Below, piece after piece: positions 1-26,626 of a DNA stretch of 26,626 nt. A program made the translations under genes and the position numbers. The stretch lies in IMG/VR virus record IMGVR_UViG_3300046328_000130, positions 1-26,626 of that record; one strand, written 5' to 3'. Positions within the stretch are counted from its first letter, which is position 1, and the number at the start of each line of letters is the position of its first letter. Source of the DNA: a virus. The notes under the pieces were generated by a model. That model made no database searches and was not told the DNA's origin. It worked only from the letters and a program-made list of their open reading frames with translations.

Positions 1-1
1 G

Positions 2-1645
2 GACACTCTTGTTGCTTCTGGTCAATTTACTGGCAAAACGCTTTACTCTGTTGGCGCGGCGATTACAAAGATTGCAAGTCTGTCTGGGGAGTCTGCTGAT
101 GACGTTGCAAAGAACCTAATTCCAGCATTGGACGGCTCTGCCTCATCTGCGGCCAACCTGAACAAGCAATATCACTTTCTAACTTTTGCTCAATACAAGC
201 AAATTGAGACATTGAACGAGCAAGGCAAAACTCAAGAAGCTATTAAGCTGACTGCTGACGCTTTGACTGAGAGTTTAGAAAAGCAAGAAAAGCGAGTTGG
301 TTATCTTGGTCGCATGTGGAGTTTCCTAAAAGAGCAAGTAAGTGGACTTTGGGAATGGATGAAAAGCATTGGCCGTGACGAAACGCCAATGGAGAAAATG
401 CTCAAGTCTGCCGAGAAATATGCAGAGCTTGCCAAGAATCCAAGATGGGCCAACACAGAGGTTGCAAAAAAGGCGCTGGCTGAGTACGAGCAATATGCCA
501 AACAAGTTGGCGCGGAAGCCAAAAAGGTAGAAGACGAGTCCATCATTAAAGCGAAAGAAGCAGAGCGAATCAAGCTTGAAGAACGTATTGGCGGAAATAA
601 GAAATACCGCGACATTCAAAAGCAGATTGATGATGCTGCCGCAGAAGCTCGTTACCAGCGCGAAGCTTACGGTCTTGAAAAGGTAGACCAACTTAAAAAG
701 CAAGCTGCTTTTGATATTGCCAAGGCGCTTAACGAACAAGAGCGTCTAATTGCAGACGAGGGCGGCGCGACTAAGATTCAGCGCATGAAATTGTTTTCTG
801 AGAAGGAGAAAGCAATTCTTGAGAAACTTGAGCGAGACAAAGAGGACATTTACAAAGAGTCGCGCAAAAAGTTTGAAGAACTAGCCAAGACTGAGCAAGA
901 TTCGATTGAGAAAGAGCGAGAGCGTCTGCAAGTCTACAAAGAGAACATTCTTGCAAGTCAGCAAGATTTGGACATTGCCTTATCTCGCTTGAAGACTCAA
1001 CAGGACTTGGTTGCGCTCAATAGGCAAGAGAACATGAAGGACGAAGACCGAGCGGCTGCGGCTTCTCGTATCGAGTACCTTGACAAACAACGCGAAGCAG
1101 TCATCATGCAGCGCGAGGAGTTAAAGCGCCTGCAAGACATGAACCAATCTGTGTTTAACAACATGGGTAGCGCCATCGACAACTTTGTTCGCACTGGTAA
1201 GCTGTCATTCAAAGACCTGACTCGCAGCATCATTCAAGACCTCATCTCAATTGCGATGAAGGCTCAAATGATGTCTATGTTCAAAGGGTTTAGCTTCTTT
1301 GGCCCCTCGGGTGGTGGCGCTCCTGTTGGAGACTTTGGTGGCCCGTCTATGGCTTCTGCCCCTGTGTTTGCCGCAAACGGCGCTGACGCCAAAGCTGGTC
1401 AACCGTTCTACGTTGGCGAACAAGGCCCAGAGCTATTCGTCCCCCAAGGCGCAGGCACAATCATGCCAAACAAGATGGTTGGAGCTATGAACAACAGTCA
1501 GCCTCAAGTCGTATACAACGGCCCATACATTGCTAGCATGAGCGCAATTGATACGCAGTCTGCCACGCAATTCTTGGCAAAGAACAAACAGACAATTTGG
1601 GCTGTGAATCAATCCGCCCAACGGTCTTTACCAGTGAGCAAGTAA
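2..1645 (+). CDS. Tail tape measure protein, C-terminal part (cut by window edge)
   Basis: The frame is open from base 2, so the gene begins upstream; an in-frame TTG at 128 is not a credible start. Tape measure proteins set tail length and are threaded inside the tail tube. Bases about 400-1130 encode a long charged, Lys/Glu/Gln-rich helical region expected to form coiled coil. Bases about 1138-1290 match the C-terminal domain of lambda-family tape measures (N-N-M-G-S-A-I-D-N-F then S-F-K-D-L-T-R-S-I-I-Q-D-L). A glycine-rich stretch and the common G-E-Q-G-P-E-L-F-V-P motif follow (about 1414-1443). Two tail-tip genes follow directly, as in lambda. The family call is firm; full length is unknown. 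Confidence 0.93.
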   Translation, partial: DTLVASGQFTGKTLYSVGAAITKIASLSGESADDVAKNLIPALDGSASSAANLNKQYHFLTFAQYKQIETLNEQGKTQEAIKLTADALTESLEKQEKRVGYLGRMWSFLKEQVSGLWEWMKSIGRDETPMEKMLKSAEKYAELAKNPRWANTEVAKKALAEYEQYAKQVGAEAKKVEDESIIKAKEAERIKLEERIGGNKKYRDIQKQIDDAAAEARYQREAYGLEKVDQLKKQAAFDIAKALNEQERLIADEGGATKIQRMKLFSEKEKAILEKLERDKEDIYKESRKKFEELAKTEQDSIEKERERLQVYKENILASQQDLDIALSRLKTQQDLVALNRQENMKDEDRAAAASRIEYLDKQREAVIMQREELKRLQDMNQSVFNNMGSAIDNFVRTGKLSFKDLTRSIIQDLISIAMKAQMMSMFKGFSFFGPSGGGAPVGDFGGPSMASAPVFAANGADAKAGQPFYVGEQGPELFVPQGAGTIMPNKMVGAMNNSQPQVVYNGPYIASMSAIDTQSATQFLAKNKQTIWAVNQSAQRSLPVSK

Positions 1646-1646
1646 C

Positions 1647-2327
1647 ATGAGTCTGCAAGCCATTCTTTCAATCAGCGAATCGGTTGGCATCAATGACCAA
1701 CGGTTTGTCGGTCAAACAGTCAGTCGCAACCAAAAGATCACAACCTCTGAGATTTTGACCGTAGTTCCATTTGCTTTTGAACTCAAGCCAATGAACTACC
1801 TTCTGTATTCTCGGAATCGTGGGGTATTGAACAGCTTGCGCATTCCTGACAAGGCTTTGACTCAATACATCAACTTTGGCTCAACTGGTTGGGTGAACTA
1901 CATTCAATATCAGGGTGACATGACTTCGGCGCAAATTGTTGCTTGCCAATGGCAGACATCAAGTGCAAACAAGACTTTGGTTCTTGGCTCGCTGCCATCC
2001 ATTGCGGCCACAAAATATTTGTTTCGAGTTGGCGACTTTGTTCAGGTTGGTTTGTACTCTTACATCGTGACCGCTGACGTTTTGCGCGGCCCAAATCCAA
2101 CCGTGAACGTTCCTGTTCATCGTAGCTTGCTTACCGCGCTCACATCGACCGTTGCTTGCGTTGCTGGAGAGTTTGGCTCAACTGTTTCAATGGGTGGCAA
2201 CACTTACACAGGCGTGACTTTCCCTGTTGTGCTTCGGGACTACCCAACGTACACTTTGATGCCAATCACAAACGACTCGTTCATCAATTGGAGCGGGTCG
2301 TTCAAAGCATTTGAAAGTGTCCTATGA
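1647..2327 (+). CDS. Tail tip protein in the distal-tail / lambda gpM position
   Basis: A 226-residue soluble protein with no membrane segment or signal peptide. It starts one base after the tape measure stop and overlaps the next gene by ATGA, so it is translationally coupled in the tail operon. Composition is beta-rich with many Ser, Thr and aromatic residues, and one segment reads like structural tail proteins (V-G-L-Y-S-Y-I-V-T-A-D-V then P-V-H-R-S-L). Its place immediately after the tape measure is that of lambda gpM or a distal tail (Dit) protein at the tube end. This function is inferred from position; I do not recognise a diagnostic motif. No strong ribosome binding site is visible. 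Confidence 0.75.
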   Translation: MSLQAILSISESVGINDQRFVGQTVSRNQKITTSEILTVVPFAFELKPMNYLLYSRNRGVLNSLRIPDKALTQYINFGSTGWVNYIQYQGDMTSAQIVACQWQTSSANKTLVLGSLPSIAATKYLFRVGDFVQVGLYSYIVTADVLRGPNPTVNVPVHRSLLTALTSTVACVAGEFGSTVSMGGNTYTGVTFPVVLRDYPTYTLMPITNDSFINWSGSFKAFESVL

Positions 2328-2917
2328 ACGTAATTGCTCCTGTTGATGGAACAAACAATATCAGGATTGCTGACTTTGTTCGAGTGAACACAGGCACAGA
2401 AACGTATCGCTTCACCACGGCTCCATCAAACACCCTAGTCCCTTCTGTTGACTCAACTGCTTTTAGTGCTGTTGGCTCTTTGATGAAGGTTGGCGATGTT
2501 CAACGCGACATAAAAAGCACAGCAAACGAAACTACGGTCACGTTGGTTGGAATTGATACGGCTTTGCTTGGATGGGTTCTTGGTCAAAACGTCAAGGGCG
2601 CTCAGATTCAAATGTGGCATGGCTTCTACAACGACAACAATCAGCTCATCACTAGCGGTGGCTCTGGTGGTTTATACCAGTTCTTCAATGGCGTCATTAC
2701 ATCGTTTGCCATATCTGAGACATGGATGGAAGAATCAAGGTCTTATGTTGGAACGATTACGATTGCTGCATCTTCAATTCAGTTGATCTTGCAGAACCGA
2801 ATTGCTGGTCGATACACAAACAACAACTCATGGCAATTCTTCAATAGCAATGACACATCAATGAATCGCGTGAACTTCATCCAGAACATCAACTATCAGT
2901 TTGGCAAAAATATATGA
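2324..2917 (+). CDS. Tail tip / baseplate hub-like protein (DUF2163-like shape)
   Basis: 197 residues, beginning inside the previous stop (ATGA) and ending in another ATGA overlap with the acetyltransferase gene. The N-terminus (R-I-A-D-F-V-R-V then T-Y-R-F-T-T-A) and the C-terminus, where an R-I-A-G-R-Y motif precedes a conserved-looking F-F-N-S-N-D-T-S segment, recall the hub-domain proteins that bridge distal tail protein and tail tip in siphophages (lambda gpL slot, DUF2163/DUF1833-type). The assignment rests on this resemblance and gene order. No NlpC/P60 peptidase (lambda gpK) is found nearby, so that slot is absent or replaced. Confidence 0.7.
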   Translation: MNVIAPVDGTNNIRIADFVRVNTGTETYRFTTAPSNTLVPSVDSTAFSAVGSLMKVGDVQRDIKSTANETTVTLVGIDTALLGWVLGQNVKGAQIQMWHGFYNDNNQLITSGGSGGLYQFFNGVITSFAISETWMEESRSYVGTITIAASSIQLILQNRIAGRYTNNNSWQFFNSNDTSMNRVNFIQNINYQFGKNI

Positions 2918-3360
2918 TAGTTCGTCACGCTACTCCGTTTGACATCCCTGTGCTAATTGATTTGTTGCGTGAGTATCGTTCTCACACTCCGCTCAAATTT
3001 CTAAGTGAAGTGGATGATGAGCAGTACATAACAACCATGCTAACTGAGATAATTAGTGGCAAAGGCGTTGCTTTGGTTGCTGAAAACGGAGAAGTGTTTG
3101 GAATGCTGTTAGCAAGCATTCACCCAAGCCAATGGTCGCCAAAGCATTTGTTGATGACTGAGTTGGCATATTGGGTTGAACCAGAATATCGAGGCGGCAC
3201 AGCGGGCTATCGCCTATTGGCTATGTATGTTGCAGAAGCAAAGCAGCTCAAAGAGTCTGGACGTATTTGCAACTTCTTTATCAGTAAGATGGTAAACAGC
3301 CCTGACTTGTCTTATGGCAAGTTAGGATTTGAAAAACTAGAAGAATTTTGGGTGATGTAA
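2914..3360 (+). CDS. GNAT-family N-acetyltransferase
   Basis: 148 residues with the GNAT layout. The first strand and helix read R-H-A-T-P-F-D-I-P-V-L (residues 4-14), a typical opening. The central strand ends in V-E-P-E-Y-R-G-G-T-A-G-Y-R-L-L (about 88-102), which corresponds to motif A, the acetyl-CoA pyrophosphate loop (R/Q-x-x-G-x-G/A). The C-terminal Y-G-K-L-G-F-E-K corresponds to the usual Y-x-x-x-G-F motif. Such enzymes transfer acetyl groups from acetyl-CoA to amines; the substrate cannot be read here. It is embedded between two tail-tip genes with ATGA and TAATG overlaps, so it is made with the virion proteins and could modify a tail component or a host target. Confidence 0.85.
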   Translation: MIVRHATPFDIPVLIDLLREYRSHTPLKFLSEVDDEQYITTMLTEIISGKGVALVAENGEVFGMLLASIHPSQWSPKHLLMTELAYWVEPEYRGGTAGYRLLAMYVAEAKQLKESGRICNFFISKMVNSPDLSYGKLGFEKLEEFWVM

Positions 3361-6300
3361 TGCCGGGTTCAGTAGTCGCCACATACCTATTTACAGCCGC
3401 CGCATCTGGTACTTGGTACTACATTGCCACGGCTTTTGCGGTCAACATGATCGCTTCGTCAATCATTAGCAAGTCTCTTGGCTCTCAAGGGCCGAGCACA
3501 AATGACGCAACACAGAACCCCGGCAGTCGTGCTCAAGTCCCTCCTGCCGGAGACAACAAAGTTCCAGTGGTGTACGGTTCCGCTTATGTTGGCGGCATCA
3601 TCACAGACCTTAGCATCACATCTGACAATCAAAAGATGTTTTATGTGATGACGTTGGCCGAAGTGACTAACACAGAGACAGGCGGCTCTCCAGATAACTA
3701 CACCTTCGGTGATGTATATTGGGGTGGAAAGAAGTGCGTGTTTGGCACTGGTGCTGACACTTACAAAGTTGTTGGCTTGCTTGATGAGTCCACTGGCGTG
3801 ACCGATACAACTGTTGCGGGGAAGATGAATATCTACCTGTACCGTAACGGCTCGTCATCTGGCGTAAACACATCATTGACCGCAATTCAAGTGATGCAGT
3901 CTTCTGGCCTTGTCTACACGTGGGACGGCACAAAGTTGATGACAAATGCTGCTTTTGCAATCATTGAGTTGACTTACAACAACGAAGCGAACATTACAGG
4001 CATTCAGCAAACAAAATTCCAACTAACAAACAGCCGATATAAGACTGGCGATTGTTTTAGCGATTATTGGCAGTCAACTAGATACGGTGCTGGTTTGCCG
4101 TTGTCTGAAATCAATACAGCATCCTTGACCGAGTTAAACGCATACGGCGATGGCGCATTTACATACACAACCTCTGGTGGCGGCTCTGCTACGCAAAGTC
4201 GCTTCAGGTTTGATGGAACGTTAGACACAAACAACACCATCATGGTAAATATGCAGTCAATGGCGTCATGCTGTGATTGCTTGATTAAGTACAACGAAAT
4301 CACAGGCCAATGGGGTGTCATCGTTCAAAAGCCAACCTACACGGTTGTGATGGACATCAATGACTCAAACATGGTGTCTGCCATTCAAGTGACACCAATC
4401 GACTTAGCCTCAAGTTACAACATTGCAGAAGTCAAGTTTCCAGACAGTTCTGCACAAGATGCGTTCAACACATCCACGTTTGACTTGGCCGAGATTGCCC
4501 CGTCTTTGCTTTATCCTAACGAGCCAATCAACAAACAAACCATTAGTTTGCCATTGGTGAACAACAGTGTTCGCGCTCAGTACCTTGCTAATCGTTTCTT
4601 GGAGGCCGCGCGTGAAGACTTGCAGATCAAAGTTGACGTTAATTTTTCTGGCATTCAGCTAGAGGCTGGCGACATACTGACGGTCACAAACTCAAATTAC
4701 GGTTGGACTGCAAAGCCATTCCGTATTTCTCAAGTGGTCGAAAAGTTTAGCGATGACGGGCAGATCACTGCTTCCTTGTCCTTGATGGAGTTCAACCCTC
4801 AAGTCTATGACGACAAAGACATTACGCAATTCACTCCAGCGCCAAACACGGGCATTGGTTCACCTTTGGGCTTTGGAATTCTCTACGCTCCAACCGTAAC
4901 CAACATCCAAACCTCATCACCCGTTCCCTCGTTTGATGTAGCGGTCACGGCGGCGAGTAACGGTATTGTTCAATACGCAGAGGTGTACTACTCTGCTTAC
5001 GCCTCTCCTACGCTGTCTCAGCGATTTTTTGCTGGCACTACGGCGGTGAATCCCGGCGGTAATCCATACAGCCCTGCAGCATCAATGGGCGTTGTAACAT
5101 TGGCGAACATCCCTCAAGGTGATTGGTACTTTTCCGTCAAATATGTAAACTCGCTTGGCTCAAGCGAATTCTCTGCGTCATCTACTGCTTTCCAGTGGCG
5201 ACCTTTGACGTTCCAATTCAGCAAAAGATGGTTGGCCGTTGCCTACGCAAACAATGCCACAGGCACAAGTGGTTTCAGTTATGACCCGCGCGGCAAGTCG
5301 TATTTTGGCATTTTCAACAACGACACAGCCAACGGAGGCGCAGACCCAGCGCTATACACATGGTATTCGGTGGCTGCATTTGGTACTGCCAACTATCTGC
5401 TGTATTCAAATCGTCAAAACCGAAAGTTCAGTTTTGATGTCGGTAATGCTGGCTATTTAAACTTAGGTGGAGCGTTTGTCCCAACTCAGACATCGGTGTA
5501 TGACTCAACACAATGGTCTGCTTTGATTGACCCTGTAAGCGGCATCCAGAGTTTCATCGACTTGGATGTGCGCACTGGTCAACTTACGATTGCTGGAGCC
5601 ACTGGCAACAACGTGAACGACGGCTTTTTGGCTGTGACCAACAACACCGATGGTTCGATGAAGGTCAACTTACATGACTTCTTGAACTTTGGCGCTGGTG
5701 TTTACTCTAAGTCGTTTAGCGCCGCAACCTTGACTGTTGACGTTTACGGTCGCGTGGTTGGCTTCTCAGAGGCTGACAACTTCTACTATACGGAGCAAGT
5801 GTTTGTTGCAACGGCTGGACAGACAAGCTTTAGTTTCACCCACACTGTCGGTTGGGTTCTGGTGTTTCGTAACGGTGAATTGCTTGGCCCAACAGAATAC
5901 AGCGAAACCAGCACGACTGTGGTGATGAATACTGCTTGCGCGGTGAACGAAACAATCGTCATCATCTATATGCGCGGCAACAGCACAAGCGAATATTACG
6001 AGCCATTGAACATTGTCATTGCCTCTAGTGGCTCAAACACTGTGACATATTCCGAGTCGCCTTGGAACAAGGTTCAGGCTGGTGACAAGATCACATTTGC
6101 AAATACAGGCTCTCCAACGCAATATACAGTCTCCACAATTAATCAGTCAACCAAAGTCATCACGTTTACCACAACAATCTCTGGCGCTACCGCTGGACTT
6201 GACTTGTATCGTTACAGGGCCGCTGGCGCTGATTACGCACCATTTACTCGATACGATCAAGATGTAACCGCAATCACCAGTTTCTTGCCAACTGAATACG

Positions 6301-6689
6301 AAATCAGAAACGGCTTTGAGTATTTGTTTGTGAACGGCGTTCAAATCAGTGAGATTGACTACGATGTAAATCCAACAACCAATGCCATTGGCGGCTTTCC
6401 AGCCCCTATGACTGGTCGATTGACTGTGATTCAGTTCACTCCAAACAACTTGGCAGTGCCTGCCAGTAACATTGCCAACACTCCAACCTACTCGGTAAGT
6501 GGTCAATCAACCTACCCATTTAACAGCAATCCGTTGTCGATGGAGGTCTATGCCAACGGCTGCTTGCTGACAAAAGGTTCTGGATTTGACTACAACGCTT
6601 ACGCAGCAAGTTGGGTTCTCACAACGCCTTTCGGTAATAATGACACCTTGCTAAATCAGCAAACTTTTGCGAGAATTGGCGCTGCCTAA
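3360..6689 (+). CDS. J-like central tail tip / host-specificity protein
   Basis: 1109 residues from the ATG at 3360, which overlaps the preceding stop (TAATG). An upstream in-frame TTG at 3348 is less likely. Order of parts: a hydrophobic N-terminus (residues about 5-37); a V-P-V-V-Y-G-S-A-Y-V-G-G motif (about 68-79) typical of J-like tip proteins; a core with R-Y-G-A-G-L-P (about 240-246); Ser/Thr-rich fibronectin-like regions (about 510-620); and C-terminal beta repeats in which a V-F-R-N-G-E-L-L type strand recurs (near 5860, 6325 and 6548). These repeats resemble modules at phage fibre ends and should face the receptor. The protein caps the tail and probably carries main host-range determinants. 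Confidence 0.88.
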   Translation: MPGSVVATYLFTAAASGTWYYIATAFAVNMIASSIISKSLGSQGPSTNDATQNPGSRAQVPPAGDNKVPVVYGSAYVGGIITDLSITSDNQKMFYVMTLAEVTNTETGGSPDNYTFGDVYWGGKKCVFGTGADTYKVVGLLDESTGVTDTTVAGKMNIYLYRNGSSSGVNTSLTAIQVMQSSGLVYTWDGTKLMTNAAFAIIELTYNNEANITGIQQTKFQLTNSRYKTGDCFSDYWQSTRYGAGLPLSEINTASLTELNAYGDGAFTYTTSGGGSATQSRFRFDGTLDTNNTIMVNMQSMASCCDCLIKYNEITGQWGVIVQKPTYTVVMDINDSNMVSAIQVTPIDLASSYNIAEVKFPDSSAQDAFNTSTFDLAEIAPSLLYPNEPINKQTISLPLVNNSVRAQYLANRFLEAAREDLQIKVDVNFSGIQLEAGDILTVTNSNYGWTAKPFRISQVVEKFSDDGQITASLSLMEFNPQVYDDKDITQFTPAPNTGIGSPLGFGILYAPTVTNIQTSSPVPSFDVAVTAASNGIVQYAEVYYSAYASPTLSQRFFAGTTAVNPGGNPYSPAASMGVVTLANIPQGDWYFSVKYVNSLGSSEFSASSTAFQWRPLTFQFSKRWLAVAYANNATGTSGFSYDPRGKSYFGIFNNDTANGGADPALYTWYSVAAFGTANYLLYSNRQNRKFSFDVGNAGYLNLGGAFVPTQTSVYDSTQWSALIDPVSGIQSFIDLDVRTGQLTIAGATGNNVNDGFLAVTNNTDGSMKVNLHDFLNFGAGVYSKSFSAATLTVDVYGRVVGFSEADNFYYTEQVFVATAGQTSFSFTHTVGWVLVFRNGELLGPTEYSETSTTVVMNTACAVNETIVIIYMRGNSTSEYYEPLNIVIASSGSNTVTYSESPWNKVQAGDKITFANTGSPTQYTVSTINQSTKVITFTTTISGATAGLDLYRYRAAGADYAPFTRYDQDVTAITSFLPTEYEIRNGFEYLFVNGVQISEIDYDVNPTTNAIGGFPAPMTGRLTVIQFTPNNLAVPASNIANTPTYSVSGQSTYPFNSNPLSMEVYANGCLLTKGSGFDYNAYAASWVLTTPFGNNDTLLNQQTFARIGAA

Positions 6690-6698
6690 AGGAAAAAC

Positions 6699-7049
6699 AT
6701 GACTCAGGCTTTTAACCTTTCACAACTAGCGAACAACCTAAATTCGTCGGGTCAACTTGACGCAACAGACGGGTTGGTAAACGCTGTTCCTGTCGCAAAT
6801 GGCGGCACAGGGGCAAGCACATCGTCTGCGGCTCGTACAAACCTTGGCGTTCCCGCAACAGGCGGCACAGGAGCCACTGGTACATGGCCTATTGACATCT
6901 CAGGGAATGCCGCAACCGCTTCTGCCTCAACAAGTTTCACAACGGCAAATTGGGTAATCTCTCAAGTCGGTACAGCCCTAGTCTTTAAATATAATGGCAC
7001 CACAGTCGCTCAGATCGACAGCACTGGTGTCATCACATCAATGCCATAA
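6699..7049 (+). CDS. Short tail-fibre-like protein with GGTGA motifs
   Basis: 116 residues with a good ribosome binding site (AAAGGA before the ATG). It carries the fibre signature N-G-G-T-G-A-S-T then A-A-R-T-N-L-G (about residues 34-52), a second G-G-T-G-A copy, and the I-S-G-N-A-A-T-A segment common in long fibres. The same GGTGA-ARTNLG unit appears in the large fibre gene at 8846. It is much shorter than a full fibre and has no chaperone domain. It may be a collar or adaptor for the glycine-rich protein encoded next, or a remnant of a longer fibre. A structural role is likely; receptor contact is unproven. Confidence 0.75.
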   Translation: MTQAFNLSQLANNLNSSGQLDATDGLVNAVPVANGGTGASTSSAARTNLGVPATGGTGATGTWPIDISGNAATASASTSFTTANWVISQVGTALVFKYNGTTVAQIDSTGVITSMP

Positions 7050-7061
7050 GGAGAAAATTAA

Positions 7062-7739
7062 ATGCCTTCAAGTCTTAATGGAACAGGCGTCACGTTCAAT
7101 GACGGGTCAACACAAAATACTGCGTTTTTAGGCGAGCAATCTCAACTTTTTACAGCCTCTGGGACATTTACTACGCCTGCTAACGTGTCTCGCGTAAAAA
7201 TCACTTGTATTGGCGGCGGCGGTGGGGCCTCTGTTACTTATGGTGGTACTGGTGGCAATGGTGGTGTAGCAATCGGGTATTACACTGTAACTCCTAGTAC
7301 AGGTTATACCGTAACCGTCGGCACAGGCGGCGCTTCGGTTGCGAGTGGAACAACGGGAGGGTCGGGGACGACGTCGTCTTTTGCATCTTTAATTTCCGCT
7401 ACTGGTGGCGCGGGAAAAGTTGCTTCCGGCAGTCCTGTAAGTGGAACTGGCTCTGGGGGGACGATATTGAATTACAGACGCGGTACTCAATACTATGTTG
7501 GTATTACTGGTGTGGTAGCCACTTTCAATAACTTTTTTGGCCTTACTACTCGCGTTCCTTATACTAGCGCAAACACTCTTGCTGCTGTTGCTTGGTCGCC
7601 AACTTTGGTAGGTGCATATACGGGCGATGTTACTGATACTATGGCTGTTTTACCCGGAGCTGCGGGCGGCACCAATGGTTTTGGCTGTTCCTCCTTTGCT
7701 GCTGGCGGTGTTGGCGGTGTTGTTTTAGTGGAGTGGTAA
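7062..7739 (+). CDS. Glycine-rich tail adhesin
   Basis: 225 residues preceded by a strong AAGGAG site. After a short start resembling fibre tips (N-G-T-G-V-T-F-N-D-G-S-T-Q), the protein has F-T-A-S-G-T-F-T-T-P, then C-I-G-G-G-G-G and many further Gly-rich runs, ending G-G-V-V-L-V-E-W. This pattern is shared by phage glycine-rich domain proteins placed at fibre tips, where polyglycine loops such as those of T4-like gp38 adhesins bind the receptor. Such loops vary fast under host-range selection. The family-level call is good; receptor and attachment point are unknown. Confidence 0.8.
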   Translation: MPSSLNGTGVTFNDGSTQNTAFLGEQSQLFTASGTFTTPANVSRVKITCIGGGGGASVTYGGTGGNGGVAIGYYTVTPSTGYTVTVGTGGASVASGTTGGSGTTSSFASLISATGGAGKVASGSPVSGTGSGGTILNYRRGTQYYVGITGVVATFNNFFGLTTRVPYTSANTLAAVAWSPTLVGAYTGDVTDTMAVLPGAAGGTNGFGCSSFAAGGVGGVVLVEW

Positions 7740-7740
7740 T

Positions 7741-7989
7741 ATGAAAAAAGCATTGATTTCCCCAAATGAAAAAGTGTTTGACCCAAATACAAACGTAGAA
7801 CTTGGCGAACGTGTCGCCGAAGTTGCTCAGGCTGACTTTGCAATCGCTCTTCCCTTGTTCTGGGTTGACTGTGCTGATGATGTTGTAGCTGACTTGTTTT
7901 ACTACGACCCATCGAGCGGGAATATTCTGCCAATACCAATGCCTCCAGAGCCAGCGCAGCCTGTTTCTAGCGGCGCTCAAACTTTGTAA
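7741..7989 (+). CDS. Small conserved-type phage protein, function unknown
   Basis: 82 residues, starting one base after the previous stop and overlapping the next gene by TAATG. It has a basic start (M-K-K-A-L-I-S-P-N-E-K-V), an acidic and aromatic middle (W-V-D-C-A-D-D-V) with a D-L-F-Y-Y-D-P segment, and a Pro-rich tail. There is no membrane segment. Its place between an adhesin and a cupin-like protein in the fibre cassette suggests a virion accessory or fibre assembly role, by context only. Confidence 0.7.
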   Translation: MKKALISPNEKVFDPNTNVELGERVAEVAQADFAIALPLFWVDCADDVVADLFYYDPSSGNILPIPMPPEPAQPVSSGAQTL

Positions 7990-8267
7990 TGAACCCGATC
8001 CCCGCTGTTCATAATGTCGTCTATGACGGCGTAAATGTTCGCGTTTTCCACGCAAACAAAGGGCAGGGGTTGCTTCGGCATCAACACGTTTACGCTCACT
8101 TGACAATGGTTCACGCTGGCTCATGTCTAGTCACTAAAGAAGGCAAGTCCCTCACAATGACCAAAGACACACAGCCCGTGAACCTAACGGCAAACGAGTG
8201 GCACGAGATCGAAGCGCTAGAGGACGGCACAGTGTTTGTGAATGTGTTTGCCGAAGGTAAATATTGA
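7989..8267 (+). CDS. Small cupin-fold protein
   Basis: 92 residues, start codon overlapping the previous stop (TAATG). The sequence fits a single small cupin barrel: R-H-Q-H (about residues 30-33) gives the paired histidines of motif 1, and the G-S-C and G-K-S turns follow. The region around N-L-T-A-N-E-W-H-E-I (about 67-76) places another histidine in the motif 2 position. Three metal-ligand histidines are thus plausible. Single-domain cupins can be enzymes or binding scaffolds, for example in sugar modification. Within a fibre cassette, a virion component or a glycan-acting accessory are both possible. The fold call is moderate. Confidence 0.68.
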   Translation: MNPIPAVHNVVYDGVNVRVFHANKGQGLLRHQHVYAHLTMVHAGSCLVTKEGKSLTMTKDTQPVNLTANEWHEIEALEDGTVFVNVFAEGKY

Positions 8268-8353
8268 AGTCATTTTGAGTTTCAGCGACAATACAAGAAT
8301 CGTAGCCCTGTGAGTACATAGGGAGCGTCACAACCTGAGTTCAGGGAAAAATC
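8268..8353 (+). promoter_or_regulatory. Structured leader with two hairpins before the 8354 gene
   Basis: This 86-base gap is the longest in the late operon. CCCTGTG-AGTA-CATAGGG (8306-8323) can form a 7-bp stem with one G-U pair. CCTGA-GT-TCAGG (8334-8345) forms a second hairpin whose 3' arm overlaps the ribosome binding site AGGGA (8343-8347) of the ATG at 8354. CCCTG of the first hairpin can also pair with CAGGG of the second, giving a competing fold. No T-run follows, so it is not a normal terminator. Translational control is inference. Confidence 0.4.
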
Positions 8354-8836
8354 ATGGCTGTATTTTCGCAAAACACCCTTACGCAAGTAAGCGGCTTCAA
8401 CAACCCAATCATTGCTGGTGAACTTGTATGGAACCAGAAAACGTATTGGAATCTCTCACTTAACACCCTTGGTGTGCCAATCAACCTGACTGGCGTAACC
8501 ATCGACGCTCAGATTGTTCGTCGTACTGTTTCAAACCTAAACGACACTCGCAATGGTTTGACATTTGATGTTGGCAACTACACCCCAACGCCAACCCCTG
8601 TTTCTCTTTCCATCACAAACCGCAATGATGCCGCAGGCTCGTTCACATTGGTAATTGATGACTCATCTTGGAGTCTGATTTCAAGCGACCCCGAGTTAGA
8701 CATCAACGCTGTTGATTGCGTTTGTTTTACTGGTCGCATCAAAATCAGCTTCCCCGCGACAACCCCAACACCCGCAGAGGACAACATCATTTTCTTGATG
8801 TTCTTGGTTCGCTCTGATGGTGTGGTTGTTGTTTAA
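8354..8836 (+). CDS. BppU-like / upper baseplate or fibre-base protein
   Basis: 160 residues. The segment G-V-P-I-N-L-T-G-V-T-I-D-A-Q-I-V-R-R (about 39-56) matches the opening of the immunoglobulin-like N-terminal domain in BppU-type baseplate proteins, where a polymer-like strand is followed by a D/N-L-T-G turn. The rest alternates hydrophobic and polar residues like a beta sandwich and ends in hydrophobic F-L-V-R-S-D-G-V-V-V-V. It precedes the large fibre gene by nine bases and likely anchors or adapts that fibre. The family resemblance is a motif-level judgement. The ribosome binding site (AGGGA) lies in a hairpin. Confidence 0.6.
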   Translation: MAVFSQNTLTQVSGFNNPIIAGELVWNQKTYWNLSLNTLGVPINLTGVTIDAQIVRRTVSNLNDTRNGLTFDVGNYTPTPTPVSLSITNRNDAAGSFTLVIDDSSWSLISSDPELDINAVDCVCFTGRIKISFPATTPTPAEDNIIFLMFLVRSDGVVVV

Positions 8837-8845
8837 GGGGATGAC

Positions 8846-11575
8846 ATGGCAAATATTTCTGTGGTGGTGCAGGACGCTAACAACGTCCAACTGAACTTGA
8901 CTCCTGCTCCTGCAACAACTTTGATTGCAGAAGGTGGAAATAACGTAACACTAGAGCTGACGCCAACGCCAACTCAAGTCATTGAACTTGATCGCGGCGT
9001 GGCTGGTGTAGGTATTGCAAGCGTATCTGTTGTCAGCATTTCAGGCTCTCAATACCTTCGCATTGTCTTTACGAATGGCTCAACATCTGATGTTGGCCCA
9101 ATTGCGACATCGACATATTTTGGCGTCTCTCCGATTGTTGTCACTGGCGACCAGATTTCATTAAGCACAGTGCCTCTTACGTTGGGTGGCACAGGTGCAA
9201 CGACTGCCCCTGCTGCAAGAACCAACCTTGGACTTGGGACAATTGCAACTCAAAATGCAAACGCTGTGGCGATTACAGGCGGCTCAGTAACTGGCATCAC
9301 CGATTTGGCTATTGCCGATGGTGGCACTGGCGCGTCAACAGCCGCCAACGCTCGAACTAACCTTGGCCTTGGGACAATTGCAACGCAGGCTTCCAGCGCA
9401 GTCTCAATCACTGGTGGCTCAATCACAGGCATTACTGATTTGGCGATTGCTGACGGTGGAACAGGCGCCTCTACCGCTGCAAACGCTCGCACCAACCTTG
9501 GCCTTGGCTCTGCCGCCGTATTGACCGCAGGAGCTGCTTTAGGCGCCGCAACGCTTGATGCTGGTGGCACTGTACCCCTATCTCAAATTCCAGCCTCTAT
9601 TCAAGGCGGAGTGAGCTACCAAGGCGCATGGAATGCTTCGACAAACTCCCCAACGCTAACATCAAGCGTAGGCTCTAAGGGTTATTACTACGTTGTCAGC
9701 GTTGCTGGTTCAACCAACTTAAACGGCGTGACCGATTGGAACATTGGCGATTGGGCCATTTTCAATGGAACCGTTTGGGAGCAGATTGACAACACTGACG
9801 CTGTGACTTCGGTAAACGGGCTTACAGGAACGGTTGTCTTAACGGCTTCCAGCGTGGGCGCATTGGCAAGCGTAACTTCTGCTGATGGCAGTATTACGGT
9901 AAGTCAGGTAGGTACTGCTGTTGATTTGGCTGTGTCCGCTGCATCCCCCGCTTCAACTTTGCTTTTGCAAGTCAGAAACAACTCTGGCGCAACAATGACA
10001 AAGGGTACGGTCGTTTATGTGAACGGCGCCGTGGGCCAACTGCCAACCATTGCAAAGGCTTTGGCAACATCTGATGCCACATCTGCTCAAACGCAAGGCT
10101 TGGTGACTGCCGATATTTCAAATAACTCCAATGGCTATGTGACCATTGTTGGTTTGGTGACTAACCTTGATACCTCTGCCTACACTGACGGGCAGCAACT
10201 TTATCTGAGCGGCACAACGGCTGGTGCAATGACACCCACAAAGCTTTATGCGCCAATTCATTTGGTTTATGTTGGCGTCGTCACTCACGCCCATCCAACT
10301 CAAGGCAAGATTCAAGTCAAAGTCCAAAACGGATATGAGTTGGACGAAATCCACAACGTCAGCGCACAGACCCCAAGCAACGGGCAAACCATTGTTTACA
10401 ACAGCACGACAAGTTTGTGGGAGCAAAACACTGTTTCCTTGACCGTGGGTGTAAACGGAACCTTGCCCGTATCAAACGGCGGCACAGGCGCAACAACCCG
10501 TCAAGACGCAATGGATACTCTTGCTGGGGCTGTAACGTCTGGTCAATACTTGCGCGGCAACGGCACTGACGTTCTCATGTCAGCTATCCAAGCTGCGGAT
10601 GTGCCTACGCTCAATCAAAATACAACAGGTTCTGCGGCGACTCTTACAACTGGTCGCACCATTGCAATCACTGGCGACTTGACTTATACCAGCGGCTCGT
10701 TTAACGGTTCCGCAAACGTAACTGGCACAGGAACTCTTGCCGCAAGCGGCGTAACGGCTGGTTCGTACACAACTGCAAACATCACAGTTGACGCAAAAGG
10801 GCGAGTCACCGCAGCATCAAGCGGCGCTGGTGGCGGCGTTACAAGCGTTACAGGCACTGCGCCTGTTGTTTCAAGCGGTGGTACAACTCCAGCAATTAGC
10901 ATGGCTGCGGCATCTTCGGGTGTAAACGGTTACATGACTGGCACATACGCCACCAAATTGGACGGGATTGCCGCTGGCGCAACAGCCAACACGGGAACCG
11001 TTACATCCATCACGGCTGGCACTGGTTTGTCTGGTGGAACAATTACTACAAGCGGAACTATTGCTCTTGCAAACACAACGGTTACGGCAGGATCCTACAC
11101 AACAGCAAACTTTACCGTGGATGCGCAAGGTCGAATTACTGCTGCGTCAAACGGCTCTGGAGGCGGAGTAATTGGCACAAACACCCAAGTCGCTTACAAC
11201 AACGCTGGAACAATGGCTGGTTCTGCCAACCTGACTTTTAACGGCACAAACCTGACTTGCGGCGGAACAGTTACAGCAAACTCTGATGAGTCATTAAAAA
11301 CAAATTGGCGCGGTTACTCTGATGACTTTGTTGAGCAGTTGGCAAAAATCAAGCACGGCACTTATGATCGTCTTGATGTTGAATTGACTCAAGACGGTGT
11401 GTCTGCTCAATCGTTACAAACCTTGCTGCCGCATTCTGTGCTTGTTGGCGAAAATGGAATTTTGTCTGTTGCTTATGGCAACGCGGCTTTAGTTTCTGTC
11501 ATTAAACTTGCAGAACGCTTGTTGGCCGCAGAGTCTCGTATTGAACAACTTGAACAACTTTTGAAAGCAAAGTGA
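8846..11575 (+). CDS. Large tail fibre with C-terminal S74 intramolecular chaperone
   Basis: 909 residues with a clear AAGGGG site. The shaft has repeated G-G-T-G-A-(S/T)-T units followed by A-R-T-N-L-G-L-G, then two copies of V-T-A-G-S-Y-T-T-A-N-(I/F)-T-V-D-A-(K/Q)-G-R, all typical of trimeric fibres. The C-terminus from Ser813 (S-D-E-S-L-K) to residue 909 matches the peptidase S74 chaperone: A-Q-S-L-Q-T-L-L-P near the middle, L-S-V-A-Y-G-N-A-A-L-V, and a final heptad helix I-E-Q-L-E-Q-L-L. In this family the chaperone drives trimerisation and cuts itself off before the Ser. Probably a side fibre that binds surface glycans. Confidence 0.9.
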   Translation: MANISVVVQDANNVQLNLTPAPATTLIAEGGNNVTLELTPTPTQVIELDRGVAGVGIASVSVVSISGSQYLRIVFTNGSTSDVGPIATSTYFGVSPIVVTGDQISLSTVPLTLGGTGATTAPAARTNLGLGTIATQNANAVAITGGSVTGITDLAIADGGTGASTAANARTNLGLGTIATQASSAVSITGGSITGITDLAIADGGTGASTAANARTNLGLGSAAVLTAGAALGAATLDAGGTVPLSQIPASIQGGVSYQGAWNASTNSPTLTSSVGSKGYYYVVSVAGSTNLNGVTDWNIGDWAIFNGTVWEQIDNTDAVTSVNGLTGTVVLTASSVGALASVTSADGSITVSQVGTAVDLAVSAASPASTLLLQVRNNSGATMTKGTVVYVNGAVGQLPTIAKALATSDATSAQTQGLVTADISNNSNGYVTIVGLVTNLDTSAYTDGQQLYLSGTTAGAMTPTKLYAPIHLVYVGVVTHAHPTQGKIQVKVQNGYELDEIHNVSAQTPSNGQTIVYNSTTSLWEQNTVSLTVGVNGTLPVSNGGTGATTRQDAMDTLAGAVTSGQYLRGNGTDVLMSAIQAADVPTLNQNTTGSAATLTTGRTIAITGDLTYTSGSFNGSANVTGTGTLAASGVTAGSYTTANITVDAKGRVTAASSGAGGGVTSVTGTAPVVSSGGTTPAISMAAASSGVNGYMTGTYATKLDGIAAGATANTGTVTSITAGTGLSGGTITTSGTIALANTTVTAGSYTTANFTVDAQGRITAASNGSGGGVIGTNTQVAYNNAGTMAGSANLTFNGTNLTCGGTVTANSDESLKTNWRGYSDDFVEQLAKIKHGTYDRLDVELTQDGVSAQSLQTLLPHSVLVGENGILSVAYGNAALVSVIKLAERLLAAESRIEQLEQLLKAK
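9293..9508 (+). repeat. Internal protein repeat in the fibre shaft (two 27-codon copies)
   Basis: Bases 9293-9373 and 9428-9508 encode the same 27 residues, starting G-I-T-D-L-A-I-A-D-G-G-T-G and ending A-R-T-N-L-G-L-G. By direct comparison 15 of 27 codons differ, all at synonymous positions, and no residue differs. Confidence 0.9.
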
Positions 11576-11754
11576 TGGCAACGATTGATGCAACTGATGC
11601 ACGACTCTCAACCCATGAAGAAATTTGCGCATTACGCTACGAGATCATTAACGCCAGACTCAAGCGCATGGAGACCATCATGATTGCTTGTGCTGGAACA
11701 ATGATCTTGAGCATGGGGGGCGCTGTGTTTGCCCTGATAACACACATCAAGTAA
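11575..11754 (+). CDS. Small membrane protein with N-terminal coiled coil (XhlA-like layout)
   Basis: 59 residues from the ATG at 11575, which overlaps the fibre stop (TGATG); a GTG three bases earlier is possible. Residues 8-34 form a charged amphipathic helix (A-R-L-S-T-H-E-E-I-C-A-L-R-Y-E-I). One transmembrane helix follows (about 35-57, I-M-I-A-C-A-G-T-M-I-L-S-M-G-G-A). This helix-plus-TM plan resembles small XhlA-type lysis proteins. Placed upstream of the holin and endolysin, it may belong to lysis control, but lysis function is inferred from layout and location. Confidence 0.7.
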   Translation: MATIDATDARLSTHEEICALRYEIINARLKRMETIMIACAGTMILSMGGAVFALITHIK

Positions 11755-11755
11755 T

Positions 11756-12484
11756 ATGCTTGACCCAATCACAATTGGGTTGGCCATCAAGGCAATGCAG
11801 GGTGCTTTTCATGGCATCCAATACTGCTGTGAAGCCTTGTCAGACGGCAAGGTTCAGGTTCAGAAAATAAAAAAGGCAGCGGAAGATGCTCAGGCCATCG
11901 TAAAAGAGGTCAAGGGTATTTGGTCTGTTGTCCGTGGATTGTTTGGAGCAGCTCCGCATAAAGCAGAATCAGCTTCGAACACTCAAAGCTCACCAAATGA
12001 GCCTGCTAAACCAAAGCCAAAAGAAGTGTTCATCAAACACATTCCCACTGAGGCAGAAATTGTCCAACAGTTTGTAAACCATGTTGGTGATTTCTATCAC
12101 CATCACAGAGAGTTGTCAGAGCTGTACGACACAAAATCTGAGGAGGTCTATGCAATGGATAGACCAGACCCAAGAGACATTTTGCTGCTGTCTCAAATCA
12201 AACACGAGCTTGATGGCGCGTACATGAAACTAAGTGGGATGATGCGCGGCGCTCATGTTCCTCCGCAGCTTGGCCCTCTATGGGACAACTTCAACAGAAT
12301 ATACGAAGACGCCAAAGATAAGCAGGCTGCAAGACGTGAACGTGAACGCATTAGGAAGCAACAGGACTCATGGACAAAAGAGGAAGAACTCATGCAAAGG
12401 TGGGAGTTCTCAATCGCAATGTTCGTGACGTTTTTGTTCTTGATAGAAATATGGGCTATATGGATAAACTCGTTTACAGATTGA
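11756..12484 (+). CDS. Unknown protein with C-terminal membrane anchor
   Basis: 242 residues, beginning two bases after the previous stop. The N-terminus (M-L-D-P-I-T-I-G-L-A-I-K-A-M-Q-G-A-F) is a short amphipathic helix, followed by a Lys-rich helical region and a Pro/Ser linker. A helical domain with several His and Tyr residues (V-N-H-V-G-D-F-Y-H-H-H) comes next, then a charged stretch (about 185-210, R-R-E-R-E-R-I-R-K). One C-terminal transmembrane segment (about 220-238) suggests a tail-anchored protein. I have no family name with a known function. Its position before the lysis genes suggests a membrane or lysis-associated role. Confidence 0.65.
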   Translation: MLDPITIGLAIKAMQGAFHGIQYCCEALSDGKVQVQKIKKAAEDAQAIVKEVKGIWSVVRGLFGAAPHKAESASNTQSSPNEPAKPKPKEVFIKHIPTEAEIVQQFVNHVGDFYHHHRELSELYDTKSEEVYAMDRPDPRDILLLSQIKHELDGAYMKLSGMMRGAHVPPQLGPLWDNFNRIYEDAKDKQAARRERERIRKQQDSWTKEEELMQRWEFSIAMFVTFLFLIEIWAIWINSFTD

Positions 12485-12654
12485 TTGTGGGCTTGGCTTG
12501 CCTAATATTGGCAATCATTCTCATGGTCACACCAATCGTCACCAAGATGTTTATTGAAATGGACAGGCGTGAGAAACGCATGGCCGACTTGGAAAAGCGA
12601 CTACAAAAAAAGATAGAACAGTTTGAACAACCTGATAAATCGAAAGGCGAATGA
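12460..12654 (+). CDS. Small single-pass membrane protein near the lysis genes
   Basis: 64 residues from the ATG at 12460. The longest open frame starts at 12370, but that would overlap the upstream gene by over 100 bases with an atypical basic extension; ATG 12451 is the other candidate. A transmembrane helix (about 6-26, V-Y-R-L-I-V-G-L-A-C-L-I-L-A-I-I-L) is followed by a charged heptad helix (M-D-R-R-E-K-R-M-A-D-L-E-K-R-L). The N-terminal anchor plus coiled coil recalls small accessory lysis proteins such as i-spanins, but no matching outer-membrane lipoprotein lies here. Lysis role is inference. Confidence 0.6.
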   Translation: MDKLVYRLIVGLACLILAIILMVTPIVTKMFIEMDRREKRMADLEKRLQKKIEQFEQPDKSKGE

Positions 12655-13157
12655 TGCTATCTTTAATTTCCACCCTTGGTGGCCTGCTTTTATCTGGCTT
12701 GCCAGAGCTTCTCAAAATCTTCCAAAGTAAAAACGACCAAAAGCATGAAGTTGAATTGGCCCGTATCCAGACAGAGCGTGAGTTGGCTTTGGCCGCTCAA
12801 GGTTTTGCTGCTCAGGCCAAGGTTGAGGAGCTGCGCACAGACCAAGTTTCGATTCAAGCCGAAGCCGCAATGACTCAGGCTGCTTATCAACATGAGGCAA
12901 GGGTGCTGGAGAAGGCGGCAGGGTGGGTTTCGACCTACGTTGGTACTGTGCGCCCTACCATCACCTATTTGTTCGTCCTAGAACTTGTTTTTATCAATGC
13001 TGGCCTTGGCTACTATGTTTGGACTCATCCAACCATGATTACAAACGTTGATGACCTCATTCGTATTGGCAACGAGATTTTCAGCGATGATGAAATGGCA
13101 ATGCTTGGCGGCATTATTGGCTACTGGTTTGGGTCGCGCGGCTACAACAAGAAATGA
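12654..13157 (+). CDS. Holin of the 3-TM type
   Basis: 167 residues from ATG 12654; ATG 12651 is also possible, but AAGG is better spaced to 12654 (6 bases versus 3). A hydrophobic start (about 1-20) leads into a long Gln/Glu/Ala-rich helix. Then come R-P-T-I-T-Y-L-F-V-L-E-L-V-F (about 104-117) and a final membrane-like I-G-Y-W-F-G-S-R-G motif. This is the pattern of the GTA_holin_3TM family. Holins assemble in the inner membrane and open holes that release endolysin at a set time. It is directly upstream of the endolysin and overlaps it by ATGA, which supports the call. Confidence 0.82.
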   Translation: MLSLISTLGGLLLSGLPELLKIFQSKNDQKHEVELARIQTERELALAAQGFAAQAKVEELRTDQVSIQAEAAMTQAAYQHEARVLEKAAGWVSTYVGTVRPTITYLFVLELVFINAGLGYYVWTHPTMITNVDDLIRIGNEIFSDDEMAMLGGIIGYWFGSRGYNKK

Positions 13158-13675
13158 TTACCAGCAACCACGGCATCGAACTGATGCACAAGTTTGAAGG
13201 CTATCGTGACAAGCCTTACCAATGCAGCGCCGCCATGTGGACGATAGGTTGGGGTCATGTGATCTATCAAGACCAGATCAAATACCCTATTGTTCGCAAG
13301 GAAGGTTACACAGGGATTCTCAGACCTGAGTATCCATTACGACCAGAAGACAACAGAGTGTGGAGCAAGGATGAACTCGTTAAGATATTCCGAAATGACC
13401 TCAATTCTTTTGAACGTGGTGTTCTTAGACTTGCTCCCAATCTTGTTGGTCGTCAAGGTGCTTTCGACGCTTGCGTTGCGTTTTCCTTCAATGTTGGATT
13501 GGGGAATTTTCAGCGGTCTACTATTCGGATGAAGATTGGTAGAGGGGAATGGGACGCCGCTGCGGAGGCGTTTATGAGTTGGACAAAGGCAGGCGGAAAA
13601 GAGCTACGTGGCCTTGTGCTTCGTCGCACTGCTGAACGCAAACTCTTTGAGTCATCTAACGAGAAAGAAGAATGA
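13154..13675 (+). CDS. Endolysin, GH24 lysozyme (muramidase)
   Basis: 173 residues, ATGA-coupled to the holin. It cleaves the glycan strands of peptidoglycan. The active-site region gives the GH24 triad: E15 in F-E-G, C24, and T30 in W-T-I-G-W-G-H. Spacing is E-x8-C-x5-T, the T4 lysozyme spacing with Cys at the Asp20 position. The second half has A-F-S-F-N-V-G-L-G-N-F (about 113-123) and R-G-L-V-L-R-R-T-A-E-R-K-L-F, both typical. There is no signal peptide or SAR anchor, so export should depend on the holin. A loop after the active site (about 35-62) is longer than in T4 lysozyme. Confidence 0.93.
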   Translation: MITSNHGIELMHKFEGYRDKPYQCSAAMWTIGWGHVIYQDQIKYPIVRKEGYTGILRPEYPLRPEDNRVWSKDELVKIFRNDLNSFERGVLRLAPNLVGRQGAFDACVAFSFNVGLGNFQRSTIRMKIGRGEWDAAAEAFMSWTKAGGKELRGLVLRRTAERKLFESSNEKEE

Positions 13676-13776
13676 TTGCGATTGAGAATGACGCAACAGA
13701 AAGCGTCACGATCGTGAACATGAACCCGATTAAGTTAATGATGTTTTCCAACGTTGTGCTCCCTTGCTTCGCCTAA
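13672..13776 (+). CDS. Possible 34-residue protein coupled to the endolysin
   Basis: An ORF starting in an ATGA overlap with the endolysin stop, preceded by a purine-rich stretch. It encodes 34 residues, mildly hydrophobic near the end (I-K-L-M-M-F-S-N-V-V-L), with no recognised motif. Its 3' end overlaps the converging gene at 13735 by 42 bases. The overlap start favours a real gene; size and convergence argue against it. Confidence 0.3.
   Translation: MIAIENDATESVTIVNMNPIKLMMFSNVVLPCFA
13706..13717. repeat. 12-bp perfect palindrome at the convergent junction
   Basis: TCACGATCGTGA reads the same on both strands and lies where the late + operon meets the early - block. No T-run follows on either strand, so it is not a standard terminator. 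A protein binding site or chance are both possible. Confidence 0.5.
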
Positions 13777-13971
13777 TGTGTCAAAGTATTCATCGCAAAC
13801 CTTGCATCGTATAACGTGCTGAACGATTACACGAGCAAGGTTTTGCTGCCTACCCTGATAACCGCTCACGACTCGCGAATCTCCCCGTAGAGCCTTGACG
13901 CGCTCTAGATTGGGAGGCAACTTTTGATTGATTGATTTGTTCACGAGCTTCTGCGAAATAGTCCAAGTCAC
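13735..13971 (-). CDS. Small zinc-finger-like protein, likely downstream part of a split gene
   Basis: 78 residues from a GTG at 13971 with no convincing ribosome binding site. The C-terminus holds C-K-V-C (about 57-60) followed by H-N-V-G-K-H-H (about 73-79), a C2H2-type arrangement that could bind zinc and nucleic acid. The first residues overlap the 13850-14083 gene in another frame, and the stretch from about residue 16 reads as the natural continuation of that gene. Removing one 4-base unit of a GATT x3 repeat at 13926-13937 would join the two into one protein of about 114 residues. So this is either a separate gene or the second half of a frameshifted one. Confidence 0.55.
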   Translation of the reverse strand: MTWTISQKLVNKSINQKLPPNLERVKALRGDSRVVSGYQGRQQNLARVIVQHVIRCKVCDEYFDTLGEAREHNVGKHH

Positions 13972-14083
13972 CGCTCAAGTTTAACTTTGGCGCGGGTGGC
14001 CTTGGTTTTGTTTTACGGGTCTTTGGCTTTTCAGGTTCATCCCATTTGGGCCAAGGAGCGTTTGGGGCCAATACCGTTTTCAT
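13850..14083 (-). CDS. Small basic, Pro-rich protein, likely N-terminal part of a split gene
   Basis: 77 residues, beginning in an overlap with the stop of the upstream gene and preceded by a purine-rich AAGAAG site. Residues 1-35 are Pro/Lys/Arg-rich (K-P-K-T-R-K-T-K-P-R-P-P-A-P-K), followed by D-L-D-Y-F-A-E-A-R-E-Q-I-N-Q. After that the frame runs into a low-complexity Ser/Arg tail that looks out of frame. The change happens at a GATT x3 tandem repeat (AATC on this strand). A single-unit contraction would continue into the zinc-finger-like frame of 13735-13971. The N-terminal part looks coding; the tail probably is not the ancestral sequence. Confidence 0.55.
   Translation of the reverse strand: MKTVLAPNAPWPKWDEPEKPKTRKTKPRPPAPKLNLSGDLDYFAEAREQINQSKVASQSRARQGSTGRFASRERLSG
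13926..13937. repeat. GATT x3 tandem repeat at the frame break
   Basis: Three exact GATT units (AATC on the coding strand) lie where the 14083 frame should pass into the 13971 frame. A change of one 4-base unit shifts the reading frame by one, so the repeat could switch or break the gene. Confidence 0.75.
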
Positions 14084-14283
14084 TTTTTCTTCTTTGGCAT
14101 ACCAGCCATAGCGTAAGTGTAAAACTCGGTTGGTTCAAGTGATGGCTTTTTGGAGCGAGAGACTGCGCCATACTTTTTGCCATTTGTGATTTGGTCTGCT
14201 TCTTTGCGGATAACAGACATGAACTCAGGCATATACGTTTTAACGTATGCAGGATGGAATGCGTTAATCAAGAGAGAATCCAA
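14080..14283 (-). CDS. Unknown small basic phage protein
   Basis: Up to 67 residues from a TTG at 14283. In-frame ATGs at 14232 and 14220 are alternatives, giving shorter products, and no candidate has a clear ribosome binding site. Visible features are a K-E-A-D-Q-I-T-N-G-K-K-Y-G segment, an F-Y-T-Y-A-M-A-G stretch and a basic end P-K-K-K-K. It overlaps the next gene. I recognise no family. Confidence 0.5.
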   Translation of the reverse strand: MDSLLINAFHPAYVKTYMPEFMSVIRKEADQITNGKKYGAVSRSKKPSLEPTEFYTYAMAGMPKKKK

Positions 14284-14342
14284 TCTACAAAGGCGGCAAA
14301 TAGAACAATGAAAAAGAGAAGGTGTGTGTCCGTTATTTGCAT
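14268..14342 (-). CDS. Possible 24-residue membrane peptide
   Basis: A 24-residue ORF from ATG 14342, which overlaps the end of the winged-helix gene and has AGAGAG upstream. After M-Q-I-T-D-T-H it is almost entirely hydrophobic (L-L-F-F-I-V-L-F-A-A-F-V-D-W-I-L-S), enough for one membrane helix. A longer frame from 14489 exists, but its first part is an antisense-like overlap with the neighbour. Coding is plausible but unproven. Confidence 0.35.
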   Translation of the reverse strand: MQITDTHLLFFIVLFAAFVDWILS

Positions 14343-14707
14343 TTCATAACTCTCTGTTGACGACCTGATCGGCCAACTCTGGTTCCCTCGATTTCTATGT
14401 AATCCTTCTCCAACAGTGCCTTGTATCTTGCTGTGACGCTTGAATAGGGGAGCGTGGGGAAAAGTTCTAGAACTTGGTCGCTTATACATCCGTTGTCTCC
14501 AAATGATTTGATGGCTTCATAGACCATCTTTTCTAGTTTTGTGGTGTCTACTTTTTCTGCTGCGTCAAATGATGTCTGTGGGTCGTTTCTGCGAAATAGT
14601 TTTGCAATGTGTGTTCCGAAATTCATCATGTCATATCCTGTTTTATAGGTGGGGGTACTCGCTGCGTCTGCACCGACCTTCTGGACAAGGACATCCAGTG
14701 TCATCAT
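14333..14707 (-). CDS. Winged-helix DNA-binding-type protein
   Basis: 124 residues from 14707; the paired ATGs at 14629/14626 with an upstream AGGAT are a good alternative start and would remove about 26 residues. The core reads D-P-Q-T-S-F-D-A-A-E-K-V-D (about 42-54), then a helix V-Y-E-A-I-K-S-F, a C-I-S-D-Q-V-L segment, and Y-S-S-V-T-A-R-Y-K-A-L (recognition helix), ending V-G-R-S-G-R-Q-Q-R-V. This is a pattern I associate with small phage winged-helix proteins that bind DNA. Its target is unknown. It sits in the early leftward block, consistent with regulation or replication. Confidence 0.7.
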   Translation of the reverse strand: MMTLDVLVQKVGADAASTPTYKTGYDMMNFGTHIAKLFRRNDPQTSFDAAEKVDTTKLEKMVYEAIKSFGDNGCISDQVLELFPTLPYSSVTARYKALLEKDYIEIEGTRVGRSGRQQRVMKCK

Positions 14708-14734
14708 GCAGCATCCGCTTTCCCCCCATGAAAC

Positions 14735-14950
14735 TTACTTCGTTTCTTCGATGTCCATTTGTTCTGGAGCTTTTGCATTCTCCACTGAGCAGCCTTTGCT
14801 GATTGCCTCAACCAAATCATCCTGTGTTGCCACACGGAGAGTCAGCATAGAGTTTGCAACGTGAGACAAAGCCTGTGAGCGAACACTTGCTTTGACTAAT
14901 CGAATGTCGCCACTTGGTGTGCCGACGAGATAGATGCGCTGTGTTGCCAT
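14735..14950 (-). CDS. Small conserved-type early protein
   Basis: 71 residues with a good AGGA site six bases before the ATG. It opens M-A-T-Q-R-I-Y-L-V-G-T and continues with R-L-V-K-A-S-V-R-S-Q-A-L-S-H-V-A, then V-A-T-Q-D-D-L-V-E-A-I and an acidic tail. The pattern looks like a widespread phage protein of unknown function, made of one alpha/beta unit. It lies just after the Gp157 gene and is probably co-transcribed with it. Confidence 0.7.
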   Translation of the reverse strand: MATQRIYLVGTPSGDIRLVKASVRSQALSHVANSMLTLRVATQDDLVEAISKGCSVENAKAPEQMDIEETK

Positions 14951-14958
14951 GTTGTGTC

Positions 14959-15450
14959 CTATTTAATGGTTAAACGATCTTTGCGAACGATCTGAGCGCC
15001 GCCAATAGCTTCGCCTGCCAAGATCGCATTCTTGATCTTGGTTTTGCTTGGCTCTGGTGGCTTTGGGTCGTTGCAAAGCTCAGGTGGAAAGGTTGCCCCT
15101 TCGTCAATCTCAACCGACTCGTCGCGGCCAACATACAGCTTCACTTCAAAAGAGCCATCATTGGCTTTAATCTCTGTGATGCCTGAGACTTTCATGTTGT
15201 CAGCAAGGTACTCACGAAGCCGTTTGGCCTTGTTTTCCCTTGATGTTTGGAGAGCCTTGATGCGCTTAATAGCGGTCTTGGCCTGTTCTGCTTCTGATTC
15301 AGTGTTCAACACATAGGCCGCAACCTGTTCGATTTTTGCGCCAAGAACAATGCGGTATGACTCGAACTCAGGTTTGGCTACGCCGTCCTCGTCAAACAGA
15401 TCGTCAAGCTGATTGCGAAACTCATGGCTAAGTTGATATAGGGATGTCAT
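14959..15450 (-). CDS. Siphovirus Gp157-family protein
   Basis: 163 residues; ATG at 15450 touches the stop of the upstream gene. The first half is a long helix pair with E-S-E-A-E-Q-A-K-T-A-I-K-R-I-K-A-L-Q (about 51-68), followed by R-E-N-K-A-K-R-L-R-E-Y-L. The second half is the typical beta part (K-V-S-G-I-T-E-I then F-E-V-K-L-Y-V) and ends with A-I-L-A-G-E-A-I-G-G-A-Q-I-V. These match the Gp157 family of early siphovirus genes, often next to ssDNA-binding and recombination genes, as here. The molecular function is not established. Confidence 0.85.
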   Translation of the reverse strand: MTSLYQLSHEFRNQLDDLFDEDGVAKPEFESYRIVLGAKIEQVAAYVLNTESEAEQAKTAIKRIKALQTSRENKAKRLREYLADNMKVSGITEIKANDGSFEVKLYVGRDESVEIDEGATFPPELCNDPKPPEPSKTKIKNAILAGEAIGGAQIVRKDRLTIK

Positions 15451-16053
15451 TTAGAACCCTTCGCGCGGCATTGCGGCCAACTCTGCGTACTGTGGCGACT
15501 TCTTGATGGTGTCAGACAACCATTCAGGCAAAGCCTCAAACGCTTGCCAATCAGGTTCATCAAGGTTAAATGTCACAACCTCATGGTCTGGTTGAGGCTT
15601 GGCATTTTTTAAGGCTGATGGCAGCGGAGTGATGGCGGAGATGTTTGTGTACATCTTGCCGTCTTTTTCGCTTGTGGTGATGTTCAACATACAGTAAACA
15701 TTCAGGATGTTTGTGATGTCGAAACCAGCCAACTCCTCGGGAGAGAAGTCACGACCACGCCAAGAGGTCAAATCCTTGCGTAGGCCAGCCTTTTCATTCA
15801 AGGATAGGGTGTAGGTCTTCCCAATGGTCATTTGACGCTGTACGCCCTCATATTCAACCATTAGGGGTGCGCCTGTTTCGTCTTCGCCAAACACTTCCCA
15901 ACCTAAACGGATTTTGTGTTGTACAGATTGACCAAACTTGCCGTCTGACAATTGTTCGCCCATGTCCACCAAGAGGTAGCAGCGAGCAATGTAGGAGCCG
16001 GGTGGGATGCGTTTAAAGTCCGCATTACCCTTGTCTTTTGCAATAAATCCCAT
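15451..16053 (-). CDS. Probable ssDNA-binding-type early phage protein
   Basis: 200 residues after a purine-rich AAAGAAGAAA leader. An OB-like beta region reads P-P-G-S-Y-I-A-R-C-Y-L-L-V-D-M-G (about 17-32) and Y-T-L-S-L-N-E-K-A-G-L-R-K-D-L. It is followed by W-R-G-R-D-F-S-P-E-E-L-A-G-F-D and a C-M-L-N-I strand. The C-terminus is acidic with F-N-L-D-E-P-D-W-Q-A-F, like the partner-binding tails of ssDNA-binding proteins. The neighbour is Gp157. I recognise the pattern from phage recombination modules, but the specific biochemical role is inferred. Confidence 0.7.
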   Translation of the reverse strand: MGFIAKDKGNADFKRIPPGSYIARCYLLVDMGEQLSDGKFGQSVQHKIRLGWEVFGEDETGAPLMVEYEGVQRQMTIGKTYTLSLNEKAGLRKDLTSWRGRDFSPEELAGFDITNILNVYCMLNITTSEKDGKMYTNISAITPLPSALKNAKPQPDHEVVTFNLDEPDWQAFEALPEWLSDTIKKSPQYAELAAMPREGF

Positions 16054-16079
16054 TTTCTTCTTTCGTTTAAAAACCGCAA

Positions 16080-16286
16080 TTACAGGTCTGCGGAATAACC
16101 TTTTTTCATCTGTTCAATCAATTCGCGTTGTCGGTACATGATTTCTTCGGTGTCTTCAAGGACGTGGCACAGTTGACGTATGGTTGTTTCAAGGTAGCCG
16201 ACATGAAACCAAGCTTTTGCCAAGCCATCTTGTGAATGAAACTCGGCTGCAATCTTTGCCTTGTCCAACAAAATTTGGGCGTCCAT
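16080..16286 (-). CDS. Small helical early protein
   Basis: 68 residues from ATG 16286 with a G-rich ribosome binding site (GGGGG before TAATATG). The frame is open further upstream to 16412, but that part overlaps the next gene and is not credible. The protein is all helical, with L-L-D-K-A-K-I-A-A-E-F then V-G-Y-L-E-T-T-I-R-Q-L and a charged end R-Q-R-E-L-I-E-Q-M-K-K. It may form a coiled-coil dimer. No function is recognised. Confidence 0.7.
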   Translation of the reverse strand: MDAQILLDKAKIAAEFHSQDGLAKAWFHVGYLETTIRQLCHVLEDTEEIMYRQRELIEQMKKGYSADL

Positions 16287-16287
16287 A

Positions 16288-16479
16288 TTACCCCCAAATC
16301 TTGAAGAAAAAGTAACCAGCAAGAAAAGAAAGAGCCACGTAATACCAAAATTGATAGCCAATTTCTTTAGGTTGATGAGGCTCAAACCAAATGCAATTCT
16401 CAAGCATGGCATTGTGTTGCACGGTGTTGGGAAACGCCTCGTCCATTGTGCGCGGGTACATACGGGTTGTGTCGTTCAT
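16288..16479 (-). CDS. Small C-terminally anchored membrane protein
   Basis: 63 residues from ATG 16479, chosen because it overlaps the upstream stop (ATGA); an ATG at 16491 would add four residues. The first 40 residues are soluble and include T-M-D-E-A-F-P-N-T. A transmembrane helix follows (about 43-62, Y-Y-V-A-L-S-F-L-A-G-Y-F-F-F). This predicts an inner-membrane protein facing the cytoplasm. Function is unknown; early-expressed phage membrane proteins of this size may act in superinfection exclusion, which is speculation here. Confidence 0.7.
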   Translation of the reverse strand: MNDTTRMYPRTMDEAFPNTVQHNAMLENCIWFEPHQPKEIGYQFWYYVALSFLAGYFFFKIWG

Positions 16480-16727
16480 GGCTCGTTCCATTCTTTGATG
16501 ACTCGTTTCATGTCAAGTTCACAGTATTCCTCAAGCTCCTTCTGTTCGGAAGGGGTGAGGTAATCCCAAATGTCTTTCTTGTCGCGGATGACACTGATCT
16601 CAAATTGATCTGGCTCACCTACCGATTTATCGCCCTCTGTGAACACATAGTTCACCAGAACGTCTGGGTATGTTTCTATTGACCATTCATCAAGGTAATG
16701 AATGAAGCTGCTGCTTAGGTTTTTCAT
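16476..16727 (-). CDS. First gene of the leftward early operon, unknown acidic protein
   Basis: 83 residues from ATG 16727, which has AGGA six bases upstream; the ATG at 16745 is worse placed. The product is acidic and mixed alpha/beta, with W-S-I-E-T-Y-P-D-V-L and a late Y-L-T-P-S-E-Q-K-E-L-E-E-Y-C segment. It follows the leftward promoter and lies opposite the Cro-like gene, where lambda has its CI repressor, but there is no helix-turn-helix or peptidase motif, so it is not a CI protein. Early and immediate expression is expected. Confidence 0.75.
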   Translation of the reverse strand: MKNLSSSFIHYLDEWSIETYPDVLVNYVFTEGDKSVGEPDQFEISVIRDKKDIWDYLTPSEQKELEEYCELDMKRVIKEWNEP

Positions 16728-16762
16728 GTTGTTTCCTATTTTCATCCTTATTGGACAACCGT

Positions 16763-16790
16763 AGTATACACAACTAAACAGTCGAGTAAA
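16763..16790 (-). promoter_or_regulatory. Leftward early promoter
   Basis: On the - strand, TTTACT (16790-16785, -35) and TATACT (16768-16763, -10, five of six consensus bases) are 16 bases apart. The predicted start near 16756 gives a short leader with AGGA before ATG 16727. It drives the 16727-13735 block. Confidence 0.6.
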
Positions 16791-16813
16791 GTAATCCCGA
16801 CTAAGTTGAGGGG

Positions 16814-16829
16814 TCTATACAAGTATAGA
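16814..16829. promoter_or_regulatory. Palindromic operator in the divergent control region
   Basis: TCTATAC-AA-GTATAGA is a perfect 7-bp inverted repeat with a 2-base spacer, a usual size for a Cro-type dimer site. It overlaps the predicted -35 side of the rightward promoter. A partial match (AGTATAC) lies in the leftward -10 region. Binding by the 16852 product is inference. Confidence 0.6.
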
Positions 16830-16852
16830 AAAATCAACTACAATCCGACACA
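16816..16852 (+). promoter_or_regulatory. Rightward early promoter with little or no leader
   Basis: TACAAT (16839-16844) is a good -10 element; the -35 side falls in the operator and is weak. A start 7-8 bases later would fall at 16851-16852, on the ATG itself. No ribosome binding site precedes that ATG, so the transcript may be leaderless. Confidence 0.5.
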
Positions 16853-17031
16853 TGAAAAAACAAGACGCAATCAAGTTGGCTGGCAGTGCCATCAAACTCG
16901 CCAAGGTTCTCGGCATCACAAAGGGTGCTGTGTCTCATTGGGGTGAAGACATCCCAAAGGGACGAGAGTATGAATTACGATACATCAAACCCGAATGGTT
17001 CGCGGTTGAAAAACAAAAGGAAAAAGCATGA
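16852..17031 (+). CDS. Cro-like helix-turn-helix regulator
   Basis: 59 residues. It has the compact Cro fold pattern: A-I-K-L-A-G-S-A-I-K-L-A-K-V-L-G (about 6-21, first helices), the turn I-T, then recognition helix K-G-A-V-S-H-W-G (24-31), and D-I-P-K-G-R-E-Y-E-L. This matches small Cro/YdaS-type phage regulators. It begins just after the operator-bearing promoter and overlaps the MazG gene by ATGA. It probably represses its own and perhaps the leftward promoter, acting as an early switch. No CI partner is seen in the window. The gap before it contains no Shine-Dalgarno motif. Confidence 0.88.
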   Translation: MKKQDAIKLAGSAIKLAKVLGITKGAVSHWGEDIPKGREYELRYIKPEWFAVEKQKEKA

Positions 17032-17339
17032 GTTCGTTTCAAGAATTAGAGTTGGCCGTCATTCGTTGGTCAGAAGCTCGAAAAATTATTCCTAACAGCA
17101 CACCGCAGGCTCAGTTCATTAAGCTTCAAGAAGAAGTCGATGAATTGCGTGATGCGTTGTTAAAAAACGATATGGAAGAAAGCGTAGATGCCATTGGAGA
17201 TTGCACTGTCGTTTTGCTAAACATCTGTGCTTTGCTTGATGTCAATTTCACTGATTGCTTGGCCCATGCTTATGAACAAATTAAAAATAGGCGTGGCACT
17301 TTGGGTAAGGATGGAATTTTCGTGAAAAGTTCTGTATGA
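17028..17339 (+). CDS. MazG-like nucleotide pyrophosphohydrolase
   Basis: 103 residues, ATGA-coupled to the Cro-like gene. The motif E-E-V-D-E (35-39) and E-S-V-D (51-54) followed by I-G-D (56-58) form the metal-binding E-E-x-x-E ... E-x-x-D set of the all-alpha NTP pyrophosphatase (MazG) family. These enzymes convert NTPs or dNTPs to NMPs plus pyrophosphate and in phages have been linked to nucleotide pools or to host stress signals. Length matches a single-domain MazG. Substrate is not readable from sequence. A structured terminator-like RNA follows directly. Confidence 0.85.
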   Translation: MSSFQELELAVIRWSEARKIIPNSTPQAQFIKLQEEVDELRDALLKNDMEESVDAIGDCTVVLLNICALLDVNFTDCLAHAYEQIKNRRGTLGKDGIFVKSSV

Positions 17340-17351
17340 TTTACACATCCC

Positions 17352-17453
17352 TTGGCGGGGAATCGCAGTAAGACTTAGACGGAGTTCTGCTGGTACTGCC
17401 CAGTCCGCCAACACCCTTAAAAAAGGTGAGAACTCCGCCTAAGTCTTTTTTTT
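17352..17453 (+). ncRNA. Pseudoknotted structured RNA ending in a terminator-like stem
   Basis: An 18-position stem (17370-17387 with 17430-17447, one A-C mismatch) encloses a 42-base loop and ends in eight T residues. Inside are two hairpins: CTGG-TACTGC-CCAG (17390-17403) and CACCCTT-AAA-AAAGGTG (17412-17428, one mismatch). The bases between them, CCGCCAA (17405-17411), pair exactly with TTGGCGG (17352-17358) upstream of the big stem, making a pseudoknot. Order of strands is P1, P2, P3, P1', P4, P2'. It lies between the MazG-like and the GIY-YIG endonuclease genes. Function is unknown; termination or attenuation is the simplest reading. Confidence 0.6.
17370..17453 (+). terminator. Intrinsic terminator formed by the outer stem
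   Basis: A long stem with AAGACTTAG on the left arm and CTAAGTCTT on the right, followed by T8 (17446-17453). The U-tract ends just before the start region of the endonuclease gene. It would limit transcription into the replication genes unless overridden. Confidence 0.75.
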
Positions 17454-17463
17454 GGACAAAAAG

Positions 17464-18210
17464 ATGACCATAAATGAATTTCATCTAAAGCATTTGACAA
17501 CAGATGATTTACGATTGATGAAAAACAGCATAACTCAAGAGCTTTCAATCAGAAGGCAAGAGGAAAGCAAGGCTAGATTTACAAAAGCAAAAAGCAAACT
17601 TGCTGCTGTTTCTTATGATGATGTGAGGTCTGTTTGTAAAGAGATTTTTACGTTTAATCGCTCGAAACCTTTACACGTTCCATCAATCTATACGTCTTCA
17701 CCTCATCAAACAAAAAAATACCTTAGTGATTTGATGAATCAGAATTGGGTCGATTTGTTTGATTGCGAAAGTGAATCTGGAAATTTTTACGTTTACGCTC
17801 ACATAGACCCAAGACAAAAAGCATTTGTTTCCGAGGTGTGTAATGGCGGAAATTGGATGGGTCAACCTTTTTACATTGGTAAAGGTTCGTCAAACAGAGC
17901 TTGGGATATGAAAAGAAACCAAGGTCATGGATTGATGATTAAACAAATTGCCAATGATGGCTACGATTTAGGCTCTATTGTAAAAATTGTTGCAAAAGGG
18001 CTTTCAGAAAAAAAGGCGCTTGAACTTGAAAGTAAATTGATTTATTTTTTTGGATTGACTTATGACAAAAGCAGGAAATTTGGATGGCTTTTGAATCTTG
18101 ATGTTCCAAAGATTCCAAATTTCAATGGATACATGATTCGATACCCAAATTTAAAAAGTGAGTCAATGCTCCAAAAAGCAAAAAACCGCTTACAAAAAGA
18201 GGTTGAATAA
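17464..18210 (+). CDS. GIY-YIG homing-type endonuclease
   Basis: 248 residues from ATG 17464 (GGA seven bases upstream); an in-frame TTG at 17452 lies in the terminator T-run and is rejected. The GIY-YIG core is complete: Y-V-Y (109-111), F-Y-I-G-K-G (136-141), R145, H155, E187/E189 in A-L-E-L-E-S, and N211 in L-L-N-L. The Y-I-G-K-G-S pattern is LEM-3-like. The N-terminal 100 residues are a separate helical domain (T-D-D-L-R-L-M-K-N-S-I) that slightly resembles H-NS oligomerisation helices. Such enzymes nick or cut DNA and spread as free-standing mobile genes. The gene looks more AT-rich than its neighbours and overlaps the next start (TAATG). Confidence 0.85.
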   Translation: MTINEFHLKHLTTDDLRLMKNSITQELSIRRQEESKARFTKAKSKLAAVSYDDVRSVCKEIFTFNRSKPLHVPSIYTSSPHQTKKYLSDLMNQNWVDLFDCESESGNFYVYAHIDPRQKAFVSEVCNGGNWMGQPFYIGKGSSNRAWDMKRNQGHGLMIKQIANDGYDLGSIVKIVAKGLSEKKALELESKLIYFFGLTYDKSRKFGWLLNLDVPKIPNFNGYMIRYPNLKSESMLQKAKNRLQKEVE

Positions 18211-19025
18211 TGGCGCGAATCAGAACAATTAAGCCAGACTTTTGGCGCGACGAATCATTGGCCTCTGTAACTCCAGAAGCAGCACTGTTGGCGATTGGAT
18301 TGCTCAACCATGCTGATGACGAAGGTTACTTCAATGCTCATCCCAAGCTCATTGAGTCAGACATATTTCCACTACGGGATCTTTCCAACACCATTACGGT
18401 AATGATTGATGAGCTTAACCGTATTGGTTACATAGAGCTATACAAGGGCTATGACGGAAAGCGATATGGTCATATCTGCAACTTTGCCAAGCACCAAGTC
18501 ATCAACAAGAAAAACCCAAGCAAAATCAAGGTTTTGTGTGAGGTGTTGGATGATTCCGTTACCACTACGGTAGTGCTACCAGTGGGAATGGAAGGGAATG
18601 GAAAGGAAAAGGAAAGGGAAAAGAAAGCAGCCAAGGCTGCGGCAACTGTCGTTGCCTGTCCACCAGATGTTGATAAACAGGTTTGGGATGATTGGGTATC
18701 GCTTCGCAAAGCAAAGAGCGCCAAGGTCACACAAACGGCTGTTGATGGCGCAAGGTCTGAGGCTGGTAAGGCTGGAATGTCCTTGGAAGACTTTTTCCGA
18801 GTTTGGTGTTTGCGCGGTTCGCAGGGTTTGATGGCTGAATGGCTAAAGCCTGACGAGCGTAAAGCCATGAGCAACAAGTTCGATGTAGCGCACACCACTA
18901 CACCGCCGCCGCCAAACCAAGACGCTGCTCTCAAGAAGATTGCGGAAGACCGAAAAAAGGCTGTGCCAATGCCTGCCGACATCAAGGCGAAGATGGCTGA
19001 ATTGACAAAGGGGATGAAGGTATGA
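18210..19025 (+). CDS. Phage replication initiation protein (winged-helix type)
   Basis: 271 residues. It opens with M-A-R-I-R-T-I-K-P-D-F-W-R-D-E, typical of phage replication organiser proteins, followed by L-L-A-I-G-L-L-N-H-A-D-D-E-G (about 26-39) and a winged helix ending G-Y-I-E-L-Y. A purine-rich linker (near 18585-18640) encodes a Lys/Glu stretch, then a C-terminal domain with V-W-D-D-W-V-S-L-R-K-A-K and F-F-R-V-W-C-L-R-G-S-Q. It likely binds the origin and recruits host helicase. No phage helicase is visible, consistent with dependence on the host. It starts in a TAATG overlap with the endonuclease gene. Confidence 0.82.
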   Translation: MARIRTIKPDFWRDESLASVTPEAALLAIGLLNHADDEGYFNAHPKLIESDIFPLRDLSNTITVMIDELNRIGYIELYKGYDGKRYGHICNFAKHQVINKKNPSKIKVLCEVLDDSVTTTVVLPVGMEGNGKEKEREKKAAKAAATVVACPPDVDKQVWDDWVSLRKAKSAKVTQTAVDGARSEAGKAGMSLEDFFRVWCLRGSQGLMAEWLKPDERKAMSNKFDVAHTTTPPPPNQDAALKKIAEDRKKAVPMPADIKAKMAELTKGMKV

Positions 19026-19028
19026 CCG

Positions 19029-19322
19029 ATGGCAACGAAAAAACAGAAAGAAGCCCCAAGACTGTTTGGGCCACCACTGGAGCGCCCAAGCACCTACAAA
19101 GGCGGAATAACCCAAGCGGAGCTGGAACACATGAGGGACTGCGAAGCCCGAGAGTGGATAAAAAGGTACAAAGAGAAGGCCCAGACCACTTCTGCTATCG
19201 AAGCATCGAATTGGTGGCAGCACCATTTAGAACAAATGCAGCGAATCAGAGGCGAATCCGCTACTTTGGATTTGAGGCGGCGCATGACTGAACAACAGAA
19301 GAAAGCAAAGAATGCGAATTGA
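19029..19322 (+). CDS. Small phage protein between replication and RusA genes
   Basis: 97 residues. It starts M-A-T-K-K-Q-K-E-A-P-R-L-F-G-P-P, with Y-K-G-G-I-T-Q-A-E-L and R-E-W-I-K-R-Y-K-E-K later, and a basic C-terminus. A competing frame at 19022-19291 begins in the ATGA overlap but reads poorly; the 19029 frame has the phage-like sequence and AAGG upstream. It overlaps the RusA gene by 11 bases. Helical and charged, possibly nucleic-acid associated; no known function. Confidence 0.75.
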   Translation: MATKKQKEAPRLFGPPLERPSTYKGGITQAELEHMRDCEAREWIKRYKEKAQTTSAIEASNWWQHHLEQMQRIRGESATLDLRRRMTEQQKKAKNAN

Positions 19323-19665
19323 ACTTGATTTTCCTCCTGCCGAACTATTTCCAAATCGCGCAAAGGGAACACATTGGGCCAAGCTGTATCAAACTCGCAG
19401 TGACTACCGCGAAGGTTCAACATGGCTTGCCAAACACCAGATTAAAGATTGGAAGCATGACGGTGGAGACATTCGCCTCAAGCTGACATTCATCATGCCC
19501 GACAAACGGATGCGTGATGCTGATAACTGCCTTGCGGCAGCTAAAGGTGCGTTGGATGGACTGTCAGATGCCTTGATGGTGAATGACAAGTTCTTTCAAC
19601 CCATCGAAATCCATCGTCAATTTGGCGATAAATCAACCCGTAAACTTATCGTGGAGATAGCATGA
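19312..19665 (+). CDS. rusA: RusA-family Holliday junction resolvase
   Basis: 117 residues, the normal RusA size. The catalytic region reads D-K-R-M-R-D-A-D-N-C (64-73), placing Asp69 and Asp71 where E. coli RusA has its metal-binding pair, with Lys78 and Asp92 (V-N-D) as the likely remaining residues. The N-terminus has P-P-A-E-L-F-P-N-R-A (8-17), also typical. It cuts four-way junctions symmetrically, resolving recombination and replication intermediates before packaging. It is coupled by ATGA to the DUF3310 gene. Confidence 0.92.
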   Translation: MRIELDFPPAELFPNRAKGTHWAKLYQTRSDYREGSTWLAKHQIKDWKHDGGDIRLKLTFIMPDKRMRDADNCLAAAKGALDGLSDALMVNDKFFQPIEIHRQFGDKSTRKLIVEIA

Positions 19666-19874
19666 CTCGTAAATCATTGAAAAAGCAAGTGGCTGGTAGT
19701 CACTACAAAGAGCTTCCAATTCAACCTGTGGAATACGTTTACCGCAATGATGTTGGATTCTTTGAAGGCAATGTCATCAAGTACGTCACACGCTGGCGCG
19801 ATAAAGGTGGCATTGATGATTTGGAAAAGGCCAAGCACTACCTTGAAATGCTCATTGAGTTTGAATCTGAATGA
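19662..19874 (+). CDS. DUF3310 family protein
   Basis: 70 residues. It matches DUF3310 closely: V-A-G-S-H-Y-K-E-L (10-18), I-Q-P-V-E-Y, F-E-G-N-V-I-K-Y-V-T-R-W (34-45), G-G-I-D-D-L-E-K-A-K-H-Y-L. This small all-alpha domain is common in phage early regions, alone or fused to nucleotide-metabolism enzymes; activity is unknown. It is ATGA-coupled at both ends (RusA and NinB). Confidence 0.9.
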   Translation: MTRKSLKKQVAGSHYKELPIQPVEYVYRNDVGFFEGNVIKYVTRWRDKGGIDDLEKAKHYLEMLIEFESE

Positions 19875-20290
19875 AGTACAAGCTCTACGAAGAAAAGCAA
19901 GCCCACGCCACTATGCTGGCTGTGTGGAACATTGTGAAGGAATCAATCTATGGCGGCAAGAAAGTCATATTGGAGGTCACTGAGGAAAAGCGTTCTGACC
20001 CACAGAACAAGAAATTCCACGCCATCATTGGTCAAATTGCGAAGCAGGCGCAACACGCTGGAGCGAGTTGGGATGTTGAAGACTGGAAACGATTTTTACT
20101 CGACCAGTTTGCAACTGATCGCGGAATGGAGGGCGGCTCCGTGATTCAATCGTTGGACGGCCATCGCGTTATTCAACTTGGCATCCAAAGCCGCAAGTTC
20201 ACCAAAGCCGAAGGCGCTGAATTCATTGAATGGCTCTTGATGTGGTCTGCAACCAACGGAATCGACATCAAAGAACCAGATTGGCAATAA
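19871..20290 (+). CDS. ninB: NinB / Orf-family recombination mediator
   Basis: 139 residues, lambda Orf (NinB) length. The pattern includes R-S-D-P-Q-N-K-K-F-H-A-I-I-G (41-54), a D-V-E-D-W-K-R-F-L-L-D segment and F-I-E-W-L-L-M-W-S-A near the end. Lambda Orf binds ssDNA/SSB and helps recombination without RecF, RecO and RecR. Here it closes the block with RusA, a common phage pairing. A promoter-like element follows its stop. Confidence 0.9.
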   Translation: MKYKLYEEKQAHATMLAVWNIVKESIYGGKKVILEVTEEKRSDPQNKKFHAIIGQIAKQAQHAGASWDVEDWKRFLLDQFATDRGMEGGSVIQSLDGHRVIQLGIQSRKFTKAEGAEFIEWLLMWSATNGIDIKEPDWQ

Positions 20291-20293
20291 CTA

Positions 20294-20323
20294 TGGTATA
20301 GTTATCTCAACTCGGAATGAGTT
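20294..20323 (+). promoter_or_regulatory. Extended -10 promoter with a small leader hairpin
   Basis: TGG-TATAGT (20294-20302) is an extended -10 element with no clear -35. Directly downstream, AACTC-GGAAT-GAGTT (20309-20323) can form a 5-bp hairpin before the AAAGGAC site of the gene at 20343. It would give a second transcript start for the rightward block. Confidence 0.4.
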
Positions 20324-20342
20324 AAACAAGAAAGGACAATAT

Positions 20343-20570
20343 ATGCCGTATGTAAATGTATGGGTCGATAACGATGATTTGCTTGATGAAATTGATGATG
20401 ATGATTTGGTTGAAAAGCTAAACCGACGAGGATATGCCTGCTTTAAAAATGGCGTGGCTAATGGGCATGAATTTTCATCCGTTAAGCATTTGATGGATTG
20501 CGGAATGATCAACGAAGCAAAAGCAGAGGCTTTTTTGATTGTTGGCAGAGCAATTGGGAGGTCGCTATGA
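20343..20570 (+). CDS. Acidic small phage protein, function unknown
   Basis: 75 residues with a strong AAAGGAC site. The first third has an acidic cluster (D-N-D-D-L-L-D-E-I-D-D-D-D-L-V), followed by a helix-rich part (M-I-N-E-A-K-A-E-A-F-L-I-V-G-R). Strong acidity hints at DNA mimicry or protein partner binding, but this is only a hint. It is the first gene after the 20294 promoter. Confidence 0.75.
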   Translation: MPYVNVWVDNDDLLDEIDDDDLVEKLNRRGYACFKNGVANGHEFSSVKHLMDCGMINEAKAEAFLIVGRAIGRSL

Positions 20571-20671
20571 ACTGGCCTTTCTCAAACTTTCCACCTGCTT
20601 CTTGGACTGCCAAACAAGAACAAGCGTATCAACAAGCGCAACGCGCACAACTGCCAGAAAGCCCAATGTAA
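20567..20671 (+). CDS. 34-residue peptide gene
   Basis: A short ORF with ATGA overlap at its start and TAATG at its end, so it fits exactly between its neighbours. The product begins M-N-W-P-F-S-N-F-P-P-A and then is Gln/Ala-rich (Q-E-Q-A-Y-Q-Q-A-Q-R-A-Q). AGGTCGC precedes it. Overlap geometry makes it likely real; function unknown. Confidence 0.6.
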   Translation: MNWPFSNFPPASWTAKQEQAYQQAQRAQLPESPM

Positions 20672-20853
20672 TGAAAACATACTGGACTGTAATTTTGACC
20701 GTGTGGACAACTGCATGGGTGACGCATATGGCAACTAAGGTTGGTCAAATGACCGCGCCAAGTGAAATCACACCCATGCTACCTTTTACATTTTTTATGT
20801 TTATTGTTTTTCCAGCGCTGCTTGGATTTTTAATTGGAAAGGAAAGCAAATGA
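20671..20853 (+). CDS. Small two-helix membrane protein
   Basis: 60 residues from ATG 20671 (TAATG overlap). The open frame extends back to 20539 but overlaps two genes. Two hydrophobic segments, Y-W-T-V-I-L-T-V-W-T-T-A-W-V (4-17) and F-T-F-F-M-F-I-V-F-P-A-L-L-G-F-L-I (39-55), predict an integral inner-membrane protein. ATGA overlap with the next gene. Early phage membrane proteins of this type are usually uncharacterised. Confidence 0.7.
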   Translation: MKTYWTVILTVWTTAWVTHMATKVGQMTAPSEITPMLPFTFFMFIVFPALLGFLIGKESK

Positions 20854-21791
20854 GTAAAGAAGCAAACAAAACACAACGTGCTTTGTCGCTGGCGCTTGGG
20901 GCTTTGCAGCCTGAATCATATTTAGCTGAATGGTATGTTGAACAAGAGATCATTCCTGCTGCCATCAAAGCCCTAGAAGAAGCACTAGCCAAGCAAGAAC
21001 TGTTGTTTGAAGTTGATGGGGAAATGCTTACAGCTAGTCAGGTTGCTGGTGTTGCTTTATTTGATTTTCAAGAAGCAACAGGATGCAATACGGCTGAAGA
21101 ATTTAAAGCCAAGCAAGAGCATGACTGCACACGAAGCCACCCGCATGAGGAAATGAGCAAAGAGTGTGAGTTGCGTACCGAAATTGCACGACTGACAAAT
21201 CAACTTGCCAACACCAAGCAAGAGCAGGGTGAGCAAGACACACTCGCCTATCGTGAGGCGGCAAGCCTAGCTCAGTGGCTTTTCAATAAACATTTTGCAC
21301 GCGAAGAACACTACGCATCTGGTCGTGTTGTTTGGGGGCTGTGCGATACAACTGCTGGTGTAATTTCTCAGATTGACAACATGGTTTGCAAACTTGTTCG
21401 TGAGCAAGAGCAGGGGAGCACTACGTGCGACAAGCCTGTGGCAGTCAAACACATGATGAAATGGGTTGACTACTTGAAGCGCAAGTCTGACTACGGACAG
21501 CATATGCAAATCCCGTCAGGAATGAGTGCTGGTGCTTGTTGGGATTTGGCTATTGAACTTGAGCAGTTTATTAACACCACACCACCGAGCATGAAATGCG
21601 AAGGCCCACAACAACGCAAGCCGCTGACGGCAGATGAGGTGTTCGTGCCTTTGGAAATATTAGAGGCTGCGGAAGGTTCACTTGGCGCATTTTGCAGCGA
21701 CCACGGTTGGAGCGACCAAGACATGCAAAACATGGACAACCTGTCGGCGTACATAGCCCAACACAAAGCCGCCCACGGCATTAAGGAGTAA
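20850..21791 (+). CDS. Modular unknown phage protein with central helix
   Basis: 313 residues in mosaic blocks. The N-terminus is helical (Q-R-A-L-S-L-A-L-G-A-L-Q), then L-T-A-S-Q-V-A-G-V-A, a coiled coil (E-L-R-T-E-I-A-R-L-T-N-Q-L-A), a domain with E-A-A-S-L-A-Q-W-L-F, and a second with C-W-D-L-A-I-E-L-E-Q-F. The C-terminus ends K-A-A-H-G-I-K-E. The A-A-H-G-I tail recurs in the next gene and is encoded by an identical 16-base stretch. There are no catalytic motifs. Many phages carry such patchwork early proteins; function is unknown. Confidence 0.7.
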   Translation: MSKEANKTQRALSLALGALQPESYLAEWYVEQEIIPAAIKALEEALAKQELLFEVDGEMLTASQVAGVALFDFQEATGCNTAEEFKAKQEHDCTRSHPHEEMSKECELRTEIARLTNQLANTKQEQGEQDTLAYREAASLAQWLFNKHFAREEHYASGRVVWGLCDTTAGVISQIDNMVCKLVREQEQGSTTCDKPVAVKHMMKWVDYLKRKSDYGQHMQIPSGMSAGACWDLAIELEQFINTTPPSMKCEGPQQRKPLTADEVFVPLEILEAAEGSLGAFCSDHGWSDQDMQNMDNLSAYIAQHKAAHGIKE

Positions 21792-22036
21792 GACATGGAA
21801 CAGTGTATGAATTGCACAGTTAGAGGTGACATTGATGCTTGCATGAAAACGCCATGCAGTCAGCATGAATCTTGGTATGCACAGACATTGAAAGCACAAC
21901 AACGCACATGGGTTGGGCTGACGGATGCGCAGATTGAAATAGCTGAAAACCAGATTTGGAACACAGATCAACTAGACGAAGTTGAGCGACAAGCAAACAA
22001 AGAGTTTGTCAGAGCAATCGAAGCCGCCCACGGCAT
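21766..22036 (+). repeat. 16-base direct repeat at the ends of two consecutive genes
   Basis: AAGCCGCCCACGGCAT occurs at 21766-21781 and 22021-22036, each time encoding A-A-H-G-I near the C-terminus. It contains GCCG-CCCA-CGGC, a 4-bp hairpin. The repeat suggests shared domain origin or recombination between the two genes. Confidence 0.8.
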
Positions 22037-22061
22037 AGCACCAGAAGGGAGCGACAAATGA
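21795..22061 (+). CDS. Small Cys-containing phage protein
   Basis: 88 residues with AAGGAG upstream. The first 25 residues contain C-M-N-C, C16 and C21, which may bind a metal. The middle has W-V-G-L-T-D-A-Q-I-E-I-A (about 39-50), and the end has I-E-A-A-H-G-I-A-P, the tail shared with the previous gene. No known function. ATGA overlap with the next tiny gene. Confidence 0.7.
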   Translation: MEQCMNCTVRGDIDACMKTPCSQHESWYAQTLKAQQRTWVGLTDAQIEIAENQIWNTDQLDEVERQANKEFVRAIEAAHGIAPEGSDK

Positions 22062-22195
22062 CAGACCGTGAACTATTCCTCAAGGCATTAGATAACGCTA
22101 TTGCTTGGCAAAACAGATGCGTTCATTTGTATGAAGTCATTGAATTGCTGTGCTTAGATGCAGAAATTGAACTCAAGGAAAAGAACAATGCGTAA
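22058..22195 (+). CDS. 45-residue helical protein
   Basis: ATG at 22058 overlaps the previous stop (ATGA). The product is helical and acidic: L-F-L-K-A-L-D-N-A-I-A-W-Q-N-R then E-V-I-E-L-L-C-L-D. Its last bases overlap the start of the next gene. The reading frame is clean; function unknown. Confidence 0.6.
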   Translation: MTDRELFLKALDNAIAWQNRCVHLYEVIELLCLDAEIELKEKNNA

Positions 22196-22649
22196 ACACT
22201 GCCGCCGCCGTGTGTGGTCTACATCAATCAACCCTATTGCCCATGCAATCTCAGGCGCTTGCATTGCTGACACAGCATCATTGAATGAGCTTCGCAAGAA
22301 TGAGCTGAGATCATTGGAAGCCATGAAGTCTGGTGAGGCTGGTGTGCAAGAGTGGCAAATCCTGTGTGACATGATGAACATTGCTGAAATGATGGGTAGG
22401 AACGGTATTGGCCCAGAAGTCTTAGACCATTGCCAAGCAGCCACCGAAGCACTCCACCGCGCGGCCAAACGATATGAAGCCACAAAGAAGATGGGATTGT
22501 CTGGTGAAGGTCTGAGAGCATTGGGTGACATCATGGAATACCATGACCTCCAAAGAACCAGCATTTCACGGTCGCAGTATGAGAAGATGATTCAAAAGAC
22601 AACCAACTACCTTAAGTCGCATGGTAAAAATGTGACGCATATCGAATGA
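22188..22649 (+). CDS. Phage protein of unknown function, helical
   Basis: 153 residues from ATG 22188, preceded by AAGGAAAAG; an earlier in-frame start at 22158 lies inside the previous gene. A basic start (M-R-K-H-C-R-R-R-V) leads to P-I-A-H-A-I-S-G and then helices with L-R-K-N-E-L-R-S-L-E and L-C-D-M-M-N-I-A-E-M-M. A-A-K-R-Y-E-A and E-Y-H-D-L-Q-R-T-S-I-S follow. This reads as a widespread early phage family without assigned activity. Its product may be nucleic-acid related because of the basic N-terminus, but that is weak. Confidence 0.72.
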   Translation: MRKHCRRRVWSTSINPIAHAISGACIADTASLNELRKNELRSLEAMKSGEAGVQEWQILCDMMNIAEMMGRNGIGPEVLDHCQAATEALHRAAKRYEATKKMGLSGEGLRALGDIMEYHDLQRTSISRSQYEKMIQKTTNYLKSHGKNVTHIE

Positions 22650-23011
22650 TGTACCCCAAGCACGAATACGTCCGTAGCCCCAAACTGCTCAAAGCGGTAA
22701 GGGAGCTATCCTGCCAATCCTGTGGCTCAGATTACGGCGTACAGGCTGCTCACACCAATTGGGGTGGAGGCAAGGGTAGGGCAATCAAGGCGTCAGACAA
22801 TCACATTGCAGCCCTTTGCCACACTTGCCATACAGCAATTGACCAAGGCAACCTGTTAAGCCGTGAACAGCGTATGAAACTATGGGTTGTCGCCCATTAC
22901 AGGACTGTGAGAAAATTAGTCCAATCAGGTATGTGGCCTAGTGAAGTGCCAATCCCATTTGATCAACAGTACGAGGACATCTGGAATGAAGAAATATACA
23001 GCCAGCATTGA
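22646..23011 (+). CDS. HNH/zinc-binding nuclease-like protein (NinG/DUF968 type)
   Basis: 121 residues (ATG 22646; ATG 22649 also possible). Zinc ligands are arranged as C23-Q-S-C26, H36, then C58-H-T-C61-H62, with G-G-G-K-G-R (40-45) and I-K-A-S-D between. This double-Cys layout with A-L-C-H-T-C-H resembles the phage nuclease-like proteins of the NinG/DUF968/RecA-dependent nuclease group, which act with recombination proteins. RusA and NinB are upstream in the same block. Catalytic activity is not proven from sequence. Confidence 0.75.
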   Translation: MMYPKHEYVRSPKLLKAVRELSCQSCGSDYGVQAAHTNWGGGKGRAIKASDNHIAALCHTCHTAIDQGNLLSREQRMKLWVVAHYRTVRKLVQSGMWPSEVPIPFDQQYEDIWNEEIYSQH

Positions 23012-23390
23012 AGCACAGCACAAAGGGCCAGACCCAGTGATGACATTCGTTATGTGCCTATTGCATAGCGTGACCAATGCTCACATCCTGCATCTGTCAA
23101 CCAACAGCTACTCCATCCACCAAGCACTTGGAAATTTTTACGGTGAGATAGGCGACCTTGTTGACAGCTTTGTTGAGGCGTTCCAAGGTAAGTACGGTCT
23201 GTTGACTGACTACAAAGCTGAGTACGCACTGCCACCAGAACCAATCGCATACATGAACTACCTCAAGGCCGAGGTAGAGAAGCTGCGCCGCGACCCTGCG
23301 TTCCCACAAGACTCAGAGTTGCAGAACGAGGTGGACACCATTGCAAACCTCATCAACTCAACCCTCTACAAGCTGCGCTTCCTCAAGTAA
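22986..23390 (+). CDS. DUF5856-like, ferritin-like helical protein
   Basis: 134 residues from ATG 22986 (GAGG upstream); a longer open frame from 22941 overlaps the previous gene. The core H-S-V-T-N-A-H-I-L-H-L-S-T-N-S-Y-S-I-H-Q (about 27-46), A-L-G-N-F-Y-G-E-I-G-D-L-V-D and E-A-F-Q-G-K-Y-G match the DUF5856 family, whose helix spacing with His, Glu and Asp recalls Dps-like four-helix bundles. A metal site or DNA protection role is possible. The last helix is charged (Y-L-K-A-E-V-E-K-L-R-R). Confidence 0.65.
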   Translation: MKKYTASIEAQHKGPDPVMTFVMCLLHSVTNAHILHLSTNSYSIHQALGNFYGEIGDLVDSFVEAFQGKYGLLTDYKAEYALPPEPIAYMNYLKAEVEKLRRDPAFPQDSELQNEVDTIANLINSTLYKLRFLK

Positions 23391-23392
23391 TC

Positions 23393-23566
23393 ATGCCATT
23401 ACGTCACACAAAGTCTGGATGGATGTGGGGAAGCAAAGGCCCATTTCCATCAAAGGCCAAGGCTTTGTCCGTGGCTAGGGCCGCTTACGCGCATGGTTAC
23501 AAGGGTGAGCAGAAAAATAATCAGCCACCGTTGGTGCTGGAGTCTGTGAAAAAAAGTTCCAGCTAA
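23393..23566 (+). CDS. Small basic phage protein with W-x-W-G-S-K-G-P-F motif
   Basis: 57 residues, starting two bases after the previous stop. The sequence has S-G-W-M-W-G-S-K-G-P-F-P-S-K-A-K-A-L (8-25), then V-A-R-A-A-Y-A-H-G-Y (27-36) and a polar tail. This motif recurs in small early phage proteins of unknown role. Its stop codon overlaps the terminator stem of the block. Confidence 0.75.
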   Translation: MPLRHTKSGWMWGSKGPFPSKAKALSVARAAYAHGYKGEQKNNQPPLVLESVKKSSS

Positions 23567-23590
23567 AAATTGGTCGCTCAATTTTTTTTT
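23565..23590 (+). terminator. Intrinsic terminator of the rightward block
   Basis: AAAAATTG (23565-23572), a GTCGCT loop and CAATTTTT (23579-23586) form an 8-bp stem followed by more T residues (to 23590). It overlaps the stop codon of the last rightward gene. Confidence 0.7.
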
Positions 23591-23872
23591 CAAAAACCTA
23601 GGGTGGGGGGTCGAAAAATAACCGCTTTTTTAGTGCCGTTTGATGTAAGTGCTTACTAACTTAGGTTTTGATCTAATGTAAGCACTCACTCACTTAAAGT
23701 GTGTAAAGCAAGAAACGCACCCCGCTACAGTAACCCTATAAGCCATCAAAACCGCCTACAGTGCCCCTAAAATTTCTTGTTAAGGGTTTGTATAGGGTTT
23801 ACTTAAATAAACGCTTAAACGGGTTTTAAATTGTTTGTTTTGTTAGTTGGCACTCACTAACTTAGCACCCCT
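23591..23872. other. Repeat-rich gene-free region between converging terminators
   Basis: No credible ORF is present. Since both flanking units point inward, neither needs a promoter here. Contents: a G-rich run (23611-23620); repeats at 23644, 23677 and 23850; a 9-bp inverted repeat AACCCTATA/TATAGGGTT (23732-23740 and 23791-23799); CTACAGT-N2-CCC direct repeats (23725 and 23756); AGGGTTT doublet near 23783-23798; and GTTAGT/ACTAAC (23842-23861). An origin of replication or an encoded RNA would fit. Confidence 0.5.
23644..23864 (+). repeat. Iteron-like direct repeats with G-C-A-C-T-C-A-C-T core
   Basis: Copy 1 TGTAAGTGCTTACTAACTTA (23644-23663), copy 2 TGTAAGCACTCACTCACTTA (23677-23696, 16 of 20 identical to copy 1), copy 3 GCACTCACTAACTTA (23850-23864, 14 of 15 identical to copy 2). 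Spacing between copies 1 and 2 is 33 bases, about three helical turns. Confidence 0.65.
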
Positions 23873-23899
23873 AAAAAATCCCCGCGCATGGCGGGGATT
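23873..23899 (-). terminator. Intrinsic terminator of the leftward tiny-gene block
   Basis: AATCCCCGC-GCATG-GCGGGGATT (23877-23899) is a perfect 9-bp stem. On the - strand it is followed by TTTTTT (23878-23873), so it ends leftward transcription. The + strand has no T-run here. Confidence 0.85.
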
Positions 23900-23914
23900 A
23901 CTTAGGGCTGTAAG

Positions 23915-24124
23915 TTAAGCGGAAAAAGAATCCAGCAAAACCCATAGATCAGTGGCGTTTACAATTTCGGAACGCTTAACCGCTTCAAAGCCGTTATCTA
24001 TAGTTTCTAGCGGGATAATTTCGGCATTCTTTGAACCGTCAAAAGGCATTAGATTAGTAACTATCCACAGCCCCGCTTCGCCATCCAGCCGCGCACATAC
24101 GTTATTTTCAAATATTGTTTGCAT
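23915..24124 (-). CDS. Tiny-block protein 1, unknown
   Basis: 69 residues, last gene of the block, with leader AAAAGGGGATAACC before ATG. The product is mixed alpha/beta: M-Q-T-I-F-E-N-N-V-C-A-R-L, then G-L-W-I-V-T-N-L-M-P-F, and a C-terminal I-V-N-A-T-D-L-W-V-L-L. It is followed by the GC-rich leftward terminator. No family is recognised; block context suggests an accessory host-interaction role. Confidence 0.65.
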   Translation of the reverse strand: MQTIFENNVCARLDGEAGLWIVTNLMPFDGSKNAEIIPLETIDNGFEAVKRSEIVNATDLWVLLDSFSA

Positions 24125-24139
24125 GGTTATCCCCTTTTG

Positions 24140-24301
24140 TTACTTAACATGCCCCGCGCGTTTCCAGTCTTCATATGTAATCCAGTCATTGAAAATTACA
24201 TACATTCCAGCCTGTGAATTAACGTGAAAATTTAAGACTTTACGCACTATGGCGTTAGGAAAAGCCTTCTTTGCTTCATGCTTTGTATAAAAGTAATTCA
24301 T
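24140..24301 (-). CDS. Tiny-block protein 2, unknown
   Basis: 53 residues from ATG 24301, chosen by the AAGGGATTAACT leader; the open frame upstream to 24439 overlaps the next gene and is rejected. The sequence begins M-N-Y-F-Y-T-K-H-E-A-K-K-A-F and contains V-L-N-F-H-V-N-S then W-I-T-Y-E-D-W. No membrane segment. Function unknown. Confidence 0.6.
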   Translation of the reverse strand: MNYFYTKHEAKKAFPNAIVRKVLNFHVNSQAGMYVIFNDWITYEDWKRAGHVK

Positions 24302-24311
24302 AGTTAATCCC

Positions 24312-24536
24312 TTAAATTCCATAAATTGCACAATGTGTGCGAAATTGATAACGCGCCATAGAATCCGCATAATGCCGCGCTTTTCCCCTTGTTTTATGCT
24401 TTTCTCGGCTTGATAAATAACCGAAAATTGAACCGTCAATATCTTCTATCCTTTCCACAATGGAAACAAAACATCCATTTTCTTTTGTAGTTCGAGTGTT
24501 AAAAGTGACGCCCGTTCTTTTGTTTGTTAATTGCAT
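24312..24536 (-). CDS. Tiny-block protein 3 with T-N-K-R-T-G and K-E-N-G-C
   Basis: 74 residues, leader AAAGGGTTACACA before ATG. It opens M-Q-L-T-N-K-R-T-G-V-T-F and has T-T-K-E-N-G-C-F-V (16-24). A basic C-terminal part (R-E-K-H-K-T-R-G-K-A-R) suggests nucleic-acid or membrane-surface contact. The K-E-N-G-C stretch is encoded by the same 16 bases in the 24849 gene, and T-N-K-R-T-G also occurs in the 25454 gene, so the block has grown by duplication or exchange. Confidence 0.6.
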   Translation of the reverse strand: MQLTNKRTGVTFNTRTTKENGCFVSIVERIEDIDGSIFGYLSSREKHKTRGKARHYADSMARYQFRTHCAIYGI

Positions 24537-24679
24537 TGTGTAACCCTTTCCTTTAAACCGAAATAGAAGAACCTATCAAACCCTTTTACATAAGCGGTGC
24601 AAGTGGATTTCTTCACCCATTCATTACCGCCGAAAGTAAAAGCCGCGCCTATAGGTAATGTAGAAAATTCTTTTAACAT
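24527..24679 (-). CDS. Tiny-block protein 4, 50 residues
   Basis: ATG at 24679 has leader AAAGGGGTAACC, which fixes the start. The product M-L-K-E-F-S-T-L-P-I-G-A-A-F-T-F-G-G-N-E is mixed and contains F-D-R-F-F-Y-F-G (34-41). It overlaps the next gene start by 10 bases. The frame is clean, and the leader supports translation. Function unknown. Confidence 0.6.
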   Translation of the reverse strand: MLKEFSTLPIGAAFTFGGNEWVKKSTCTAYVKGFDRFFYFGLKERVTQCN

Positions 24680-24681
24680 GG

Positions 24682-24852
24682 TTACCCCTTTAAACATTCC
24701 GCGCACACACCGCGCATTTCTTCATCTTCATTGACAAAAGATATTGCCGCGCTTTTAGTGTCAAACCGCATACGCTGGATGAAACCATCCGCATGGAAAC
24801 GGTAACAAACAATCCAACCCCATTCATTAAATTTCAGTTTTGACGGTTTCAT
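24682..24852 (-). CDS. Tiny-block protein 5 with C-terminal C-x-x-C
   Basis: 56 residues from ATG 24852, with leader AAAGGCTTTACAGA; the frame is open back to 24888 but that start has no leader. The protein has F-N-E-W-G-W-I-V-C-Y-R-F (8-19), R-F-D-T-K-S-A-A-I-S-F, and ends G-V-C-A-E-C-L-K-G. The C-x-x-C could bind metal or be redox active. Function unknown. Confidence 0.6.
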   Translation of the reverse strand: MKPSKLKFNEWGWIVCYRFHADGFIQRMRFDTKSAAISFVNEDEEMRGVCAECLKG

Positions 24853-25028
24853 TCTGTAAAGCCTTTCGTTAAGCAAATTTGAGAACATCCATTTTCTTTT
24901 ACGGTGTGCCTTTCGTAAGTAATTTTGCCCTTATAAGATAGAAATTCCATTTCTGAGCATTCCACAATATCGGGTTCTTCTAGATCAAAATCTAGAATGA
25001 AGAAACGCACATTCATGCTATTAAACAT
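24849..25028 (-). CDS. Tiny-block protein 6 with K-E-N-G-C motif
   Basis: 59 residues from ATG 25028, fixed by the AAGGGGCTAACC leader. Acidic first half (I-L-D-F-D-L-E-E-P-D-I-V-E-C-S-E-M-E), then H-T-V-K-E-N-G-C (41-48). It shares the 16-base repeat with the 24312 gene. Its stop overlaps the start of the 24852 gene by four bases. Function unknown. Confidence 0.6.
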   Translation of the reverse strand: MFNSMNVRFFILDFDLEEPDIVECSEMEFLSYKGKITYERHTVKENGCSQICLTKGFTE

Positions 25029-25350
25029 GGTTAGCCCCTTCTTTTGTTTCTTCTTGATATTCGCCATGCGTGATTTCATTAGCAAACCATTCCGAAGCAA
25101 ACCATACTAAAGCGTTAGCAAACCTTACATCATCACCCATTTCATCCATTACATATGATGGCCATTCACCGCTACATTCTTTGTATTCCTGTAATGTTTC
25201 ATGTAATGCCGCGCTAAACTTTAAATATAGATCGTAAGTTTCTTTGTAATAGATCATCCCGCTTACACCGCCTGTGCATCCATGGTTTGAAATATCGGAC
25301 AATTCATTGTGCGAATAGTTATCTAGCAACCATTGTTTAAAAGCATTCAT
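25021..25350 (-). CDS. Tiny-block protein 7 (DUF7222-like)
   Basis: 109 residues, the largest in the block, with leader AATAAGGGGAAAAATA. The N-terminus has M-N-A-F-K-Q-W-L-L-D-N-Y-S and the distinctive S-N-H-G-C-T-G-G-V-S-G-M-I-Y-Y-K-E-T (21-38). The second half is helical and acidic (M-D-E-M-G-D-D-V) with A-L-V-W-F-A-S-E-W-F-A. It resembles a small family seen in phages and plasmids (DUF7222-type) without a known activity. Confidence 0.6.
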   Translation of the reverse strand: MNAFKQWLLDNYSHNELSDISNHGCTGGVSGMIYYKETYDLYLKFSAALHETLQEYKECSGEWPSYVMDEMGDDVRFANALVWFASEWFANEITHGEYQEETKEGANHV

Positions 25351-25361
25351 TATTTTTCCCC

Positions 25362-25457
25362 TTATTTAGTCAAAACATCACAGCTAGCCAACATGAAGCA
25401 AACCCATGTGACAAACATCAAAACGCCTATTACAGCCTTAAAGAATGAATTTTTCAT
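25362..25457 (-). CDS. 31-residue predicted lipoprotein
   Basis: ATG at 25457 has the block leader AAGGGGTTACACA. The product begins M-K-N-S-F-F-K-A, continues with a hydrophobic signal segment, and reaches a canonical lipobox L-A-S-C (positions 22-25), then D-V-L-T-K and stop. After signal peptidase II cleavage the mature lipopeptide would be only about seven residues, with Asp at +2, which favours inner-membrane retention in enterobacteria. Very small phage lipoproteins can block receptors or act in lysis; here the role is open. Confidence 0.55.
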   Translation of the reverse strand: MKNSFFKAVIGVLMFVTWVCFMLASCDVLTK

Positions 25458-25717
25458 TGTGTAACCCCTTCTATCTGTGCCGCTTCACGCATAAGCCATG
25501 CGGTATGCAATTCACAATCGGGGAAATCTTCACAATTAATTTCACCCAAAATTTCATGTGAAGCGTATACGTTACAAAAGTGCCCCATTACGTCAAATTG
25601 CAAACCATACATAAGCACTATCTGTGCGCGTGCAATTTCGGCGGTTAATGCTGTGGAGCGTGCGTGCTCCACTCGGCCAGTGCGTTTGTTTGTCATTTCA
25701 TATTCATATTGTTTCAT
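25454..25717 (-). CDS. Tiny-block protein 9 with T-N-K-R-T-G motif
   Basis: 87 residues, first gene of the block, ATG at 25717 after AAAGGGGTTATCCACA. It opens M-K-Q-Y-E-Y-E-M-T-N-K-R-T-G-R-V, then A-R-S-T-A-L-T-A-E-I-A-R-A and a Cys-containing second half (C48, C61, C67) that might bind metal. The T-N-K-R-T-G motif is shared with the 24312 gene. No family function is known. Confidence 0.65.
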   Translation of the reverse strand: MKQYEYEMTNKRTGRVEHARSTALTAEIARAQIVLMYGLQFDVMGHFCNVYASHEILGEINCEDFPDCELHTAWLMREAAQIEGVTQ

Positions 25718-25770
25718 TGTGGATAACCCCTTTTTTTAAGTCAAACGGCATTCCGCCGTCAATTTAGTGT

Positions 25771-25787
25771 TGCTAGAAGCGTGCCAA
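25771..25787 (-). promoter_or_regulatory. Sigma-54-like promoter for the leftward block
   Basis: On the - strand TTGGCACG-CTTC-TAGCA matches the -24/-12 consensus TTGGCACG-N4-TTGCA at all but one base, and GG and GC are at the correct 10-base separation. A start about 12 bases on, near 25760, falls at the ACGGC/GCCGT hairpin in the leader of ATG 25717. Chance or a sigma-70 promoter cannot be excluded. Confidence 0.35.
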
Positions 25788-25910
25788 GCTGTAAACCCTT
25801 TAAATTTAAAACCTATGGTTTAGAAAAGTAAACTACAGAAAAAGTATCAATGCACTATGAATGTGCGCACGCACCAAAGTAAACCGTTTACACACCTAAA
25901 CGGTGCGCGG

Positions 25911-25947
25911 TGTGGATAGTGTGGATAAGTTAGCGGGGTGTGGATAA
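25911..25947 (+). other. DnaA-box cluster, candidate origin
   Basis: TGTGGATAA, the complement of consensus DnaA box TTATCCACA, occurs at 25920-25928 and 25939-25947; TGTGGATAG at 25911-25919 is one base off. Three sites in 37 bases on the same strand is strong clustering. A further exact box at 25718-25726 overlaps the ribosome binding region of the leftward gene. Confidence 0.55.
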
Positions 25948-25954
25948 TGTATGT

Positions 25955-26383
25955 ATGGCAACATTACCTAAACCTGTAAAGTGCGAAGCGTTACGCTGTA
26001 AAGCGGAACGGGTGACGGGTTCCGCTTATTGTGTAGAACATGGCGGTAAACCTAAGTTAAGCGTTCAAAGAAGGGAAAGTAACGCCCCTTATAAGACTGT
26101 GGCATGGTTATCTATGCGAGATAGGCAACTATCCACACAGCCGCTATGCCAGTGCTGTAAGTTAGAAGGGAAGATTATTCAAGCTAACCATGTAGATCAC
26201 GTTATCGCATGGCGTGCTGTAGGCGCGTTTGCTTTTAAGCGTGCGAAACTACAAAGCCTGTGCAATTCCTGTCACTCTGTCAAAACATCATTAGAAACTA
26301 CAGGCATTTATAGGCACTACACAGAGACAGGCGCCATTGACTACACACCCCAAGATTACGCACGCTTAACCCGTGATCTATAA
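25955..26383 (+). CDS. HNH endonuclease, probably terminase-associated
   Basis: 142 residues from ATG 25955; a GTG at 25940 would add five. The N-terminus has C10-x4-C15 and C26-V-E-H29, a small zinc knuckle. The HNH core is P-L-C65-Q-C-C68, then A-N-H79-V-D81-H82, and L-Q-S-L-C103-N-S-C106-H107-S-V-K-T. This is the HNH type often encoded directly before the small terminase subunit of cos-type phages (HK97 gp74-like), where it aids genome cutting. Nothing coding follows in the window, so terminase should lie just beyond it. The ATG lacks a clear Shine-Dalgarno site. Confidence 0.85.
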   Translation: MATLPKPVKCEALRCKAERVTGSAYCVEHGGKPKLSVQRRESNAPYKTVAWLSMRDRQLSTQPLCQCCKLEGKIIQANHVDHVIAWRAVGAFAFKRAKLQSLCNSCHSVKTSLETTGIYRHYTETGAIDYTPQDYARLTRDL

Positions 26384-26418
26384 CCCCAAGCGGCAACCAT
26401 GGCCCCAAGCGGCAACCA
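26384..26418 (+). repeat. 16-base tandem direct repeat after the HNH gene
   Basis: CCCCAAGCGGCAACCA occurs at 26384-26399, directly after the stop codon, and again at 26403-26418, with a period of 19 bases. Exact copies in a region without genes suggest a protein binding site, for example for terminase. Confidence 0.85.
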
Positions 26419-26626
26419 ATAACCCTATTATTTAACCTTAAAGCGTTAATTAGTATGCTAGATCAAGCACGCCTGTGCGTTTATTGATGATCTAAATGTA
26501 TGTAATGAAGCAACAAACGCACTTGCCATGCGTTTAATTTAATACATACGCACTAACCTTAAACGTCAAACGCTTAAAAAATAGGAATAAAATAGTTGAT
26601 TAGAAACTAAAACATACCTAATTGGC
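26384..26626. other. Non-coding region after HNH with repeats, possible packaging site
   Basis: No ORF longer than about a dozen codons is present. A tandem 16-base repeat stands at the left end (separate entry). Further on, GCAC-GCCT-GTGC lies inside imperfect arms TAGATCAA/TTGATGATCTA (26459-26495), and AAACGCA-CTTGCCA-TGCGTTT (26515-26535) is a perfect 7-bp hairpin. Since terminase should follow, a cos or pac site here is plausible. Confidence 0.4.

Follow-up and report, generated by a model that had tools for sequence, protein, structure and literature searches.

The 26,626-nt stretch of viral DNA analyzed here (IMG/VR record IMGVR_UViG_3300046328_000130; referred to as the window) encodes an RNA that, by sequence comparison, belongs to a family of small folded RNAs not catalogued before. 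We favor, with moderate confidence, the view that this element forms the 5' leader of the phage's replication operon and works as a transcription attenuator, based on comparison of its relatives together with predicted folding energies and modeled geometry. The RNA lies on the plus strand, like all window features described below, between a MazG-like gene (17028-17339; Pfam PF03819, PHROG MazG-like) and a GIY-YIG-like ORF (17464-18210).

A first-pass annotation of this locus had described a long stem, 2 inner hairpins, a 7-bp pairing and a terminal run of 8 T residues. The stem, termed P2, is indeed present as an inverted repeat, but spans 19 positions (17370-17388 and 17429-17447) rather than 18; its arms are 95% complementary, with an A.C mismatch at position 10. 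Both inner hairpins, P3 (CTGG-TACTGC-CCAG, 17390-17403, with stem strands 17390-17393 and 17400-17403) and P4 (17412-17428), were read correctly, as were the T8 run forming the end of an intrinsic terminator (17446-17453) and P1, an exact pairing of TTGGCGG (17352-17358) with CCGCCAA (17405-17411). Taken from the window sequence alone, the P1 match is weak evidence, as a 7-nt match arises in 7% of shuffles; the reality of P1 is settled instead by the relatives, which pair it in 98.8% of cells. Four features had escaped the annotation, namely the P0 hairpin (TCCC ... GGGA, 17348-17361), which was recognized from relatives and whose loop is the P1 5' strand; a second exact pairing of 6 bp, PK2, read by hand between GCAGTA (17365-17370, overlapping the first base of P2) and TACTGC, the loop of P3 (17394-17399); a -10 box, TATGAT (17335-17340), which overlaps the end of the MazG-like gene; and the tie of the RNA to the replication gene at 18210-19025. 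Elsewhere in the window, a 20-nt inverted repeat with a 5-nt spacer (23866-23910) is possibly another hairpin element.

A phage with an 82% identical MazG (L004) carries the same RNA plan after its MazG gene, in almost wholly different letters and followed by an HNH endonuclease gene. The letters common to the window and L004 served as a search pattern that was scanned against IMG/VR viral contigs, in which at least 119 stretches matched; among the matches listed, ~100 had no more than one unpaired position in the 19-position stem, and at least 82 of these were distinct sequences. Since the pattern fixed TAAG, TCTG, AGA and CTTTTTT together with the spacing of the stem arms, neither these letters nor the arm length can serve as evidence from the 82-sequence set. 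A second alignment comprised 23 other sequences. The letter pattern played no part in finding 21 of them, which came through a replication gene, the Manatee Spring record or a covariance-model genome search; this set was still found through similarity to the model and is not fully independent. In it the TAAG letters vary and the stem stays at 19 positions. More distant still is L235, which scores 48 bits to the covariance model and keeps the layout despite different letters nearly throughout: its PK2 is CCAACA/TGTTGG, and by hand reading its P2 has 21 positions and a central mismatch and is followed by T9. A central mismatch in P2, A.C in 46/82 listed relatives, is frequent without being universal. 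In most relatives this mismatch, usually A.C, divides the terminator stem into 2 halves of nine pairs.

The proposed structure is strongly supported by covariation. In the 82-sequence alignment of listed relatives, 96.1% of cells were paired and 32 pairs displayed double changes; none of 500 shuffles equaled the structure on any measure, and sliding it along the alignment lowered pairing to about 40%. All six helices covaried in these relatives, with 95.7% of cells paired for P0 (double changes in 4/4 pairs), 98.8% for P1 (4/7 pairs), 93.9% for PK2, 94.9% for P2, 99.4% for P3 (4/4 pairs) and 97.0% for P4. Corrected mutual information, which is blind to the structure, likewise ranked proposed pairs in all of its top 16 positions, those of P1 and PK2 included, and gave no third conserved pairing beyond the proposed pairs. 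The 23-sequence alignment was 96.6% paired, with 0/500 shuffles as good. Compensatory changes in P1 and in the inner hairpins, which the first-pass annotation had named as the check on its reading, were thus found among homologues, and its impression of an RNA more elaborate than a simple terminator was well founded. A plain intrinsic terminator with a decorated loop would explain the 19-position stem and the T8 run, but is already refuted by the covariation of P0, P1, PK2, P3 and P4, leaving it hardly any probability.

The strand order P1-P2-P3-P1'-P4-P2' is present in the window and covaries in relatives. It is the order of HDV-like ribozymes and, together with the 7-bp P1, had been taken to hint at a self-cleaving RNA. 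The anatomy does not support this catalytic reading. In every row P2' follows the closing G of P4 without a gap, leaving no joining strand to hold a catalytic C, and the P1 5' strand is not free at the 5' end of a cleavage site but forms the loop of the covarying P0 hairpin. The phage RNA also differs from HDV-like ribozymes in carrying a terminator, and no Rfam ribozyme match was found in the window or in six relatives. On anatomy and Rfam results combined we reject this explanation as very improbable, and rate it below the plain terminator. More generally, nothing in the window reached the gathering score of any Rfam 15 family, and six relatives yielded just three weak chance matches. One relative (L089, 11694-11769) had a sub-threshold match to the int-alpA RNA family, at 27 bits against a gathering score of 35.8. 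A description of the family was not found in the open-access literature searched, which does not exclude that one exists.

Signals for transcription flank the fold. In 57/79 listed relatives the best promoter -10 box sits 33-36 nt before TAAG, so that transcription would be expected to begin in the opening bases of P0. The TATGAT box of the window conforms to this peak as the leader's own candidate promoter, with a predicted start at ~17346; no good -35 was found for it in the window. On the minus strand of the relatives there was no comparable promoter peak, and the mean score fell below that of shuffled sequence; control by an antisense RNA from the opposite strand was rejected on these grounds. 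At the other end of the element, a run of at least 6 T residues is kept in 29 relatives that were not selected for it, the exceptions being L222 and L223. A Shine-Dalgarno-like GGA and the ATG of the downstream ORF (17454-17466) follow directly 3' of the T-run, and most relatives similarly have a Shine-Dalgarno-like sequence and a start codon within a few bases of theirs. Among the listed relatives, the next gene was co-directional in 77/77 loci with a callable downstream gene. An intrinsic terminator, composed of the 19-position stem and the T-run, therefore precedes a same-strand gene, as is expected of an attenuator.

The ORF at 17464-18210 resembles an annotated homing endonuclease of Vibrio phage MZH0603. 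Because it has no Pfam match at E<=0.1, its GIY-YIG name rests on the first-pass annotation and on this likeness. It lies between the leader and a replication initiation gene (18210-19025; phrog_1408 replication initiation protein, E=3.6e-40), which is the presumed regulated gene. Next genes in the relatives belong mostly to primosomal or replication initiation protein families and DUF1376; a minority encode HNH, AP2/NUMOD, zinc-binding His-Me or GIY-YIG endonucleases, and in several of these endonuclease-carrying relatives the replication gene comes after the endonuclease. Since other relatives have HNH genes or no insert at the same point, we regard the endonuclease of the window as an insertion. 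Pairs, promoter-like box, T-run and gene order all emerge directly from sequence comparison, which assigns the RNA to the replication operon and the endonucleases to insertions at one point; the leader may be their recognition site. The earlier suggestion of an attenuator for the endonuclease can thus be kept as regards attenuation, with the replication operon rather than the inserted endonuclease as the attenuated unit. In several relatives, a subclass with TGGGGAG in the loop (L004, L039, L076, L095, L119 and L124), the P0 hairpin is present a second time just after the T-run (TTGC or GGC - TGGGGA - GCAA or GCC; 3430-3446 in L004). This copy constitutes the Shine-Dalgarno for the HNH endonuclease gene that comes next, and its loop is also complementary to CTCCCCA of P1', which suggests an extra, translational control of the endonuclease in this subclass. 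The RNA also has an unannotated neighbor in the public record MW202462.1 (L221), where a replication-like ORF (1029-1727) directly follows it.

We also considered that RNA and endonuclease form a mobile unit, an idea that arose from L004. As a general rule this was rejected, as most relatives are without an endonuclease and it is the replication gene that consistently accompanies the RNA. Two Burkholderiaceae members, L222 and L223, do look like such a unit: they keep the fold, lack the T-run and precede an HNH-endonuclease-like gene, not a replication gene. Near-identical RNA copies without a T-run were observed in two Burkholderiaceae genomes (~8300-8500 on the minus strand of L224 and ~2510-2630 of L225), directly before related HNH-endonuclease-like genes in differing surroundings, suggestive of joint movement of RNA and endonuclease.

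Predicted folds suggest how the leader may act. Before the 3' arm of P2 is included, the window RNA is predicted to form a nested hairpin of -26.2 kcal/mol, with P1 outside and PK2 inside, that holds the P2 5' arm in its loop. Once the 3' arm is present, the prediction changes to P0, P2, P3 and P4, at -39.9 kcal/mol at position 17447. Among the listed relatives, P1 was part of the predicted nascent fold in 77/81 and was joined there by PK2 in 49/81, the nascent MFE being without PK2 in 32/81, while the full-length fold contained P2 in 81/81. Blocking the P1 3' strand cost a mean of 4.3 kcal/mol, and P1 was favored in 80/82. Since P2 greatly exceeds the antiterminator in stability (means of -45.7 vs -26.9 kcal/mol), termination would be the default and a trigger would be needed to avert it.

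PK2 abuts P2 with no linker, and P3 abuts the top of P2; in idealized A-form geometry, the 19-bp P2 strand spans 53 Å, while its end anchors lie about 21 Å apart once PK2 has formed. Because of this abutment and this discrepancy in length, PK2 and full P2 should not both form in a straight molecule, and they seem sterically incompatible; P1 without PK2 could form together with P2, giving a true pseudoknot. P1 and PK2 both covary and both cross P2, and the nascent fold uses P1; that this fold excludes the terminator, and the order in which the folds would succeed one another during transcription, we infer from geometry and energies. A single static double pseudoknot appears less likely than two competing folds, given that P2 and PK2 seem incompatible and that the P1/PK2 fold is the preferred one in the nascent RNA. 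A single pseudoknot with a sharp bend, or pairing between 2 RNA molecules, could also account for the covariation; we weigh both lower.

This geometry bears on the possibility that the element is an independent small RNA of ~110 nt that acts in trans, is transcribed from its own promoter to its own terminator, folds as a compact double pseudoknot and lies before replication genes by chance. Its own -10 box and intrinsic terminator, the strong conservation of the fold, and the retention of that fold by L222 and L223 in another setting all agree with such an RNA. Nevertheless, a compact fold would have to accommodate PK2 and full P2 by a sharp bend, and in most relatives the T-run leads at once into a Shine-Dalgarno and a start codon, neither of which a free RNA gene needs. 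We consider this explanation unlikely, albeit the foremost of the alternatives.

According to the attenuator model, RNA polymerase would begin transcription in the opening bases of P0. As long as the 3' arm of P2 is absent, the P0 loop would pair with CCGCCAA to form P1, with PK2 nested inside, and the resulting long hairpin would trap the P2 5' arm in its loop, serving as antiterminator. As the 3' arm emerges, P2 would form beside the U-run and transcription would stop, yielding an RNA of ~110 nt. The balance between these folds would then set how much of the replication operon is transcribed, with a protein, accumulated leader RNA or transcription speed as candidates for tipping it. One rather speculative extension is that the terminated leader is itself the signal, accumulating with the number of phage genomes; its CCGCCAA strand or UUGGCGG loop would pair with new leaders in trans and block the antiterminator, giving an RNA-only control of copy number or superinfection in which the loop variants (TTGGCGG, TTGGCAG, TTGACGG, TTGGTCG and TGGGGAG) represent specificity groups.

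Alternatively, the leader might bind a ligand, a protein or RNA polymerase, in the manner of a riboswitch or of HK022 put, with a host or phage factor reading the junction letters UCUG and GAGA and the G.U pair at the foot of P3. These junction letters are near-invariant in most members, some of them at positions that the search pattern did not fix, and the G.U pair (59-78) is invariant. On the other hand, the diverged L235 appears to be without the UCUG and GAGA letters, the next genes come from several unrelated families, and the RNA has no separate sensor domain. Such a binding leader is a doubtful explanation, somewhat behind the trans-acting small RNA.

The searches recovered few members from annotated genomes. 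In annotated phage records, a blastn search with concatenated diverse members found two uncultured Manatee Spring records and no others, and the covariance model added one more (MW202520). Bacterial genomes with the RNA include Polynucleobacter sp. UK-Kesae-W10 (member L148) and a Pseudomonadota MAG; a pattern scan of bacterial genome contigs gave 7 matches, of which only L145 and L148 were members, and the covariance-model genome search scored 1/186 in the genus, 3/398 in the family, 2/399 in the order and 1/398 in a phylum sample. Strict filters were applied, making these annotated-phage and bacterial-genome counts lower bounds. No covariance-model match was obtained in cultured phages whose replication proteins are related (e.g. 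Methylophilaceae P19250A, Limnohabitans DC33 and Vibrio 1.183.O). The element therefore represents a strongly covarying RNA family that is absent from Rfam 15, almost unseen in cultured phages as far as searched, and appears to stand at the start of replication operons in many environmental phages. Should it prove to be an attenuator, phage genome replication would have a direct control point open to experimental test, with separable stop and go folds that could readily be incorporated into reporter constructs in laboratory strains. As a possible conserved landing site, the leader may also explain why several unrelated homing-endonuclease families occur at one spot.

Several known systems resemble parts of this arrangement. 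In phage lambda, the terminator tR1 lies between cro and the replication genes; it is Rho-dependent and relieved by N. The phage leader shares with tR1 its place before replication genes, and the window has a small regulator-like gene upstream, but here the terminator is intrinsic and has a conserved competing fold. In satellite phage P4, the replication genes are silenced by premature termination through the CI RNA and the seqA and seqC sites, CI being a processed antisense RNA that pairs with sites outside itself (PMC4825925). P4 CI and C4 RNAs resemble the present family in occupying the untranslated leader of a replication operon, in controlling replication genes through termination in that leader, and in having internal complementary segments; the difference from P4 CI is that in the window family the complementary strands both belong to a single leader, which has a strong intrinsic terminator. 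The C4 RNA of phages P1 and P7, a near system beside P4 CI, has an Rfam covariance model that found no match in the window or in six relatives. Among plasmids, the countertranscript-driven transcriptional attenuators of pT181-type rep genes, as cited in PMC10724649 (its reference 8), similarly have a rep leader in which alternative folds compete ahead of a terminator, whereas no countertranscript promoter was seen opposite the phage leader. Systems of the ColIb-P9 type act on translation and use an antisense RNA; here the switch would act at the terminator, and there is no antisense promoter peak. Both are leaders of replication genes, and the pseudoknot of the IncI-type ColIb-P9 repZ leader has a 5'-rUUGGCG-3' loop, as cited in PMC10724649 (its references 9, 18 and 19). 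In many members of the phage family the P0 loop likewise is UUGGCG and pairs with a downstream CGCCAA, these exact letters occurring in over half of the 82 listed rows and the other rows covarying; this likeness of motif may be convergence. Taken together, although the RNA is not a member of their RNA families by the tests made, the functionally nearest systems are the phage P4 CI RNA and the plasmid rep leaders.
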